Below the pieces are notes generated by a model that was given only the letters and a program-made list of their open reading frames with translations, searched no databases and had not been told where the DNA came from. Of a DNA stretch of 64,000 nt, positions 1 to 64,000 are shown in pieces (within the stretch, counting starts at the first letter, position 1; each line of letters begins with the position of its first letter). The stretch covers positions 1,930,501 to 1,994,500 of the forward strand of contig JBDWTN010000007.1 in NCBI GenBank assembly GCA_039984955.1. Reading direction: 5' to 3'. Source of the DNA: Marinobacter alexandrii. GTDB taxonomy: Bacteria > Bacteroidota > Bacteroidia > Cytophagales > Cyclobacteriaceae. The position numbers were made by a program, and so were the translations under genes.

Positions 1-944
1 GCTGGCTCGCTTTCACCACCTCCGTCAAAAAGACCCAACTGAGCCGTATCCGCTTTCTTTATTTCATTTTCTTCTTGAAAGACCCGCCTCGCAATGGTTT
101 TGAATTCTAGTTCGTCAAAAATGGGCTGAAGAATATCTGGATTTGGATCCCCGTACTTTAATGCGTTTTCATCGAACTCAATAGGTGAATCAATGTTGAT
201 GGTAGCCAGCTGCTTCGACATAATGCCTTGTTGGCCATGCTCCTGTACTCGTTTTTGCAAAGCGCCTTTTAGCTCGTCTACATGATCAATAATGCCTTGA
301 ACAGAACCGTATTCTTTCAAAAGTTTAGAAGCTGTCTTATCTCCTATTCCTGGAATTCCTGGAATATTATCTACTGCATCTCCTTTGAGTCCCAAGACAT
401 CTCTTACTTGATCTACATCATCAATATCGAACTTGGCAAGCACTTCAGGTATACCCATGATATCCACACCACTTCCCATCCTTCTTGGTTTGAAGAGTGA
501 AATATTCTCATCCACCAATTGAGCAAAGTCTTTGTCTGGCGTCATCATAAAAACCTTGAACCCTTCCTTACCTGCTCTCTTCGCAATGGTACCAATCAGG
601 TCGTCAGCTTCAAATCCATCTTTCATCAAAATAGGAATATTGAAACCCTCCACAATCTTGAGACAGTATGGAATGGCCACCTTAATTTCTTCAGGCTGCT
701 CTTGTCTCGTCGCTTTATACTCCTTATATTCTTCATGTCTGAATGTCGGTGCATGTGTATCAAATGCTACACCTATATGAGTAGGATTTTCTTTAGTAAT
801 AATCTCTAAAAGCGAGTTAGTAAACCCCAAAATAGCCCCTGTGTTGATGCCATTGGTCGTGAGTCTGGGGTTTTGGCTCATCGCAAAATGAGCACGATAG
901 ATCAGTGCAAATGCATCGAGTAGGAAGAGTTTCTTTTCTGACAT
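1..944 (-). CDS. polA: DNA polymerase I, N-terminal part (cut by window edge)
   Basis: Reading the minus strand from an ATG at 944 gives an open frame running off the window start. The first ~314 residues are the 5'-3' exonuclease (FEN) domain of DNA polymerase I, which removes RNA primers and nicked flaps during repair and Okazaki fragment processing. Visible signatures are an N-terminal LFLLDAFALIYRAHFA, a GVAFDTHAPTFRHEEY stretch, DGFEADDLIGTIA and the helix-hairpin-helix DNVPG-like GDAVDNIPGIPGIGDKTA. All are typical metal- and DNA-binding elements of the family. The proofreading-like and polymerase domains lie outside the window. No partner gene is close; about 350 nt separate it from the next divergent gene. 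Confidence 0.95.
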   Translation of the reverse strand, partial: MSEKKLFLLDAFALIYRAHFAMSQNPRLTTNGINTGAILGFTNSLLEIITKENPTHIGVAFDTHAPTFRHEEYKEYKATRQEQPEEIKVAIPYCLKIVEGFNIPILMKDGFEADDLIGTIAKRAGKEGFKVFMMTPDKDFAQLVDENISLFKPRRMGSGVDIMGIPEVLAKFDIDDVDQVRDVLGLKGDAVDNIPGIPGIGDKTASKLLKEYGSVQGIIDHVDELKGALQKRVQEHGQQGIMSKQLATINIDSPIEFDENALKYGDPNPDILQPIFDELEFKTIARRVFQEENEIKKADTAQLGLFDGGGESEP

Positions 945-1001
945 GAGGTAAAGGTAATTGAGGGGTTGGCAAAAACTTTCATCTGATTATATCTAAAAAC
1001 C

Positions 1002-1014
1002 TAAACCAGGTTTA
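1002..1014. promoter_or_regulatory. Palindrome TAAACC-A-GGTTTA, possible operator (copy 1)
   Basis: A perfect 6-1-6 palindrome lying 57 bp upstream of the polA start. A second copy of the same palindrome lies 243 bp away in opposite orientation; with flanks both read CCTAAACC(A/C)GGTTTA followed by an AT-rich tract. A dimeric repressor or activator site is a reasonable guess; the binding protein is unknown. Confidence 0.4.
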
Positions 1015-1244
1015 AAATTTTGCCTCAGTTTCAACTGATTACTAGTAGAAGAATTGAGAAATACATATTGGAGTATCAGGATATTTCAAGCGGAAATAAT
1101 GAATTTCATACCAAAATCAGTCATTTTTTCTCACAAGCCCTGTTCACACCATCTTCGCCTCGAAAATTTATCAAAGGACTTGCCATTCATCTAAATTTTC
1201 AAAACGAATCCGTCGCAAACAGAACTTGCTGAGGCTAATATTTG

Positions 1245-1257
1245 TAAACCGGGTTTA
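1245..1257. promoter_or_regulatory. Palindrome TAAACC-G-GGTTTA, possible operator (copy 2)
   Basis: Second 6-1-6 palindrome, ending 37 bp before the start codon of the EEP-family gene at 1295. It is the inverted counterpart of the site at 1002-1014, with matching flanks for about 20 bp. The placement close to a start codon suits an operator for the downstream gene; a looped two-site arrangement is possible. Confidence 0.4.
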
Positions 1258-1294
1258 GGCTAAAAATACTAATTTCAAGCAGTTTAGCTTTTAT

Positions 1295-2284
1295 ATGATA
1301 CACCTATTGAAGAAAGGTTTAGCCCTTTTGGCTGTTCTGTCCATTTCTGTTGTTTTATTGGCTGCTTATATGAGTTCTAGCAATTTGTCTAAAGAATCAC
1401 ATACAGAAGTTATTGACTACTCAGAGTCGATAGAAAGTCGTGACTCAACACTTAAGGTAATGACATTTAATATTGGCTATCTATCCGGGATGACGAATAA
1501 TCTTTCGATTCATAGGGAATCACAATTTTTCGCTGACCAGCTTATGCAAGCAAAAAATCTCATCAAAGTTGCGAATGCAAACGTTGTGAGCTTTCAAGAA
1601 ATTGATTTCGGCGCTAGTCGATCTTTTCATGTAGATCAACTTGATTCCATCGCATCCGCTGGTAAATTTGTATCCGGATACAAATCCATTAATTGGGACA
1701 AAAAGTATGTGCCATTCCCATATTGGCCACCATCAAATCATTTTGGGCAAATGTTAAGTGGGCAAGCAATTCTTTCTCGATACCCGATTGAAACTGATAC
1801 AACCATCATACTCAACCCCAATTTGAGTGCACCAGCCTACTATCGCGCATTCTATTTAAACCGTCTGCTCCAAATCGCCGAAATCAATTTTCGAGGCAGT
1901 CAAGTGAAAATCATGAATGTCCATCTGGAGGCATTTGATAAAAAGACGCGATTAAAACAGCTAGAAATAGTGAAACGTGAATTTGAAAAATACGCTTCAC
2001 AACAGCCTGTTCTCCTGATGGGCGATTTCAATAGTGAAGTTCCAGACAGGTCAGCCGAAAGAGATGCTATTGATCTCCTGATGGAAGCAAAATGGATCAC
2101 ATCAGCAATACCTTTCGATCAGGAGCTTGAAAATAGGACGTTTTCAAGCGAGCATCCAGTAAGGATGATCGACTATATTTTCTACAACAAAAATTACTTC
2201 CGTTGTATTGACGCAAAAGTCTTAAATGAAGCAGGTCCAATTTCGGATCATTTGCCTCTTTGGGCAGAGTTGGAGACAAGATGA
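1295..2284 (+). CDS. Endonuclease/exonuclease/phosphatase (EEP) family protein, exported or membrane-anchored
   Basis: A 329-residue protein with an N-terminal hydrophobic segment (about residues 5-25) that could be a signal anchor, followed by a complete EEP fold. Family motifs in order are VMTFNIGY (~55), VVSFQEID (~98, catalytic Glu), MNVHLEAF, LLMGDFNS (catalytic Asp and Asn), MIDYIFY and a C-terminal SDHLPLWAEL (catalytic His). EEP enzymes cleave phosphodiester bonds in nucleic acids, phospholipids or inositol phosphates; export suggests an extracytoplasmic substrate, but the exact one cannot be read from sequence. It stands alone and converges on the next gene. The palindrome at 1245-1257 lies just upstream and may regulate it. 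Confidence 0.88.
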   Translation: MIHLLKKGLALLAVLSISVVLLAAYMSSSNLSKESHTEVIDYSESIESRDSTLKVMTFNIGYLSGMTNNLSIHRESQFFADQLMQAKNLIKVANANVVSFQEIDFGASRSFHVDQLDSIASAGKFVSGYKSINWDKKYVPFPYWPPSNHFGQMLSGQAILSRYPIETDTTIILNPNLSAPAYYRAFYLNRLLQIAEINFRGSQVKIMNVHLEAFDKKTRLKQLEIVKREFEKYASQQPVLLMGDFNSEVPDRSAERDAIDLLMEAKWITSAIPFDQELENRTFSSEHPVRMIDYIFYNKNYFRCIDAKVLNEAGPISDHLPLWAELETR

Positions 2285-2323
2285 GCATCCTAAAAATCCA
2301 TGTGCAAGGATGCCAAAGCCTGT

Positions 2324-2833
2324 TCATTTACCTAATAAGGCTTGGGGAATAGGATACTTCTCACTTTCCATCATCCAAAGCATAGAAAGAATCCAATACC
2401 TATTACCATCATAAAAATATTGATAGCTTGTGAAGCCGCGACCCTCTGCTGTTTTGTCCTCCATCCAGAATTTATATGTACTGATGGATTGCGTAATTGA
2501 CCCATAAGATTCGTTTGATACATATAGTTCTTCTTCAAAGAATCCTTTTTTATCCAGATAATCAAGCTTTTCTATATAGCCTTCTATGCCCATAGGCATA
2601 AGCTTGTTTTTCTGTTCTTCTTCGGACCAGAAGCTATAGACAAGGTTGGCTTGTGGGTGAAACAGATTTCTTAATCTATCAAAATCTCGCTTCTGCCCTA
2701 TGGGGCCTGATACAATTTCATAATATGCTTTTCCAATGCTTTCGATAGAAGTCACATCTTCTTTATAACCCTTCTTTTGAGCAACGGATGACATGGCGAT
2801 CATGATAAATAGGGATGATAGTGTTTGCTTCAT
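2324..2833 (-). CDS. Secreted NTF2/SnoaL-like protein
   Basis: A 169-residue protein with a signal peptide (MKQTLSSLFIMIAMSSVAQ) and a mature part with the length and pattern of an NTF2-like cone fold: an early helix with AYYEIVSGP, a LFHPQANLVYSF strand segment, a middle variable region and a late FYDGNRYWILSMLWM strand pair. NTF2-like domains bind small molecules or act as enzymes, and no catalytic residues are evident, so the role is open. It starts 11 nt after the 414-residue gene ending at 2845 and is probably co-transcribed with it. Its 3' end converges on the EEP gene. Confidence 0.65.
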   Translation of the reverse strand: MKQTLSSLFIMIAMSSVAQKKGYKEDVTSIESIGKAYYEIVSGPIGQKRDFDRLRNLFHPQANLVYSFWSEEEQKNKLMPMGIEGYIEKLDYLDKKGFFEEELYVSNESYGSITQSISTYKFWMEDKTAEGRGFTSYQYFYDGNRYWILSMLWMMESEKYPIPQALLGK

Positions 2834-2844
2834 GTTAAAAGTGT

Positions 2845-4089
2845 TTAAGGAGCGATGAGCTCGATTGTATGATTGTTTTGATCAGAAATTGTATAATCCA
2901 GTACTTCTCCTAGCCCCGTAAACTTAATTCGTAGACCAACAAGGCTGCCCATCGTTTCATTATACGCTTTGCTATACACTTGTTTGTCATTAATAAGCAC
3001 AAAAACTTGCTTGTCTTTTACCTGAATAGAAATGTCATTCGGTTCTGAAAAATCAGCACTCAAAGGGGAGAGATCATTCTCCTTGCCTCTCAGATACACA
3101 TCGTTTAACATCAGGTTATTATCCGATACACAGCCAATCTTTGAAAAAGGGACGATCATTGCACCTGAGGTTCCAATGAAGTAAATGCGCAGTGACTGAC
3201 ACACTGCCCAACGATCATCGAACGTATTTCGAACAGTCGCAGTGAAACTAAAATCATCTCCAGAAACATCTCCCAGGTCATCTATAAAATGGAAAGTAGA
3301 TTCCAAAGGATTTTCAGATGATTGCACTTCGTTGATAATTCTCTCAGGAAATCTGAGACTAGAGCTATCACCCAATTTTGGTTGAAAGTATTTAGGAATT
3401 GGATTGTATTCAATCAATCCCAACCAGCCATTACTTTTTAAAAAGAGATCATGAGCTTTGGCAACCTGACCATCCACCAGCAGTTTAGCTTCAAAGTAGC
3501 CTGGGAAATAGTAGATGCCAGTGGCCTGCGTTTGTTCCTTTGAAACGGCAATAGTCTTCGTTGGATCCCAATATTGTTGGATCTTCAAACTATCCGCTCT
3601 CAGGTTTGTGGGTACCTCAAAATCAAACACTACCGAGTTGGGATATTCATTGCTTAGCACTTTGCTTGAAAAAGTAAATTCCGCAGTATCTATAATCACT
3701 TCTGGACGCCTGTTCCCAATCAGACTGACCATCACCAATGCAAGTACAAAACCTATTGTCACATAGATCGATTTTCTTGGCTTTCTGATGGGCTTATGCA
3801 AGATTCTGCCACCAGTAAGTTTATACGCTCTCCAATTCTCTTTATCAACAAACCTGGATAAAGCATCTAGTGTAGTGATACTTGGTACACCTGTGTGCTT
3901 AACCACTCCAAAAAAACGCTTTAGCGTTGGCACACTTAGCATAACCTGTGTCGCTTCAAATACCTTTTCCGAAAGTTCATCAAACATAGAACTATGCCAT
4001 GATGAAGCATTCCCCCATTCGAGTTTGCTTTCAATTTCGCCTTGAAGATGTTGTAAATCTTGCTCTGAAAACTTGGCAGTCATAATCAA
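2845..4089 (-). CDS. Single-pass membrane protein, HTH-like N-terminal domain and extracytoplasmic beta domain
   Basis: A 414-residue protein. Residues 1-~90 carry a Bacteroidota-type cytoplasmic domain with the pattern LSEKVFEATQVMLSVPTLKRFFG, then PSITTLDALSRFV and NWRAYK, resembling a small helix-turn-helix-like module. A basic stretch (KPIRKPRKS) precedes one transmembrane helix at about 108-125. The rest (~130-414) is strand-rich, probably periplasmic and concanavalin-like. The layout, DNA-binding-like module inside and sensor-like domain outside, would suit one-component transmembrane signalling, but that is inference. A second Met two codons in is an equally good start. It heads a probable two-gene unit with the NTF2-like gene downstream. 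Confidence 0.6.
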   Translation of the reverse strand: MIMTAKFSEQDLQHLQGEIESKLEWGNASSWHSSMFDELSEKVFEATQVMLSVPTLKRFFGVVKHTGVPSITTLDALSRFVDKENWRAYKLTGGRILHKPIRKPRKSIYVTIGFVLALVMVSLIGNRRPEVIIDTAEFTFSSKVLSNEYPNSVVFDFEVPTNLRADSLKIQQYWDPTKTIAVSKEQTQATGIYYFPGYFEAKLLVDGQVAKAHDLFLKSNGWLGLIEYNPIPKYFQPKLGDSSSLRFPERIINEVQSSENPLESTFHFIDDLGDVSGDDFSFTATVRNTFDDRWAVCQSLRIYFIGTSGAMIVPFSKIGCVSDNNLMLNDVYLRGKENDLSPLSADFSEPNDISIQVKDKQVFVLINDKQVYSKAYNETMGSLVGLRIKFTGLGEVLDYTISDQNNHTIELIAP

Positions 4090-4190
4090 ATGTCTAAAAG
4101 ATCTTTCTTCTGAACAACTCTGAATGAGTTTGAACGAAGATGAAACAGAATTGGATGGATCTAGCTATTTGATCCCCGTAAGGTTGTGGT

Positions 4191-5300
4191 ATGAAAACAC
4201 GAATCAATATCCTCGCATTGATGTTCTGGATGAGCTTCAATGTGCATGCTCAAGAAATTATCCCTATAGATACCACCAACTGGAATATAAGTGCACGTGC
4301 CTATATACTCGAAAACTATCGAGGGGCAGACGCCATCTATTTGCAAGGTGGGAGCATTACTTTGAAAGATGTCGAATTCCTAAATGGTACCATAGAGTAT
4401 GATATTTTTCTAAAGGAAGAACAGGCTTTTCCTGGAGTATACTTCCGAGGAAGTTTAGAAAGTGGCAATGCCGAGCAATTCTACATTAGACCTCATCAAT
4501 CAGGAAATCCAGATGCTAATCAAGCTGCCCCAACCACACAGGGGATCACAGCCTGGCAACTTTATTTTGGCCCTCGATATTCTTTTCCATACGAGTATAC
4601 ATATGATGATTGGACGCATGTTAAAATAGCGGTAAATAATGACCAGGCACAAGTGTTTTTAGATTACTCAGAAACTCCCAATCTATCATGGAACCTATTT
4701 CATGAATCAAAGAAAGGTTCATTGGCATTTACAGGGGGTAACAATTCAGGGATGCATATTGCAAATATTTCAATTGATCATACAACTCCAGAGCTAGTTG
4801 ACTTTAAGCCTATTGAACGAAAGCCCATTGAAAACTTGATTGAAGAATGGGAAATATCTGACAAGTTTAGCGAAGAGATGCTGAATGATCCCAGTGATCT
4901 TGGATCTGTTATTCGAGAACGAAGGTGGCAAGGAGTAATTAATGCTGAAGAAGGAACTGCCGCCAATATTTCTAGAATCCAGAAACTACGAGACGGAGCT
5001 CCCGGAAATACAGTTCTCGCTAAAGTCACCATCGTTTCTGATTCAGATCAAATCAAACTTTTTGAGTTTGGTTACAGCGATAGAGTGGTAGCTATTCTCA
5101 ACGACAAGCCCATCTATTGGGGGAATAATAGGTGGCGATCACGTGACTATAGGTATCTAGGTACCATTGGCTTGTTTGATGGAATTTACTTGGATCTCAA
5201 AAAGGGTAGAAACGAACTTATTATGGCTATATCAGAAGATTTTGGTGGGTGGCTGATTACCGGAAGGTTTAAAGATCAATCAGGTATCAAGATAAAATAA
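4191..5300 (+). CDS. Secreted protein with concanavalin/LamG-like domain
   Basis: A 369-residue exported protein; the chosen start gives a clear signal peptide (MKTRINILALMFWMSFNVHA). Residues ~25-200 look like a concanavalin-type jelly roll as in DUF1080 or LamG proteins: a GTIEYDIFL strand, FPGVYFRGS, WQLYFGPRY, DDWTHVKIAVN and an internal FTGGNNSGMHIANISI strand. The second half (210-369) resembles a further beta domain ending near a GGWLITGRF segment. Such folds bind or hydrolyse glycans; no catalytic residues are obvious. It is transcribed alone and ends at a strong hairpin terminator. It is divergent from the 414-residue membrane protein whose outer domain is also jelly-roll-like, so a functional pair is possible. 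Confidence 0.6.
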   Translation: MKTRINILALMFWMSFNVHAQEIIPIDTTNWNISARAYILENYRGADAIYLQGGSITLKDVEFLNGTIEYDIFLKEEQAFPGVYFRGSLESGNAEQFYIRPHQSGNPDANQAAPTTQGITAWQLYFGPRYSFPYEYTYDDWTHVKIAVNNDQAQVFLDYSETPNLSWNLFHESKKGSLAFTGGNNSGMHIANISIDHTTPELVDFKPIERKPIENLIEEWEISDKFSEEMLNDPSDLGSVIRERRWQGVINAEEGTAANISRIQKLRDGAPGNTVLAKVTIVSDSDQIKLFEFGYSDRVVAILNDKPIYWGNNRWRSRDYRYLGTIGLFDGIYLDLKKGRNELIMAISEDFGGWLITGRFKDQSGIKIK

Positions 5301-5303
5301 TCT

Positions 5304-5331
5304 AAAAGGGTTGGCTCGATCCAACCCTTTT
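5304..5331. terminator. Bidirectional rho-independent terminator
   Basis: An 11-bp perfect stem (AAAAGGGTTGG / CCAACCCTTTT) with a 6-nt loop CTCGAT, followed by a T-rich tract on the plus strand and with an A-run on the other side. It sits between two converging genes and can serve both. Confidence 0.85.
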
Positions 5332-5341
5332 TCTTTTCTTA

Positions 5342-8017
5342 CTACTCATATCTTAAAGCGCGAATTGGATTGGTTTTAGCAATCGACAGGGTCTTGTTGC
5401 CAACGGCAATCAATGCGATAAGTACAACCAGAAGGGCTGAAATAATGAATACAGAAACTCCGATTGCTATCCTACTAGTAAAGTTATTAAGCCATCCATC
5501 CATTATCAGATACACCAAAGGCCATGAAATAATATTAGCTATTGCAATGAGAATCAGGAATTCCCTTGAAAGGATCATAACTATTTGGGAAACATCGGCT
5601 CCCAATACTTTTCGAATCCCGATTTCCTTTGTTCGTTGAAGAGCTGTGAAAGATGTCAGCCCAAAGAGTCCAAGACAAGCAACAATGATTGCAAAAAATG
5701 CAAATAGCGTAAATGCTCGACTGAAGTTTTGTTCATTGGCATATTGCTTATTATAAAAGTCATCCAGAAAGAATGTATCAAACGGATTCCCCGGGAAGAA
5801 ATTATCAAAAATGCTCTTACCATCTTCATAGGCCGCCTGGTATTCACCAGTCTTAAGTTTAACCGTAATGAAGGAGGATGAATTTTCAGCAAGTGGAAAT
5901 ACCAATGGATTGATGCTATTTTTTACCGACTGTTGGCGGTAATTATCAACAACACCAATGATGGTTCCTTTGTCTCCTGAAAGATTGATTTTCTTGCCTA
6001 TCGCTTCTTCAGGAGATGATATTTTCAATGACTCCATAGTCGCCTTATTGATAATGATGTTAGCGGTATCGGCGCTAAAACTCTTATCATAATTTCTCCC
6101 AGCCAGAAACTCTATTCCGTAGGTTGGGAAGTAATCGTGATCCACTCCTACGAGATAAACAATAAAGTTTTTGTCTTGTGTATCCTCTTGATTCCTCATC
6201 CCCCTTGTCCAGAAGATCTCATCTCCCGGCACATTGGAGCTGTTAGTCACGCTTTCAACATTGGGATTGTTCTTCAACTCATTTTCAAAAGATGAGAGAG
6301 CTGAACCAAACAATGAGTCTACTGCAAATACCTGAGGACCTCTAATAACCATGGTATCTGTCATATCAAACCCTACGTCTAATTTTTTCATGTGACTTAG
6401 CTGCTGGTAAACGATGATGGTACCTGCAATCAACGTAATAGATGCTGCAAACTGGAAAACAACCAAGGCTCGTCTGAGCAAGATCCCTGACTTATTTGTA
6501 GTCATCTTCCCTTTCAATACCTGAATAGGTCGGAATGAGGAAAGAATAAATGCTGGATATAATCCGGAAAGGAACGAGCCAAGCACATAAATACCTGCTA
6601 CAGCCAACCAAAAATTGGACTGAAGAAAAAACGCTCTACTGATTTGTGAATCAACTAGCTGACCAAAAAAAGGTGTAGTAATGATAACCACGATAACAGC
6701 GAGTAAAAGTGCAATTAGATTTAAGACGAAAGACTCTGTCAAAAACTGATTGACTAACTGTTTTTTATACGCACCCATTGATTTTCTAACACCAACTTCT
6801 TTTGCTCTTTCTAATGATTTTGCAGTAGATAAATTGATGTAGTTAATCCAGGCAATAATAAGAATGAAAGCGGCAATAATGCTTAGAAAAAACACTGTGT
6901 CACCGTCTCCTTGCTCTGCTGGTTCTGATTCCTGAAGTAAGTTTGAATAGAGGTGAATGTCTATGATTGGCTGGAGTGGAAACTCTGCTTTGAAGTCATA
7001 TTTTTCAAAATCTTCTCCTCTTTCTTCGTATAATATTTCGGCAAATTTCTCATCGTAAGCTTTTGGATCTGTTCCCTCTTTAAGCAAAACATACGTATTG
7101 AAATCATACCATCCCCAAGCTGTTTCTGAAGATGCGGTTCCATCATCATTCCTGGTTTGGTTGTTTAATGTTTCGTATGAAATGAGAAAGTTGTATTTCA
7201 AGTGGGAATTGTTAGGAACATCGGCTGTAACTCCTGTTATCTCCAATTTGGCTTCAATCCATGTATATAGGTTTATGTCTTCACCTACTACATCCGTTCG
7301 TCCAAAGTACTTGTTGGCAATCGATTCAGTGATTACCACCTTATTGGGACCTTCCAAAGCGGTTTCTACATCCCCATGAATCAAGGGATAATCGAATATT
7401 TTTAGGAATGCTGGATCTGCAATCTGAACCCTTTTTTCACGAAATTGTCTATTGTCCTTCTCGAACACTCCGGATATAGGAAATGCACGTGCAAAATCCA
7501 CAACCTCTGGCATATTTTCCTTCATGAATGGTCCTACTCGCGGAACGGCTGCTGCACAATCAATGTCCAATTCACCTCCACGGTAGACCATATATTTCAC
7601 CCGATAGAGATTCTCATGGTTTGAGTGAAATTTGTCGTAGCTGTATTCGTAGCTAACATACTGTGCTATAAACAAGCACGCAGCAATACCTAAAGCTAAG
7701 CCGAAGATATTAAGTGCCGAATACACTTGGTTTTTTGCAAGCGTACGAAAAGTAGTTTTGATATAATTTTTGAACATAGCGATTGAGTTGTTTTGAATGA
7801 CCTTTCTTTTTCTTCTTAAATCGTAATTACGGATGGAAAGAAATGCATCTTTGAAATAGTGCATACGTGCCCTAAATAGTCCTTTGCTTTGAGCACGATC
7901 TTGAAACATTTCCTGTAAATCTCCAAGGATATCATCGAGCATCTCATCATCATATATGAGTCGGAGTAGCTTCTCTGCTGCCCTGGGAGGAATGATATAT
8001 TTTTGATGGGTTGACAA
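5342..8017 (-). CDS. FtsX/MacB-type ABC transporter permease with PadR-associated N-terminus
   Basis: An 891-residue permease. The first ~70 residues (PPRAAEKLLRLIYDDEMLDDILGDLQE region) are the short cytoplasmic domain found in Bacteroidota permeases encoded next to padR. Then follow a transmembrane helix (~100), a large MacB-like periplasmic domain (~120-360), a three-helix FtsX block with GVRKSMGAYKKQLVNQF, a second periplasmic domain and a second FtsX block with GIRKVLGADVSQIV. This duplicated layout is typical of exporters or mechanotransmission systems for peptides and drugs. No ATPase gene is adjacent, so the ATP-binding partner must be elsewhere. It starts 1 nt after the padR stop, so the two are certainly co-transcribed and probably regulated together. 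Confidence 0.92.
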   Translation of the reverse strand: MSTHQKYIIPPRAAEKLLRLIYDDEMLDDILGDLQEMFQDRAQSKGLFRARMHYFKDAFLSIRNYDLRRKRKVIQNNSIAMFKNYIKTTFRTLAKNQVYSALNIFGLALGIAACLFIAQYVSYEYSYDKFHSNHENLYRVKYMVYRGGELDIDCAAAVPRVGPFMKENMPEVVDFARAFPISGVFEKDNRQFREKRVQIADPAFLKIFDYPLIHGDVETALEGPNKVVITESIANKYFGRTDVVGEDINLYTWIEAKLEITGVTADVPNNSHLKYNFLISYETLNNQTRNDDGTASSETAWGWYDFNTYVLLKEGTDPKAYDEKFAEILYEERGEDFEKYDFKAEFPLQPIIDIHLYSNLLQESEPAEQGDGDTVFFLSIIAAFILIIAWINYINLSTAKSLERAKEVGVRKSMGAYKKQLVNQFLTESFVLNLIALLLAVIVVIITTPFFGQLVDSQISRAFFLQSNFWLAVAGIYVLGSFLSGLYPAFILSSFRPIQVLKGKMTTNKSGILLRRALVVFQFAASITLIAGTIIVYQQLSHMKKLDVGFDMTDTMVIRGPQVFAVDSLFGSALSSFENELKNNPNVESVTNSSNVPGDEIFWTRGMRNQEDTQDKNFIVYLVGVDHDYFPTYGIEFLAGRNYDKSFSADTANIIINKATMESLKISSPEEAIGKKINLSGDKGTIIGVVDNYRQQSVKNSINPLVFPLAENSSSFITVKLKTGEYQAAYEDGKSIFDNFFPGNPFDTFFLDDFYNKQYANEQNFSRAFTLFAFFAIIVACLGLFGLTSFTALQRTKEIGIRKVLGADVSQIVMILSREFLILIAIANIISWPLVYLIMDGWLNNFTSRIAIGVSVFIISALLVVLIALIAVGNKTLSIAKTNPIRALRYE

Positions 8018-8018
8018 C

Positions 8019-8351
8019 TTAAATGTGGATTATTGCTAATTGTGGTATGGTCTTGTAAAAGTCTTCTTTCAATTCTTTTGCTTCTCGCAAGACCACAAAA
8101 CCTGCACTTGTTACCTGAAAAAAGCGCTTCTTCTTTCCTCCGCGCTTTTGAGTAGCTCCACCAAACTCGGAGATGAGAAAGCCTTTGTCCTCCAGTCTGT
8201 AGAGTGATGAATGAATAGCACTGATGTTTGTTACTCTCTTAGCTCTTGTTTCCAGCTCTTCCTTTACGGAAACAGCGTATGCGTCCTTTGCCAGTGATGC
8301 TACTGTTAGCAAAATGAGTTCCTCAAACTCACCTAAATTATTTCCTTTCAT
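8019..8351 (-). CDS. PadR family transcriptional regulator
   Basis: A 110-residue winged-helix regulator. The N-terminal part (GEFEELILLTVASLAKDAYAVSV) is the PadR signature helix, the recognition segment with ISAIHSSLYRLEDKGFL is the winged helix-turn-helix, and the wing carries the basic KRGGKKKRFFQVT. The C-terminal helix (LREAKEL onward) dimerises. PadR proteins usually repress the adjoining transporter operon and release DNA on ligand binding. Here the permease gene follows after one base. Palindromic sequences at 8394-8416 and 8460-8476 upstream could be its operator. Length and composition are normal for the small PadR-s1 type. Confidence 0.93.
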   Translation of the reverse strand: MKGNNLGEFEELILLTVASLAKDAYAVSVKEELETRAKRVTNISAIHSSLYRLEDKGFLISEFGGATQKRGGKKKRFFQVTSAGFVVLREAKELKEDFYKTIPQLAIIHI

Positions 8352-8459
8352 ATTTTATAAGCTTAAATCTGAGCGATTTGGTACAACCACATTATAGAGA
8401 GCAGCATGATCTCTATGATTCGGTTGAACGTTTCGTTTATTATTCCTCATAAATGTAAA

Positions 8460-8476
8460 TATTATATATGATAATA
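8460..8476. promoter_or_regulatory. Candidate PadR operator, TATTAT-N5-ATAATA
   Basis: A perfect 6-5-6 inverted repeat about 110 bp upstream of padR, in the divergent region shared with the NIPSNAP gene. A second imperfect inverted repeat (ATAGAGA-N9-TCTCTAT, 8394-8416) lies nearer the start. PadR sites are AT-rich dyads of this size, and autoregulation is usual; assignment is by position only. Confidence 0.35.
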
Positions 8477-8615
8477 CTCATGTTTGTAAATAAAATTTAA
8501 AGCCTATCTAATGATTGATGAATAAAATTCATGACAAACTATCATCATTTTCACTCATTCATAGTTATCATATAAGTCCTATTGCAGAGTTTTGACTTAT
8601 TAAATTTTAACTCTT

Positions 8616-8924
8616 ATGATTACTTGCTACGTCAACTATAAAATTGATCCTGACAAACTTGAGGAGTTTGAGGCCTACGCCAAAATGTGGATACCATTAG
8701 TCAATAAATTTGGAGGACAACACAATGGCTATTTTCTACCGCATGAAGGGGCAAACAATGTAGCTGTTGCGCTATTTAGCTTTAACTCCCTCGCTTCTTA
8801 TGAACAGTATAGGACAGATAGCATGAATGATCCTGATTGTATAAAGGCTTATGAATATGCTAAAGAAACCAAGTGTATTGTTAGCTATGAGCGAAACTTT
8901 ATGCGGCCGGTTTTTGGCGAATAA
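8616..8924 (+). CDS. NIPSNAP family protein
   Basis: A 102-residue protein with a ferredoxin-like alpha/beta dimeric barrel. The family pattern is visible: YVNYKIDPDKLEEFEAYAKMWIPL at the start, FGGQHNGYFLP in the middle, NVAVALFSFNSLASYEQYR, and a C-terminal strand SYERNFMRPVF. NIPSNAP domains have no fixed enzymatic role; related folds include monooxygenases and chlorite dismutase-like proteins. It is a single gene, divergent from padR and converging on mnmD with no intervening terminator that I can see. Confidence 0.82.
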   Translation: MITCYVNYKIDPDKLEEFEAYAKMWIPLVNKFGGQHNGYFLPHEGANNVAVALFSFNSLASYEQYRTDSMNDPDCIKAYEYAKETKCIVSYERNFMRPVFGE

Positions 8925-9593
8925 TTAGTCATTTTTAATTCCTCTCACCATCTCTTTCTTACCCATGGCCCCTTGTAATGTTTCTACTTTGAATCCAACT
9001 TCAGCTAGGTTTCTTTTGAATTGCCCTTGAGCACAGTAGGTAGTTAAAATTCCTCCCTCTTCCAGAAGTGAATAGCATTTTTTCAGGTTTCCCAAGGACC
9101 AAACTTCTGGTTGCTTGCTTGGAGCAAACGCATCGAAGTAAATAATGTGGAACAGTTGAGAGGTGTTGAAGTGCTCGAGTTTTGTAGTTGTTTTATGTAG
9201 CTTGAATGTAGGCATCAAGTCAAGTTCTTTTTCCCAATCGCTTTCATGAATATTTAGAAGTAAATCCTTTTCCTCATCAGACTGATGAAAGTTGAGGTCT
9301 TCATAAATTTCTTTCCGAATTGGAAACGGCTCAAGTGAGGTAAACTGGATTTTTTGATTCTTTTCTTCAGCGAATTGTGCCGTCAAAAAAGCATTGAGTC
9401 CCGTGCCTAATCCTACTTCCAGAATCTTGATTTCCTCTGCCTGATTTTGAGACAGCCAAAACTCTAATCCTTCCTTAATAAACACATGCATGGACTCTCC
9501 TCTCGCCCCTCGAGTAGAGTGATAGGTTTCATTTAGCTCTTCGTTAAAGAGACTATGTGAACCATCCTCGGTGGTTATTATTTTAATTGGCAT
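8925..9593 (-). CDS. mnmD: tRNA 5-methylaminomethyl-2-thiouridine methyltransferase-like protein (MnmD)
   Basis: A 222-residue SAM-dependent methyltransferase of the MnmC N-terminal-domain type, which methylates nm5(s2)U34 in the wobble position of tRNAs. Motifs include GSHSLFNEELNETYHSTRGA at the N-terminus (family hallmark), ILEVGLGTGLNAFL (SAM motif I), SLEPFPI, and YFDAFAPSKQPEVW. The FAD-dependent oxidoreductase half of MnmC is absent, as in stand-alone MnmD proteins. Its ATG overlaps the stop of ispF by 1 nt (TAATG), so the genes are translationally coupled. The function follows established knowledge for this family; the precise substrate in this organism is inferred. Confidence 0.88.
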   Translation of the reverse strand: MPIKIITTEDGSHSLFNEELNETYHSTRGARGESMHVFIKEGLEFWLSQNQAEEIKILEVGLGTGLNAFLTAQFAEEKNQKIQFTSLEPFPIRKEIYEDLNFHQSDEEKDLLLNIHESDWEKELDLMPTFKLHKTTTKLEHFNTSQLFHIIYFDAFAPSKQPEVWSLGNLKKCYSLLEEGGILTTYCAQGQFKRNLAEVGFKVETLQGAMGKKEMVRGIKND

Positions 9594-10078
9594 TAGTCTT
9601 TATAAATCAGAACAGTGGCATGAGCAGCTACTCCCTCTTCCTTACCTACAAACCCGAGTTTCTCCGTAGTAGTCGCTTTGATGGAAACGTCCTCCTCTTC
9701 AACCCCCATTACTTCAGCCAAACACTTTTTCATTTCTGGAATATGCGGATTGAGTTTCGGCATTTCCAAACATACGGTAGAGTCAACATTCCCTACCTTA
9801 TACCCTTTCTCTCCTATGATTTGAATGACATCTTTTAACAAGATTTTACTGTCGATTCCTTTGAATTTTGGGTCTTTATCTGAAAAGTGAAAGCCTATAT
9901 CTCGCATGTTTGCAGCTCCTAATAGGGCATCACATATGACATGAATGAGTACGTCTGCATCTGAGTGACCATAAGCACCATGTGTGTGTGGCACTTTGAT
10001 TCCTCCAATCCAAAAGTCTACACCTTCTGCAAGGGCATGTACATCGTATCCGTATCCTATGCGTATGTTTGGTTTCAT
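9593..10078 (-). CDS. ispF: 2-C-methyl-D-erythritol 2,4-cyclodiphosphate synthase
   Basis: A 161-residue enzyme of the non-mevalonate isoprenoid pathway that cyclises CDP-ME 2-phosphate to MEcPP with release of CMP, normally a homotrimer with a zinc site. Visible motifs are RIGYGYDVHAL (zinc-binding Asp and His), HSDADVLIHVICDALLGA, DIGFHFSDKDPKF, and a C-terminal EKLGFVGKEEGVAAHATVLI. The frame stays open for 32 codons upstream, but the homologous N-terminus begins at the ATG at 10078, giving the normal family length. It is coupled by a 1-nt overlap to mnmD. Confidence 0.97.
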   Translation of the reverse strand: MKPNIRIGYGYDVHALAEGVDFWIGGIKVPHTHGAYGHSDADVLIHVICDALLGAANMRDIGFHFSDKDPKFKGIDSKILLKDVIQIIGEKGYKVGNVDSTVCLEMPKLNPHIPEMKKCLAEVMGVEEEDVSIKATTTEKLGFVGKEEGVAAHATVLIYKD

Positions 10079-10178
10079 GCGATTATTTATTTGAATTGTT
10101 GCACGGAATTCGAAGTGTTTCTTTGTTGCATCAGGCAAAAGTAGGAAACATCCCCCTGCTATCACACCTCCCATCGCA

Positions 10179-10194
10179 CCCCCTTATAAGGGGG
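10179..10194. repeat. 16-bp perfect palindrome CCCCCTTATAAGGGGG
   Basis: A perfect GC-capped palindrome just after the DUF4349 gene in transcription direction. It lacks a T-run, so it is not a classical terminator, but it could form a tight cruciform or hairpin in the message. Confidence 0.5.
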
Positions 10195-10206
10195 AATTGC
10201 TTCTGG

Positions 10207-11064
10207 TTAGATTTCATTAGAATTTGATTTTTTCTTTGCTCTAATTCTTTGTACGACTTTAATAATGATAAATGCTAAAATCCCAAATGGCCATAGCGCC
10301 AATAGGTAAATCATGAAGGTCAAGAACCCTTGCCACCCTGCTGAGAGAGAGTTGAGCAAACGCTTCGCAAAGCCTGGTCTTTGTTCTCCATCTAATTCGT
10401 AAGGAAGAAGCTCGTAAAATGAAACGTCTAGATTACTGTAGCTTATTTTATGACTTAAGAGTTTAAATTGACCTTGAAGAGATTCAATTTCCACCCTTAC
10501 TTGATTTAGATTTCGTTCTACTTCTAAGATGTCGCGAACATTGTCTGCTTTTTTCAGAATCTCTTGGTAACGTTCCTCCAGTTTCTTTTTGTTCTCAATG
10601 CGTGATTGAAGATCATAGTATCTCTCAGTCACATCATCGGTATTGACCCACCGATTTTCTACTTTCTTGTCTTTCGTAATATCCGCAATCAATGCATCAA
10701 AATGCTGTGGCGGAACTTTGATATTGATATTATAATTGATCCGATCGTATCCTTTGCTTTCATTCTCCGAACCTATGTACGCATCATACTTTTTTAGAAA
10801 ATTGGAAAGCCGGCTATATTCTTCTTTAGTGCTTTCTACTCCATAAGAAATCCCTCCGGTTTTAATAACTTTTTTTTCAATTGCTTCTTGCTGTTGCTGA
10901 GAAGGGCTGGAGGCTTTTCGCATGGATGAACCCGAAATGTTGGAGTCTGCAAGCTCCTCTACCATTGGCGCAGGCTCATATTCTGCAACTGCTAAATCTG
11001 ATCCAGATGTTCCTCCCCCACAGGCAGCCATTAGGAAGGTTATTAGTAGTGTTAGTGTTTTCAT
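10207..11064 (-). CDS. DUF4349 domain lipoprotein
   Basis: A 285-residue predicted lipoprotein: signal peptide MKTLTLLITFLMAAC with a lipobox ending at Cys15. A low-complexity linker (SSPSQQQQ region) leads into the DUF4349 domain (~65-240): KVIKTGGISYGVES, an IKVPPQHFDALI strand, a long coiled-coil hairpin around YYDLQSRIENKKKLEERYQEIL and LEVERNLNQVRVEIESLQGQ, and closing strands LDVSFYELLP. A transmembrane helix (~245-270) and a basic tail end the protein. A lipid anchor plus a C-terminal membrane helix is characteristic of the family. The role is not known. A small membrane protein gene lies directly upstream, 4 nt away. Confidence 0.85.
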   Translation of the reverse strand: MKTLTLLITFLMAACGGGTSGSDLAVAEYEPAPMVEELADSNISGSSMRKASSPSQQQQEAIEKKVIKTGGISYGVESTKEEYSRLSNFLKKYDAYIGSENESKGYDRINYNINIKVPPQHFDALIADITKDKKVENRWVNTDDVTERYYDLQSRIENKKKLEERYQEILKKADNVRDILEVERNLNQVRVEIESLQGQFKLLSHKISYSNLDVSFYELLPYELDGEQRPGFAKRLLNSLSAGWQGFLTFMIYLLALWPFGILAFIIIKVVQRIRAKKKSNSNEI

Positions 11065-11068
11065 TCTT

Positions 11069-11464
11069 TTAAGAATTTTTCTTCATAATTAAAGAGTTAA
11101 TTATTACTGAAGGTTGAAATAAGATTAATATAAGGGATATGCTTAATACATCTGATGCTGCAGTAAAGAATACTACAATAAAAATCAATACTTCCAGAGT
11201 TACTAGTCCGTGCCACCAATTGGACAATTTTAATTTTTTTTGTTTCAATCTAGCCCTTAAAACCAATGGCAGTGCAATTAGCAGGAAGAAAAAGAATGTA
11301 GAAAGCACATATATCTTTATACTTTTTAAAAAATCTATTTGATTAACAACATTTTCTGAAACAGAATATGATAAAAGGAAATCGATGATTCTATTGGCTA
11401 CCAAAAAGCCCAAAAGCAATGATATTAATACTAATACAATTGGCTTTTTATCATTATTCATCAC
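11069..11464 (-). CDS. Small four-helix membrane protein, unknown
   Basis: A 131-residue protein with four clear hydrophobic helices (about residues 8-30, 50-70, 85-105 and 107-125), with positive residues in the loop RARLKQKKLKLSNWW between helices two and three, which should be cytoplasmic. I do not recognise a family. Its stop lies 4 nt before the DUF4349 lipoprotein start, so the two probably form an operon and the proteins may act together in the inner membrane. Confidence 0.55.
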   Translation of the reverse strand: MMNNDKKPIVLVLISLLLGFLVANRIIDFLLSYSVSENVVNQIDFLKSIKIYVLSTFFFFLLIALPLVLRARLKQKKLKLSNWWHGLVTLEVLIFIVVFFTAASDVLSISLILILFQPSVIINSLIMKKNS

Positions 11465-11526
11465 GCCAGAATTGATTTGGCAAAGGGTTTCATAACCCTA
11501 AATTTAGCGTGTAAGGAACAAGAATC

Positions 11527-12315
11527 TTACCAGTATTTCTTTATGGTGTCAAGCAGATTTTGATGGATCTTTCCTCCCGCCACCATCTCCCGCCCAAAAA
11601 GAAAGTCTCCTCCTCCTTTAAAGTCAGTAACTATACCTCCGGCTTCCTGCACAAGAATCACACCTGCACCAATGTCGTAGGAATTGAGATTGTACTCAAA
11701 ATAGCCGCCATATCGTCCACAAGCAACATAGGCCATATCCGCGGCAGCACTCCCCATTCTCCTCAAGCCTTGTGTGTCTTTCATCAGCTGATTAAGAATT
11801 TTCAGGTATTCCTCAAGCCGCTCAAACTCATAGTAGGGGAAGCCTGTAGCAAGGACACATTCAGAGAAAGAGGGCGCTCCTGAAACCTGAATTTTACTTC
11901 CATTTAGATATGCTCCCCCTGCTTTCCAAGCATAAAAACATTCGTCATTTGCCACTTCATACACTACACCGGAAACAATCTTTCCTTCATGCATCAAACC
12001 AATACTTACACAGTAATTTGGTATGCCATGAACAAAATTTGTGGTTCCATCTAGTGGATCAATGATCCATGTATACTCTTTTTGACCTTGAATGGTCGTT
12101 TCTTCCTCGGTAATAAAACCTGCTGCTGGTAAAAGTTTCTGTAAACCTGAAATAATCTGTTTTTCTGACTCTTTATCTACATAAGACACTAAATCACTTT
12201 TCCCTCCTTTATACTCAACTTTATCATACGAAAAGGTTCGTCTTTCTTGCCTTATAAAAGAACCAACTGCCTTGGCCAATTCTGCAACTTGTAATGTTAT
12301 GTTTTCCAGATTCAC
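11527..12315 (-). CDS. suhB: Inositol monophosphatase family protein
   Basis: A 262-residue Mg-dependent phosphatase of the inositol monophosphatase (SuhB) family. Metal-binding motifs are GFITEEE (Glu), IIDPLDGTTNFVHG (the DPxDGT core) and, near the C-terminus, YDIGAGVILVQEAGG, which replaces the usual WDxAAG with the metal-binding Asp kept. The start is a GTG overlapping the rsmI stop (GTGA), so translation is coupled to rsmI. In bacteria these proteins hydrolyse inositol phosphates and related sugar phosphates, and SuhB also takes part in rRNA antitermination in E. coli; which applies here cannot be told. Coupling to a 16S rRNA methylase gene is compatible with an rRNA connection. Confidence 0.9.
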   Translation of the reverse strand: MNLENITLQVAELAKAVGSFIRQERRTFSYDKVEYKGGKSDLVSYVDKESEKQIISGLQKLLPAAGFITEEETTIQGQKEYTWIIDPLDGTTNFVHGIPNYCVSIGLMHEGKIVSGVVYEVANDECFYAWKAGGAYLNGSKIQVSGAPSFSECVLATGFPYYEFERLEEYLKILNQLMKDTQGLRRMGSAAADMAYVACGRYGGYFEYNLNSYDIGAGVILVQEAGGIVTDFKGGGDFLFGREMVAGGKIHQNLLDTIKKYW

Positions 12316-12992
12316 TTTTTACCTTCTAGTACTATGACAAATTCTCCTTTGATGGATTTACTTCCAAAGTACGTCAAAACATCATCTAGGCTACCTGTGA
12401 CTGTTTCTTCGAACTTTTTAGTTAACTCTCTGGAAACCGAAACGTTTCGATCCCCCAAAATTTCTTTGAATTGTTGAAGTGCTTTTAGCAATCGATGTGG
12501 CGATTCGTAAAGCACTATTGTCCTAGACTCATCTTTTAATGTTTCAATCCTCGTCTGACGACCTTTCTTATGTGGCAAGAATCCTTCGTATACAAATCGC
12601 TCACATGGAAATCCAGATTTAACAAGTGCAGGCACAAAGGCTGTTGCTCCAGGTAATGAATCCACTACAATTTCATTAGCTAAAGCTTCTCGAACTAGTA
12701 AAAATCCTGGGTCAGAGATGCCTGGAGTACCTGCATCTGAGATTTGCGCAATGTTAGTTCCAGATTGAAGTTTATCAATGATCTCATTGATTCTCTTATG
12801 TTCATTGTGCGCATGAAAACTCTGAGCTGGTGTCCCAATTTCATAGTGCTTTAATAAATAGCCTGAAGTTCGGGTGTCTTCTGCCAGAATGAGATCTACT
12901 TCTTTCAATACTTCTACCGAACGGTAGGTCATATCCCCGAGGTTGCCGATGGGTGTGGGGACAAGGTAGAGTTTGCCAGTTTCGGTGGTCAT
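12312..12992 (-). CDS. rsmI: 16S rRNA (cytidine1402-2'-O)-methyltransferase
   Basis: A 226-residue tetrapyrrole-methylase-fold enzyme that 2'-O-methylates C1402 in the decoding centre of 16S rRNA. Motifs are LYLVPTPIGNLGDMTYRSVEVL, AEDTRTSGYLLKHY, ISDAGTPGISDPGFLLVREA, LPGATAFVPALVKSG, and FVYEGFLPHKKGR, followed by SRTIVLYESPHRL. It is shorter than the E. coli enzyme (286 residues) because the C-terminal HTH-like extension is absent, as is common in Bacteroidota. It overlaps suhB by 4 nt and leads that two-gene unit. Confidence 0.96.
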   Translation of the reverse strand: MTTETGKLYLVPTPIGNLGDMTYRSVEVLKEVDLILAEDTRTSGYLLKHYEIGTPAQSFHAHNEHKRINEIIDKLQSGTNIAQISDAGTPGISDPGFLLVREALANEIVVDSLPGATAFVPALVKSGFPCERFVYEGFLPHKKGRQTRIETLKDESRTIVLYESPHRLLKALQQFKEILGDRNVSVSRELTKKFEETVTGSLDDVLTYFGSKSIKGEFVIVLEGKK

Positions 12993-13013
12993 GGGGCTAA
13001 TTTAGAGATTTAA

Positions 13014-13052
13014 CCACAGAGGACACAGAGAATGATCACAGAGGACACAAAG
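13014..13052. repeat. Tandem CACAGAGGACACA repeat
   Basis: Two 17-bp copies, CCACAGAGGACACAGAG (13014-13030) and TCACAGAGGACACAAAG (13036-13052), 22 bp apart, upstream of rsmI. This word is a known type of dispersed intergenic repeat in unrelated prokaryotes; function unknown. Confidence 0.6.
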
Positions 13053-13074
13053 GTTCGGATCAAATAATTACCTT

Positions 13075-13150
13075 CATTGCGATCCCCCGATTGGCGGAGA
13101 AGCAATCTTTTAGAGTTAAGATTGCTTCGTTATTCCTCCTCGAATGACGG
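13075..13150. repeat. Dispersed intergenic inverted repeat (CATTGCGA / AATGACG type)
   Basis: The element has an inner 10-bp perfect stem AAGCAATCTT (13100-13109) / AAGATTGCTT (13118-13127) and outer degenerate arms CATTGCGA ... CGAATGACGG. It belongs to the same loose family as the elements at 21037, 31316 and 33064: short palindromic elements carrying CATT..GA near one end and its complement near the other. It lies between rsmI and the pterin dehydratase gene. Confidence 0.65.
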
Positions 13151-13151
13151 T

Positions 13152-13385
13152 TTAAACAAGAGCATCAATCGCTTCTGCGAGTTTATGATCTTTTTCAGTG
13201 ACTATATCTCCAGCATCGTGGGTGTTCAGCTCAAAACTTACTTTGTTATAAACATTGCTCCAATTTGGATGATGGTTCATTTTTTCAGCAATAATGGCCA
13301 CTTTGCTCATAAAGCCGAATGCCTCTACAAAATCGCTGAATTCAAATGTCTTTTTAAGCTTATTGTCTTCTTCTTTCCAACTCAT
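13152..13385 (-). CDS. 4a-hydroxytetrahydrobiopterin dehydratase
   Basis: A 77-residue pterin-4a-carbinolamine dehydratase (PhhB/PCD type), which dehydrates the 4a-hydroxy pterin made by aromatic amino acid hydroxylases so that the cofactor can be recycled. The catalytic signature is clear: [22 protein letters not shown] followed by [18 protein letters not shown], with the two active-site histidines and the Trp. It is slightly shorter than the usual 90-110 residues because it lacks the N-terminal strand. No hydroxylase gene is in the window. A DUF493 gene is 12 nt upstream and probably co-transcribed. Confidence 0.93.
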
Positions 13386-13397
13386 ATCTATTTGATT

Positions 13398-13658
13398 TTA
13401 TAGCGCAATAATCCCCTCAATTGTATTGGCTTGTCTGTATACTTCTATCACTTCCTGACTAGATTTCATTTCTCTGATTAATGTTATGCTCACATATTTA
13501 TTGCCAGAGCTTGGTTTTAGTTTAATAGTGGCCCCTGGAAGAAGGCTCTCAACCTTTAATTGATGCTCGGGTTTAACAATAAATTTAAATGTATAACTCT
13601 CTGGAAAGTGATGTGTTCCTTCCAGTTTTTCTAAAAAGGATGCTTCGTCCCAACTCAT
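13398..13658 (-). CDS. DUF493 (YbeD-like) family protein
   Basis: An 86-residue protein with the small ferredoxin-like fold of the DUF493/YbeD family: FLEKLEGTHHFPESYTFKFIVKP, a central SGNKYVSITLIREM strand and a closing helix VIEVYRQANTIEGIIAL. YbeD in E. coli binds near the lipoyl synthesis gene and is thought to be an allosteric or regulatory module, but no lip gene is present here. It shares a unit with the pterin dehydratase downstream. Confidence 0.85.
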   Translation of the reverse strand: MSWDEASFLEKLEGTHHFPESYTFKFIVKPEHQLKVESLLPGATIKLKPSSGNKYVSITLIREMKSSQEVIEVYRQANTIEGIIAL

Positions 13659-13720
13659 AACATTAATTTATTCGAATAATCTGACATTTATCAAATACAA
13701 ATCTTAAATCAATTCCTTAT

Positions 13721-13756
13721 AAATAAAAAAGCCATCCTGAAAATTCAGAATGGCTT
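13721..13756 (-). terminator. Rho-independent terminator after the PpiD-like gene
   Basis: In minus-strand sense, AAGCCATTCTGAA pairs with TTCAGGATGGCTT (13 bp with one mismatch, 2-nt loop) and is followed by TTTTTTATTT. It lies 22 nt past the stop of the 610-residue gene. Confidence 0.9.
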
Positions 13757-13777
13757 CAAATATTCTCTATTTATTTT

Positions 13778-15610
13778 TTAGAAGAATTTATATCTCATGT
13801 CTTCAATATCCGCAAATTCCTTTATCGCGTCATCAATCTTTCTTGGTACAAAGATCCTGAAGTATGAAAGTGGAAAGTCTGATACTATCGCATTTTGACC
13901 TAGTCTCTGACGTGATACTTGCAATGCGAACGACGAATAATCATCAACATCAGCAGGAATATCTTTCGCGGAAAGCTTCACCACAATTACTCCGTCCTGG
14001 ATATAGAAAGCTTGGGTAATCTCCTCTTCTTCCAAAGCAAATGAAAGTCCAATGGCCTCTGGTGCATACCCAACTCCTGTGATGCTATTAGAAAACATCT
14101 GAAAGTCTGCAGTACCTGTTTTAGCACCATCTCCGTACGCAATAGCTAAAGATTCTACATCTGACCCATCGAGTCCATTCAACTTACTGATAATTGACTC
14201 TGCCTTTTTCTGATTTCTTACTTTCCTTTCAACCTGATTTCTTACCTCATCAAGATTTGCAACTCCTTCTTCTTGTTCAGAAGTCATTGCCGCTACTACA
14301 TATCTATCACCTACTTCACGAACATCAGAAACAGCTCCTGTAGAAGCATCATTGTATAGCCAAAGAACAAGGCTTCTTGCCTCGATCATAGGCCCAACTC
14401 GCTGAGCATTTTTCCCAATCCTATTTGCTTCTCTAACGGTTAATCCTTGCTCTGAAGCTAAGCGATTAAACTCTTCAATATTTCCGGCTGAAGCAGCAAA
14501 AAGATCTGCTTGCCTGTAAGTCTCATTGATTGTCTCATCCGAAACGAAAAACTCCTTCTTCATTTTAGCCACACGATATAGCACGCTATCAGAAGTGATT
14601 TCATCTCTTCTGGAAAGCTTGTAAAATTCATAGGATCCGTTTACAATTTCTGGTTCTGAGACAAATCCCATCTCCTGTTCTACTAATACCGAAGGAAGGT
14701 TGTCATCTGTGTAAGTTATGTATGGATATGGATCATCCGAATTGATGTTCACAAAGCTAGAATCGTTTGCAGCGTTACTCAGAGATAATTTCAGATCTAC
14801 AACTTCGTCAGCCACAATTGCCGAATCAGCACTTGAAGGTGCTAAATCAAAAATCACATAGGATAAACTTCTTGTTTCTTCTCTTTGAAATTCCGACTTA
14901 TGGCTTTTCAGATATGCCTGCAGCTCACTATCGCTTATGCTTACTGTAGAATCCGATACACTCAAGAAAGGTACATACATGTAATCGATTGTACTTGTTG
15001 CATTCTGACTCACATACTCATCCTTCGCTTCGTATTTGGTTACGTAATTCGTCTTTGTGAAGAGGTTAGCATACTTTTCAATTTTCCTACTGGGTACAAG
15101 TGATCGCTCAAAAGCAATCCACGAATCTCTTTGTTGCGGTTGTGCTTGTTGAAGGCTTCCAAGAAAAGCAGTCACATTTTCTTTTTGGAACTCTCCCGTT
15201 TGTGGATTTGCAAAAAACTGGCGGATTTGAGGGCTGATATTACTCCCTTGAACCATATCTACTAGCTCTGTATTTGTCACTGTAATGCCAAGTTGATCGA
15301 ATTGCTCATCATAAGCTTCTTCAAGGATTAATGCATTCCAAGCTTGGTTTCTGATCTGATCTGTTTCCTGTTGAAGTGGATTCCTTCCAGAATTAATTGC
15401 GAAGTTGTACGACAACTCGTCTACTTTGTTTTGAAACTGAGCGTTCGTAATACTTGATCCGGCAATCTCACCTATCGCAGGATTATCTCCATCACCAAAT
15501 AAGGTGGAATTTCCGATTAAGTCAGTGCCAATGAACGCGACCATAGTGACCATGATTGCTCCCACCACGATCTTACCCATCTTGTTTCTCAGTATGCCTA
15601 TTAGTGCCAT
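13778..15610 (-). CDS. SurA N-terminal domain/PpiD-like periplasmic folding factor
   Basis: A 610-residue inner-membrane protein with one N-terminal helix (~12-32) and a SurA-type chaperone domain (NPAIGEIAGSSITNAQFQNKV, then long helices). In homologues a parvulin PPIase domain of ~95 residues sits between the central helical part and the conserved C-terminal portion. Here, after YEFYKLSRRDE (~330), the sequence passes directly into VLYRVAKMKKEFFVSDETINETYRQADLFAAS, the block that normally follows the parvulin domain, so the catalytic domain seems to be missing. It would then act as a pure chaperone near the Sec translocon. It is monocistronic and has its own terminator. Confidence 0.85.
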   Translation of the reverse strand: MALIGILRNKMGKIVVGAIMVTMVAFIGTDLIGNSTLFGDGDNPAIGEIAGSSITNAQFQNKVDELSYNFAINSGRNPLQQETDQIRNQAWNALILEEAYDEQFDQLGITVTNTELVDMVQGSNISPQIRQFFANPQTGEFQKENVTAFLGSLQQAQPQQRDSWIAFERSLVPSRKIEKYANLFTKTNYVTKYEAKDEYVSQNATSTIDYMYVPFLSVSDSTVSISDSELQAYLKSHKSEFQREETRSLSYVIFDLAPSSADSAIVADEVVDLKLSLSNAANDSSFVNINSDDPYPYITYTDDNLPSVLVEQEMGFVSEPEIVNGSYEFYKLSRRDEITSDSVLYRVAKMKKEFFVSDETINETYRQADLFAASAGNIEEFNRLASEQGLTVREANRIGKNAQRVGPMIEARSLVLWLYNDASTGAVSDVREVGDRYVVAAMTSEQEEGVANLDEVRNQVERKVRNQKKAESIISKLNGLDGSDVESLAIAYGDGAKTGTADFQMFSNSITGVGYAPEAIGLSFALEEEEITQAFYIQDGVIVVKLSAKDIPADVDDYSSFALQVSRQRLGQNAIVSDFPLSYFRIFVPRKIDDAIKEFADIEDMRYKFF

Positions 15611-15750
15611 ATTCTTCTAAATGCTCTTTTAATAAGGTCGGCAAAAATAAGGAAATAATTTGCTATTGACTATTTGCTAAAACAATTCAGGAAAGAATTG
15701 TATTCGTAGGTTAATCCGCTGATAATCAGATCACCATCTCAGGTTTAAAA

Positions 15751-16680
15751 TTATCGTTTAGAATCTCCTACCTCTGCTGGAATCATCCGCTCACTTCTAC
15801 TCCAAAAATATGACAAACAAAGACCCGAAATGATATGCCATATGCCCCACCATGCAGCGACAATCGCCATACCACCTAAGCCATCAAAAAAACTGAATAT
15901 CAGGATCAATCCTAAGCCCGAATTTTGAATGCCTGTTTCGATAGCAATAGATCTTTTATCTGTTTGATCTAGTCTAAATAACACACCTATCTGATAGCCG
16001 GTGATCAAGGCAACTGCATTGTGGGCTAACACAAGCAAGATCACAAGATGAATGTATTCCAAAAACAAACTGAAGTTTGCGCTGAATGCCATGAGCACTA
16101 TCACAGCAAAAATGAAAATAGATACATAGTGCATGATCGGATGCATTCGATCACAAAACTTTGGTTTAAATTTTCTTAACAACATCCCTGCTGCAATAGG
16201 CAGAAGAAGGAGCATGGTGATTGTTTTCAGCAATTGCCAAAAATCCAGGCTTACTTCGGTCAAAATATTAGCAGTAGGGGGATAGAGGCTTGCCCAAATG
16301 GTGAGATTAAGAGGAGTCATTATAATAGCCAATGAACTTGAAACAGCGGTTAGACTAACTGATAGCGCGGTGTTTCCTCTTGCCATTGCCGACATAAAAT
16401 TTGAAATATTCCCCCCTGGACATGCTGCAACTAACATCATTCCAAGGGCAAAACTTGGACGTGGCTGGATCAGCATAATGAGCAGAAAAGTGAGCGCAGG
16501 AAGTACGAAAAATTGAGAAATTATCCCTGCGACAACTGATCTCGGATACTTTAGTATCCTTATGAAGTCCTCAAGTTTCAAGTTGATTGCTACACCGAAC
16601 ATAATCAGCCCGAGACTGATGTTTAGATAAAAGAGTTTTGCTTCGCTAAAGTTTAAGGTGACCTGATCTATGGTTTCCAT
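15751..16680 (-). CDS. Bile acid:sodium symporter family transporter
   Basis: A 309-residue inner-membrane transporter with about nine hydrophobic helices. Family hallmarks are the early GLIMFGVAINLKLEDFIRIL, the VAACPGGNISNFMSAMARGNTALSVSLTAVSS stretch with the unwound GGNxSN sodium site, and GIQNSGLGLILIFSFFD in the second inverted repeat (the E/GxQN site). BASS proteins move organic anions with sodium; in marine bacteria candidate substrates include bile-acid-like compounds, pantoate or other carboxylates, and the substrate cannot be set from sequence. It stands alone between ppiD and the serine hydrolase. Confidence 0.9.
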   Translation of the reverse strand: METIDQVTLNFSEAKLFYLNISLGLIMFGVAINLKLEDFIRILKYPRSVVAGIISQFFVLPALTFLLIMLIQPRPSFALGMMLVAACPGGNISNFMSAMARGNTALSVSLTAVSSSLAIIMTPLNLTIWASLYPPTANILTEVSLDFWQLLKTITMLLLLPIAAGMLLRKFKPKFCDRMHPIMHYVSIFIFAVIVLMAFSANFSLFLEYIHLVILLVLAHNAVALITGYQIGVLFRLDQTDKRSIAIETGIQNSGLGLILIFSFFDGLGGMAIVAAWWGIWHIISGLCLSYFWSRSERMIPAEVGDSKR

Positions 16681-16737
16681 CAGGTGAAAGATAAAAAAAC
16701 TAGCTAACTACCAGAAGTGGCATACAAATAGGCACTT

Positions 16738-17913
16738 CTAAAGCTTGCTAACCATGGCAGCAAAATCACTATAAAAGTCGGTCTGGTAATTAAACCCCTC
16801 AGGATCTGCACACCGAACAGCTACTATTTGCTTCTCTGGAATGATCACTAAGAAATTTCCTCTATAGCCATTAGCATAATATGCAGTGATTTCATCACTA
16901 AAAATTCTTTTACTTGAATGTAAACCTGCCACATTGTTTTTTTGTAAAACACCAGACCAATCCTCACCTAAAATCTCTTTTAGTTTATCAAAAAAAACAT
17001 ACTTATTTTCAAATACCTGACCTTTTATTGGTTGGATACTTTCAATTAGTTCGTCACTAGCGCCTCTTTTTTTCCAGTTTATCAATGTCTCACCATCTAT
17101 TACTCTATGCTCATAAGCGGGCAACCTCCACCAGAGTAACCCCCACATTGGAACATCTGGCTGTCCTTGTTGAAAAGAGAGGTCTATCCATTCTTTTGAG
17201 ATCAGCCTATTATCTAAATATGTGCCCTCATTAAGCATCAAAGTACCAAACTTCAATAAGTCACTAGGTTTAATGATAAAGGATCCGTGGGCCGTCGGAT
17301 TTCCTGATCTATCTCTAATCCAATCAACATCTGAAATATTCATTGGTTCAAAGAAGTATTTTTCAAAGAATTGATCCATTCTAAGCTCTGACGCTTTTTC
17401 AATGACGCCACCTAAAAGAGCAACAGCTTTGTTATTGTATGATACAACTTCACCTGGTTTATCATCTAATTCTGCTGCAAGTGCAAGACGAATAATGTTA
17501 TCAACTTTATAGTCCGGTGCTGGCTCCAATTCAATACTTGCGTTCTGATGGTTTTGCAGTCCAGAAGTATGATTTAAAAGCATCTTAACAGTAATAAGGC
17601 TCTTATCTCCTTGCTTCCATTCTGGAAAGAAATAATGGATCGGTTGGTCCAAAGAATCTAAGAAACCTTCAGACAACAGCTTACCTACTCCTAGACTTAC
17701 CAAAGATTTTCCTGCTGAAGCTATGTAGATAGGGTTATCTGTTCCCTTTTCTACTATTACCTGACCTGCTTTTTGAATGATTAGAGCATCTGAATGAGTC
17801 TGATTTGATTTTTCAATTATCCTTTGAAGTACAGAATTGTCAACATTCTGAGCTTGCGAAAACATCAATGATGAAAACATTAATGCTGCAGTTATGCATT
17901 TATGAAAACTCAT
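16738..17913 (-). CDS. Serine hydrolase, class C beta-lactamase-like
   Basis: A secreted penicillin-binding-fold hydrolase of 391 residues. I place the start at the ATG at 17913 because it gives a signal peptide (MSFHKCITAALMFSSLMFSQA); the frame stays open for 26 more codons inside the upstream gene. Active-site motifs are SAGK (SxxK nucleophile) in YIASAGKSLVSLGV and YNN (YxN) in SYNNKAVALLGG, with HTSGL in the loop before. Members act as esterases, D-aminopeptidases or beta-lactamases. It begins 1 nt after the DUF4097 stop and is the last gene of the sigma-factor operon, so it is probably part of an envelope-stress type regulon. Confidence 0.88.
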   Translation of the reverse strand: MSFHKCITAALMFSSLMFSQAQNVDNSVLQRIIEKSNQTHSDALIIQKAGQVIVEKGTDNPIYIASAGKSLVSLGVGKLLSEGFLDSLDQPIHYFFPEWKQGDKSLITVKMLLNHTSGLQNHQNASIELEPAPDYKVDNIIRLALAAELDDKPGEVVSYNNKAVALLGGVIEKASELRMDQFFEKYFFEPMNISDVDWIRDRSGNPTAHGSFIIKPSDLLKFGTLMLNEGTYLDNRLISKEWIDLSFQQGQPDVPMWGLLWWRLPAYEHRVIDGETLINWKKRGASDELIESIQPIKGQVFENKYVFFDKLKEILGEDWSGVLQKNNVAGLHSSKRIFSDEITAYYANGYRGNFLVIIPEKQIVAVRCADPEGFNYQTDFYSDFAAMVSKL

Positions 17914-17914
17914 A

Positions 17915-18739
17915 TTATTTCTTTCTGATAATAATATCCCCGTGCATGTTTTTGAAAGTGTATTCCGGACCACCTCCATTGATATCTCCAAAGACCCACG
18001 AGTTTATTGACACTTTGTATTGACCTCTATCTGATTTTACTTCAGGTTTCGAACGATCAACTGTCATATCAAAGTCGGTGAAAATCTCCCCTTGATCTGA
18101 GCGCATCTTCGCTCTAGCCTTAATGCCTGGAGGAAAGGTCACATCCACATTGCCATGTAGCGTTACAAAAGACATGGGTTCATTTTCAATAACCGATTTG
18201 AAGTTGACAGTAATATCTCCGTGGACCGTATTGGAAACAATAGACCCACTCATATCTTTTAATGTCAATGGTCCGTGAACAGCAGATATTTCATGCGTCC
18301 CGCTGATGCCTGTTACATCTACTTTGCCATGTACTGTGGAAACTTCCAGGTCAAAATTAGCAGGGACTTTTATATTGAGGTTGATGGGCTTCTTCCACGA
18401 ATTCGTTTCTATTTCTACCACATTGTTATCCTCCGAAGCACTTAGCTCTATCGGGCTTGAAGCAATTCTCTTCATTCCTGCGGGTGCTGATGATTTACTG
18501 TCGTTATGATCATCACAGCTGGCACAATCATCATCACTTGATTTTGTGCTTGCGGTAGCTTCTATAATTACTTCTTTCCCATCATAGGCTTCCACTTTAA
18601 TGTTTCCTCTAACCAGCCCCACCTCCAGCTTACCTTTTGAATTTGGAGAACTTAGAGGTATGGCTATTTTTTCGTTGAAATCCTGTGCCCAAGCACTTGC
18701 TGTGGCTGCCAGGAATAATATGGTTACTATATTTTTCAT
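17915..18739 (-). CDS. DUF4097-type secreted beta-helix protein (HG repeats)
   Basis: A 274-residue exported protein (signal peptide MKNIVTILFLAATASAWAQ). The mature part is a right-handed beta-helix-like ladder of the DUF4097/putative adhesin type. Regular rungs are marked by HG turns: STVHGKVDV, SAVHGPLTL, NTVHGDITV, VTLHGNVDV and a last KNMHGDIII. A Cys-rich acidic insert DDDCASCDDHND at about residues 70-85 breaks the first rungs. Family members are secreted or surface-located with unknown function and often follow sigma/anti-sigma pairs. It is the fourth gene of that operon, 34 nt after its paralogue. Confidence 0.82.
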   Translation of the reverse strand: MKNIVTILFLAATASAWAQDFNEKIAIPLSSPNSKGKLEVGLVRGNIKVEAYDGKEVIIEATASTKSSDDDCASCDDHNDSKSSAPAGMKRIASSPIELSASEDNNVVEIETNSWKKPINLNIKVPANFDLEVSTVHGKVDVTGISGTHEISAVHGPLTLKDMSGSIVSNTVHGDITVNFKSVIENEPMSFVTLHGNVDVTFPPGIKARAKMRSDQGEIFTDFDMTVDRSKPEVKSDRGQYKVSINSWVFGDINGGGPEYTFKNMHGDIIIRKK

Positions 18740-18773
18740 GTTACTATATTTTGTACACGCTTGAATCGTGTAG

Positions 18774-19604
18774 TTATTCAGATTTATTTAAATAAACGTT
18801 TCCATTGATACTTCTAAAAGACAGTTCAGGTCCTCCAGAGCCAATTTCAACGCCAGTCTTAGTGCCTATTTTAAAGGTCCCATTTTCTTCGCTTTTCTCA
18901 ATTTTTGGACTCATCCGCTTATAGTCAAAAGAAGTATATAAGTCTCCATGCATGGAATTGAAATAAACTTTAGCACTAAAATTTTTTGGGAGATCAAAGT
19001 TGAAGTCCCCATTCACCGTATTAAAGTCTACTGGCTCTGTTGGCACTTCTAAAAAGTTGATGGTTACATCTCCATTCACAGTGGATGCTTGAAGCACTTG
19101 TCTCGCATTCTGGATTTCCACTTCTCCATTGACATTGCAGGCTTTTACAGGACCATCAATGTTAATAACCAAAATGTCTCCTTTATTGATCGTTCTGGCC
19201 TCCAGTTTTACATTTTTGGGAACTTTTAACTTGTATTGATATTTGAATCCATATGCTGGCTCATCCCGCATGTCATAGCCCCATCCACCATTTCTCCAAT
19301 CACATTTTTTTACAAATGGTGCTTTCGTATAAAAGACCAACGAGTCATCCGTCAATAATTGACCTAACTGCAACTCTTTCTTTGCTTTTTCAACAAGTTC
19401 GTCGCTGTATCCTGATATTTGGATTTCAAGATAGAGGTGCACGAGGTTATCTTCCGACTTTTCCACAACAACATCTCCGAAGATATTGTCTACAATCACA
19501 GTTGTATTGCTTGGATCTTCTAAAGGATATGTTTTGAATATAACAATCTTGTCCTCCTTGAGGGTTGGATTGATCAATGTTATAATTAATAGTAAAAAAT
19601 TCAT
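18774..19604 (-). CDS. DUF4097-type secreted beta-helix protein (NG repeats)
   Basis: A 276-residue exported paralogue of the gene downstream, with a short signal peptide (MNFLLLIITLINPT). Its rungs use NG rather than HG turns: CNVNGEVEI, STVNGDVTI, NTVNGDFNF, then NSMHGDLYT and RSINGNVYL. The pattern of rung length is the same as in the paralogue, which points to a tandem duplication followed by divergence. It lies 12 nt after the anti-sigma-like gene. Function is unknown; secretion and the operon suggest a role in the cell envelope. Confidence 0.8.
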   Translation of the reverse strand: MNFLLLIITLINPTLKEDKIVIFKTYPLEDPSNTTVIVDNIFGDVVVEKSEDNLVHLYLEIQISGYSDELVEKAKKELQLGQLLTDDSLVFYTKAPFVKKCDWRNGGWGYDMRDEPAYGFKYQYKLKVPKNVKLEARTINKGDILVINIDGPVKACNVNGEVEIQNARQVLQASTVNGDVTINFLEVPTEPVDFNTVNGDFNFDLPKNFSAKVYFNSMHGDLYTSFDYKRMSPKIEKSEENGTFKIGTKTGVEIGSGGPELSFRSINGNVYLNKSE

Positions 19605-19616
19605 TAGTCCTTGATT

Positions 19617-20411
19617 TTAAGTGTTTTGCAGTGTCTGGATACTTTGGTTGAGCTTTTCTTTCACAAATTCATCTTGCGTACTTTCCTTGAGCTCTTCCAT
19701 TGCTTCAACTGAAGATTTTTCCTGTATGTCTACCAATGCATCAGCTATAGCTACCAGCATCAAAGGAGAGTCTTGCATTTTTAAGGCATCTACAAGCGCG
19801 TGTCTAACCTCTGGTTGATTGGCATACCTAAGCAATGATTCGAGAGAGGCGAGGCGAACATTTAAATTTTCATCATGATTAAGTGTTGAGATCAACGCCT
19901 TAATTACTTTTTCATCGGCATTTGGAAGCTCTGCTGCAAGGTTTACCGCTCTTATTCTTTCCTGTGCCTTAGGTTGTTCAATAAGCGTTAGCATCATCAT
20001 CTCTTTCATAGATTGTATTTCATTGCTGAGCTGAGCTATATCTTGCTTTTGATTTTGCGAGGGCAGCATCCACCACCCAATGAAGAGCCCCATGACCAAT
20101 GATGCTAATCCAACTTGCCAACTTCGAGTCATCCGCTCGACAATCCAATCCATCACATTTGGTCTAGCAGTCTTTTGCTTCTCTGCATAGGCAGACATCA
20201 TTCCTTCAAATCGAGCATCCATCTTCTCGGAAGGTTCTGGTCGTTCGATTTCTTCAAACAGATCCCATGTTTGCTCAAGGTCTTTCAATTCTGAAGCAAC
20301 TTTAGGATTTGAATCCAGAAACTGTTTAAGCGCGACTTCCTCATTCTCACTGATATCGCCAGCGAGCTTATCTTGCCACAGTTCTTCCGCTTTTTTCTTT
20401 GTTAGTTTCAT
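19617..20411 (-). CDS. Anti-sigma-like membrane protein with HEAT-like C-terminal domain
   Basis: A 264-residue protein with an N-terminal cytoplasmic segment (KKAEELWQDKLAGDISENEEVALKQFLDSNPKVASEL, an anti-sigma-like helical pattern without zinc ligands), a transmembrane helix at about 96-114 and an extracytoplasmic region of HEAT-like helical repeats (RIRAVNLAAEL, VRLASLESLLRYA, VRHALVDALKM, LVAIADALVDI). It starts 1 nt after the sigma-factor stop, so it almost certainly controls that sigma factor. The HEAT-like outside domain suggests protein-protein sensing instead of a usual sensor domain. Confidence 0.75.
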   Translation of the reverse strand: MKLTKKKAEELWQDKLAGDISENEEVALKQFLDSNPKVASELKDLEQTWDLFEEIERPEPSEKMDARFEGMMSAYAEKQKTARPNVMDWIVERMTRSWQVGLASLVMGLFIGWWMLPSQNQKQDIAQLSNEIQSMKEMMMLTLIEQPKAQERIRAVNLAAELPNADEKVIKALISTLNHDENLNVRLASLESLLRYANQPEVRHALVDALKMQDSPLMLVAIADALVDIQEKSSVEAMEELKESTQDEFVKEKLNQSIQTLQNT

Positions 20412-20412
20412 A

Positions 20413-20964
20413 TCAAACGTCCAGTTTTAAGTAGGACTCTCGTAATTCTTTTAATATTCTGTGTACACGCACCTTTATAGCACTTTCTGTCACTCCTAGC
20501 ATCTCAGCTACTTTGGCATATTTCACTTTCTGAAACCTTACCAACTCTATCAACTCTCTCTTTTCATCTGTTAGATTTGAAAGCGCCTTTTTTAAATAAT
20601 TCAGTTCATCAGAGCGTTCCATATTCACCTCCGTATTTGTTGTTTCGCTTAGCTGCTCTTCATATGGATTCATATCTTCTTGAAAAGCATAGCGTTTGTT
20701 TTTTCGGTAATGATCGTGATGCACATTGCGCGCCATCTGAAACGCCCAAACCTCAAAATCTCCATTTTCTTTGTACGTATGCTTGTACTTCAAAATCCGC
20801 ACGAATACGTTTTGAACTAGGTCTTCACTAGTTGCTCCATCGCTGGTCATTCCGTAGAAAAATCCAAAGAATCGGCGACTGTATCGTTTATAAAGAAGGT
20901 TGAGTTTTTCAACATCACCCTCTTTCACTTTCAGCATCAGGTTGTGGTCTTCCAGTAGGTTCAT
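20413..20964 (-). CDS. ECF RNA polymerase sigma factor
   Basis: A 183-residue ECF sigma factor, the first gene of a five-gene operon. Region 2 is seen in LNLLYKRYSRRFFGFFYGM and SEDLVQNVFVRILKYKHTY with the -10-recognising WAFQMARNVHHDHYRK; region 4 is LKKALSNLTDEKRELIELVRF with the HTH KVAEMLGVTESAIKVRVHRILKEL. The frame is open to an ATG at 21042, but that ATG lies within an intergenic repeat element. I therefore prefer the Met at 20964 (the one at 20973 is also possible). The next gene encodes its likely anti-sigma factor. Confidence 0.88.
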   Translation of the reverse strand: MNLLEDHNLMLKVKEGDVEKLNLLYKRYSRRFFGFFYGMTSDGATSEDLVQNVFVRILKYKHTYKENGDFEVWAFQMARNVHHDHYRKNKRYAFQEDMNPYEEQLSETTNTEVNMERSDELNYLKKALSNLTDEKRELIELVRFQKVKYAKVAEMLGVTESAIKVRVHRILKELRESYLKLDV

Positions 20965-21036
20965 TTGGTGCATTCTATCGGGGAAACTCAAGTAAGTTCG
21001 GAAGGTTACATGGGGATTGGAAATTTCTTTTTTCAA

Positions 21037-21101
21037 TGTCATTCTGAGAAAAGCGAAAAATCTTCATCATTATAAGATCCTTCACTACGTTCAGGATGAC
21101 A
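21037..21101. repeat. Dispersed intergenic inverted repeat (TGTCATTCTGAG type)
   Basis: The arms TGTCATTCTGAG..AAAATCTT (21037-21064) and AAGATCC..AGGATGACA (21074-21101) are imperfect inverted copies of 28 nt. It lies between the sigma operon and the FAD/Fe-S dehydrogenase gene and belongs to the family seen at 13075, 31316 and 33064. Confidence 0.7.
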
Positions 21102-21122
21102 TTTTGTATTTAGGTTTGAACT

Positions 21123-23987
21123 ATGAACTTCGACAGCCTTCAAAAGGAACTAAAAGGTGAACTCCATACTGGAGAAGCTATCAAACGTATCTATGCGACA
21201 GATGCGTCCGCCTATCGTGAAGTTCCTCAGGCAGTTGCTATTCCAAAAACGGATGAAGACATTCAAAAGCTCATCCAATTCGCGAAAGCAAATCAAACAT
21301 CACTTATTCCTAGAACGGCAGGTACCTCTCTTGCCGGACAAGTTGTTGGTGGTGGAATTATCGTTGACGTATCGAAATACTTTACCAAGATCATTGAAAT
21401 CAATACCGAAGAGGAGTACGTATGGGTTCAACCTGGAGTAGTACGAGATGAACTGAATCGCGAGCTAGCCAAACAAGGCTATTTCTTCGCTCCTGAAACT
21501 TCTACAGCAAACCGGGCCATGATTGGTGGGATGATTGGAAACAATAGTTGTGGTTCCAACTCTGTTGTTTATGGAGGTACTCGAGAGCATTTACTTGAGG
21601 TCAAAGCGTTCCTTTCAGACGGATATGAGGTTCTTTTCAAGGAAACTGAAGATTTAAGAGGATCAGCAGATCTGGAAACAGAACTATATGAAAATATTTC
21701 GGAGATTCTTTTGGATGAAACCAACATTAAACGGATTAAAAAAGAGTTTCCCAAGCCAAATATTCCAAGAAGAAACACAGGTTATGCCTTAGATATGTTG
21801 GCTAACATGCAGCCATTCAATTCCAAAGGAGGATCTTTCAATTTCTGTTCGCTAATTGCAGGATCAGAAGGAACACTGGCTTTTGTTACTGCGGCTAAAT
21901 TAAAACTCACTAAAATTCCTGAAGGATATAAGCGACTGGTTTGTATTCATTGTAAAAGTGTGGATGATGCGCTCCAAGCAAACCTGATTGCACTCAACTA
22001 TCAGCCTTATGCCTGTGAATTGATGGACCACTATATCCTCGAAGCGACTGCAAGAAATAAAGAACAAGCAGCAAATAGATTCTTTGTGGAAGGAGAACCT
22101 AAGGCTATTCTGGTGGTAGAATTAATAGGTGATACGGAAAAGGAAGTAGACATTCGCATTCTCAACTTTCTCACAGAGCTAGGCAAGCAACGACTGGGTT
22201 ACGCATTCCCAATAATTCGTGGAGACGACATTGCAAAAGTGTGGAACTTACGCAAAGCCGGATTGGGTCTATTATCCAATATTCCAGGTGATACAAAGCC
22301 TGCACCAGTCATTGAAGACACGGCTGTAGATGTCAAAGATCTACCAAACTACATTGGAGACTTTAATAAAATTCTCCAAAAGCATGACCTCTACAGTGTG
22401 CATTATGCACATGCAGGATCGGGTGAATTACATCTCAGGCCCTACTTGAATCTTAAAACAGAAAAGGGTGTAAAACTCTTTCGAACTATAGCACAGAAGA
22501 TTGCCACACTCGTAAAGAAATATGAAGGATCGCTCTCTGGAGAGCATGGGGATGGTCGCTTAAGGGGAGAGTTTATCCCTAAAATGATTGGGAAGGACAA
22601 TTACCAATTATTGCAGAGGGTAAAAAAAGCGTGGGATCCCCATAACATTTTCAATCCAGGAAAGATTGTTGATACCGCTCCAATGGATACCTCATTAAGG
22701 TATGAAAAAAACCAAGTCACACCGGAATATGAGACAATGCTTGACTTTTCCAACGATCAAGGGGTTGTTCGTGCTTCTGAGTTATGCAATGGATCTGGAG
22801 ACTGTCGAAAATCGGAGCTGACCGGAGGTACCATGTGCCCAAGTTATCAAGCTACTCGAGATGAGAAAGACACCACAAGAGCCCGTGCTAACATCCTTCG
22901 GGAAATGCTCACTCGACCAGAGACTGGAAATCCCTTTGCTCAACCAGAAATCAAAGAAGTGATGGATCTATGCCTTTCTTGCAAAGGCTGTAAAAGCGAG
23001 TGCCCTTCTAATGTAGACATGGGGAAGCTAAAGGCAGAGTGGCAATACCAAGCTATGAAGGAAGAGGGTGTTCTTTTTAGAACAAAGATGATCGCCAACT
23101 ATGCTAAAAGTATGGAGCGATTTGAGAATGCTCCATGGGTATTTAACCTTACACGAAACCTTTCTAAACCTCTATTGGGATTTGCACCTCAGCGGTCTAT
23201 TCCCAAAATGGCCTCTCAGACTTTAAGATCCTGGTTTGATAAGAAATTTCATTCGCTCCAGCGAAAACCAAAAAAAATTGTTTACTTCTTCTTTGATGAG
23301 TTTACTAATTATCTGGATGTAGAAATAGGCAAGAAAGCAATTATGCTTTTGGATCGCATGGGATATGAAGTGCGAGCGGCTAATCATGAAATTAGCGGTA
23401 GGGCTTATCTTTCTAAAGGGATGCTCAAGGAAGCTCGAGAGCTTGCAAAAGAAAATGTAACGCTTTTTCATTCGCTACTCAAAAAAGATATCTGCCTAAT
23501 TGGCATTGAACCATCTGCTATTCTCACTTTCCGTGACGAATATGCTGATTTGCTAAGGGGGGAGGAAAAAAAACAAGCCTTGGAAGTTTCTAAAAAGACG
23601 TACACGATTGAAGAGTTTTTGGCAACCGAGTTAGGTTCAGGAAACTTAAAGCCGGGAGATCTTTCACATGAAAAAAAGAAAATCTTAGTTCATGGTCACT
23701 GCCACCAAAAAGCTCTTTCGTCCATGACACCCACAATGAAAGTATTGAAAGCAGCAGAGAACTTTAAAGTACAAATGATTCCAAGTGGATGCTGTGGAAT
23801 GGCTGGTTCATTTGGTTATGAAAAGGAGCATTTCGAGGTATCCATGAAAGTTGGTGAATTGGTTTTATTTCCTAAAGTACGTGAAGCAGAGGAAGACACT
23901 ATCATTCTTGCATCGGGCACTTCTTGTCGTCATCAGATTTGGGATGGAACAGGTAAAGTGGCGAAGCACATAGTGGAAATATTATAG
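21123..23987 (+). CDS. FAD-linked oxidase/Fe-S oxidoreductase fusion (D-lactate or 2-hydroxy acid dehydrogenase type)
   Basis: A 954-residue three-part dehydrogenase. Residues ~20-260 form the PCMH-type FAD domain (QVVGGGIIVDVSKYF, MIGGMIGNNSCGSNSVVYGG), ~270-530 the FAD-oxidase C-terminal domain (HAHAGSGELHLRPYL, SLSGEHGDGRLRGEF). Then come two iron-sulphur cysteine sets (CNGSGDCRKSE..MCPSYQ and CLSCKGCKSECPSN) and a heterodisulfide-reductase-like CCG region (HGHCHQKAL, SGCCGMAGSFGYE). This architecture is that of YdiJ-like or D-lactate dehydrogenases that pass electrons to a membrane acceptor. The substrate is probably a 2-hydroxy acid, which the sequence does not fix. It is a single gene. 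Confidence 0.92.
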   Translation: MNFDSLQKELKGELHTGEAIKRIYATDASAYREVPQAVAIPKTDEDIQKLIQFAKANQTSLIPRTAGTSLAGQVVGGGIIVDVSKYFTKIIEINTEEEYVWVQPGVVRDELNRELAKQGYFFAPETSTANRAMIGGMIGNNSCGSNSVVYGGTREHLLEVKAFLSDGYEVLFKETEDLRGSADLETELYENISEILLDETNIKRIKKEFPKPNIPRRNTGYALDMLANMQPFNSKGGSFNFCSLIAGSEGTLAFVTAAKLKLTKIPEGYKRLVCIHCKSVDDALQANLIALNYQPYACELMDHYILEATARNKEQAANRFFVEGEPKAILVVELIGDTEKEVDIRILNFLTELGKQRLGYAFPIIRGDDIAKVWNLRKAGLGLLSNIPGDTKPAPVIEDTAVDVKDLPNYIGDFNKILQKHDLYSVHYAHAGSGELHLRPYLNLKTEKGVKLFRTIAQKIATLVKKYEGSLSGEHGDGRLRGEFIPKMIGKDNYQLLQRVKKAWDPHNIFNPGKIVDTAPMDTSLRYEKNQVTPEYETMLDFSNDQGVVRASELCNGSGDCRKSELTGGTMCPSYQATRDEKDTTRARANILREMLTRPETGNPFAQPEIKEVMDLCLSCKGCKSECPSNVDMGKLKAEWQYQAMKEEGVLFRTKMIANYAKSMERFENAPWVFNLTRNLSKPLLGFAPQRSIPKMASQTLRSWFDKKFHSLQRKPKKIVYFFFDEFTNYLDVEIGKKAIMLLDRMGYEVRAANHEISGRAYLSKGMLKEARELAKENVTLFHSLLKKDICLIGIEPSAILTFRDEYADLLRGEEKKQALEVSKKTYTIEEFLATELGSGNLKPGDLSHEKKKILVHGHCHQKALSSMTPTMKVLKAAENFKVQMIPSGCCGMAGSFGYEKEHFEVSMKVGELVLFPKVREAEEDTIILASGTSCRHQIWDGTGKVAKHIVEIL

Positions 23988-24950
23988 TTTGGCTTTCCCA
24001 GCAATAAAGCCCTCAATCCTCCAGAGATACCAGAGCTTTCCATCCTTCTTTTTAGTAAACCCTGTGTGTCCCCCATATCTAGGAGTCTCAAGGCTCACAT
24101 ATTCATTTTTTTGACATTGCTTATATGGATAGCAGTACTCTGATAGCAGCGGGTCGTTCTGAGCGTTCACAATCAATAAGGGAATTTTGATCTTTGGAAG
24201 AAACTGGCTACTTGACCATTTTGAATAGTATTGATCTAAGTCGGAAAAGTCGTGATGCAGCAATACATATTCTTTGTAAAGCTTTTCTAAGGAGTCCATA
24301 GTTTTAAGCTTTTCCAAATCAAATAACTCAGGAAAAACAACTGCCTTTCGCTCAATCTTTCTTTTCAATTTCTTAATAAAGCTTTTCTCCACCAAATGAT
24401 TCAATCCCTTCTTCAATTTCTTAGAGGCTGCTGATAAATCCATAGGGGTGGAAAACACTATACCACATTTCACTATATCACTTTGTATTTCACTACCCAG
24501 ATAGTTTACTACGAAGTTGCCGCCCATCGAAAATCCAAGTAGAATTACTTGACTATAATTTCCTTCTTGTGCCGCGTGCGTAATAACCTCATGCAAATCC
24601 CGAATGTCTCCATGATCGTAAAAGCGAGGCAGTCTGTTAAGATCCTTGCTGCAACTTCGATAGTGCCACACCAAAACGTCAACACCCTTTTTTCCAAAAT
24701 GGGAGGCTGATTCTTCGATAAAATGATCTTGAGAATTTCCTTCAAATCCATGCGAAATGATTATCAACGTTTCCGAGTCTTTTCTCACCCAATCAAGGTC
24801 CACAAAATCACCATCATGTAATTCCAACCGCTCACGCTCATAGACTACCTTGTGACTTTTTGCAGTAAAGTAAGGAACAAGCGTTTCCATCCAAGCATTA
24901 AAGTAGAGTGACGGTCTTTTTGAATAACTTGATTCCTTTATTATTGGCAT
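23982..24950 (-). CDS. YheT-type alpha/beta hydrolase
   Basis: A 322-residue alpha/beta hydrolase of the YheT (AB hydrolase 4) family. Motifs are ETLIIISHGFEGNSQDHFI (oxyanion region), VLVWHYRSCSKDLNRLPRFYDHGDIRDLHEVI (family-specific), ILLGFSMGGNFVVNYLG (catalytic Ser), VNAQNDPLLSEYCYP (acid) and RYGGHTGF (catalytic His). Relatives act on lipids or esters; the substrate is not known. Its end overlaps the dehydrogenase gene by 6 nt, tail to tail, and it is divergent from the UbiA gene with a 19-nt gap. Confidence 0.92.
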   Translation of the reverse strand: MPIIKESSYSKRPSLYFNAWMETLVPYFTAKSHKVVYERERLELHDGDFVDLDWVRKDSETLIIISHGFEGNSQDHFIEESASHFGKKGVDVLVWHYRSCSKDLNRLPRFYDHGDIRDLHEVITHAAQEGNYSQVILLGFSMGGNFVVNYLGSEIQSDIVKCGIVFSTPMDLSAASKKLKKGLNHLVEKSFIKKLKRKIERKAVVFPELFDLEKLKTMDSLEKLYKEYVLLHHDFSDLDQYYSKWSSSQFLPKIKIPLLIVNAQNDPLLSEYCYPYKQCQKNEYVSLETPRYGGHTGFTKKKDGKLWYLWRIEGFIAGKAKL

Positions 24951-24969
24951 TTAATTCTCATAGTCATCT

Positions 24970-25800
24970 GTGCTTCAATATACTTTCAAAACTTTCAATG
25001 CATTGCTTTATACAATTAGGCCTTCGGCTACCATTGGTGCATGCATGCTGACATTAGCTGCTTTTAATCCTCAAAAAAGTGAGATGAGCCTAGTGATTCC
25101 GCTCATGACAGCAGCCTTTTTTGGCAGTTCTTTTTGCTTCCTGGTTAATGATATTTACGACAAGGAAAAAGATCTTTTGAACAAAAAAACAAGACCTATA
25201 GCTACAGGAGTACTTTCCATAAAAGTTGCCGTTGGAAGCTCGATATTTTCCATGCTGGTTCTCCTGATATCTGCTTGGTTTCTGGGTGTTTACACATTCG
25301 TATTGTCATTTGGCTTTCTAGCTATTGCAATTACTTATTCATACTTAAATGCTAAAACAGGGCTTTTTGCAAACATGCTCGTGGCGCTTATCGTCTCCGG
25401 TACGCAATGGGGTGTAGCGATTATTAAGCCTGATGAGTACCTCTGGATAATTGCTTTCTTTCTGTTTTTCTTTACCATCCCAAGGGAAGTTTTATTGGAT
25501 TGGCTGGACCTCCCCGGAGATCAAAAATCTGGTAAGAAATCATTCCCAATGAACTACTCACCAGCGAAAGTCAAGCTGCTAGTATGGATTAGTTTAATAC
25601 TTTGTACCTCTTCCATTTTTTTCATTCTTGATCAAAATTCAAATGCATTATCACTTACTTTTTTCGTTTTAGCATTGATTACTTCATGGGCTTCATTCGT
25701 TCCTTTTTTTAGAAGCACTAATGATCGTGGAGCGTTGCTAAGCGTGAGGTGGTCTCACATGACGTTTGCTTTTCTTATCCTAGCTTTATTCTGCAGATGA
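24970..25800 (+). CDS. UbiA family prenyltransferase
   Basis: A 276-residue integral membrane prenyltransferase with about nine helices. The two Asp-rich motifs that bind Mg-diphosphate are NDIYDKEKD (~60) and, near the middle, DWLDLPGDQKSG. The start is a GTG. The protein has the general UbiA outline but no subgroup signature I can assign, so the acceptor could be a quinone precursor, haem O, a chlorophyll-like ring or another aromatic. The following gene overlaps it by 4 nt (ATGA), so the two are translationally coupled and may act in one pathway. Confidence 0.88.
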   Translation: MLQYTFKTFNALLYTIRPSATIGACMLTLAAFNPQKSEMSLVIPLMTAAFFGSSFCFLVNDIYDKEKDLLNKKTRPIATGVLSIKVAVGSSIFSMLVLLISAWFLGVYTFVLSFGFLAIAITYSYLNAKTGLFANMLVALIVSGTQWGVAIIKPDEYLWIIAFFLFFFTIPREVLLDWLDLPGDQKSGKKSFPMNYSPAKVKLLVWISLILCTSSIFFILDQNSNALSLTFFVLALITSWASFVPFFRSTNDRGALLSVRWSHMTFAFLILALFCR

Positions 25801-26933
25801 TCCAGCAAATGACTTTTTTAAGACTTCTAATCAGCGGAATACTCGCTATCCTTTATGTTCGGTGCTATTCTCAGTACTCAGAAGTTGAATTGGTACGCAA
25901 AATCGATTCTTTTCAAATTGAACAGGATGAATTCTATGACACTGGACTGTTTCCTTCAAAGCGTACATGGAGTTTTTCTAGCAAGCCGGTGGAAGACAAT
26001 ACTATATTTTTTACTGCTTCGATTATTTCTACGCTTCGGACACTTGGAGATAAGCTAGATAAAGAAAATCGCGAGACTGCAAACTCGATGATTTCAAAGG
26101 CTTCAATTGTTTATTCAAAGTATAAGAATCGGAACGGTGGAGTTACCTACAATTTTTGGCAAACAGTTTCTCCAGATCTTCCATTCCCTAACGGGAGCAA
26201 GCTTATTTCCAATGAAAGAATGCGACTGCCAGATGATTTTGATACAACCATTTTAATAGCACTTTCACAAGAAGAAAACGACAGTTCTGATATGCTGATT
26301 AGGGAACGAATGATAACCTATTCCGGCAGGAAAAATAGGGATGATACCAGATTGATTACGCTTAGCGAATACCAAGACCTGAAGGCTTATGAAACATGGT
26401 TTGGAAAAGATATGCCTCAAGCATTTGATCTATGTGTCATGTCTAATGTGCTTTTATATGTGATTGGCAGAGGTTTTGAGTTGAATGAATACGATAGTGC
26501 AACTGTTTCTTTGGTTAAGCAGATGATCATGAATAACGATCATATCTTGCGAACCTCGGACGTTTCATTTCATAGTAATTCTCCTGCACTAATACTGTAT
26601 CATGTTGCTCGGTTAATCGCGGCTAATAGCCAAGGTCATTTTGATGAAATGAAAGAAAAGGTGATCGCTGATTTGATGAGTCTGATAGAAGAAGTGGAAA
26701 ACGAAGTAGAGAAAGTGATGATACTGTCGTCGCTTCGTCGATTAGGCCATGAAACTCCTAATGAAATTAACTTCGAAAAACTTAAGGTAGATGTTAGGAC
26801 GTTTAGCTTCTTTTCTGTCAATCCGTTTAATATGAGCAAAGGGGAAAGTAGATACCTTCCGTCTGTCAGCTGGGTGTGTGAAGCGTACAATTGGGCCTTA
26901 GTGCTGGAATTAATCGTCTTGAAAAAACAGTAG
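25797..26933 (+). CDS. Exported helical protein coupled to UbiA gene
   Basis: A 378-residue protein with a signal sequence (MIQQMTFLRLLISGILAILYVRCYSQ) and a mainly helical mature part that could fold as an alpha/alpha toroid. A notable stretch is YNFWQTVSPDLPFPNGSKL followed by RMRLPDDFDTTILIALS, reminiscent of Asp-rich segments in terpene cyclase-type toroids, though the canonical DxDD is not present. I do not recognise a family. The ATG overlaps the UbiA stop (ATGA), so both are made together. A role with the prenylated product is a reasonable inference and no more. Confidence 0.6.
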   Translation: MIQQMTFLRLLISGILAILYVRCYSQYSEVELVRKIDSFQIEQDEFYDTGLFPSKRTWSFSSKPVEDNTIFFTASIISTLRTLGDKLDKENRETANSMISKASIVYSKYKNRNGGVTYNFWQTVSPDLPFPNGSKLISNERMRLPDDFDTTILIALSQEENDSSDMLIRERMITYSGRKNRDDTRLITLSEYQDLKAYETWFGKDMPQAFDLCVMSNVLLYVIGRGFELNEYDSATVSLVKQMIMNNDHILRTSDVSFHSNSPALILYHVARLIAANSQGHFDEMKEKVIADLMSLIEEVENEVEKVMILSSLRRLGHETPNEINFEKLKVDVRTFSFFSVNPFNMSKGESRYLPSVSWVCEAYNWALVLELIVLKKQ

Positions 26934-26946
26934 TTTTCTCCATAAG

Positions 26947-27738
26947 TTATTCTATCATAATTTCTCCCTTCAAGTAAGTCACCGCATTGCCCGCTATTAA
27001 AACTCGATCTCCTCTATTTGTACATTCCAGATAGCCCATGCGTTCTGAGAGCTGATAAGCAACCATTTTTTCTTTACCCATTTTTTCTGACCAATAGGGA
27101 ATCATCGAGCAATGAGCAGATCCTGTCACAGGATCTTCAAAAACAGAAGCTCCGGGCAAGAAGAAACGTGAAACGAAATCTGCCTCATCTCCCTGTGCCG
27201 TGCAAATGATCCCTCCTTTTCCAAAGTCAGAGGCACTCAGCATACTCGAGTTTACAACCAGCTCACGTATCTCTATTTCAGACTCAAATACCAACATATA
27301 ATCTCTAGATTTGTAAATTTCCTTTGGTTTGATGCTGAATGCTTTCAACATGGATTTTTCCATGATAGCTTCTTCCGGCATTCGAGATGGAAAGTCCAAC
27401 TGGAGGAGTCCTTCTTTCTTTGTCACCACAAGTTCTCCACTCACCGTATCAAAATAGATCTTGTCCCCTTTGTCATGTAGTTCCGTAAAAATGATGTGAG
27501 CGGATGCCAACGTAGCGTGACCACACAGGTCAATTTCAAACTCAGGTGTGAACCATCTGAGTTGATACCGATTCTCTCTTTTTTGGAAAAACGCGGTTTC
27601 TGCCAAGTTGTTCTCAATGGCTATTTTCTGGAGGACATCATCTGTAGGCCACTGGTCTGAGATAAGAACCACAGCAGCGGGGTTTCCTCCAAAAAGATGA
27701 TTCGAAAATGCATCAACCTGATAAATGGGAAGTTTCAT
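26947..27738 (-). CDS. PhzF family isomerase-like protein
   Basis: A 263-residue protein of the PhzF/YddE fold (two mirrored diaminopimelate-epimerase-like halves). Family motifs are YQVDAFSNHLFGGNPAAVVLI at the N-terminus, NLAETAFFQKRE (catalytic Glu region), IDLCGHATLASAHIIF and, in the second half, DPVTGSAHCSMIPYW. Apart from PhzF in phenazine synthesis, most members have unknown substrates; no other phenazine genes are here. It lies 23 nt downstream of the BLUF gene on the same strand, so it is probably light-sensor linked or simply co-transcribed. Confidence 0.93.
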   Translation of the reverse strand: MKLPIYQVDAFSNHLFGGNPAAVVLISDQWPTDDVLQKIAIENNLAETAFFQKRENRYQLRWFTPEFEIDLCGHATLASAHIIFTELHDKGDKIYFDTVSGELVVTKKEGLLQLDFPSRMPEEAIMEKSMLKAFSIKPKEIYKSRDYMLVFESEIEIRELVVNSSMLSASDFGKGGIICTAQGDEADFVSRFFLPGASVFEDPVTGSAHCSMIPYWSEKMGKEKMVAYQLSERMGYLECTNRGDRVLIAGNAVTYLKGEIMIE

Positions 27739-27761
27739 GTCTGCAATATTACGTTTCTATA

Positions 27762-28187
27762 CTAAGCCATTTTGAAAAACAGCTGAACTATTCTCATGGC
27801 ATTGTCATCAAAGTCTAAGTCACCACTAATGATATTATTGAAAATGTCTTCTTCCTCTTTAAGTGGCACTGTATTGAATTGTACTCTATCAAAATCCTTG
27901 TATCCCATTTCCCAAGTTGGGAATACTCGCTCTTTGATAGACTCGAAATTTCGTTCATTCACTGTTGTGTGACGAGGGTCCTCTTTAATCAAGTTGAATA
28001 ATGCTCTGATATCATCTTTTCCTCCTTCAAGGTACTGGATAAACCGACTATTGGAATGCAATAGAACCCCTGTGATCATGTTTTGAGAATTATTCCTTTT
28101 ACAAGAGTTTAGGATATTTTCAATCTCCTTCTGGTCACAATGGGGCTTTCTGAAACTGGTATATACCAATCTATAAAGTGAGCTCAT
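27762..28187 (-). CDS. BLUF domain photosensor protein
   Basis: A 141-residue protein made almost entirely of one BLUF domain, the FAD-binding blue-light sensor fold. Key photochemical residues are present: Tyr9 (LVYTSF), Asn32/33 (KRNNSQNMITG), Gln51 (FIQYLEG) and the Trp92/Met94 pair (FPTWEMGY). No output domain is fused, so signalling must go through protein contacts, as in PixD-type BLUF proteins. It is probably co-transcribed with phzF. A terminator upstream separates it from the sigma/SRPBCC cluster. Confidence 0.93.
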   Translation of the reverse strand: MSSLYRLVYTSFRKPHCDQKEIENILNSCKRNNSQNMITGVLLHSNSRFIQYLEGGKDDIRALFNLIKEDPRHTTVNERNFESIKERVFPTWEMGYKDFDRVQFNTVPLKEEEDIFNNIISGDLDFDDNAMRIVQLFFKMA

Positions 28188-28261
28188 TACGTGGTTAGGT
28201 TAGAGTTTAATATCTAAATATAACTCCATCAGATGATATATAAAATAGTTATGTGAAACAC

Positions 28262-28282
28262 AAAAAGGCCCGCTAAGGCCTT
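28262..28282 (-). terminator. Rho-independent terminator closing the sigma/SRPBCC cluster
   Basis: In minus-strand sense, AAGGCC-TTAGCG-GGCCTT followed by TTTG, 22 nt after the last SRPBCC stop. It isolates that cluster from the downstream BLUF gene. Confidence 0.8.
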
Positions 28283-28303
28283 CTAATGGATTGTATCAAA
28301 TTT

Positions 28304-28936
28304 CTAGTTTTCTGCAGATGCAAGCATTACTCTCTTCGTTCCAGTGGTTTCAATGACGTACTTATTCTTTATAGACTTAAAGTTTTCCTTGGTTACTTTT
28401 TCACCTGTCTTAGCATGATGCTCTACAGCTATGAAGTAATCTTGAATGAGTTTCTTAAACTTCCCTTTGGCCATCGGTCCCATAAACCCTGGCTTAGTAC
28501 GATACTGCATATCAAATGAAAATTCACTTGTCCCATTTCCTAAATCTTTAATGCTGTAAACAGCTCTAGTATATTCAGGATCTACGGGAAATTTTCCTGC
28601 CTGGTAAACCGTGTTCGTAAATGACATCCCATCAGGAGAATAGTTGATCATCTTCTCTTTCAGAAATTGTGTCTGCTTTTCATTGAAGTAGCAAACTCGC
28701 TCAGCTCCTTCGCCTGCTTTTAATGTGCCATTGATATACTCCGATTCCACTATCTTTGGATGAGAGTAGGCGATTCTTCCATAATCTTCACCAACTACTT
28801 CCCACAGTTGTTCAGCAGGCAAATCAATCACTTTGCTTACCTGAAATTTCTGTACTTTCTTCTGCTTCTGCGCCATCGCGCTACCTGAGATAGCAACTAG
28901 TATTACCAGTGCTAAAACTTCCACTTTTTTTCTCAT
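28304..28936 (-). CDS. Exported SRPBCC (START-fold) ligand-binding protein
   Basis: A 210-residue protein with a signal peptide (MRKKVEVLALVILVAISGSAMAQ) and a SRPBCC domain of the polyketide-cyclase type: KVQKFQVSKVIDLPAEQLWEVVGEDYG at the start, GAERVCYF, a TSEFSFDMQYRTKPG strand and a long C-terminal helix (FKKLIQDYFIAVEHHAKTG). SRPBCC proteins hold hydrophobic ligands in a deep pocket. This is the only one of the three in the cluster with an export signal. A private copy of the cluster promoter motif lies 28-57 nt upstream of its start codon. It is the last gene before the terminator. Confidence 0.87.
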   Translation of the reverse strand: MRKKVEVLALVILVAISGSAMAQKQKKVQKFQVSKVIDLPAEQLWEVVGEDYGRIAYSHPKIVESEYINGTLKAGEGAERVCYFNEKQTQFLKEKMINYSPDGMSFTNTVYQAGKFPVDPEYTRAVYSIKDLGNGTSEFSFDMQYRTKPGFMGPMAKGKFKKLIQDYFIAVEHHAKTGEKVTKENFKSIKNKYVIETTGTKRVMLASAEN

Positions 28937-28963
28937 TTCTATACTATTTTTTGTTGATACCTA

Positions 28964-28993
28964 TTAGATTACACATAATGAAATGTGTTACAG
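28964..28993 (-). promoter_or_regulatory. ECF-type promoter, copy C (exported SRPBCC gene)
   Basis: Minus-strand CTGTAACACATTT (28981-28993), 9-nt gap, TAATCTAA (28964-28971). It matches the promoters of the sigma gene and of the first SRPBCC gene in the long box, the spacing and most of the -10 box. The start codon follows after 27 nt. Confidence 0.75.
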
Positions 28994-28996
28994 CTT

Positions 28997-29467
28997 TTAA
29001 AGAGTAAAACCGCAATAAGCAGCTATTGCTTTTCTTTCTCGTAAAGAGATTTTATCCAGGCCTCTCAAAATGGCAGGCCCTGCGACAAAGCGGAACATGA
29101 GGTAAAGTATGGGTTGAAGAATCTTATACTTAGGTACTATCTCCACATGCATATATGCGCTGCTTATTCTCTTATCAATCGATGAGACACCTAGTGTAGC
29201 CCGAGCAGATTTGATAGGCATAGTTGTTTCAAAAATTTCTACGGTATAAAATTTCCCTTCTTCCCACTCAATAATTCGTTCTTTGATATAAGATCCATCC
29301 AGCATAAAACACTCCCTTTCTGCACCTTTTCCTTCCATACAAGAGCCCTCGATAAATTTCGAATTCTTCAATAATGGGTGAAATTGGTAGATGTTAGAAA
29401 AATCAGCTAAGTATCTCCATAGTACCCCTGTTTGGGCTCTCATTTGTCGTTGAATATGGACTTTCAT
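28997..29467 (-). CDS. SRPBCC (START-fold) protein, cytoplasmic
   Basis: A 156-residue SRPBCC protein without a signal peptide. The N-terminus has the fold's first strand and helix (VHIQRQMRAQTGVLWRYLADFSNIYQFHPLL), then KGAERECFML, a central IIEWEEGKFYTVEI strand pair and a C-terminal helix (FVAGPAILRGLDKISLRER). The sequence pattern GKGAERECF matches its two cluster neighbours (GAERVCYF, GKGAKRVCQM), so the three are related. It begins 8 nt after the sigma-factor stop and must be read from the sigma promoter. Confidence 0.85.
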   Translation of the reverse strand: MKVHIQRQMRAQTGVLWRYLADFSNIYQFHPLLKNSKFIEGSCMEGKGAERECFMLDGSYIKERIIEWEEGKFYTVEIFETTMPIKSARATLGVSSIDKRISSAYMHVEIVPKYKILQPILYLMFRFVAGPAILRGLDKISLRERKAIAAYCGFTL

Positions 29468-29475
29468 CGTTATTA

Positions 29476-30360
29476 CTAATTCAGATTAAACAATCTGACT
29501 ACCTTCTCATCGCTGATCACTTCATCTAAAAAAGTCTTGCGATCAAACTCTTTTTTGAATGGCAGTCTATCGTATAACTGACGATGCTGATCTTCTACAA
29601 TGGACAACAACTCATCGGCATCTTTCGAAATATATTCTTGAAAATTGGAGTATTCTTCTCGGCTGAACAACAGGTTTTTACTGTCTATCCGTTTGCTTTC
29701 AATCATCACTGTGACTTTCTTATAACACCTACAAGGATTCGTTTTGTTGACTAACCCACATTTATTATTCATAAACTGAAAAAGATCTCTTCGAGCTCTG
29801 GACAGTCGTACTCGAAAGTTTTGTTTGCTGATTCCCAGAATTTCGGATCCTACTGTATGATCTGCATTGAATAGCTCACCAAGAATATAAACCATGCGTT
29901 GATCTCTGGTAAGGCATAGCAACATGCCAGACATACATGCCAGATTCATCTCTCTGATTTCAATTACTCGTTCTTCTTGCTCCAATTCTGTCAGTTCAAT
30001 GTTATCAAAAGTATCAAGCACATTTCCGAACGTTTGGAAATCAGTAATCACTTCTTCACGACCTATCTTTCGCATTTTCAAAAAGTGATTGGCCACAATT
30101 CGATACAGCCAGGTTCGAAATTGCGATTCTCCTTTGAACTGGGATAGCTTAGTGGTAACCTTGATGAGGACTTCCTGAGTAATGTCTTGCGCATCATTGG
30201 GATTTTGCACCATCTTCCAGGCAATATTGAAAATAAAAGGCTGATGCTTTTTTAGTAGCGCTTCTAGCGCTTCCTTATTCCCTGTCAAAGCTTTCTGGAT
30301 GAGACTTTTATCGTCTTCGTCTGTTTGATATTCCTGTTGAAATGGATTCATACTATTCAT
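29476..30360 (-). CDS. ECF sigma factor with Cys-rich C-terminal extension
   Basis: A 294-residue sigma factor. Region 2 is seen in KKHQPFIFNIAWKMVQNPNDAQDITQEVLIKV and the WLYRIVANHFLKMRK -10 helix; region 4 in LACMSGMLLCLTRDQRMVYILGELF with the HTH LGISKQNFRVRLSRARRDLF. After region 4 a C-terminal extension of ~95 residues begins with KCGLVNKTNPCRCYKK, a conserved Cys patch, and continues as helices. No anti-sigma gene is adjacent, so the extension may regulate activity itself, as in other extended ECF groups. A copy of the shared promoter motif lies only 10-39 nt before the ATG, which suggests autoregulation and an almost leaderless message. Confidence 0.9.
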   Translation of the reverse strand: MNSMNPFQQEYQTDEDDKSLIQKALTGNKEALEALLKKHQPFIFNIAWKMVQNPNDAQDITQEVLIKVTTKLSQFKGESQFRTWLYRIVANHFLKMRKIGREEVITDFQTFGNVLDTFDNIELTELEQEERVIEIREMNLACMSGMLLCLTRDQRMVYILGELFNADHTVGSEILGISKQNFRVRLSRARRDLFQFMNNKCGLVNKTNPCRCYKKVTVMIESKRIDSKNLLFSREEYSNFQEYISKDADELLSIVEDQHRQLYDRLPFKKEFDRKTFLDEVISDEKVVRLFNLN

Positions 30361-30369
30361 TATATACGC

Positions 30370-30399
30370 TTTGATCTTGAAAAAGTAAATGTGTTACAA
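30370..30399 (-). promoter_or_regulatory. ECF-type promoter, copy B (sigma gene itself)
   Basis: Minus-strand TTGTAACACATTT (30387-30399), 9-nt gap, AGATCAAA (30370-30377). The -10 box ends 9 nt before the sigma start codon at 30360, leaving at most a few nucleotides of leader. Confidence 0.75.
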
Positions 30400-30443
30400 G
30401 AGTCCGCCAATATTCTTTGAATTTCGACAGACTCTGTGTGTGT

Positions 30444-30866
30444 TTATATGGAAAGCTCTGCCAGTTTACTGGAAGAAGTTGAATAAATTTCTTCGATTCC
30501 GGGTTTCACTTGTTCGAAGGTCTCCTCATTTTCCACCTCAAATTCTACATTCCATTCTAATTTGGTCTCTCCATTCTTTCCTGAGAACTTCATTGTTCCA
30601 ATTACATCAGAAATAGGCATGAAGGACTGTTTATCGATCCGATATTGAAAAAGCTTTTGCTCATCATCTGATTCCAAAATGGTTTCAAAAAGCTCATTAC
30701 CATCATGCATTTGGCAGACACGCTTCGCTCCTTTTCCTTCCCCATTGATAGTGCTTCCTGAAAGTATAGGTAGCCATCTTTCCCATTCGGCCCCAGTTCT
30801 TACATTGTTCCATACTTGATCCAAGTTCGCATTCAAAGTATGAGTGGTTTCAATTCGTTTTTTCAT
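30444..30866 (-). CDS. SRPBCC (START-fold) protein, first of cluster
   Basis: A 140-residue SRPBCC protein: RIETTHTLNANLDQVWNNVRTGAEWERWLPIL at the start, then GEGKGAKRVCQMHDGNEL, a strand pair around LFQYRID, TKLEWNVEFEVE and a short C-terminal helix. It lacks a signal peptide. It is first in the sigma/SRPBCC cluster and has its own promoter copy at 30893-30922, while the sigma gene 83 nt downstream has another. The ligand is unknown. Confidence 0.87.
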   Translation of the reverse strand: MKKRIETTHTLNANLDQVWNNVRTGAEWERWLPILSGSTINGEGKGAKRVCQMHDGNELFETILESDDEQKLFQYRIDKQSFMPISDVIGTMKFSGKNGETKLEWNVEFEVENEETFEQVKPGIEEIYSTSSSKLAELSI

Positions 30867-30892
30867 ATGCTCATTTTTTAAAATGTTTCCCT

Positions 30893-30922
30893 TTTGATCT
30901 GGATTCGAAAAATGTGTTACAG
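30893..30922 (-). promoter_or_regulatory. ECF-type promoter, copy A (first SRPBCC gene)
   Basis: Minus-strand CTGTAACACATTT (30910-30922), 9-nt gap, AGATCAAA (30893-30900). The start codon at 30866 follows after 26 nt. The two boxes are identical to copy B apart from the first base. Confidence 0.75.
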
Positions 30923-31031
30923 GATTTGGTTGAGAAAATTGTTCTTTACCGAACAGTTTCTTGTGCGTGGCTGAACAGATAACTCGTCGATTTTCAAATA
31001 CGTTTAACTAACCTGAACAAAGACTAAAGAC

Positions 31032-31214
31032 ATGAAATTACTCCTTTGGCTCATTCTATTGGTTATCTGCTGGCCACTAGCCCTGGCAGTTTTGTTGTTT
31101 TATCCTGTTATCTGGTTAGTGCTGCTACCATTCAGGATTTTGGGTTTTGCCGTTGAGGGCGTATTTGGGTTTGTGAGGGCATTGTTTATGCTACCGGCGA
31201 GAGTGTTGAGTTAA
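31032..31214 (+). CDS. Small hydrophobic membrane protein
   Basis: A 60-residue protein made of two hydrophobic helices (about 3-22 and 24-50) with a Pro-rich turn between (FYPVIWLVLLPF) and a basic end (LPARVLS). It has a reasonable start and no overlap. Comparable short hydrophobic proteins with PxWxxLLPF-like patterns occur in Bacteroidota, so I think it is real. It is divergent from the SRPBCC gene. Its function is unknown. Confidence 0.6.
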   Translation: MKLLLWLILLVICWPLALAVLLFYPVIWLVLLPFRILGFAVEGVFGFVRALFMLPARVLS

Positions 31215-31243
31215 TTGTTCTAACCACTTTTGTTTTTTAGGAA

Positions 31244-31274
31244 ATAGATTCCTTCGCTGCACTCAGGATTATAC
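31244..31274. repeat. Half copy of the dispersed repeat
   Basis: ATAGATTCCTTCGCTGCACT followed by CAGGATTATAC matches one arm of the repeat family (AAGAT.CTTC.....TTCAGAATGA). The opposite arm is missing or too diverged to recognise. Confidence 0.45.
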
Positions 31275-31315
31275 TCCGGTTAAACTAGTACGTAAAACTT
31301 AAATAGCTTTTCAAT

Positions 31316-31406
31316 CTCATTTCTGGGCTTTATGCAGACGAGAGGAAGCATCTCTTGAGGAATCGCAAAAAAGAATAAGATTCTTCATTGCATTCAGAAT
31401 GATAGC
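31316..31406. repeat. Dispersed intergenic inverted repeat (degenerate copy)
   Basis: The left arm starts CATTTCTGGGCTTTATGCAG and contains GCATCTCTTGAGGAATCGC; the right arm is AAGATTCTTCATTGCATTCA then GAATGATAG. The arms are imperfect inverses. Together with the half copy at 31244 it fills most of the gap before the YHS gene. Confidence 0.6.
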
Positions 31407-31478
31407 CCGACTATCCTCTTCGTGACAATTCAATCATTCCATAAATCTTTGTCATTCTATTGACGTGTACTTATGATT

Positions 31479-31910
31479 ATGAAAACACTCACATCCATAT
31501 TCTTTCTTCTTTTAACATTTGTAGTATCCGCTCAAAAGAGTCCAATCTACACCACGAAGGATGGAGCTATCAAAGGATATGATCCAGTTGCATATTTCAA
31601 TCAGGGAGAACCGGTGAAAGGTAGTGAGGCATTTACTTACAAATGGAAAGAAGCCGATTGGTATTTTAGCTCGAAGGAAAACCTAGATGCTTTTAAAGCT
31701 AATCCTGAAAAACACGCACCTCAATTTGGAGGCTATTGTGCGTATGGTGTTTCAAAAGGAGCCCTGTACAAGATTGAGCCCGAAGCATGGAAGATCGTAG
31801 AAGGAAAGCTGTATCTGAATTTCAGCAAAGGCATTCAGAAAAAGTGGGAGGCTGATCAAGCCACATTTATCAAAGAAGCTAAAGTCAATTGGCCAAAAGT
31901 GATTGAATGA
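31479..31910 (+). CDS. YHS domain protein, secreted
   Basis: A 143-residue protein with a signal peptide (MKTLTSIFFLLLTFVVSAQ) and a YHS domain, a small metal- or haem-associated module named for its conserved residues: GYDPVAYFNQGEPVKGSEAFTYKW, then WYFSSKENLDAFKANPEKHAPQFGGYCAYGV. The last part (YKIEPEAWKIVEGKLYLNFSKG) is the usual conserved extension. A Met two codons upstream at 31473 is an alternative start. It is a single gene. Confidence 0.88.
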   Translation: MKTLTSIFFLLLTFVVSAQKSPIYTTKDGAIKGYDPVAYFNQGEPVKGSEAFTYKWKEADWYFSSKENLDAFKANPEKHAPQFGGYCAYGVSKGALYKIEPEAWKIVEGKLYLNFSKGIQKKWEADQATFIKEAKVNWPKVIE

Positions 31911-31922
31911 TTTACTGACACC

Positions 31923-32216
31923 TTAAGTTTTATTAGGTAGAACTTTAGAAGTAAAATAAAACGTACCAAAAGGAACAATGGAAGCTATCAGTGCTATTAA
32001 AGTCACCTTATTGTTCCAACTTCGATCAATTCTAAATTGAACAGCCACAAATATGTATATCACGAATAATACTCCATGAGCCATGCCTATGATTTTATTC
32101 GGACCAGGCATTTCAAAATAATACTTTAGCGGCATGGTAATAAACAGAATCAATAAGAAGGACACTCCTTCAGCAAAAGCTAAAACCCTAAACCTATCTT
32201 CTTTTGTTTTAAGCAT
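31923..32216 (-). CDS. DUF3817 family membrane protein
   Basis: A 97-residue protein with three hydrophobic helices. The family pattern is visible: RFRVLAFAEGVSFLLILFITMPLKYYF, then GMAHGVLFVIYIF and a last IVPFGTFYFTSKVL. DUF3817 proteins are small inner-membrane proteins of unknown role. It lies 21 nt downstream of the DsbA-type gene and is probably transcribed with it. Confidence 0.88.
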   Translation of the reverse strand: MLKTKEDRFRVLAFAEGVSFLLILFITMPLKYYFEMPGPNKIIGMAHGVLFVIYIFVAVQFRIDRSWNNKVTLIALIASIVPFGTFYFTSKVLPNKT

Positions 32217-32237
32217 GCTTTTAAATTAATCAGAAAG

Positions 32238-32975
32238 CTATTGAGCAGCCCCTCGTTTTGATTCTACTTCTGCTATCGTCTTCTCTACTTGCGAGTTCAT
32301 TTGATCAAACGTAGCATATCCATGTGCAATCATGAATAGCTGATCATTGTGTAGTAAAATCATTGTTGGATAACCCTGAACTCCCCATTGCCGGTTGAGT
32401 GTGAACTCATTATTCGTTTCATAGCGTACTTCCTCACTTTCAAAGCGCTCTGAAAACTTTTCAAAATCAATATCGAACTTATCACAAATGGTTTGATAGA
32501 ACTCTACTTCCTTGGGATCTTCAGAATCGACATAGAACTTTCGCTGTACCTCCTCAAAAAACTCCATTTCCTGATCTTGTACCAAGGGCCGAGCAGCTAT
32601 AATGGCTCTACAGCTAGGCTCAGTATCATAATTGAACTCATCTTTCTCCATCAACTTATAGCCGAAAGGTTGACCACTAGCTTGTGTCACATGCCCCCAA
32701 TGTTCTTTGAGAAAATTCTTCATCTCGTCATTCCAGGGATCTCCTCCTCCTGGTCGCAATCCACCAACCATCACACGGTATCCGATTTCTTTGCTGCGAT
32801 AGTGATCTCTAAGCTTGATCAGATCTGGTGAAATCCCCCAGCACCACGAGCACATTGGATCTCCAACGTAGATAATCTCTGTTTTTTCTGTTAGCTTATC
32901 TTGACCTATTGAATACAGATCATCTAAAGTTGACGGTGTACATATGCCGGTTTCAGGATCACAAAAAGGATTCAT
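32238..32975 (-). CDS. DsbA family thioredoxin-fold protein (FrnE-like)
   Basis: A 245-residue thioredoxin-fold protein with a CSWC active site (YVGDPMCSWCWGISPDLI) and the helical insert typical of DsbA/FrnE proteins (ARPLVQDQEMEFFEEVQ). The cis-Pro strand is seen in WGVQGYPTMILL. The N-terminus (MNPFCDPETGICTP) has two more Cys but no signal peptide, so it is probably cytoplasmic, as for FrnE-like proteins. I place the start at 32975 because the six upstream codons are Lys-rich and follow a poly-A tract. A DUF3817 gene follows. Confidence 0.88.
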   Translation of the reverse strand: MNPFCDPETGICTPSTLDDLYSIGQDKLTEKTEIIYVGDPMCSWCWGISPDLIKLRDHYRSKEIGYRVMVGGLRPGGGDPWNDEMKNFLKEHWGHVTQASGQPFGYKLMEKDEFNYDTEPSCRAIIAARPLVQDQEMEFFEEVQRKFYVDSEDPKEVEFYQTICDKFDIDFEKFSERFESEEVRYETNNEFTLNRQWGVQGYPTMILLHNDQLFMIAHGYATFDQMNSQVEKTIAEVESKRGAAQ

Positions 32976-33063
32976 TCTTTTTTTTTGAATCACAACAGCA
33001 TTATGAAAAGCTGAGTTCTCTGAAGGCCAATTATCTTAACCTATCTTTGTCAAGTTAAACAGC

Positions 33064-33125
33064 CTGTCACGTTGAGGCTCTCTAAAACGTATGATCAGAG
33101 GAGATTTCGACAGGCTCAATTGACA
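33064..33125. repeat. Dispersed intergenic inverted repeat (CTGTCACGTTGAG type)
   Basis: The left arm CTGTCACGTTGAG..CTCTC and the right arm GAGATTTCGACAGGCTCAAT + TGACA are imperfect inverses of the TGTCA..TTGAG..CTCT pattern. TTTCGACAGGCTCA is a frequent word of such intergenic elements in Bacteroidota. Confidence 0.65.
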
Positions 33126-33160
33126 TACGCTCTAGAGATTTCAAACCTGACAAAGTAGGA

Positions 33161-34147
33161 TTAATGCTTTCTTGCAAACGAAGTAACGATTCCAAACTTT
33201 ATTCCTGTCAGATTTACCCCATCTACCTGATAAAAAGGAATGGAAACAGCGGTAAACAACTTTAGGTTAACCGTGGAGTTTCGGTTGATCAGCAACCCTC
33301 CCCCCACATATGCTCCAATCCCACTGTCTGTAGCTCTGTAGTCCTGATCGAGGTAGGTGTCCTTCACGGTAGCATATCCATATTCCATTCCTCCGTTGAT
33401 AAACAGGGTAGTTCTTTTTCTAGAAAGCGGATACATTACTCCTAAATTGACATTCCCGTTTTGCAGTCTTCTCCCTGATTGGTTATCAATAATCAAATTG
33501 GATGATGGGTAGAGTTCAAAGTCAAAATTGAAGAGTATGGTAGAAGCATCATATGTATAAGCAAGTCCAAAACCAGAAAGGACTCCTTCATTGAACACAT
33601 GCTTTCCTCCTAGCATAATTCCCACAAAGTGATTGACCTTGATTTGTGCAAGTTCTACACCATTTTGGTCATACTCTGTAACTTCATCTATTTCTATGGC
33701 TGTTTTGGCTGAACTATTGGTTAAGAAAGATCTCCCAAGTCTAGACAATAGTGGATCCAAATCTTGCTCTGTTGAACCTTTCGCCATATCATGCCATACC
33801 TGTTCATTGGTTGGGGTCCTATAAATTCCTAGTGAGATAATATAAACGCCCTGCAAGTAATGAATCTCTCCTCGCATAATGTAAGGAGCGCTCATTTCAA
33901 GCGCCTTTTTAGTCGAAACAGTTATTCCCTCTTTTTCGGCATAGCCAGATGATCCTACCTGCTCATCCAAGATGATGGTATATTCATGATTGTTTTCAAT
34001 GTAAGACTTTATCAATTTGGAGGTAGAGTATTGCAGCCCCGAAGTAGCATTCATATTTATCAACTCAAAGCCGGGGAAGTAGACAATCTTCTGAGCATTG
34101 GAATAGCTGAATGCGAATAATGCAATCAAAATAATTAAAGCTCTCAT
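33161..34147 (-). CDS. Secreted protein with C-terminal beta-barrel-like domain
   Basis: A 328-residue exported protein (signal peptide MRALIILIALFAFSYSNAQ). Residues ~20-150 show mixed alpha/beta sequence with a repeated pattern of strand and helix (IILDEQVGSSGY, ALEMSAPYIMRGEIHYL), resembling curli-assembly CsgG/FlgT-like domains that oligomerise at the outer membrane. The second half (170-328) is rich in alternating hydrophobic residues ending in VTSFARKH, as in outer-membrane barrels (FGLAYTYDAS, NVNLGVMYPL, LFTAVSIPFY). The function is unknown. It is monocistronic, in a region with no other envelope genes. Confidence 0.6.
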   Translation of the reverse strand: MRALIILIALFAFSYSNAQKIVYFPGFELINMNATSGLQYSTSKLIKSYIENNHEYTIILDEQVGSSGYAEKEGITVSTKKALEMSAPYIMRGEIHYLQGVYIISLGIYRTPTNEQVWHDMAKGSTEQDLDPLLSRLGRSFLTNSSAKTAIEIDEVTEYDQNGVELAQIKVNHFVGIMLGGKHVFNEGVLSGFGLAYTYDASTILFNFDFELYPSSNLIIDNQSGRRLQNGNVNLGVMYPLSRKRTTLFINGGMEYGYATVKDTYLDQDYRATDSGIGAYVGGGLLINRNSTVNLKLFTAVSIPFYQVDGVNLTGIKFGIVTSFARKH

Positions 34148-34352
34148 GTTGGTTAATGTTAGTTTTCCATTAGTATGGAGTAAAAAACACTTCCCCTAAT
34201 CAACTGACCAATAATTGAAAATAAAGTAGAAAGCTTTGGGGGAGGATATCAGCTATTGTGCCTAAGGCAACTTTTAGAAATAACGTTCGAGTTTGTAGAT
34301 TGAAGAAAATCCATTGAACCTTTTCCCCTTTCCATCGACTAAGGGTTAGCAA

Positions 34353-34919
34353 ATGAAAACATCGGATCAAATAATAGAGGAATGGCTGGTAATTAATTGC
34401 CAGGCTGGCGATCGAAAAGCATTTGAATTGTTGGTGAAACGGTGGAATCCCAAAATGTTTGGTCGTGTTTACTACACAACAAAAGATGCCGTTGCATCAA
34501 AAGACATTGTGCAGGAAGCCTGGATTACCATTATCAAAAAAATAAAGACACTCAGAGATCCAAGAGCTTTTCAAGGATGGTCTTTAAGAATTGCCACTAC
34601 TTTGGCTATAGATTGGATTCGATCCAATCAGGTCAACAGGAAAAGAGAAGCAATTCGAGAGCTTGTTCAAGCTGAATTTGCTGAAAAAAGCCTCGGTCCA
34701 AAAGAAGAAACACTCATCTCACTGAAGAAAGCCATTGATGAATTGCCTCCAGAACAGCGCACAGTAATTCAAATGTTCTATCAGGAAAATTTATCCATCC
34801 TTACCATAAGTGGAATACTGGACTTGCCAACAGGAACGATAAAATCGAGACTCTTTCGAGGGAGAGAATACTTAAAAAAAATGTTAGAAAATAAACTATA
34901 TCAAGATGAAAAAGAATGA
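34353..34919 (+). CDS. ECF RNA polymerase sigma factor
   Basis: A 188-residue ECF sigma factor with region 2 (AFELLVKRWNPKMFGRVYYTTKDAVASKDIVQEAWITI), the -10 helix FQGWSLRIATTLAIDWIRSN, and region 4 (LKKAIDELPPEQRTVIQMFYQENLSILTISGILDLPTGTIKSRLFRGREYL). It overlaps the following DUF6768-like gene by 14 nt, so both are made together. That small membrane protein is probably its anti-sigma partner or regulator. No other target genes are visible next to it. Confidence 0.92.
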   Translation: MKTSDQIIEEWLVINCQAGDRKAFELLVKRWNPKMFGRVYYTTKDAVASKDIVQEAWITIIKKIKTLRDPRAFQGWSLRIATTLAIDWIRSNQVNRKREAIRELVQAEFAEKSLGPKEETLISLKKAIDELPPEQRTVIQMFYQENLSILTISGILDLPTGTIKSRLFRGREYLKKMLENKLYQDEKE

Positions 34920-35292
34920 TGAAATAGATCAGATGATCAAAGAAGCTTTGTCTGATGACGAAAGGGAATTATTTAATAATTACGAAGAGCAAGGCATGTT
35001 TGAAATGATTGGTGGACTGTTTCAAGGAAAAATGAAGTGGCTTAATGGATTAACAGCATTCATACAACTGATTATATTAGGGTTTGCTGTGTATTTTGGA
35101 TATCGATTTTTTGGAACAGATCAGGTAACTGAAATGATTCGATTTGGCGGACTCTTTTTCTTATTCATGATTATGATGACCACCTTAAAAATCTTCCATA
35201 TGATGGAGATGAATAAGAATGCCACTATTAGAGAAATCAAACGAATGGAACTTCAAATATCTGTTCTCACGAATAGCTTGAAAAAGAATTAG
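34906..35292 (+). CDS. DUF6768-like membrane protein, probable sigma partner
   Basis: A 128-residue protein with an acidic cytoplasmic N-terminus (IDQMIKEALSDDERELFNNYEEQG), two transmembrane helices (about 49-67 and 80-100) and a C-terminal helix (IREIKRMELQISVLT) that could form a coiled coil. This layout is that of small Bacteroidota proteins (DUF6768-like) regularly found directly after ECF sigma genes. It overlaps the sigma gene by 14 nt. The acidic N-terminus is a good candidate for sigma binding. Confidence 0.7.
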   Translation: MKKNDEIDQMIKEALSDDERELFNNYEEQGMFEMIGGLFQGKMKWLNGLTAFIQLIILGFAVYFGYRFFGTDQVTEMIRFGGLFFLFMIMMTTLKIFHMMEMNKNATIREIKRMELQISVLTNSLKKN

Positions 35293-35801
35293 ATCGGTGG
35301 TAATTCAGGATAGGGAATAATCGCTTCGATTAACAACATCACACCATCCTTTGTAAGAAGGGAGAGTGTGATTAAAATGCTACTGATAATCAGCGAAACA
35401 CCTACATTGTTTTTTCTGATTTCCTCAAACTCGTCAATGGGTGTCAGCTTGCTGTATAAGAAGGTGCTTATCAATCCTATGAGAATAGTAGCAGTATAGG
35501 CAATTGCTATGTAAATAGCTCCGGTACCTATGTACTTGAAAGCCAGAATAAAACTGTTGGACTGTTGATTGAGCAACCTAAAAGATGAAATGAGGGGTTG
35601 CACAATTCCACTAATCATGATACCAACTGAAAGGATAATAGCGGAGACAAATATGCTGTAAGAGAGGTTATACTCTTGAATACGGTAGTACTTTCTACCT
35701 ACCCATTGCACAATCTTATACGTCAAAGCCAGAATAAATATGCCAATCGTGATGGCGGATATAATTTCTATTAATGCAAGTAGTGCGATGTTAGTGTTCA
35801 T
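35289..35801 (-). CDS. DUF350-like membrane protein
   Basis: A 170-residue membrane protein with about five helices arranged as two similar halves: EYNLSYSIFVSAIILSVGIMISGIV in the first and EIRKNNVGVSLIISSILITLSLL in the second. The repeated motif of Asn/Val with small residues before the last helix suits DUF350 (YjfL-like) proteins. Its start overlaps the end of the transglutaminase-like gene by 11 nt, so they are translationally coupled. It converges with the DUF6768-like gene (4-nt overlap). Confidence 0.6.
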   Translation of the reverse strand: MNTNIALLALIEIISAITIGIFILALTYKIVQWVGRKYYRIQEYNLSYSIFVSAIILSVGIMISGIVQPLISSFRLLNQQSNSFILAFKYIGTGAIYIAIAYTATILIGLISTFLYSKLTPIDEFEEIRKNNVGVSLIISSILITLSLLTKDGVMLLIEAIIPYPELPPI

Positions 35802-36591
35802 TTACAAGAGCAATTTTCCAATAGTTAACATTATTTGTAGTAGGAGGTAAGATCCCGACAGGCCACCCTTTAGCAGTAGTTTCCCAAAAGTAATAGTTCT
35901 TGCCTCTGTATTTTAAATGGTCGCCTGCTGCTGGAATATTCAATGCTAGCATTGCATGAGCATATTCATTGCTAACGACAATCATTGGATCAAAAGCAAG
36001 TTCTTCGAGTATTGTATATATCAGTACTGCCCTGGTATCACAATCCCCATATAGGGAATGCAAAAACTCATAAGGAGAAAGCAACCCGAGGGCTATGTTT
36101 CCGATACACGGCTTTCCATTATTTTCACTTTTTTCACAATCTTCTGAGCGCACGTAACTGTAAGGAATGTCTTGAACAAATGTGACAATCATTTCTGCTA
36201 ATTCACTTCGCGTAAGCTTTTGCTCGATTGAAATATCTATCAGTGAATCAACCATAAAATCAATATAGGATTTACTGTCTTTAATCAAACTTGAATAAAC
36301 CGAGCCCCATATATCTGCATAGCTGGCCCTTTCATAGATGATTTCATTTCTACTCTTTCCTGCCTTTAAACTCAGCAATTCTGTTGATTGATAAGATGCG
36401 CAGAAAGATTTTGAGTAGTTCATCAGGTCCCAACTTCGCTCATGAAGTCGATCATTGTGAATGTTTACCTTTTCATAACTATCTACACATATATCTTCAT
36501 CAAACTCTCCTGTTTTAAAAAGTCCGATAGCGCCAGTGATCATTGAATAAACCACCAACACGAAAAGTAAAAATCGAAGAACTGATTTCAT
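35791..36591 (-). CDS. Transglutaminase-like (papain-fold) membrane-anchored protein
   Basis: A 266-residue protein with an N-terminal membrane anchor (VLRFLLFVLVVYSMITGAIGLF) and a transglutaminase-like papain fold outside. The catalytic set is visible: Cys in LYGDCDTRAVLIYTIL, His in SNEYAHAMLALNIP, and an acidic residue in YYFWETTAKGWPVG, where Glu stands in the usual Asp position. Relatives are peptidases or amidases in the periplasm. It overlaps the DUF350-like gene by 11 nt, suggesting a membrane partner. Confidence 0.75.
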   Translation of the reverse strand: MKSVLRFLLFVLVVYSMITGAIGLFKTGEFDEDICVDSYEKVNIHNDRLHERSWDLMNYSKSFCASYQSTELLSLKAGKSRNEIIYERASYADIWGSVYSSLIKDSKSYIDFMVDSLIDISIEQKLTRSELAEMIVTFVQDIPYSYVRSEDCEKSENNGKPCIGNIALGLLSPYEFLHSLYGDCDTRAVLIYTILEELAFDPMIVVSNEYAHAMLALNIPAAGDHLKYRGKNYYFWETTAKGWPVGILPPTTNNVNYWKIALVNEH

Positions 36592-36702
36592 TGGGCTAAA
36601 GATGCGATAAATCGAAGAAACTCATCACTAATTGTCAAATCGATCTTCCCTACTCAATAAATTTTCCTAATTTCCTTTTCTTCTAACTATCATATTTCTT
36701 TT

Positions 36703-37173
36703 ATGCTTTTTTATACCATTTATACCAGCACTCCTCGAGATCAAGTGACGCTTGAAACGCTAAAGGAGATTAAGATAGTCTCTCAAAAAAACAATCCGGA
36801 GAAAGACATTACAGGTATTCTATTGGGTATGGAAAACAAATACCTACAATACCTCGAAGGTCCAGAGGACAATGTAAATGAGCTTTTCAGCAAGATATGG
36901 AAAGATTCTCGTCATCAGCATGTTACCCAATGGATTAAAGGATATTCTGAAGAACGTGTGTTTGGAGATTGGTCCATGGGCTCATGGATGCTAACGAATG
37001 ATGAACTTAAAAACATGCCCTCCCTTTCTGATCTCAAAAAATTTCTGGAAGACCCACTAAAGAATGAATTGAAATCCACAAAATTCATTGCCATGATGAA
37101 TAGTCTTTTGAAAACATGGATTGCACATGAGCCAGAAAGGTTGAAGAAAATGAGGGGCGGATTGTCCAATTAG
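36703..37173 (+). CDS. BLUF domain photosensor protein (second copy)
   Basis: A 156-residue BLUF protein. FAD-site residues are Tyr7 (FYTIYTST), Asn31 (KNNPEKDITGILL), Gln49 (YLQYLEG) and the Trp90/Met92 pair (GDWSMGSW). The C-terminal ~50 residues form extra helices (LKKFLEDPLKNELK onward) and no output domain. It is distinct in sequence from the other BLUF protein at 27762, so this is not a recent duplication. It lies 32 nt upstream of a DUF6265-like gene. Confidence 0.93.
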   Translation: MLFYTIYTSTPRDQVTLETLKEIKIVSQKNNPEKDITGILLGMENKYLQYLEGPEDNVNELFSKIWKDSRHQHVTQWIKGYSEERVFGDWSMGSWMLTNDELKNMPSLSDLKKFLEDPLKNELKSTKFIAMMNSLLKTWIAHEPERLKKMRGGLSN

Positions 37174-37204
37174 ATTTTCTTCGTACGTCATGAAAGAAAA
37201 AAAC

Positions 37205-37648
37205 ATGAAAAAGCTTCTTCTTCTCTTCTTTGTTATAATAAACCTATCAGCTATTGGTCAGGAGTCTGCACCTTATGCTTGGCTTGCCGGAAGCTGGACC
37301 GGCAATGGTTTCGGGGGCACTTCTGAAGAAATGTGGTCCCCACCTTCTACAGATGGTACTATGATGGGTGTTTTCCGTCATCATAACGAAGATGGAAGTC
37401 TCAATTTTTACGAATTTATGGTCTTAGACTCAACCGGACTCAAGTTGAAACACTTCAATCCGGATATGATGGCATGGGAAACCAAAGAAGACTTTGTTCA
37501 TTTTAAAGCCATTGAATTCACAAAAAATAAAATCGCTTTGAAAGGACTTGTTTTTGAGCGAAAATCAGATACGTCTATGGAAATTCGATTAGACCTCAAA
37601 GACGGGGATAAGCAATGGACAGAGGTATTTCAAATGACAAAAAAATAA
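37205..37648 (+). CDS. DUF6265-like secreted protein
   Basis: A 147-residue exported protein (signal peptide MKKLLLLFFVIINLSAIGQ; a Met five codons earlier at 37190 is possible). The mature part is a small beta-barrel: APYAWLAGSWTGNGFGGTSEEMW, TMMGVFRHHNEDG, and FYEFMVL, with late strands IALKGLVFERK and EIRLDLKDG. These match the lipocalin-like DUF6265 pattern. The role is unknown. It shares a transcript with the BLUF gene and ends at a strong terminator. Confidence 0.75.
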   Translation: MKKLLLLFFVIINLSAIGQESAPYAWLAGSWTGNGFGGTSEEMWSPPSTDGTMMGVFRHHNEDGSLNFYEFMVLDSTGLKLKHFNPDMMAWETKEDFVHFKAIEFTKNKIALKGLVFERKSDTSMEIRLDLKDGDKQWTEVFQMTKK

Positions 37649-37676
37649 AAAAGGCCCACTTTCCAGTGGGCCTTTT
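37649..37676. terminator. Bidirectional rho-independent terminator
   Basis: A 12-bp perfect stem (AAAAGGCCCACT / AGTGGGCCTTTT) with a TTCC loop, flanked by A- and T-runs, between the converging DUF6265-like gene and the S41 peptidase gene. Confidence 0.95.
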
Positions 37677-37678
37677 TA

Positions 37679-40600
37679 TTATCTGTCCTCTTTGGCAGGA
37701 GAAGCAGGTTTCCCTTGATAGTTTTTTAACTGTTCATTGATATAATCGATTGCCCGTTGCAGTTGTGCATCATTCCCTTGTGCCAGTTGCCCCGGATTTT
37801 CTTTTACTTCAATGTCAGGATCTACTCCATGTCCTTCTTTGAACCATTCTCCATCTGGATCATACATTCTAAATGTAGGTACTGTCACAGTTCCACCATC
37901 TATCAATGCTGGCGCTCCTGATATTCCAATTAATCCACCCCACGTACGTGACCCAATAAGTGGGCCCAAACCTGCCTTTCTGAAATAATCTGGAAATGCA
38001 TCTCCTCCGGATCCACTCCAGCCATTAATCAGCATCGCTTTTGGACCAAAATTTCCGTTTGGCGGCCATGACCAAGTTTCTCCATCCCTCACAGCCCAAT
38101 AGGCTAATGGTTTTCTATTGAGCAGTTCAATGAATCGATCTGGAATCTGCCCGCCACTATTAAATCGCTCATCAATAATTAAAGCATCTTTATGCATCTG
38201 ACCAGCAAATTGTCGAATCAATTCATTCTGACCATCGATCCCAGTACTTCTCACATAGATGTATCCCGCTCTACCATTTGTTGCATCTTCTACTTTTTTG
38301 CGATTGGTTTCAATCCACTCCAAGTGTCGCAAGCGTGCTTCACTTCTCATGGTTTTAACTAACACTTTCTTTGCATTGGACATTGAAGTTGTTCCATTCA
38401 CTGTCAACTCAACTGTTTCACCAGCTAAGTCTTGAAAAGCTGCATAAGGGTCTTTTGCACCATCCACAAGCATTCCATTGACGGCTAGAATGTAATCTCC
38501 CTCTTGCACCTCCACTCCAGCTTCATCCAATGGAGATCTTACTTCTGCATCCCAGGATGCGCCACGTATGATTCTTCCTACTTGATAGTAGCCGTTGTTT
38601 TTCTTCCAATCAATTCCTAAGTAACCAACATTTACATTGCTGGCTCTTTCCTGATCTCCTCCACCACGATAGGTGTGAGAAGCATTCAACTCGCCAATCA
38701 ATTCGCCCAAAACATAGTTTACATCCCACCTGGTTACGGATTGCTCTATGAGCTTTTCATACTGAGCTCCCACTGCATTCCAGTCGAGTCCGTGCATATC
38801 TTTATCATAGAAGTAATCGCGCTCAAGCCTCCATGCTTCACGGAATATTTGTTTCCATTCATTCATAGGGTCAACGGTCATTTTGACATTTGACAAGTCT
38901 ACTGCTTTATCAATTTTTTGTCCTTCATCAATGGATACCACTCCAACTTTACCTCCACTGGAAACGACTATTTTTTCGCCATTGGCTGCTATTTCAAATC
39001 CATTGGCATTATCCATTATAGTCTTCACCTTTCGGTCTTCTATGTCGTAGAATTTTATTGCTGAACTCCTATCTGCGGAGCCAGAATTAGGGAACTGCAT
39101 AAACACCACTTTTCCTGAGACTGCTTCTAGCGACCCATAATTGCCTGCATCTACAGCAAGAAGTATAATTCTACTTTCAAAACCATCAATATCTATCTTC
39201 ACAGGTGGATCAGACTCTTTATTATCCCCTTTCTTCTTGTCTTTTTTCTTATCATCCTCTGCCTCTGTTTTTTCTTCCTTTTTGATCTCTACTTCATCAT
39301 TTTTAGGTTTTAGCAAATGGTCTGTATCCCTAGTCAGAGGTACCGCTGCTAGCATAGTGCTATTTGGGTAAATGAAGGTATTGTCCAAATCAGAATAGAC
39401 TGGACTTATATTTCTATTGGTCAAGAAGAATAGGTATTTATTATCCGGGGCGAATGTGGGCGCAAAATCATTATAAAACTCACTCGTAACCTGATAACCT
39501 TGCTTGGCTTTCGTGTCATATAAATGAATCGTATTGTTATAGTTCTTATTGTCTTTGGAGTATGCTACCCACTTACTATCGGATGACCAAGAAAAAGAAA
39601 AATTATTCAATGCACCATGAAACATGAACAGCCCCTCATCCATTTTAGTGGTCTGCTTTGATGTCAAATCGAAGTAATTGAATTCCATTGCCTGATTCAC
39701 AAACGCTAGCTTCTTACTATCCGGTGACCAAAAAAGTTGGTACCTAAAGCCATCTGTATATTCAGTTAGCTTCTCTTTAGTTCCAGACTCGACATTGTGG
39801 ATCATGAGCTGATATTCCCCTGTCTTATCACTCCAAAAGGCAATCTTTTTTCCATCAGGAGACCAACTTGGAGTTCGGTCATGCGCATCATCACTGCTGG
39901 TAAGGTTACGAGTAACTCCGTTTTCAGCAGGAACTGAAAACACATCTCCTCTGGCAGATATGATTAGGCGTTTTCCATCTGGAGATACATCATACCAGTT
40001 CATGCTATTCCTCGCATTTACCATCTTTTCTGCTAATGAAAGTTGGTCAGTGATTACATTAACACTGACTTCACGTGTTTCCTGACTGGATAACTCCATC
40101 AGGTAAAGCTTCCCTTCATTTTCATACACAATATCACTAGGGCCTAAAGACGGATAGTGAATATCAAAATTCTCATAATTAGTAATCTGAGAATTTGTGC
40201 CAGAAGCCAAGTCGTATGCCCACAGATTGTATCTGCTGTTTGGGCCGCTATCTGAAGAATAAAATATTTTTCCATCTCCCCACATCGGGAATTCGTCACT
40301 GGAGGCATTATTGGTAATGTTAGTAGACGTATTCGTTGCTAAATCATAGGTCCAAATATCTGGTGCCCATCCTCCTTTATATCGTTTCCAGGTTCTGTTT
40401 ACCCTTGATTTAAAATTGAATGCAACCTTAGTGCCCTCTGGAGAATACGAACCCAAGCTACCATACGGCATAGCTAGCTTTTGAGGCAGTCCGCCATTGA
40501 TATTAACTTCAAAAAATTGGGAAAACCGCTGGCGACCACTTTCTCGTGATGAGGCAAACAAGATTTTTGTCCCATCAGGGTGCCAATCCAATACCTGGTC

Positions 40601-40924
40601 GTATCCACCATGGGTGGTTAATCTTTTCGGTACGCCTCCCTTAGTAGGGATCACGTAAACATCCCAGTTTCCATCGTAATTAGCCGTAAAAGCTATTTGA
40701 CTTCCGTCTGGAGAAAATTTAGGAGATTTTTCCTCCCCTGCAGGGGAGCTAAGTTTATTTGCAGTACCTCCTTCTTTAGGTACCAGCCATATATCCCCTG
40801 CATAAACAAAAGTTATGCTATTTTGAGATACATCTGGCTCACGAAGCATTCTGGCGCTGATTTGAGCACTAAGCTCACTACCAAAAAAACATAGCAATAG
40901 TGTGATAATTAGGATTTTCTTCAT
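37679..40924 (-). CDS. Tricorn-like S41 family peptidase
   Basis: A 1081-residue secreted protein (signal peptide MKKILIITLLLCFFGSELSA). The N-terminal ~540 residues are two beta-propellers of PD40/WD40-like blades (SPDGSQIAFTANYDGNWDVYVI, HPDGTKILFASSRESG, SPDGKKIAFWSDKTGEYQL and others). A charged Lys/Glu linker (~548-575) follows, then the tricorn core, a PDZ domain (~765-855: VEVQEGDYILAVNG) and the S41 catalytic domain with GSGGDAFPDYF (nucleophile Ser) and SRTWGGLIGISG. Tricorn homologues degrade oligopeptides; export suggests it acts on imported or envelope peptides. It is a single gene. Confidence 0.93.
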   Translation of the reverse strand: MKKILIITLLLCFFGSELSAQISARMLREPDVSQNSITFVYAGDIWLVPKEGGTANKLSSPAGEEKSPKFSPDGSQIAFTANYDGNWDVYVIPTKGGVPKRLTTHGGYDQVLDWHPDGTKILFASSRESGRQRFSQFFEVNINGGLPQKLAMPYGSLGSYSPEGTKVAFNFKSRVNRTWKRYKGGWAPDIWTYDLATNTSTNITNNASSDEFPMWGDGKIFYSSDSGPNSRYNLWAYDLASGTNSQITNYENFDIHYPSLGPSDIVYENEGKLYLMELSSQETREVSVNVITDQLSLAEKMVNARNSMNWYDVSPDGKRLIISARGDVFSVPAENGVTRNLTSSDDAHDRTPSWSPDGKKIAFWSDKTGEYQLMIHNVESGTKEKLTEYTDGFRYQLFWSPDSKKLAFVNQAMEFNYFDLTSKQTTKMDEGLFMFHGALNNFSFSWSSDSKWVAYSKDNKNYNNTIHLYDTKAKQGYQVTSEFYNDFAPTFAPDNKYLFFLTNRNISPVYSDLDNTFIYPNSTMLAAVPLTRDTDHLLKPKNDEVEIKKEEKTEAEDDKKKDKKKGDNKESDPPVKIDIDGFESRIILLAVDAGNYGSLEAVSGKVVFMQFPNSGSADRSSAIKFYDIEDRKVKTIMDNANGFEIAANGEKIVVSSGGKVGVVSIDEGQKIDKAVDLSNVKMTVDPMNEWKQIFREAWRLERDYFYDKDMHGLDWNAVGAQYEKLIEQSVTRWDVNYVLGELIGELNASHTYRGGGDQERASNVNVGYLGIDWKKNNGYYQVGRIIRGASWDAEVRSPLDEAGVEVQEGDYILAVNGMLVDGAKDPYAAFQDLAGETVELTVNGTTSMSNAKKVLVKTMRSEARLRHLEWIETNRKKVEDATNGRAGYIYVRSTGIDGQNELIRQFAGQMHKDALIIDERFNSGGQIPDRFIELLNRKPLAYWAVRDGETWSWPPNGNFGPKAMLINGWSGSGGDAFPDYFRKAGLGPLIGSRTWGGLIGISGAPALIDGGTVTVPTFRMYDPDGEWFKEGHGVDPDIEVKENPGQLAQGNDAQLQRAIDYINEQLKNYQGKPASPAKEDR

Positions 40925-41019
40925 AGTGTATTAAGTTGGTTATCGATACAGATACTCCTACGAGGAAAAAGGTTACATGTTCAAGGCGACTATCTTTGGT
41001 GCGTTAAGAACTACAGAAT

Positions 41020-41523
41020 CTAAAAGAATCTCGCTGCTTTTTTGGCTGTAATGATCTCTGTATTCATCCCTACCCAATGAAGATTACCATTGTATCGGCC
41101 ATGTTCCATCTTGATGCAACGATCCATAATCACTTGCAGTCCATTCTTAATTGCCAATTCTCCAGCATCTCTGTTGGCGATAGTCAGTTGCATCCAAACT
41201 GCTTTCGCGCCTACTTCGATAGCCTCTTCGACTATCCCATAACAGTCTTGTGGCTTTCTAAAAATATCAACGATATCAATTTTCTCTGGAACACTTTTCA
41301 AATCAGGATAACACTTCTCTCCTAGAATTTCTTGCTTCATAGGATTGACCGGAATGATATTATATCCTTCCGACTTGAGATATGACCCTACAAAATTACT
41401 TGCTCTCTCAGGTTTATCTGATAGCCCTACTATCGCAATATTCTTTGAAAAATGAAGCAATTGACGAATTACTCCAGGGTTTTGATATTTCTGACGCTCT
41501 TCCTCATTGAGGTTGGTGTTCAT
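41020..41523 (-). CDS. CoA-binding protein (YccU-like)
   Basis: A 167-residue protein of the YccU/CoA-binding Rossmann type: KNIAIVGLSDKPERASNFVGSYLKSEGYNIIPVNP, then VDIFRKPQDCYGIVEEAIEVGAKAVWMQ and a C-terminal VIMDRCIKMEHGR. The frame stays open further upstream but the ATG at 41523 overlaps the metY stop (ATGA), which fits translational coupling. Members bind CoA or acyl-CoA; the role with MetY is inferred only from the shared transcript. Confidence 0.9.
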   Translation of the reverse strand: MNTNLNEEERQKYQNPGVIRQLLHFSKNIAIVGLSDKPERASNFVGSYLKSEGYNIIPVNPMKQEILGEKCYPDLKSVPEKIDIVDIFRKPQDCYGIVEEAIEVGAKAVWMQLTIANRDAGELAIKNGLQVIMDRCIKMEHGRYNGNLHWVGMNTEIITAKKAARFF

Positions 41524-42815
41524 TGAGATATCGCATGAAAGGCTTGTTCCAAGTCCCATATTAAATCTTCTGTTGTTTCTAATCCTACTGATAATCTGAT
41601 AAGTCCAGGTGAGATACCTGCCTGATTTAACTCTGTCTCCGTGAGTTGCTGGTGTGTGGTGGATGCAGGATGTAAAATCATACTTTTTGCATCTCCCAAG
41701 TTTGCTACATGGCTGAAGAGCTCTACTTCTTCCAATAATCTTTTCCCTGTTTCTCTTTCATTGGAACCTTTCGCTGATTTGATTCCAAATGAGAAAACAG
41801 ATCCAGGTCCTTTGGGTAGATACTTTTTAGCCAAATCATAATGATGATGACTCTCCAAGCCAGAAAAATTGACCCATTCGACTTGCGGATGTTCTTCAAG
41901 AAATTTTGCTACTTCAATTGCATTTTTCACATGACGATCCATGCGCACGGATAATGTTTCCAAACCGCTGACCAACTGGAATGCCTCATGAGGTGACATG
42001 GAAGCCCCAACATCTCTCAGTGTTTCAACTCTCGCTTTCATCAAAAAACCATAGTGCCCAAAAGTCTCATAAAACTTGAGCCCATGGTACGGTACTGATG
42101 GCTCTGCAATCGTTGGGTAATTACTGTAATCGAATGCTCCTGAATCTACGATAACCCCGGCTATTCCCGTGCCGTGCCCGTTGATGAATTTAGTTGCGGA
42201 GTGTACAACGATATCTGCTCCATGTTCAAGTGGTCTGCAGAGGTAAGGTGAAGCCAGCGTATTGTCAACGATGAATGGAATTCCATTTGCTTTCGCCAGT
42301 TTGCTTATCCCTTCAAAATCGAGAATTGTCCCTTGAGGGTTTCCGATTGTTTCACCATACAAAGCCTTGGTTTTGCTAGTTATTTTTTCTTCCCACAGGG
42401 TAAGATCGGAAGGGTCAACAAAGTGAACCTTAACAGAGAGTTTTTTTAATGTATGCTCAAATTGGGTATAAGTACCTCCATATAAATGTGAGGATGCAAC
42501 CACCTCATCGCCAGGTTGAAGTAGCGTCATAAGCGTAACAAACTGTGCCGCCATGCCACTTGCCACTCCTATCGCTCCTGTTCCCCCTTCCAGGCTAGCC
42601 ATTCTTTCCTCAAATACTGCAACGGTCGGATTCATTAATCGCGAATAAATGTTACCGTACTGCTTCAACTCAAAAAGTGCTGCAGCTTTGTCAGGGCTAT
42701 CAAAAACGAACCCCGCAGTAGAGTATATCGGTACAGCTCGAGAACCGGTATGAGGATCAGGAATGTGTCCCGCGTGTAACATTCTGGTTTCAAAACCAAA
42801 TTTCTTCTGACTCAT
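41520..42815 (-). CDS. metY: O-acetylhomoserine sulfhydrylase (PLP enzyme)
   Basis: A 431-residue Cys/Met-metabolism PLP enzyme. Signatures are [33 protein letters not shown], an [23 protein letters not shown] stretch, the PLP-lysine motif [13 protein letters not shown] and a C-terminal [15 protein letters not shown]. It makes homocysteine from O-acetylhomoserine and sulfide. The length and the HTHQQL-type end suit MetY rather than the shorter MetB/MetC proteins. The gene is followed by a coupled CoA-binding protein gene and preceded by ~100 nt after the MFS gene. Confidence 0.95.
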
Positions 42816-42913
42816 TAATTATGATTTAGATCTCAAATAAACTGTGACTATCTAGATTAAGTTGCTTTTCTATTCACTTTATTATTAAGTATCAGTTACA
42901 GCTGACAAATGGT

Positions 42914-44092
42914 CTATTTTTTATCTGCGGCTTTATCTTCTCTGCTAAGGGCGTATAATCCCAAAGCAGGCCCCAGTGCCAAAATTATCCACACATACTC
43001 AAAAGGAACATACTTCAATAGAATACTAACCAGCTGGATACTTAAAATCGTAATGGTAAATCCTATACTATTGGTAATTGTCAGTGCTGTTCCTCGTATT
43101 TCTGGATTAACATGATAAGCGACTAACGCGGAGAGCAAAGGAGAATCTACTATCACAGTACATCCCCAAAAGATCAAAAAGCCGAGGAATAGGTAAATAG
43201 GAGCATGAAACATGAATGGAAAAAGCAAGCAACAAAGACCAGAAGATATCAGCGCAATAACGATCACTCTTTTCTCACCAAATCTGATACTCAAAAGCCC
43301 TCCAATAATACATGCCAGGCTTCCAATAGCTATAATTAAAAAAGCCCAAATTGAAACATTAAACTCTATTTGTTGAGCTGTAGCATATGATAGAAGCATC
43401 ATTGGGACAAAAGCCCAAAACGTGTACAGCTCCCACATGTGACCAAAATAGCTAAGAGTAGCTGCTTTGAAATTTGAATTCTTAAAGGCCTTAAAAATGC
43501 TCCTGAAATCTCCTTTCTTTCCTGGTCTTCTGTAGGGTCCAGGTTTTACAAAGAGGAAAATTAGACTACCTCCAACAAGAGTAAGAAAAGAAGTAGCATA
43601 GAATACTGATTTCCAAGAGAAAGAAGAAAGGAATTCATTAATCAGATGAGGAAAAGCTGTCCCTAAAACTAACGCTCCTACTAACAGGCTTAAAGCTTTG
43701 CCAAGCCCTCTGGCAAAATAATCCGAAGCGATCTTCATACCAACAGGGTAAATCCCCGCCAGAAAAAATCCGGTAAAGAACCGAAATCCCAAAAGCATCG
43801 AAAAGCTGATCCCATCAATAACGATCAACATATTAAATACAGACCCGAGAAGAGCACTTATAAAAAACACCAACGAAGGATTATAGCGATCTGAAATTGT
43901 CCAAAATGAATAAGACAGTGTACCAACAATAAATCCAAACTGCACGGAAGAAATGATGTAACCAATGTCAGCGTCTTCCAGCCCACACGACTTCATTAGG
44001 TCGGGCATCACAGCATTTCCTGCAAACCAAAGAGTCGTACACAAAAATTGAGAAAGAACAATGATGGGTAATATCCAGGCTTGTTTCTTCAT
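42914..44092 (-). CDS. MFS transporter
   Basis: A 392-residue major facilitator with 12 hydrophobic helices. The first half has DIGYIISSVQFGFIVGTLSYSFWTISDRYNPSLVF (MFS motif A region between helices 2 and 3) and GFRFFTGFFLAGIYPVGMKIASDYF (helix 4-5 signature). The two halves are joined by a basic loop (PGPYRRPGKKGDF). The substrate is not readable. It starts 3 nt after a glycosyltransferase stop and is the third gene of a GT-GT-MFS unit, so export or uptake of a glycosylated or sugar compound is possible. Confidence 0.9.
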   Translation of the reverse strand: MKKQAWILPIIVLSQFLCTTLWFAGNAVMPDLMKSCGLEDADIGYIISSVQFGFIVGTLSYSFWTISDRYNPSLVFFISALLGSVFNMLIVIDGISFSMLLGFRFFTGFFLAGIYPVGMKIASDYFARGLGKALSLLVGALVLGTAFPHLINEFLSSFSWKSVFYATSFLTLVGGSLIFLFVKPGPYRRPGKKGDFRSIFKAFKNSNFKAATLSYFGHMWELYTFWAFVPMMLLSYATAQQIEFNVSIWAFLIIAIGSLACIIGGLLSIRFGEKRVIVIALISSGLCCLLFPFMFHAPIYLFLGFLIFWGCTVIVDSPLLSALVAYHVNPEIRGTALTITNSIGFTITILSIQLVSILLKYVPFEYVWIILALGPALGLYALSREDKAADKK

Positions 44093-44095
44093 TTT

Positions 44096-45106
44096 TTACG
44101 CAAAAAACCAGTAGTCCTCGACAGGCTTTTTCTCCCAGTCTTTCAATTGATTTTGAATATCTTTTTTATCGTCAGGAGAGGCAACTACAATGAGAATCTG
44201 TGGATCTCTAATAGAAGAAATATCTTCAAAGTGTTGCATGATAATACCATAAACATCTTTTCCTATCTTTCTTTGATTGTCACAAACCCAATGAAACTCA
44301 TCTTCCTCTTCCAGAAGAAGCTTTGCTAAGTCTTTTCCATTTCTACCTGCTCCCCAAAGTACAAGCGGACGATCTTTGTTTCGGTCAATCTGATAAAAGT
44401 ACTTCACCTTCATCTCAAAATACCTGTTGTCTTTATACTCTTCCCAAGTCCTTGAAATTCTATTTGAGCGATCTCTCCAATAATGTAGGATTTTGTCAAT
44501 TCCATGAACTTTAAGGTCATTCTTATAAAACCTAAAGCATAGATCATAATCTTCCGGGTATACCTCAGGATTAAATCCATCTACCAATTCAAAATCATCT
44601 TTGTGGATAATCCAGCAATGTGAAGGAATCACGCACTCTCTATAAATCTCCTGATAGTGCTTTTCATTTTTTGCAACATCATTGAGCCACTCCTCATATC
44701 TGCGAAAGCCTCCACCTACTTCTCCTTCATCTACAAAATGTTCTGTTCCTCCAGCTATGATGTGACCCATGCCATATTTCTGCCATTCTCTCACTAAGAC
44801 CTCCAGTTTATCATGAGGCATTTTATCATCCGAATCCATTCGATTAATAAGTTCTCCTTTGACATGCGAGTAGCCTTCTTTCAGCGTGGGAATGAGTTTG
44901 TGTCGTTGACTATGAAAAACTCGAATTCGTGCGTCTTTTTCTGCGTATGCTTTAAGGATTTCCGGGGTTTGATCAGAAGAGTGATCGTTGATAGCAATGA
45001 GCTCCCAGTTTTTATATGTCTGTGTCAAAATAGAGTCCAGGCAGGTTGGTAAATACGGAGCTGTATCTTTTACTGCCATAATGATAGAAACAAGGGGCTG
45101 CTTCAT
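44096..45106 (-). CDS. Glycosyltransferase family 2 with C-terminal Rossmann-like domain
   Basis: A 336-residue protein. The N-terminal GT-A domain has VSIIMAVKDTAPYLPTCLDSILTQTYKNWELIAINDHSSDQT, a DxD-type RMDSDDKMPHDKL and the late YPEDYDLCFRFY. The last ~100 residues begin RPLVLWGAGRNGKDLAKLLLEEEDEFHWVCDNQRKIGK, a Rossmann-like GxGxxG unit similar to sugar-nucleotide binding domains. This fusion is unusual for a simple GT2. It lies 1 nt after the previous glycosyltransferase gene, within the three-gene unit. Confidence 0.88.
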   Translation of the reverse strand: MKQPLVSIIMAVKDTAPYLPTCLDSILTQTYKNWELIAINDHSSDQTPEILKAYAEKDARIRVFHSQRHKLIPTLKEGYSHVKGELINRMDSDDKMPHDKLEVLVREWQKYGMGHIIAGGTEHFVDEGEVGGGFRRYEEWLNDVAKNEKHYQEIYRECVIPSHCWIIHKDDFELVDGFNPEVYPEDYDLCFRFYKNDLKVHGIDKILHYWRDRSNRISRTWEEYKDNRYFEMKVKYFYQIDRNKDRPLVLWGAGRNGKDLAKLLLEEEDEFHWVCDNQRKIGKDVYGIIMQHFEDISSIRDPQILIVVASPDDKKDIQNQLKDWEKKPVEDYWFFA

Positions 45107-45107
45107 T

Positions 45108-45812
45108 TTAATTAGTTAGATTTTTGCTCCAATACTTTTCTGCATACTTAGAAACCGGAAGGCCTAAATTAAAGCGAAAGAACATATTGATATCAAACCA
45201 GGTAACACGGAAGAAACCATATTCTGTAAATCTCCTCGAAGACGTTTTTATTGGTTCTTTGATTAAGGCTAACCGCCCTTTTCGCTTTAAAGCTCTACAC
45301 AAATACGCTGCTTCCATTAAAGGTTCTTTTGGTATTCCTCCAATACTTTTCAATGCTTCCTTTCTTGCAAAAATGGCTTGATCTCCATAGTAAGTCTTCG
45401 TTATTCGATAACGCACGCCATTAATCAAGGTCAAAATCATCAATTTTAAATCGGGGTTTAAAAAGGAAAACTCAAATGCTCCCGCGATCACATTTTTCTT
45501 AGAAAGCATTTTTCGAATCAGTAAGTCAAAATCTTTGGGAAGAATGGTATCAGCATCTAAAAAAACAACAATATCTCCTGAACTCTCCGATAGTCCAAAA
45601 TCCAAGCTCATGAATTTTTTTAAGGCAAATTCTGGTTTGGAAAAACTCAGAATCCCTAGTTCATTGACAATATCTAATGTGCCATCTGAGCTACCAGCAT
45701 CAACTACAATGATTTCCAAAATTTCCCGCTCAAAAGCATTATCCAACGTCTGCTGGATTGTGGATTTTATGAATCCTTCCTCGTTCAATGTTGGGATAAC
45801 AATGGAGATCAT
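45108..45812 (-). CDS. Glycosyltransferase family 2
   Basis: A 234-residue GT-A enzyme: ISIVIPTLNEEGFIKSTIQQTLDN, VDAGSSDGTLDIV and the DxD VFLDADTILPKDF, then an acceptor part (YYGDQAIFARKEALKSIGG, SSRRFTEYGFFRVT). The short form and the GDQAIF motif suit glycosyltransferases of the TIGR04283-like type. Substrate unknown. It is the first gene of the GT-GT-MFS unit, with 1 nt to the next gene. Confidence 0.92.
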   Translation of the reverse strand: MISIVIPTLNEEGFIKSTIQQTLDNAFEREILEIIVVDAGSSDGTLDIVNELGILSFSKPEFALKKFMSLDFGLSESSGDIVVFLDADTILPKDFDLLIRKMLSKKNVIAGAFEFSFLNPDLKLMILTLINGVRYRITKTYYGDQAIFARKEALKSIGGIPKEPLMEAAYLCRALKRKGRLALIKEPIKTSSRRFTEYGFFRVTWFDINMFFRFNLGLPVSKYAEKYWSKNLTN

Positions 45813-45864
45813 TTAAGCCTGTTTTTAGAATAGTGCTCTTCTAGTCATTCGACTTTCCTATAAC

Positions 45865-46209
45865 TCACAGGTTTCCTAAATGTGTATGCTTAAAATTATC
45901 ATCAAACTTTAAACCATATCCGAGAATTCGATCTATACTCGCATGTCCAAACAATATGATGCCCGCTAACTGCATCTCTGGAAGCTGCCACCAGAAACCG
46001 GCAAATCCTATCAAAATAGCAATCCCTTTGTGATGAAAAAGATTGTAGGCAGTTGCCCCAACCTTGGTATTGACTGAATAGCCAAGCATGCCAATATCTG
46101 GTGTCAAAATGAACACCAAATAAACCCACCAAGCGTAATCCAGAAGGCTAAATAGATACATTGATAACAGGAACATTGCCAATTCCTCTACCTTAATAAG
46201 ATTCTTCAT
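45865..46209 (-). CDS. DUF4260 family membrane protein
   Basis: A 114-residue protein with about four helices. The family pattern is clear: LIKVEELAMFLLSMYLFSLLDYAWWVYLVFILTPDIGMLGY, GATAYNLFHHKGIAIL and the end FGHASIDRILGYGLKFDDNFKHTHLGNL. DUF4260 proteins are small membrane proteins of unknown role with conserved Asp and His that might bind metal. It lies 14 nt after the aminotransferase gene and is probably co-transcribed. Confidence 0.93.
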   Translation of the reverse strand: MKNLIKVEELAMFLLSMYLFSLLDYAWWVYLVFILTPDIGMLGYSVNTKVGATAYNLFHHKGIAILIGFAGFWWQLPEMQLAGIILFGHASIDRILGYGLKFDDNFKHTHLGNL

Positions 46210-46223
46210 AAAGTAAGTCCTGT

Positions 46224-47489
46224 TTATGCTATTGACTTAATCCCATCTAGAAGTATGTCTAGTTCTTCAGTAAGGTTGTACAAACTAGGAGTTACCCGTA
46301 CAACTTCCAGATCTTCCAAATCACGAATGACTGTAAAAATTTTTGACCCCTCATAAAGTTTCGAAATGACTTCTTTCGTCTCCATTCCTTCGATCCTAAA
46401 ACTTGCTATTGCACAGCTCCTATTGGGATCTGTGGGCGTGGTAATAACTACATTCGGAATTCCCTTTGCTTCAGATGTCCAATAGTTTTGGAGATGTCTG
46501 AGTCGTTTTTCTTTGACTTGCAGCGTTACTGTTTCATTAAAAGACTGAGCTTCTGGTATGGTAAGTATGGTAGGCACAGATAAAGTACCGAAATGACCTA
46601 GCTTTTTAATGCTGTTTTCGTCTTTGGATTTATCTCCATACATCGGTTTTAAGTCTTTGATTCTTTCTTTTTTAACATAGAGCAAGCCTGCTCCAAGAGG
46701 GTTCCCAAACCACTTGTGAAGATTCACTCCGACAAAATCAGCACCCAAGTCTTTTAAACTGAAATCTAGCTGAGCAAAGCTGTGAGCAGCATCAACAATA
46801 ACATCAATTCCTTTTGGTCTAAATGCATCTGCGATTTTCTTTACCGGCATGATCTGGCCTGTCAGGTGAATCATGTGTGTCAATAGAATACATTTTGTAC
46901 GAGTAGTTACAGCCTCTTGATAAGAACTGATAATCTCAGAATCGTTGGAAGGCAGTATAGGAATCTGAATTCGTTTTATTCTTATCTCCTTTTGTTTTTC
47001 AAGCATTTCGAAAGTCTCGATCATGCTGTAATAGTCTTGATCTGAGAGAATGACTTCATCTCCCTTTTCCCAGTTTAAGCCTTGAATTGCAATGTTCAAT
47101 GCCTCCGTAGCATTTCTTGTAATCAATGCTTCATCTGGTTCAATGCCCGCGAAATCAGACAAGCTTGAAACAATACCACGAAAATCCTTTCCATATTGGG
47201 TCCTCAGATATCTGGATGAGTTAATGTTTAGTTTCTCTACATTTTTTAAATAAGCATCAAAAACAGGTATTGGTTGCACACCAAAATATCCATTTTCGAG
47301 ATTGACAAAATCTTTTGGGACGTCATAAAATTCTTTTCTAAACTTCTTCCAGAATTTTTCATCCGTGGTTTTATCAGAATTAAATTCATCTCCGTAAACG
47401 GAAATATTAGGGGAAGTAGCTTTTACTCCTATGAAAGGAAGGCTAGCAACACCAAATCCTAGCCCTTTTAATAGTTGTCGACGGTCCAT
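46224..47489 (-). CDS. Exported class V aminotransferase-fold PLP enzyme (Tat signal)
   Basis: A 421-residue PLP enzyme of aminotransferase class V. The N-terminus MDRRQLLKGLGFGVASLPFIGVKA has a twin-arginine type signal, so a folded PLP enzyme is exported. The PLP-lysine site is FVGVNLHKWFGNPLGAGLLYV, preceded by GIDVIVDAAHSFAQLDF (the Asp contacting the cofactor). Relatives include isopenicillin N epimerase-like and cysteine desulfurase-like proteins. No sulfur-transfer Cys loop is evident, so an epimerase or lyase on an external amino compound is more likely. A DUF4260 gene follows. Confidence 0.88.
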   Translation of the reverse strand: MDRRQLLKGLGFGVASLPFIGVKATSPNISVYGDEFNSDKTTDEKFWKKFRKEFYDVPKDFVNLENGYFGVQPIPVFDAYLKNVEKLNINSSRYLRTQYGKDFRGIVSSLSDFAGIEPDEALITRNATEALNIAIQGLNWEKGDEVILSDQDYYSMIETFEMLEKQKEIRIKRIQIPILPSNDSEIISSYQEAVTTRTKCILLTHMIHLTGQIMPVKKIADAFRPKGIDVIVDAAHSFAQLDFSLKDLGADFVGVNLHKWFGNPLGAGLLYVKKERIKDLKPMYGDKSKDENSIKKLGHFGTLSVPTILTIPEAQSFNETVTLQVKEKRLRHLQNYWTSEAKGIPNVVITTPTDPNRSCAIASFRIEGMETKEVISKLYEGSKIFTVIRDLEDLEVVRVTPSLYNLTEELDILLDGIKSIA

Positions 47490-47526
47490 AGCTGTATCTT
47501 AAATGAATAACCATCTAAAGATAAGC

Positions 47527-48006
47527 CTACTTCCCAAATAGCTCTTCAAGTACCTTTACCCTGTATTCAAAAATACCTCTGAGCTGCTTTTTAATTAGAA
47601 GTGATTGCGCAATGTGTCCTAAAAAACCAAATGGAATTTTATACGATACTTTATCAATCATAAAAACTCCTTTCTCATTTTCTTCAAAATGATGTTCATG
47701 ATGCCACATACTGTAGGGCCCAAACCTCTGTTCATCCACAAAAAACTTATCCTCAACCACATGTGTGATTTCAGTTACCCAATTGGTTTTAATTCCGGGT
47801 AATGGAGATACTATATAGCTTATTATTTGCCCAGGATACATCTTATCCGGTACTTCCGATGTAATCTTGAAGCCCATGTGAGAAGGAGTAATTTTTGCGA
47901 GGTTTTTCGGCGATGAAAAAAATTCCCATGCCTCAGCCAACCCCATAGGCAATTGTTGCATTACCCTTAATGTATAAATACCTGAATGTCTTGAAAACTC
48001 TACCAT
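47527..48006 (-). CDS. SRPBCC (START-fold) protein
   Basis: A 159-residue SRPBCC protein of the ligand-binding type often annotated as a cell-division-inhibitor-like protein: YTLRVMQQLPMGLAEAWEFFSSPKNLAKITP at the start, MYPGQIISYIVSPLPGIKTNWVTEITHV in the centre, and a C-terminal helix (SLLIKKQLRGIFEYRVKVLEELF). It is not closely similar to the three SRPBCC proteins at 28-31 kb and lacks their promoter motif. Its stop lies 37 nt before the aminotransferase gene, and the order suggests one transcript. Confidence 0.88.
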   Translation of the reverse strand: MVEFSRHSGIYTLRVMQQLPMGLAEAWEFFSSPKNLAKITPSHMGFKITSEVPDKMYPGQIISYIVSPLPGIKTNWVTEITHVVEDKFFVDEQRFGPYSMWHHEHHFEENEKGVFMIDKVSYKIPFGFLGHIAQSLLIKKQLRGIFEYRVKVLEELFGK

Positions 48007-48088
48007 ACCGATAAAACTTGATTTCTATAGAAATGTTAAATAATACTAATTCAAACATTCGTGTTTATTTAAAAAGGATATTTGAGTA

Positions 48089-48850
48089 GTGAAAGTTGTT
48101 ATCTACATATCGCTTCTATGTAGCTGTTTGCTATCATTCTCACAGCGGAATTACGCATATGGAGTTGTTCGTGATAGTATTTCTAACGATGTATTAATCG
48201 GAGCTCACATCAGGAATATTGATGCAGGTAGCCTTACTTCTACCAACGAATACGGAAAATTCAAAATGCCTGTCAAAGTTGGTGACACACTTGTGTTTTC
48301 TAGCGTCGGATATCAAACACTGGCCTGGATTGCTGATTCAAGCTGGTTCGAATTGGACCAAGTCGAGTTCTTGCTTCCCTTAAAAACCATTTACCTTGAT
48401 GAAGTGGTTGTCGGAGATTTTCCAGAGTATGATCGATTCAAAGAGCTAATTATTGAAGCGCAACCTGAAGACACTACTCTTAGGATTTTTGGCGTTCCTC
48501 AAGTAGTCATGGATCCTTATCCACAGCTCGAAAAGAGTGAGTACCTAAATCCCATCTATGCATTCTTTCATCCCATATCTGCTATTCATCACTCTGTGAG
48601 TAAGAAAGAAAAAGAGAAGAGGAAAATGCAACACATTCGGAAAACTAAGTTTATTACTGAAAAAGCACGACTAAATTTCACTCGAGAATGGGTAAGTGAA
48701 AACACAAAACTAGAAGGAGATAAGTTGACTAGTTTCATTGCCTACTGTAATTTTTCAGATGCTTACCTAGCAACCTCATCTCAGTTTGCTATCTATGAGT
48801 TAATGATGGACTTACTCCCAAAGTTTTTGGAAGAGTATGAGGACAGTTAA
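48089..48850 (+). CDS. Secreted protein with CarboxypepD-type beta-sandwich
   Basis: A 253-residue exported protein starting with GTG and a signal peptide (VKVVIYISLLCSCLLSFS). After it comes a CarboxypepD-reg-like beta-sandwich: YAYGVVRDSISNDVLIGAHIRNIDAGSLTSTNEYGKFKMPVKVGDTLVFSSVGY, exactly the domain found at the start of TonB-dependent receptors and many Bacteroidota surface proteins. The later part (~130-253) is helical, with a charged KKEKEKRKMQH stretch. The function is unknown. It is monocistronic; the 3' end overlaps the DUF3089 gene by 4 nt, tail to tail. Confidence 0.82.
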   Translation: MKVVIYISLLCSCLLSFSQRNYAYGVVRDSISNDVLIGAHIRNIDAGSLTSTNEYGKFKMPVKVGDTLVFSSVGYQTLAWIADSSWFELDQVEFLLPLKTIYLDEVVVGDFPEYDRFKELIIEAQPEDTTLRIFGVPQVVMDPYPQLEKSEYLNPIYAFFHPISAIHHSVSKKEKEKRKMQHIRKTKFITEKARLNFTREWVSENTKLEGDKLTSFIAYCNFSDAYLATSSQFAIYELMMDLLPKFLEEYEDS

Positions 48851-49917
48851 TCTTTTTGACTTTCTATGTAAGCATCTACTCTTTGCTCCACATTTTCTCT
48901 AATATTCATGTAAAAGAGATTATAATCCACCACATGATAACGATCCCAGTTCAGTAAAATATTTCCAAAGAAACGTGGTTTGTTAATCCATAACATTCCA
49001 TCCACGTTTTGAGCATCTGCTAATCCCGGTCTAATTTTTTTAAAGTTCTTAAGCACTCCTCCTCTATTCGCTCCCCACGAAATGCGAGAAGTATCGGTTT
49101 TCCAGGAGAGGGGGTTCACATTCAATGCATCATAGTATAAAAAGTTATGGTTTGGCGGATAATAATCTTGAATGTAGGTGTTCCAAGTAAGCCAGCATCC
49201 AATCTCTGATGGTTCGTCACATATAGGAATATCTGAAAAAGTTCCTTTGCTTAATGGCATACCTACTATGTAAGCAGCAACTAGCTTATTCATCAAGGGT
49301 CTATTTTCAAAAAATTCTCTCAATAAGTTAACAGCATGAGTAGTCCCCTGACTATGCGAAGCAATGATTATTGGGCGATCTTGATTCCAATTTTCAAGGT
49401 AGTATTCAAATGCTCTTTTTACATCCATATAAGCATACTCTAAGGCTTCTACCTTGAGTGGAAGGTTATCTATATAATACACTCCGATATGGGCTTGCCT
49501 GTACAGTGGTGCATAAACTTTTGCCGCTGAGTTGAATACTGTGGCTTGATTCTTAATAGTAGATTTTGCAATCTTTTCATTCAGGTTTTCATCATCCACG
49601 TCAGCAAACCATGGGTGATCAGGGTTTTGCTTTTTAGTATAAATCGTGGGGTAAATAAAGAAAACATCCACATCAGCAGAGTCTTGATATTCCGCCAATT
49701 CTCCTTTACCCGGAACCAAATCTGCCATATCCTTAATATTTGGATGAGCAATCCAATAATTCATTTGGGCATAGTCTGGAGCTTTTGGTACCATTTCCAA
49801 ATCATCCCTTGTGTACTTGGTCTTAAATTTTTTTTGCGATTGTGATAATCCAATAAAACAGGTAAATACCAAAATAATACCTAAGACTGGCTTTGTATAA
49901 GCTGAACTTATGACCAT
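48847..49917 (-). CDS. DUF3089 alpha/beta-hydrolase-like secreted protein
   Basis: A 356-residue exported protein with an N-terminal hydrophobic segment (TKPVLGIILVFTCFIGLS). DUF3089 motifs are VDVFFIYPTIYTKKQNPDHPWFADV, FNSAAKVYAPLYRQAHIGVYY and the nucleophile elbow IIIASHSQGTTHAVNLLREF. The fold is that of an alpha/beta hydrolase; substrates are unknown. The start at 49917 gives a short Lys-free N-terminus with only moderate signal character. It is divergent from katG. Confidence 0.9.
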   Translation of the reverse strand: MVISSAYTKPVLGIILVFTCFIGLSQSQKKFKTKYTRDDLEMVPKAPDYAQMNYWIAHPNIKDMADLVPGKGELAEYQDSADVDVFFIYPTIYTKKQNPDHPWFADVDDENLNEKIAKSTIKNQATVFNSAAKVYAPLYRQAHIGVYYIDNLPLKVEALEYAYMDVKRAFEYYLENWNQDRPIIIASHSQGTTHAVNLLREFFENRPLMNKLVAAYIVGMPLSKGTFSDIPICDEPSEIGCWLTWNTYIQDYYPPNHNFLYYDALNVNPLSWKTDTSRISWGANRGGVLKNFKKIRPGLADAQNVDGMLWINKPRFFGNILLNWDRYHVVDYNLFYMNIRENVEQRVDAYIESQKD

Positions 49918-49960
49918 ATAAAATTTATAAATTATCTTAATACTAGATTTACGTAAGTAA

Positions 49961-52183
<2,223 letters not shown>

Positions 52184-52194
52184 CACTAAAACTC

Positions 52195-52230
52195 AGATAC
52201 TCACTCTATAAGGGTGAGTATCTTTTCTTT
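52195..52230 (+). terminator. Rho-independent terminator after katG
   Basis: A 10-bp perfect stem AGATACTCAC / GTGAGTATCT with a 9-nt loop and a following TTTTCTTT. It lies between katG and the ankyrin gene, so read-through to the ankyrin gene would be reduced but not blocked. Confidence 0.88.
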
Positions 52231-52250
52231 ATTACAAATACTATTTATTT

Positions 52251-52652
52251 ATGTCTATGGAACTCGTAAACTTGATTCGTACAGGGGAAATCAACTCAAT
52301 CAAGGAAATAATTAAGTCTAATCCAGCACTTGTGAATGCATGTGATCAAAGAGGCTTTACCCCCCTGATTTTGGCAACTTACATGGGACAGAAAGAAATT
52401 GCAAAACTGCTTATAGAAAATGGAGCAGAAATAGATGCACAAGATGCAGTAGGAAACACAGCGTTGATGGGTGTTTGCTTCAAAGGCTCACCTGAACTAG
52501 CTGAAATTCTCATTACAAAAGGAGCAAATATTGACATTGCCAACAATGAAGGGGAGACCGCACTTTCATTTGCCCAGAACTATGGACAGAATGCAATCGA
52601 ACAATTACTCATTGCTGCTGATGCCAATCAAACACTTGAAGAAAATAGCTAA
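52251..52652 (+). CDS. Ankyrin repeat protein
   Basis: A 133-residue protein made of about four ankyrin repeats: VNACDQRGFTPLILATYMGQKEIAKLLIENGAEID, AQDAVGNTALMGVCFKGSPELAEILITKGANID and IANNEGETALSFAQNYGQNAIEQLL. Ankyrin domains bind proteins. Small ankyrin proteins next to catalase genes are widely seen (AnkB type in Pseudomonas), where they help catalase activity; the same could apply here. It starts 67 nt after katG, after a terminator. Confidence 0.9.
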   Translation: MSMELVNLIRTGEINSIKEIIKSNPALVNACDQRGFTPLILATYMGQKEIAKLLIENGAEIDAQDAVGNTALMGVCFKGSPELAEILITKGANIDIANNEGETALSFAQNYGQNAIEQLLIAADANQTLEENS

Positions 52653-52666
52653 TCAATCTAAAAAAA

Positions 52667-53182
52667 ATGCTTCATTACATTCACATTCAAGGGAAGGAAG
52701 CACCCCAATTTAGTTTTAGAAATAAGACAGCACAAAACTTTAAGTCACTCATTCAATCAATGACTGATGGGTCTTCTTTAGTTATTTCCTCTCTTTACAG
52801 GACAGACGTTTTTTACACTGCCAATCAAGATCATTCAGAACAAATTCTCAAACTTTGGGCTCTTCAAGAAGACGCTTTTGACTCAACGAAACTCACGATA
52901 GTGAGTGGAAGAGATAATGCTTTAGAGCTATTCTTTACTTCGCTTGTTTCTTTCAGCTCTGCAAATAAATGGTATCAAGCCCACCTTAAAGAGTTTCGCC
53001 ATGCTTGCTCAATGGATCAAAACAACCCGATATTAAAAGATTTGAAGCTTTGTGAGCAATACCTACAAAAGTCTCATCAAACAATTTCACGGCCTATCTC
53101 AGGATCTCAATCGGGAGATTTGTTACCTAGCAAAGAAGTCTTCGAAGATCTGTTACAACACATAAACGACTTTCTGAATTGA
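52667..53182 (+). CDS. Conserved-looking hypothetical protein
   Basis: A 171-residue protein of unknown family. It has no signal peptide or membrane helix. It contains GSSLVISSLYRTDVFYTANQDHSEQILKLW and a mixed helix-strand pattern, ending in a helix (EVFEDLLQHINDFLN). It starts 14 nt after the ankyrin gene, so the two are probably co-transcribed with it. Whether it has to do with peroxide stress is open. Confidence 0.55.
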   Translation: MLHYIHIQGKEAPQFSFRNKTAQNFKSLIQSMTDGSSLVISSLYRTDVFYTANQDHSEQILKLWALQEDAFDSTKLTIVSGRDNALELFFTSLVSFSSANKWYQAHLKEFRHACSMDQNNPILKDLKLCEQYLQKSHQTISRPISGSQSGDLLPSKEVFEDLLQHINDFLN

Positions 53183-53407
53183 TTCATACATTTTCTGCCT
53201 GAACGTATCATTCATGGTATTTTTCGTTGACCCTCTTTTTTTTGATCAAGCCATTTTTACTGTTTGTAGAATATTTGAGAGTGATCATCTATTCTCTGAT
53301 TTCCCTATTAATTATTTATTTAGATTACTTTATAATCTCTACATTCCCCTAATGGATTAATTAGCAGCACTTTAGCGAATTATCCATTCGGTGAAAAAAC
53401 TGTATTT

Positions 53408-55921
53408 ATGAAATCCTTTATTCTAAGTATCAGGCAGAAAATGCTTCTGCTTATCCTTGGCATCACTATCATCATCTATTTAATAACGGTAGGATATATA
53501 GCATTCTCTCTCAGAAAAAATGCGATCGATGAAGCAAAAAAATTGGCTGACACTTCTGCAATTCAGAAAGCCAATTTGATCAATTCCAAATTTGAGCGAT
53601 TTCTGAGTATCTCGCGTACTATAGAAGCGTTGATTAAAAATAAGAACGTTTTAAATCCAAGCGAAAGGCTTTCCTATCAGAACAACATACTACAGAATAT
53701 ATTAAGGTATACTCCAGGCCTGGAAACGATCTGGATTAGTTGGGACATGGAATCTATTGATCCTGAATGGCCTCACGAGCATGGAAGAGAACGGCATGTC
53801 TATGTAAACACCCCAGCTGGTGAGAAAATGGTACATGATACTACCGATATTGAAAGCTATGATCCGAATAACTTTTATTACATCATCAAAGGAGAAGGAA
53901 AAGAAGGGCTTGCCGAACCATATGACTTTGATGCGAATAACGTGCTTTCTAATGATGTTGTTTTAGGGACTTCTGCTGTGGTCCCAATCATGCAAAATGG
54001 AAAACATCTAGGTCAAGTTGGCGTGGATATAGGGCTCGGAGATTATACAGCTATGACCAGCTATGATGCTTTTGAAAACAGTTATGCTTTTGTGCTTTCT
54101 GCAAAAGGATTGTTGGTGGCTTTTCCTGACTCAGAATTTATCTTCAAATACATTGATCAGGTTTCATTTATGAAAGATCAAAATATTCTTTCTGCCAAAG
54201 AAAAGATTGAGTCTGGACAATCTTTTTCATTTGTTGCTTACGATAGCAATGTTTCCAATGAATCCGTTTATGTCACAATGGCTCCAGTAAGCGCTGGTAA
54301 CAAATTTTGGGCTGTGGGTACGGTGGTGCCTTTTTCTGAAATTGTAAGAACCTTTAATTCTATTTTTATTACAACCATTGTTGTTGGCCTCATTGGCTTA
54401 GTGCTTTTAACAACTTTGATCATAAGAATGTCTTCCAACATATCCAACGCATTTGAAAGCTTCAATGATGTTCTTAAAAGACTGGCTAGAGGCGAATCCA
54501 TCACCACCAAAAAAATGGAAGTCGCTCGCACAAAAGAGCTTTTACAAATGTCCGCCTCGATAAATGTTTTAGCAACCGAGCTTGATAAAAAGGCCAATTT
54601 TTCCCAACAAATTGGAATCGGAAATTTGGATTCTGATTTTGTGGCTGCTAGCGACGAAGACCTTTTGGGCAACTCACTTCTAAAAATGAGAGAAAATTTA
54701 ACTTCGATCGTCAATAATGCAAAAGATGTAGTACTTGAAGCAGGTGAAAACGGAAACTTCTCAAAGAGAATACATGCAGAAGATAATTTTGGAACATGGA
54801 CGGAGCTCATTCAGACAATCAATAATCTACTCGATTCAATTTCAGAACCAGTAAGCAACATAAATGAGGTAATTGGCAGTATGTCAAATGGCGATTTGGC
54901 AGTAAGGTATTCTCGGGAAGAAAAAGGAGAAATGAAGAAATTGACGGATAATCTAAACATTGCATTGGACAGTTTAAACTCAATTCTTGTAAGAGTCTCA
55001 GAAAAAACCGACTCTGTGAGAGAGTTTACACAGGAAATAATGATTACCAATCAAGAAATGAAGTCAACTTCATCTGAAATTGCTGCTGCAATGGCACAAA
55101 TAAGCAATGGAAGTGGAGTACAGGTTCAAAAGGTTGATCAGTCATCAACACTTGTTGAAAAAGTCCTTCAGTCTTCTTCAGTCATGAATGAGCAGATGAC
55201 CGCCATCAATCAGGCTGCTGAGAATGGAAAGGAAAATAGTGATGCTGGCCTTAAATTGATCAAAGAAGTAGGAGAGAGTATGAGCGAGATCAAGCGAGTT
55301 GCTACCGAGACTGGCGAGTCGATCACTATTCTAGACGATAGGTCTAAGGAAATTGGAAGAGTCATGAGTGTAATCACTGATATTGCAGCACAAACAAACC
55401 TACTTGCACTTAATGCAGCTATAGAAGCTGCTCAAGCTGGAGATGCAGGAAGAGGCTTTGCCGTAGTAGCAGAAGAGATACGTAAACTGGCCGAAGACTC
55501 TCGAAACTCTGCCAAGGATATTGAGAAGTTAATTGGTGATGTACAGAACGATACTCAAACAGCAGTTGAGAAAATACAGCACATGAACCAAACGATTGAA
55601 GGGGGAACAAGTGCCTCCTCTAATGCTTCTAACGCATTTCAAGAAATCACAAAAAGTTCTAGTCATACACTAGGGCTCTCTGAAGAGATCCTTGAGTCCA
55701 CCAAGCTTCAGATGGACAGCATAAAAGAAGTGGTTTCAATCATGGAAGGAGTAGTGGTGATTGCTGAGCAAACTGCTGCTGGTGCAGAAGAAGTAGCCAG
55801 TTCCTCTTCTGAATTATCTGCTGGCATGATTAACTATGCCGAAAAATCGGAACAGGTCACAAACATAGTTGATGAACTAAAAGAGGGAATGGAGGCTTTC
55901 CGTCTGCTTCAAAAGAATTAA
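53408..55921 (+). CDS. Methyl-accepting chemotaxis protein with Cache sensor
   Basis: An 837-residue chemoreceptor. A transmembrane helix (~13-35) leads into a periplasmic dCache-type ligand domain (~40-300: [57 protein letters not shown]). A second helix (~318-340) is followed by a HAMP-like linker region with a further helical segment and the signalling domain with the conserved hairpin tip [40 protein letters not shown]. No che genes or flagellar genes are nearby, so it feeds a remote pathway or a gliding or pilus system. The gene is single, with ~225 nt of unremarkable sequence upstream. Confidence 0.95.
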
Positions 55922-56003
55922 GCTGCTCCCCCCCTTTCTAAACAGGCATGATTCATGCTTTTATTTCAATCAAATGATTGAAAACCTGATAAAGCCTTGA
56001 ATT

Positions 56004-56669
56004 ATGGAAGTTAAGAAAAACAAAAAGTATGATCTAGAAGCCAAGAAGCCTTTATTCTTTGGAATAGGGATGATTATTTCACTCTCATTAACGCTTGTTG
56101 CTTTTGAATGGAAGTCACCAATAGATCCAATAGTTGATTTTATACCTATAGAAAATGACACCTATGACGAAATACTGATCCCACCAACCGTACATACTCC
56201 ACCTCCGCCTCCACCACAGTCCATTCCAATTATTAAATCAACAAACGAAGAATCGAAAGAGGAACCGGATATCATTATCGATATTGATATCTTAGATGAA
56301 GATCCCATTGTAATCCTTATCCCGACAGAAGTTCCTGATGAAAAACCCGATGAGGTTATACGTTCATATGCAGAGGTGATGCCTTCCTTTGAAGGTGGAA
56401 TTCAAAAATTTTATTCGTTCATTAGTGATCGCATGAAATACCCTCGAGCAGCATCTAAATTGGGAATTGAGGGAAAGGTATTTGTGCAGTTTATTGTAGG
56501 AAAAGATGGCTTACTTTCCGACATCCATGTAGTAAAAGGGATTGGTTCTGGTTGTGACGAAGAGGCATTGCGAGTAATGAACCTTGTACCAAAATTTATA
56601 CCTGCTAAGCAGGGTGACGTTCGAGTACCAATCAAAATGATTGTCCCTATCACATTTAAATTGCAATAA
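56004..56669 (+). CDS. TonB family energy transducer
   Basis: A 221-residue TonB protein: a basic N-terminus, one membrane helix (GIGMIISLSLTLVAFEW), a Pro-rich spacer (HTPPPPPPQSIP) with a Glu/Asp-rich part, and the C-terminal TonB domain (FYSFISDRMKYPRAASKLGIEGKVFVQFIVGKDGLLSDIHVVKGIGSGCDEEALRVM). It couples the inner-membrane ExbB/ExbD motor to outer-membrane receptors. No ExbBD or receptor gene is adjacent. It converges tail to tail with lemA without spacing. Confidence 0.93.
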   Translation: MEVKKNKKYDLEAKKPLFFGIGMIISLSLTLVAFEWKSPIDPIVDFIPIENDTYDEILIPPTVHTPPPPPPQSIPIIKSTNEESKEEPDIIIDIDILDEDPIVILIPTEVPDEKPDEVIRSYAEVMPSFEGGIQKFYSFISDRMKYPRAASKLGIEGKVFVQFIVGKDGLLSDIHVVKGIGSGCDEEALRVMNLVPKFIPAKQGDVRVPIKMIVPITFKLQ

Positions 56670-57260
56670 CTAAAACTGTACAGTTGGGGCTTCTTCAGCT
56701 CCTTCTGTTGCTTCGTAAAGTGGCTTACGCTCAAAACCAAACATTCCAGCTAGCATCGTGTTCGGAAATTTTCTGATGTAGGTATTATACGATTTCGTTT
56801 TCTCATTGTAGCGTGTTCTCGCGACTGAAATTCTATTTTCAGTTCCTTCCAATTGTGCTTGAAGCTCCAAAAAGTTTTGATTGGATTTAATATCCGGATA
56901 GCGCTCCACTGTAACTAGTAATCTTGAAAGGGCGGAATTCAAATTAGACTGTGCATTAGCGAAATTCTGCATAGCCTGTGCATCGAGATTAGAAGGGTCT
57001 ATTTGAATACTTGATGCTTTAGAGCGTGCTTCAGTCACCTGCGTCAGTACCTCTTTCTCTTGCTCAGCAAAACCTTTTACAGTATTTACCAGATTAGGAA
57101 TAAGGTCATATCTTCTCTGATACTGTGTTTCTACATTCGCCCACTCGGTATTTACCTCCTCGTCTAAAACCACCATCTGATTGTACTTACCTGCAAAAAA
57201 GTTGTAAACCAGAAATAGAACTACAACAATGATCAGAATCGTAATTAGTCGCTTATTCAT
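56670..57260 (-). CDS. lemA: LemA family protein
   Basis: A 196-residue LemA protein: a membrane helix (~4-22), then a helical bundle with NTEWANVETQYQRRYDLIPNLVNTVKGFAEQEKEVLTQVTEARSKA and ERYPDIKSNQNFLELQAQLEGTENRISVARTRYNE, ending with PTVQF. The family forms coiled helices on the cell surface or periplasm and is often encoded with TPM proteins; that pairing occurs here, as the two TPM genes begin 14 nt away on the other strand. Confidence 0.95.
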   Translation of the reverse strand: MNKRLITILIIVVVLFLVYNFFAGKYNQMVVLDEEVNTEWANVETQYQRRYDLIPNLVNTVKGFAEQEKEVLTQVTEARSKASSIQIDPSNLDAQAMQNFANAQSNLNSALSRLLVTVERYPDIKSNQNFLELQAQLEGTENRISVARTRYNEKTKSYNTYIRKFPNTMLAGMFGFERKPLYEATEGAEEAPTVQF

Positions 57261-57274
57261 CTTATTTTGTTATT

Positions 57275-58168
57275 TTGATCGAAGATATGAAATCATACCT
57301 AAAATCAATAGTCTTGGTAGTGTGCACTACCGTCTTTACTCTTCCACTTTGGAGTCAAGAGCAACCCATTCCTAAACTCAACGAACGGGTTACTGATTTG
57401 GCTGAACTCTTAAATGAATCTGAAGAAAGCTTTCTAATCAATCAGTTGAAAAGCCTTGAAGAACGAAAAGGTAGTCAAATAGCCATTCTTACTATTGGAA
57501 CAACCAAACCAGAAACCATCGAACAGTTTTCTATTCGCGTAGTAGATCAATGGAAAATAGGCAGAGAAGATATAGACGATGGAATATTGCTCATCATTGC
57601 TAAAAATGATCGTAAGGTGAGAATTGAAGTAGGCTATGGATTAGAAGGAGCAATCACTGATGCATACGCCAAGCGAATTATTAACAATATCATCGTTCCG
57701 CACTTTCGTGATGGAGACTACTATTTAGGAATAGAAGAAGGTGTGGAATCAATTATCTCTTTGATTGACGGAGAAGAATTACCGGAAGTAACAAGTAGCA
57801 GCTCCGCTTCTGGAAATCAAAAAAGCCTTGGGCTTCTCTCTTTTATTGGTATCATCATTCTCATATTTACTGCTGTGATTTTAAAAGTTGTTTTGACCAA
57901 AAAGCTTGGTAACGCTAAAAGCAATTTGATTATCATTCCTGTTGTTTTCCTGATCTTTTGGATAATGGTAAGTTTATCAACCGCCATTTTCGTCTCATTA
58001 TTCTCATTGGTTTTTCTGAATATGAAAAGTAATGGAGGACGCAGAGGTGGTGGCGGATTTTATGGTGGCTACTCAGGAGGGTTTTCTGGAGGTGGCTTCT
58101 CGGGAGGTGGAGGTTTCTCCGGTGGTGGAGGTGGTTTTGGTGGAGGTGGTGCTTCTGGCGGCTGGTAA
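57275..58168 (+). CDS. TPM domain protein with Gly-rich tail (YgcG-like)
   Basis: A 297-residue protein: signal peptide (SYLKSIVLVVCTTVFTLPLWS), TPM domain (~32-170: VTDLAELLNESEESFLINQLKSLEERKGSQIAILTIG, DDGILLIIAKNDRKVRIEVGYGLEGAITDAYAKRII), two membrane helices (~190-210 and ~225-250) and a Gly/Phe/Ser-rich tail (GGGGFYGGYSGG type) typical of the YgcG group. It is divergent from lemA and 11 nt before a second TPM gene. The set is conserved and implicated in membrane protein quality control, exact role unknown. Confidence 0.93.
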   Translation: MIEDMKSYLKSIVLVVCTTVFTLPLWSQEQPIPKLNERVTDLAELLNESEESFLINQLKSLEERKGSQIAILTIGTTKPETIEQFSIRVVDQWKIGREDIDDGILLIIAKNDRKVRIEVGYGLEGAITDAYAKRIINNIIVPHFRDGDYYLGIEEGVESIISLIDGEELPEVTSSSSASGNQKSLGLLSFIGIIILIFTAVILKVVLTKKLGNAKSNLIIIPVVFLIFWIMVSLSTAIFVSLFSLVFLNMKSNGGRRGGGGFYGGYSGGFSGGGFSGGGGFSGGGGGFGGGGASGGW

Positions 58169-58179
58169 ACATTGAAGTT

Positions 58180-58827
58180 ATGAAAAAATACATATTTACA
58201 GAAGCAGAAAAGCATCAGATAAAACAGGCAGTAGAATCACTCGAAAAAGAATCTTGTGGTGAGATTGTTCCCTTCTTTGCAAGAAAGAGTGACGATTATA
58301 CTGAAGCATCTTGGTATGTCTCTACTTTACTTGGTGTTGCTGGATTAGCTGTTATTGCACTGCTATCTTATACATGGAGTCTACCGAACCTCTCCTTTTT
58401 AGAATCTTTTGTCATCATTATTGGACTGATGATTATTGGCTACTTACTGCCACTAGCATTTCCTATTTTAAAAAGAGCATTCGTATCTCAAGAACGTATC
58501 ATGGAGATGGTTTCTCTGCGTGCTAAAGAAGCCTTTTTAAATGAGAAAGTTTATGATACGAAAGAGCATGTTGGTATTCTTATATACATCAGTCGACTGG
58601 AACATATTGTGCTAGTTATTGGAGATGAAGGAATCAATCAAAAAGTGCCAAATGAAGAATGGGAAAAGGTTGTTTCTCTCATAACAAGTGGTTTGAAGAA
58701 TAAGCAAATAGGAAGTGGGTTAGTAAACGGCATCAATCATTGCAAAGAACTACTTCTGAAAAATAATTTCACTAGAAAAAAAACGGATACGAATGAGCTC
58801 TCGGATGAGTTAAGAATTAAAGACTAG
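58180..58827 (+). CDS. TPM domain protein
   Basis: A 215-residue TPM-domain protein: YIFTEAEKHQIKQAVESLEKESCGEIVPFFARKSDDYTEASWY at the start, two membrane helices (~50-66 and ~75-95) and the strand-rich remainder (TKEHVGILIYISRLEHIVLVIGDEGIN). It lacks the signal peptide and the Gly-rich tail of its neighbour. It begins 11 nt after that gene, so the two are made together, in the LemA/TPM group. Confidence 0.9.
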   Translation: MKKYIFTEAEKHQIKQAVESLEKESCGEIVPFFARKSDDYTEASWYVSTLLGVAGLAVIALLSYTWSLPNLSFLESFVIIIGLMIIGYLLPLAFPILKRAFVSQERIMEMVSLRAKEAFLNEKVYDTKEHVGILIYISRLEHIVLVIGDEGINQKVPNEEWEKVVSLITSGLKNKQIGSGLVNGINHCKELLLKNNFTRKKTDTNELSDELRIKD

Positions 58828-58875
58828 CATCTGAACGACTCTTCGTACTTACATTTATCCTAAAAACACCTGACT

Positions 58876-59706
58876 ATGAAATTTAAATCTATTTACACAT
58901 TACTGATTGCGGCAATCACATTTTCTTGCTCAGCACCTGAAAAGGAGGAAGCAAGTGAAAGCATTGAAACGCCTGAAATGAACGTGCTCGGAAAGGTAAC
59001 TTCCTACACAAGCGATACAACCAATATGGTTGGTTACCTTTCATTGGACATTAATGACTCTTCCAAACGTCCTGGAATTCTTGTCGTACATGAGTGGTGG
59101 GGCCACAACGAATACTCCAGATTAAGAGCTGACATGCTCGCTGAGCTCGGCTATGTAGCTCTCGCCGTAGATATGTACGGTGACGGAAAGCAAGCAGCCC
59201 ATCCAGATGAGGCGGGCACTTTTTCGGGTATGGTTCTGGGAAACTTTGATGAAGCAAAAGCTAGGTTTGAAGCAGCTTTAGAAACTTTAAAAAATCACCC
59301 CAATGTAGACAGTGAAAAGATTGGTGCCATTGGGTATTGCTTTGGAGGAAGTACTGTTTTGAGTATGGCAAATGCTGGATATGAGCTAGATGCAGTGGCG
59401 GCTTTTCATGCTGGACTTGGGCTTCCAGTAATGCCAGATGCAGGATCGGTAAAAGGAAAGGTTCTGGTTGCAAATGGGGCTGCAGACAAGTTTATAACTG
59501 AGCAACAAATTACTGACTATAAAGCGGCTATGGATGCAGCAGGAGCAGATTACAAATTCATCAACTATGAAGGTGCCTTGCATTCATTTACCAGTAAGGC
59601 TGCTGATTCATTAGCAACAAAGTTCGAAATGCCAATTGCCTACAATGCTGCTGCAGATAGTGCTAGCTGGGAAGAAATGAAGCTTCTTTTTAAAAACGCC
59701 TTCTAA
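58876..59706 (+). CDS. Dienelactone hydrolase family lipoprotein
   Basis: A 276-residue alpha/beta hydrolase with a lipoprotein signal (YTLLIAAITFSCSAPEKEE; Cys18). Catalytic elements are PGILVVHEWWGHNEYSRLRADMLAELGY (Glu and oxyanion region), IGAIGYCFGGSTVLSMAN (nucleophile Cys in GYCFGG), and later ALHSFTSKA (His). In dienelactone hydrolases Cys serves as nucleophile; the substrate here is unknown. The lipid anchor places it in the envelope. It ends at a terminator. Confidence 0.95.
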   Translation: MKFKSIYTLLIAAITFSCSAPEKEEASESIETPEMNVLGKVTSYTSDTTNMVGYLSLDINDSSKRPGILVVHEWWGHNEYSRLRADMLAELGYVALAVDMYGDGKQAAHPDEAGTFSGMVLGNFDEAKARFEAALETLKNHPNVDSEKIGAIGYCFGGSTVLSMANAGYELDAVAAFHAGLGLPVMPDAGSVKGKVLVANGAADKFITEQQITDYKAAMDAAGADYKFINYEGALHSFTSKAADSLATKFEMPIAYNAAADSASWEEMKLLFKNAF

Positions 59707-59728
59707 TAAGAAAAGAATTATTGAATGT

Positions 59729-59763
59729 AGCCTCTTAGTATTTCTAGGAGGCTTTTTATTTTA
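59729..59763 (+). terminator. Rho-independent terminator after the dienelactone hydrolase gene
   Basis: AGCCTC-TTAG / CTAG-GAGGCT hairpin with a TATTT loop, followed by TTTTTATTTTA. It overlaps the end of the converging T9SS cargo gene. Confidence 0.82.
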
Positions 59764-61135
59764 TAATAAGTCGTCTCTTTTGTTGAAAGGTCCCATTATC
59801 TGCTTCGAGAAGGTAAATTCCAGATTTCAAATTAAGATCTAATACTACAGCATTAGTTTCCACCCATAAATTTTTGCTTAAGACAACTTCTCCCGAAATA
59901 GTAAATAGACTAAGTTTTGAAGTCGTATTCACAAATTGATTACCAAAAAGTATCGTTACTTTCTCAGTGGTCGGGTTTGGATAGATATTAAAGATATCAG
60001 CAGTATTGGAGAAAGCACGAATGATTCCAAGATCTTCGCTTTTTCCATCAAAATCTCGCTGAATCAGGCGATAGTAATTAGTTCCTGAAACGGGTGTTTG
60101 GTCCCTATAATCATAATTAAGTATCGTGTTGCTGTTTCCTCCGCCTTGAATAAATGCTATGCGGGCAAAGTCTGTTCCGTTCGTGGATTTGTACAAATCA
60201 AACCCCTCGTTGTTAAGCTCACTAGCAGTGGCCCAGTGAAGCGAGATATATGAAATTTCATCCTCCCAGTCAAATGAAAGCAACTCCACGGGTAAAACTG
60301 CTGGCGGTGATGCTGAACCATCTCCAGGAGAAATCTCTCCGTCTCCTGCCCCTGCATCTGTACTTATATCAGTGTCACATTCTCCACCGCAGCAATCACC
60401 ATCAGCACAGGTCACAGTAGTGTTTGAGCAAATTTGATCAGTAGTTGTATTATCAGTGGAATTAAAATGTCTTACAGAATTATTACGAGCACCGCCAAAG
60501 TAACTAGGCCCATCTAAGTCGAGCGTCCCTGCACCACAGACAAATGTATTGTCCCCATCCAGGTAAAGGTCATCGCCCACACCTGCTACTGCAGTTGATT
60601 CTACGTTAATTATGGCGTCTCCTGAAATCGTAAGGTTTTGATTTGTAATTAATGAACCGCCATCTCTAACATCCACTCTGCCGATAAGGAAGAGCGTTGA
60701 GTTTGCATTTAGCCTAAAAGAGCCCGTGTTTTGAATCTCTACATCTCCTTCAAAAACAGTGGCCACCGTACTTGTAAAAGCACCACCACCTGTCACCATT
60801 ATGGTTCCCTTATGATAAAAGGCATTTGTATTACAGATAGTAGGGCTGTCAACACATCCAGTTGTACCAGTGCCAGTACAACCACAAACACCAGCTACCG
60901 CTTCATCATTCGGTTGAGTTTCGTTGGCAGAGTTGTCCAATGTGTTATTTACGGAGACTGCATGACCAATACTTACATTATCATTTCTTCCTGGATAATC
61001 AGTGCCTATAGTGGTCCCTGGACAGGTACCCCATGTAGCACAGTCGTCCCAATCACCCGCTTGAACCGATGTGAATTGAGCTATTAAAACGTTTATTGCG
61101 AATAAAAATAAAAAGGCGGTAACTAAGGCTTTCAT
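59756..61135 (-). CDS. T9SS type A sorting-domain secreted protein
   Basis: A 459-residue secreted protein (signal peptide MKALVTAFLFLFAINVLIAQ). The first ~200 residues are Asn/Thr/Gly-rich and carry several Cys (CGCTGTGTTGCVDSPTIC, CADGDCCGGECD) in a repeated beta-type sequence (VFEGDVEIQNTGSFRLN). A Fn3-like segment follows (HWATASELNNEGFDLYKSTNGTDF). The C-terminus is a type IX secretion signal (FNIYPNPTTEKVTILFG ... SGIYLLEADNGTFQQKRRLIIK), so it is exported through the outer membrane and probably bound to the surface. Cargo function unknown. Confidence 0.92.
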   Translation of the reverse strand: MKALVTAFLFLFAINVLIAQFTSVQAGDWDDCATWGTCPGTTIGTDYPGRNDNVSIGHAVSVNNTLDNSANETQPNDEAVAGVCGCTGTGTTGCVDSPTICNTNAFYHKGTIMVTGGGAFTSTVATVFEGDVEIQNTGSFRLNANSTLFLIGRVDVRDGGSLITNQNLTISGDAIINVESTAVAGVGDDLYLDGDNTFVCGAGTLDLDGPSYFGGARNNSVRHFNSTDNTTTDQICSNTTVTCADGDCCGGECDTDISTDAGAGDGEISPGDGSASPPAVLPVELLSFDWEDEISYISLHWATASELNNEGFDLYKSTNGTDFARIAFIQGGGNSNTILNYDYRDQTPVSGTNYYRLIQRDFDGKSEDLGIIRAFSNTADIFNIYPNPTTEKVTILFGNQFVNTTSKLSLFTISGEVVLSKNLWVETNAVVLDLNLKSGIYLLEADNGTFQQKRRLIIK

Positions 61136-61308
61136 ATTGTAAAAATGCCTTAATAACTGATTTTCAGCAAATTACAGTAGTTGATTACGATGAAATTGAT
61201 CGTTTTTACCACAAGATTGACATATTCTAAGTTATTCTACCTAGATGCTTATTATTAATCTTCATGACACTATACATCAATATATTAATTCATTACACGT
61301 GTATGAGT

Positions 61309-62523
61309 CTACTTCCAAACGTGAATATTCCCTCGACTGTCTAACATGATTTTTTTATGATCTAATGGCACAACAACTTCAAAATCACTGCTTAGCACTC
61401 CCAATTTCCATGTTTTCTTACTTTTGATAATGGCGTAATTTCCTGTAAAATCACTGATCCAATATTTCTTCACAGAACCTAAATTTCCGATATGTGTCCC
61501 TTTGGAATTAAAATGATCACTCAGTTCATGAAAGCTTTTGCTTAGATCGTCGAGTTCGACAGGCACTATTACTTTTCCTGCTTTATCAATAAAGCCAAAC
61601 TTACCGTTCTTCTCTACCAAAGACCAGTTCGAATTTTGTCTGTCAAAGCTGCTTATTCTATCATAAATAGGTGGGACAACTTCATTGCCTTGCTTGTCAA
61701 TAAACCCAAATAGCCCAGACTTTCTTACAAGAGCTAAATGTGATGCTCCTTTATTTCCAAAGCTGTAAATCCGTTCATATTGCGGTGCAATAACCTCTTT
61801 ACCTGATCGATCTATGAAGCCATAAAGACCATTCTTTTCTACTCGCGACCATCGGCTTGTGATTGTTCCGAAAGAGGAAATGGAAGTATACTGAACGGGG
61901 ACGATTAGTTTTCCAGAACGATCTAGGAATCCAACTAAACCGGATTTTTCTACTTTGGCCCAGTCTGTTCCTATTGATCCAAAGCTCCCGATTCTCTGGT
62001 ATACAGGTGGGACAATTTCTTTCCCATTCCTATCAATGAAGCCATACTGGCCTGCCTTCTCTATTTTAGCCCATGTGCTCCCATTGGTGCTAAAGGAATA
62101 AATATTTGAATATGCAGTTGGCACAACCTCCTCACCTGATCTATTGATAAAACCGTACTGCCCATTTTTTAAGACCAGCGCCCAGTTGACATTCTTTTCT
62201 CCAAAAGAATAAATACGATCATAGATTGGCTTTATCGCCACCTTTCCATCTCGATCTACAAAGCCATAACGTCCGGATTGCCGAACCTTCGCCCAGTTTG
62301 TGCTGGATTCGCCGAAGGAAAAAATTTTCTCATAAACTAGCGGCAGGACTTCCTTCCCCTGTCGGTCTATCATTCCGTATTGCTCTTGCTTCCGCACCAC
62401 AGCAAATCCGCTGTGACCATGCTCACCAAAACTGGCGATATAATCATACTTGGATTCCTCCTGAGCGTAGGATGTAAGTACAGAAATGGAAAAGAATAAA
62501 AAAATAGCCTGAGTAACTTTCAT
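61309..62523 (-). CDS. WG-repeat secreted protein
   Basis: A 404-residue secreted protein (signal peptide MKVTQAIFLFFSISVLTSYA) of about eight WG-type repeats. Each unit reads like QYGMIDRQGKEVLPLVYEKI followed by FSFG..NWAKVRQ; later ones are YGFVDRDGKVAIKPIYDRI, YGFINRSGEEVVPTAY and FGFIDKAGKVIVP. WG repeats form beta-propeller-like protein-binding surfaces. The tail (WKLGVLSSDFEVVVPLDHKKI) adds a last rung. Function unknown. It shares orientation with the small Cys-tailed protein upstream, 54 nt away. Confidence 0.9.
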   Translation of the reverse strand: MKVTQAIFLFFSISVLTSYAQEESKYDYIASFGEHGHSGFAVVRKQEQYGMIDRQGKEVLPLVYEKIFSFGESSTNWAKVRQSGRYGFVDRDGKVAIKPIYDRIYSFGEKNVNWALVLKNGQYGFINRSGEEVVPTAYSNIYSFSTNGSTWAKIEKAGQYGFIDRNGKEIVPPVYQRIGSFGSIGTDWAKVEKSGLVGFLDRSGKLIVPVQYTSISSFGTITSRWSRVEKNGLYGFIDRSGKEVIAPQYERIYSFGNKGASHLALVRKSGLFGFIDKQGNEVVPPIYDRISSFDRQNSNWSLVEKNGKFGFIDKAGKVIVPVELDDLSKSFHELSDHFNSKGTHIGNLGSVKKYWISDFTGNYAIIKSKKTWKLGVLSSDFEVVVPLDHKKIMLDSRGNIHVWK

Positions 62524-62576
62524 ATGTATAAGTCTTTCAAGCTAATGACACATTCTGCCAACGATGGTTTCTTCAA

Positions 62577-62744
62577 TTAGCTACCACAACCCACGCACTC
62601 GATCTCAGAGTTCATTGGTCGAGTCCCATTAACCTTCATTTTAAGGTTATGAATCTTGTCTTTGATCTCCATGTCGTTAAACATGTCTCCTGTCAATTTT
62701 GATTCTAGCTCTGTAATTTGCGATTGGATTTCTTCTGTAGTCAT
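62577..62744 (-). CDS. Small Cys-tailed protein (55 residues)
   Basis: A 55-residue open frame with ATG at 62744 and TAA at 62577. It starts MTTEEIQSQITELESKLTGD, continues with a helical MEIKDKIHNLKMKVNG and ends SEIECVGCGS. The body is a charged helix of a coiled-coil kind; the tail holds two cysteines in CVGC. I recognise no domain, but helix plus short CxGCGS end is a pattern I associate with small Bacteroidota proteins. A metal-binding or modified tail is possible; a RiPP precursor is conceivable but no modification enzyme is near. Confidence 0.6.
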   Translation of the reverse strand: MTTEEIQSQITELESKLTGDMFNDMEIKDKIHNLKMKVNGTRPMNSEIECVGCGS

Positions 62745-62940
62745 GGCAAAGTTGTTACGGGTATTATCTAAAGATAATTATGGATCGTAAGAAATGGTTC
62801 AAAAAAGAATAAATTCTTTCACTCCTTTCTAATATGAAGGATTGAGAGATCACCTATTCATATACTCCCCATGGCTTAAGCTTTCGCTACCATATATCAA
62901 CCAAGAGCTTTAATCATCATATTGAGAGACTAGTTCTATA

Positions 62941-63129
62941 CTACAAAAACCTTACTGATCCTTCTTCAAGGAACCACCTTTTAATTAGATCGATGGTTCG
63001 CATGCTAATATTCAAAACTTTGATGACTTGTTTGTTGGTTACCTTAGAATATTCACCTTCATCACCATTCAGCAATACGACGGCATACAATAGGTGTAGG
63101 GAGCTATGAGCTCCCTTATTAATAATAAG
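62941..63129 (-). pseudogene. IS630-type transposase remnant (N-terminal HTH fragment)
   Basis: A frame closed by a TAG at 62941 and by a TAA upstream at 63130 reads LLYAVVLLNGDEGEYSKVTN, then KQVIKVLNISMRTIDLIKRW and FLEEGSVRFL. This corresponds to the first helix-turn-helix domain of IS630-family transposases (the pattern ..LLNADEG..S...I...L.VS..TV...K..F.EEGL). There is no ATG at the proper place, and the catalytic DDE domain is missing. The remnant is ~190 bp and lies between the small Cys-tailed gene and the metallopeptidase gene. Confidence 0.65.
63098..63116. repeat. Palindrome AGGGAGCT-ATG-AGCTCCCT
   Basis: An 8-3-8 perfect inverted repeat at the upstream edge of the transposase remnant. 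It has no T-run; it may be a remnant of an element end or just a hairpin. Confidence 0.5.
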
Positions 63130-63183
63130 TTAGCAGTACATTTTCCTAATCAAAATGTACAGATCTATTTCTTCTACTAACTC

Positions 63184-64000
63184 TCAAAGTTCACCTTCTT
63201 CACCACCATCGCCACCGCCACCACCAATACTACAATCCACATATTCTACCTCTGTACCTATCCATTGAGAGGTGCCGCAGGCATTGGTTGCTCTCGCTTG
63301 AAAAATGTACCAACCTGCCGGTGGGGTGTAAGTCGCAGTACCAGATCTTCCCGTTCTAATTGATGAAGTATATAAGACCGTTCCCGAGAGATTTTTAAGG
63401 CGGTATTGATGAGAAGATATTTCAAAAGCATCGGGAAATGAGTAGGTGTTACCGTAATGAGAAGAACAGAAATAGCCTGTGCTACCATAAGGATCATTGG
63501 AGAACTGGGCATCAGGTCCCACGTCTGGCTTTCCTACCCATATGTCCTTGGTAGAATTAAAGGTGACTCCATTTATCACTACGCTGAAAGTAAGTGTAGC
63601 TTCCGTACTGACCAAGTTAGAGGCTGGAGTTAAAACAGCAGTTGTGCCATTTCCGGTATTTTGATTCAAAATATTAGCTGGGGTTACCTGCCATGTGACT
63701 GTACCTCCCTGAGGAACATGAGTCAGTGTAAAAGTATTATTGCCTGAACATACAAAGGTATTTCCATTTATTACCAACCCAGCATAAGTATCAATAAGAG
63801 CGATTTGATCAGCATTAGTAAAAGGCCTGTTGGTATTATTACTACAAGCCAGCATCCAGGATCCCGCTTCCGGCCCTACAGGTGTATTAGGTATATGGTT
63901 TGCACCCACTCCAGCATCGCCTTCATCATTATTTAGCTCGACAACACCGCAACTGAACGCCCTGTTCATAAAGTCTGTATGCCTAAATCCAACAGCGTGC
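63184..64000 (-). CDS. M57-type (dual-action HEIGH) metallopeptidase, C-terminal part (cut by window edge)
   Basis: The frame is open to the window end and continues beyond 64000. The first visible residues are HAVGFRHTDFMNRAFSC, the end of the zinc motif HExxHxxGFRHTD of the Bacteroidota M57/dual-action HEIGH peptidases; the first half of the motif lies outside. After ANHIPNTPVGPEAGSWMLACS come a Fn3/Ig-like region with DIWVGKPD and a final beta region with TARVTATNACG-like ARATNACGTSQW. The protein ends in a Gly- and acid-rich tail (GGGGDGGEEGEL) without a T9SS sorting domain. An internal ATG at 63967 is not the start. Confidence 0.85.
   Translation of the reverse strand, partial: HAVGFRHTDFMNRAFSCGVVELNNDEGDAGVGANHIPNTPVGPEAGSWMLACSNNTNRPFTNADQIALIDTYAGLVINGNTFVCSGNNTFTLTHVPQGGTVTWQVTPANILNQNTGNGTTAVLTPASNLVSTEATLTFSVVINGVTFNSTKDIWVGKPDVGPDAQFSNDPYGSTGYFCSSHYGNTYSFPDAFEISSHQYRLKNLSGTVLYTSSIRTGRSGTATYTPPAGWYIFQARATNACGTSQWIGTEVEYVDCSIGGGGGDGGEEGEL

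Follow-up and report, generated by a model that had tools for sequence, protein, structure and literature searches.

The four-gene unit described here is probably a self-contained, autoregulated circuit, in which an ECF sigma factor is controlled by its own C-terminal extension and its partner genes are swappable outputs. The unit lies on the minus strand of the 64-kb stretch of DNA that was analyzed, which we call the window, and all coordinates (Table 1) are positions within it. Bacterial signalling by ECF sigma factors that lack an anti-sigma factor is poorly understood. The present family brings to it a clean promoter, a code that links base to residue, defined outputs and five residues that are candidate sensors.

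Table 1. Features of the unit in the order of window coordinates. The strict motif is TGT(A/C)ACA-N15-17-(A/G)TC-N-AA.
Feature	Coordinates	Strand	Remarks
Probable intrinsic terminator at unit end	28263..28284	-	Hairpin AGAAGGCC...GGCCTTTT
SRPBCC-C, 210 aa, signal-peptide-like start	28304..28936	-	PF10604 6.6e-9; homologues adjoin sigma
Promoter element of SRPBCC-C, TGTAACAC...AATCTAA	28964..28992	-	Strict motif
SRPBCC-B, 156 aa, 8 nt 3' of sigma	28997..29467	-	PF10604 2e-7
ECF sigma factor, 294 aa, cysteine-bearing C-terminal extension	29476..30360	-	PF04542 + PF08281
Cys patch CGLVNKTNPCRC (Cys201, Cys210, Cys212)	29725..29760	-	C in 58/58 homologues (selected set, see text)
Codon of Val184, recognition helix	29809..29811	-	Varies together with -35 base 4
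Cys149 codon, where sigma region 4 starts	29914..29916	-	C in 58/58 homologues
Cys142 codon, where sigma region 4 starts	29935..29937	-	C in 57/58 homologues
Promoter element of sigma gene (autoregulation)	30370..30398	-	Strict motif
SRPBCC-A, 140 aa	30444..30866	-	PF10604 6.6e-17; RxC motif; signal peptide not seen
Promoter element of SRPBCC-A, TGTAACAC...GATCAAA	30893..30921	-	Strict motif

An earlier note on this DNA had proposed that a 294-residue ECF sigma factor, whose last 95 or so residues open in a Cys patch, forms a unit with three SRPBCC proteins that share a motif, that one of these has a signal peptide, that no anti-sigma gene is present and that a terminator closes the unit. This description is borne out. 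ORF translation recovered the four genes in the proposed placement, all on the minus strand, and the patch occupies residues 201-212 of sigma, with 94 residues from its first cysteine to the C-terminus. All three SRPBCC proteins exceed the curated Pfam cut-off for PF10604 (Polyketide_cyc2; 27.4 bits), with 62.6, 31.8 and 36.6 bits for SRPBCC-A, -B and -C, and the motif can be read in each, as GKGAKRVC, GKGAEREC and GEGAERVC, respectively. A signal-peptide-like N-terminus, MRKKVEVLALVILVAISGSAMA-Q, is present, as judged by eye, in SRPBCC-C only; the structure model of this protein is moderate (mean pLDDT 61.3). No anti-sigma domain was found in the ten ORFs that were run against Pfam, which cover part of the flanking ones. 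A hairpin with a T tail, a probable terminator, lies 3' of SRPBCC-C, but such sites are not clearly in excess of chance in this stretch (4 found, 2.5 expected, sd 1.7).

Clustering of SRPBCC genes at this locus is more than chance. The whole genome has eight PF10604 matches, six of them over the cut-off, and three of these six fall within the unit's 2.6 kb. We weighed and rejected control by light through the adjacent BLUF genes: the strict motif is absent upstream of these genes in the window, and among the stretches compared a BLUF homologue adjoins the unit in two cases only, the window and its sister (L003 and L065).

The same element, TGTAACACATTT-N11-ATC, lies upstream of SRPBCC-A, sigma and SRPBCC-C, and was absent from the earlier description. 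At zero mismatches the 12-mer TGTAACACATTT has exactly these three sites in the 64 kb, and a strict-motif scan of the window also gave three sites only, with none for SRPBCC-B. Across the unit's own genome there are 10 TGTAACA-type sites, compared with 1 for the reversed pattern: three at the unit, two directly upstream of other genes, three inside ORFs and two with no ORF start within 250 nt. A looser site with one mismatch (C5:758563) is inside an ORF. Judged by these sites, the regulon in this genome looks small and centred on the locus. It is not purely local, with two candidate targets elsewhere: an ABC-ATPase-like gene, and an exported hydrolase gene that has a further ECF gene behind it.

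The promoter element extends to the wider family. For 38 of 56 sigma genes, the strict motif is found upstream of the sigma gene itself or of a co-directional gene within four ORFs, as against 2 of 526 other genes, a control that excludes loci L116 and L117. Counting both strands, 60 stretches (1.92 Mb) contain 56 matches, while five mononucleotide shuffles gave 2-3. Of the 53 unique sites, 38 have a 16-nt spacer. Loci from Leptospira, Runella and Enterococcus have the motif upstream as well. The longer TGTAACAC pattern gave 50 sites in 20 sigma-positive genomes (26 for the reversed pattern) and 12 in 20 sigma-less genomes (8 reversed). For 18 of the 56 sigma genes the tested stretch has no strict motif. 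Four of these carry CTTTACA instead, and nine have a site that differs from the motif by one mismatch. At the remaining five (L077, L095, L098, L108 and L146) the promoter site is weak or unexplained.

Residue 184 of the recognition helix corresponds to base 4 of the -35 element: valine or isoleucine goes with TGTA in 20 of 20 cases, and glutamine or lysine with TGTC in 20 of 20. Loci that are one mismatch off the motif follow the same rule in all seven classifiable cases, with two more unclassifiable. In a tree that leaves out the helix columns, base 4 changes four times, and three of these changes are forced. Where residues 184 and 188 are M and K, the nearby element is CTTTACA rather than TGT(A/C)ACA, and all eight matches to the CTTTACA-type motif in the 60 stretches fall in the four M184/K188 loci (0-2 matches in ten shuffles). 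Because the motif sits by sigma genes, residue 184 predicts base 4 and M184/K188 pair with CTTTACA, it is very likely, on this sequence evidence, that the sigma factor reads these promoters itself. TGTAACA and CTTTACA versions of one circuit coexist in a single genome (G005, loci L065 and L070). In this family, natural variation has altered the specificity of sigma in step with its promoters, which is useful for orthogonal switches.

The protein itself is an ECF sigma factor, with regions 2 and 4 and no region 3: PF04542 and PF08281 exceed their Pfam cut-offs, and a region-3 match is not listed. Among the best 25 of 87 NCBIfam models, only TIGR02937, a general superfamily model, reaches its cut-off. 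The translated sigma sequence contains only five cysteines (residues 142, 149, 201, 210 and 212). Four are invariant and Cys142 is replaced once among the 58 homologues, 56 of which were chosen by a pattern that requires Cys201, Cys210 and Cys212. Both the promoter and all five cysteines are retained in Bacteroidota, Leptospira and Enterococcus. Conservation of the cysteines across three phyla lends weight to the earlier idea of a metal-binding or redox-responsive Cys patch, and they may be sensors of metals or of thiol chemistry. The structure model of sigma, made from five sequences, is poor (mean pLDDT 43.8, too low to judge geometry), and PDB chains align to the sigma profile only to about position 195. 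Searches of plasmid records with different family members returned largely the same records, with one Streptomyces plasmid match covering 62% of the query.

The cysteines could alternatively be a structural metal site. If they only hold a structural zinc or knuckle, sigma would be controlled by its abundance, e.g., by another regulator acting at an upstream promoter. Invariance of cysteines alone is not proof of sensing, and an autoregulatory promoter could by itself give a bistable abundance switch. However, a sigma factor with a positive loop and no anti-sigma factor needs some brake, and the ECF sigma factors with C-terminal cysteine clusters that have been tested respond to metals, according to excerpts of the reports on OrbS (PMC9023288) and CorE (PMC8999054). 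We regard a purely structural site as unlikely, though deserving of serious consideration.

The relatives bear on the role of the SRPBCC proteins. In the closest of them, SRPBCC-C lies 3' of sigma (L066, L067, L068 and L004) or 3' of sigma and SRPBCC-B (L065), which agrees with the earlier claim of a unit. PF10604 proteins make up 25 of 115 nearest co-directional neighbours, compared with 2 of 113 more distant genes. The unit is real, but the earlier claim is partly refuted by its own yardstick: in the wider family the neighbour is often of another type, and five genomes (G002, where it is at a contig edge, G019, G150, G177 and G190) have an SRPBCC-C homologue with no sigma found. By labels made by hand, several of them assigned by eye, the 56 loci comprise 21 SRPBCC, 13 ABM/ydhR, 8 SnoaL/NTF2, 3 anthrone oxygenase and 11 other neighbours, the partners that stand in for SRPBCC including DUF2461-type proteins. 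The sigma tree shows 16 switches from one type of partner to another. SDR and DinB genes are hardly commoner near sigma than farther out (3 and 2 for each), and the relatives' neighbours also include a few SDR genes and one CMD-like match below its cut-off.

The earlier note had also raised the idea that sigma is regulated by a ligand-bound partner, i.e., that the SRPBCC proteins are sensors that bind sigma as soluble anti- or co-sigma factors when they carry ligand. The lack of an anti-sigma gene among the ORFs checked by Pfam would fit this idea, as would the start of SRPBCC-B 8 nt 3' of sigma and the position of SRPBCC-C behind sigma in the closest relatives. Moreover, the RxC motif is found in 12 of 13 sigma-linked PF10604 proteins and in 2 of 23 others; this count covers 38 loci out of 81 matches (2 of the 38 without an ORF), linkage was a manual call, and the linked proteins are mutually related. 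The evidence nevertheless speaks against the idea: at many loci a partner of unrelated fold takes the place of SRPBCC, while sigma and its cysteines stay the same. In addition, the predicted export of SRPBCC-C would separate it from sigma; some of its sigma-less homologues adjoin an AraC-type regulator; and the neighbours of ECF41 sigma factors have no observed signalling function in the available part of PMC3426412. We therefore judge sensing by SRPBCC proteins distinctly improbable. Since partner genes are interchangeable, they are likely outputs of the switch rather than conserved sensor parts or regulators of sigma, and the retention of switch and cysteines while neighbours are swapped suggests a built-in sensor.

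We can now outline how the self-contained circuit might work. The recognition helix of sigma would read one short, private promoter type, as the sequence evidence supports, located upstream of the sigma gene itself, SRPBCC-A and SRPBCC-C, with SRPBCC-B riding on the sigma transcript. With no anti-sigma gene, the C-terminal extension of sigma may restrain it or switch it on; Cys142 and Cys149 at the start of region 4, together with Cys201, Cys210 and Cys212 behind it, might make up a sensor, based on a metal or on thiols, that clamps onto region 4. Triggering would start positive feedback and so raise the levels of sigma and of the SRPBCC proteins with their lipid pockets, of which one would be exported. 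The task of these proteins would be to bind or neutralise a hydrophobic compound, which may be electrophilic or aromatic; the signal proposed here is a guess. A broader proposal, which we put forward tentatively and would not favour as it stands, is that of a cross-phylum plug-in stress module. Here the five-thiol sigma factor would itself sense a metal or an electrophilic, quinone-like compound, and the handling gene would be swapped in evolution; residues 184 and 188 would act as a code for the first -35 bases, so that several copies in one genome stay insulated.

No paper in the literature searched was recognised as describing this sigma family, and the part of PMC8638967 that was available is irrelevant to it. 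The family may match one of the 157 catalogued ECF groups. As background, ECF41 extensions have the conserved short motifs NPDKL and DGGGR, and the neighbours of ECF42 are DGPF proteins.

ECF41 (Ecf41Bli, Ecf41Rsp and SigJ) is among the closest known systems. In the portions of PMC3426412 available, experiments show a sigma factor without an anti-sigma factor that is regulated by its fused extension and whose neighbours are targets with no signalling role seen; the authors could not identify a phenotype. Shared features are the local regulon and the interchangeable enzyme-like neighbours. The promoter before sigma and a neighbour is alike in part: it reads TGTCACA-N16-CGTC in ECF41, and here it has the nearly identical -35 TGTAACA (TGTCACA in relatives) and a spacer of mostly 16 nt, but a -10 of (A/G)TCTAA. 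The extension in our family instead carries cysteines shared with region 4, and the enriched neighbours are SRPBCC, SnoaL, ABM and ydhR, whereas those of ECF41 are mainly COE, of which Pfam found none in the window unit. That our sigma is simply a divergent ECF41 member in Bacteroidota is very unlikely: the -35 core and spacer of part of the family, the small enzyme-like neighbours, the extension and the missing anti-sigma gene would all suit it, but Pfam finds no SnoaL domain in sigma or its extension, the -10 differs, SigJ, a solved ECF41 member, matches in region 4 only (E = 6e-4), and TIGR02937 stands alone over its cut-off among those best 25 models.

The other groups, known to us from excerpts of their descriptions, resemble the family in single features. 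In ECF238 (CorE and CorE2), a cysteine-bearing C-terminal extension switches the sigma factor (PMC8999054), and our sigma has a three-Cys patch in its extension; CorE also has a CXC between regions 2 and 4 that the window sigma lacks. In OrbS (ECF243) of Burkholderia cenocepacia, a cysteine cluster at and behind region 4.2 serves as a built-in anti-sigma and responds to Fe(II) (PMC9023288); it has four cysteines in a short tail, compared with our five over region 4 and a 94-residue extension, and the same excerpts describe a Fur-controlled siderophore regulon and mention no SRPBCC unit. ECF42 has a long C-terminal extension proposed to control activity, but this ends in a TPR domain (PMC9023288). 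As for the partners, SRPBCC-A, -B and -C all belong to PF10604 by its cut-off, and they differ from its other members as an RxC-motif subset tied to this sigma. The circuit logic is that of ECF41, with a different, cysteine-bearing extension of structurally unsolved fold.

The ECF sigma factor lies, as the earlier note had claimed, among three START-fold (SRPBCC) proteins, which also share the G(K)GA(E/K)RxC motif that it had described (below, RxC motif), and the Cys patch that it reported in the sigma is present. The Pfam family PF10604 (Polyketide_cyc2) matches 8 times in the window's own genome (G000); the SRPBCC proteins of the unit make up 3 of the 6 matches that exceed the cut-off. The hairpin of the proposed closing terminator is present 3' of SRPBCC-C, but terminator-like hairpins are not in clear excess in the region, so the call rests on placement.

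The earlier note had overlooked a repeated element: three perfect matches to the 12-mer TGTAACACATTT occur in the 64 kb, each directly upstream of SRPBCC-A, sigma or SRPBCC-C and each followed at a constant distance by a (G/A)ATC(A/T)AA block. SRPBCC-B, starting 8 nt 3' of the sigma gene, has no such element of its own. In sequence, these three elements are arranged as in an autoregulated ECF promoter.

Genes and predicted promoter elements of the unit (window positions)
Feature	Position	Strand	Basis
Promoter element of SRPBCC-A	30893-30921	minus	TGTAACACATTT + (G/A)ATC(A/T)AA
SRPBCC-A	30444-30866	minus	PF10604 over Pfam cut-off
Promoter element of sigma gene	30370-30398	minus	TGTAACACATTT + (G/A)ATC(A/T)AA
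ECF sigma factor, 294 residues	29476-30360	minus	Pfam matches in regions 2 and 4
SRPBCC-B	28997-29467	minus	PF10604 over Pfam cut-off
Promoter element of SRPBCC-C	28964-28992	minus	TGTAACACATTT + (G/A)ATC(A/T)AA
SRPBCC-C	28304-28936	minus	PF10604 over Pfam cut-off

Other genes lie nearby. BLUF blue-light sensor genes are found at 27762-28187 and 36703-37173, and a sister genome has two in tandem behind SRPBCC-C (L065:10494-11439). A YHS_seleno-type domain gene (31473-31910), which carries no promoter motif, has counterparts beside or near sigma in the closest relatives (L065, L066, L067). The window also holds two further ECF-type sigma genes (34353-35292 and 19617-21042), whose adjoining small genes (34906-35292 and 19617-20411) could encode their anti-sigmas.

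Of 195 related genomes, 29 carry homologues of the sigma (E ≤1e-20), at 50 places. Across the phylum, a profile search (E ≤1e-30) gave matches in 21 of 395 genomes; the matches cover about 270 positions or more in 11 of these, including G000, and end near 191-218 in the other 10. We collected stretches (numbered with L) of up to 18 kb for 48 of the 50 places and for the long matches from the phylum. From 60 stretches the sigma profile recovered 62 ORFs (E ≤1e-25), and 57 fit the Cys-patch pattern. Among the five that do not, L105, L116 and L117 keep the cysteines in other wording, L109 is truncated, and the last is the other half of a gene in L110 (genome G170), where a sigma copy is split into two frames. 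Leaving out the L110 fragment gives the set of 56 sigmas used below. A plasmid of Leptospira interrogans (L115) carries a member with 44% identity, between an upstream ABM-like gene (a weak match, E 0.038) and a downstream IS110 transposase; the available portions of two Leptospira papers do not mention it (PMC4758666, PMC12655853).

The promoter element recurs across the family. The strict motif, TGT(A/C)ACA-N15-17-(A/G)TC-N-AA, has 56 matches in the 60 stretches (1.92 Mb, both strands counted) and 2-3 in each of five mononucleotide shuffles. It lies upstream of the sigma gene, or of a co-directional gene within four ORFs, for 38 of the 56 sigma genes versus 2 of 526 other genes; when a single mismatch is tolerated and a narrower stretch is searched, 46 of the 56 have it. 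Of 53 unique sites, 38 have a 16-nt spacer. Position 8 (C in 85%) and the fourth -10 position (T in 68%) were left free by the search pattern, so their conservation supports the motif independently. The motif also precedes loci in Runella and Enterococcus raffinosus, and on the Leptospira plasmid it lies 5' of the gene upstream of sigma.

We compared the fourth -35 base with each of 274 sigma positions at 40 loci (the 38 together with L116 and L117). Residue 184, in the recognition helix, covaried best: it is V or I at 20/20 TGTAACA loci and Q or K at 20/20 TGTCACA loci. With the helix columns left out of the tree, this base needs 4 changes, 3 of them forced by well-supported branches, and the covariation is therefore not a single inherited difference. 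Nine loci are one mismatch off the motif; the seven with V, I, Q or K at 184 all have the predicted base, and the rule does not cover the other two (A184 in L069, T184 in L085). CTTTACA, with an unchanged -10, is associated with four sigmas that have M184 and K188. This element has 8 matches in the 60 stretches, all within those four loci (0-2 in shuffles); at L071 the single match falls within the called start of the second gene upstream. L077, with M184 but R188, has TGTTGCA at one site only. Both versions occur in one genome (G005), TGTAACA at L065 and CTTTACA at L070, each unit with SRPBCC genes. These patterns make it very likely that the sigma itself reads the element. A role of residue 188 in -35 specificity is less firm, because Enterococcus has C188 yet TGTCACA.

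The genes beside the sigma vary in family. Its 115 nearest co-directional proteins (up to two per side; identical proteins counted once, near relatives still included) comprise 25 PF10604, 8 SnoaL_2, 5 ABM, 5 ydhR and 3 anthrone oxygenase proteins. Of 113 more distant genes from these stretches, 2 are PF10604, and none of the other four families appears among the 25 listed. There is hardly any enrichment of SDR and DinB (3 versus 2 each, 115 near versus 113 farther genes). Cupin, DUF1761 and DUF2461 are partners at single loci, DUF2461 being the sigma's neighbour both in Enterococcus (L117) and in one Bacteroidota genome (L095). With hand-made labels, several assigned by eye, partner type needs 16 changes on the tree of 56 sigmas, against a minimum of 4 and a shuffled average of 30.6. 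Partner and sigma are thus co-inherited for a time and then swapped.

SRPBCC genes also occur apart from the sigma. SRPBCC-C homologues (E ≤1e-15) are found in 15 of the 195 relatives; 10 also have the sigma, and in 8 of the 10 both lie in a single cluster within three genes. G001 retains just 80 residues of the sigma (L109), with no SRPBCC-C behind it, and no homologue of SRPBCC-C was found in this 73%-complete genome. Nine loci were read where an A- or C-type SRPBCC gene was not seen beside sigma; in 4 of them (L237, L238, L241, L247) the gene is of RxC type and adjoins an AraC-type regulator that has an ExsA_N-like domain, and two of these genomes (G080, L241; G011, L247) have the sigma elsewhere. 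Three of the four loci have a short MKC motif, and L238 has MKT.

Ten TGTAACA-type sites occur in G000, versus 1 for the reversed pattern: 3 at the unit, 2 directly before other genes, 3 within ORFs and 2 with no ORF start within 250 nt. The longer TGTAACAC pattern gives 50 sites versus 26 reversed in 20 sigma-positive genomes, and 12 versus 8 in 20 sigma-less ones. These placements and counts point to a small regulon centred on the locus, with a few possible trans targets. One of the two G000 sites before genes (TGTAACA-N16-ATCAAA; G000:C7:325919) is 25 nt 5' of a gene for an exported hydrolase, with a different ECF sigma gene directly behind it (L113:7920-9294), a candidate trans target or cascade; the other is 16 nt 5' of an ABC-ATPase-like gene. 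In G050 the motif (L164, C5:4846-4874) stands 5' of a gene that looks by eye like DUF2461; this gene lies far from sigma and is a likely trans target. A perfect motif also lies inside an ORF of 417-418 aa, some 270-300 nt 5' of a methyltransferase-like gene that we take to be egtB/egtD-like, in three genomes read (L112:8022-8050, G000:C7:2923021; L158; L174); it may reflect coding conservation or an internal promoter.

Taken together, the sequence comparisons support a sigma that drives its own gene from a private promoter with which it coevolves, and that has a small regulon whose outputs can be exchanged. In the aligned sigmas C142 is kept in 57/58 and C149, C201, C210 and C212 in 58/58, but 56 of the 58 were chosen by a pattern requiring the last three, leaving only C142 and C149 unbiased there. 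The Runella and Enterococcus sigmas, which were not chosen in this way, keep all five; in Enterococcus the loop is shorter by two residues. These five are the only cysteines of the window sigma. None of the PDB chains found covers the extension. From the partner families (START, ABM, SnoaL, anthrone oxygenase) one might guess at a hydrophobic aromatic or quinone-like compound. By analogy with ECF41, CorE (ECF238) and OrbS (ECF243), as described in the accessible portions of PMC3426412, PMC8999054 and PMC9023288, the cysteine-bearing extension could be a brake or sensor of the sigma. The family may already be numbered within the ECF classification, whose 157 groups include 19 with C-terminal extensions (as quoted in the accessible part of PMC9023288). 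It would work like ECF41, but it has no match to the SnoaL extension that defines that group.
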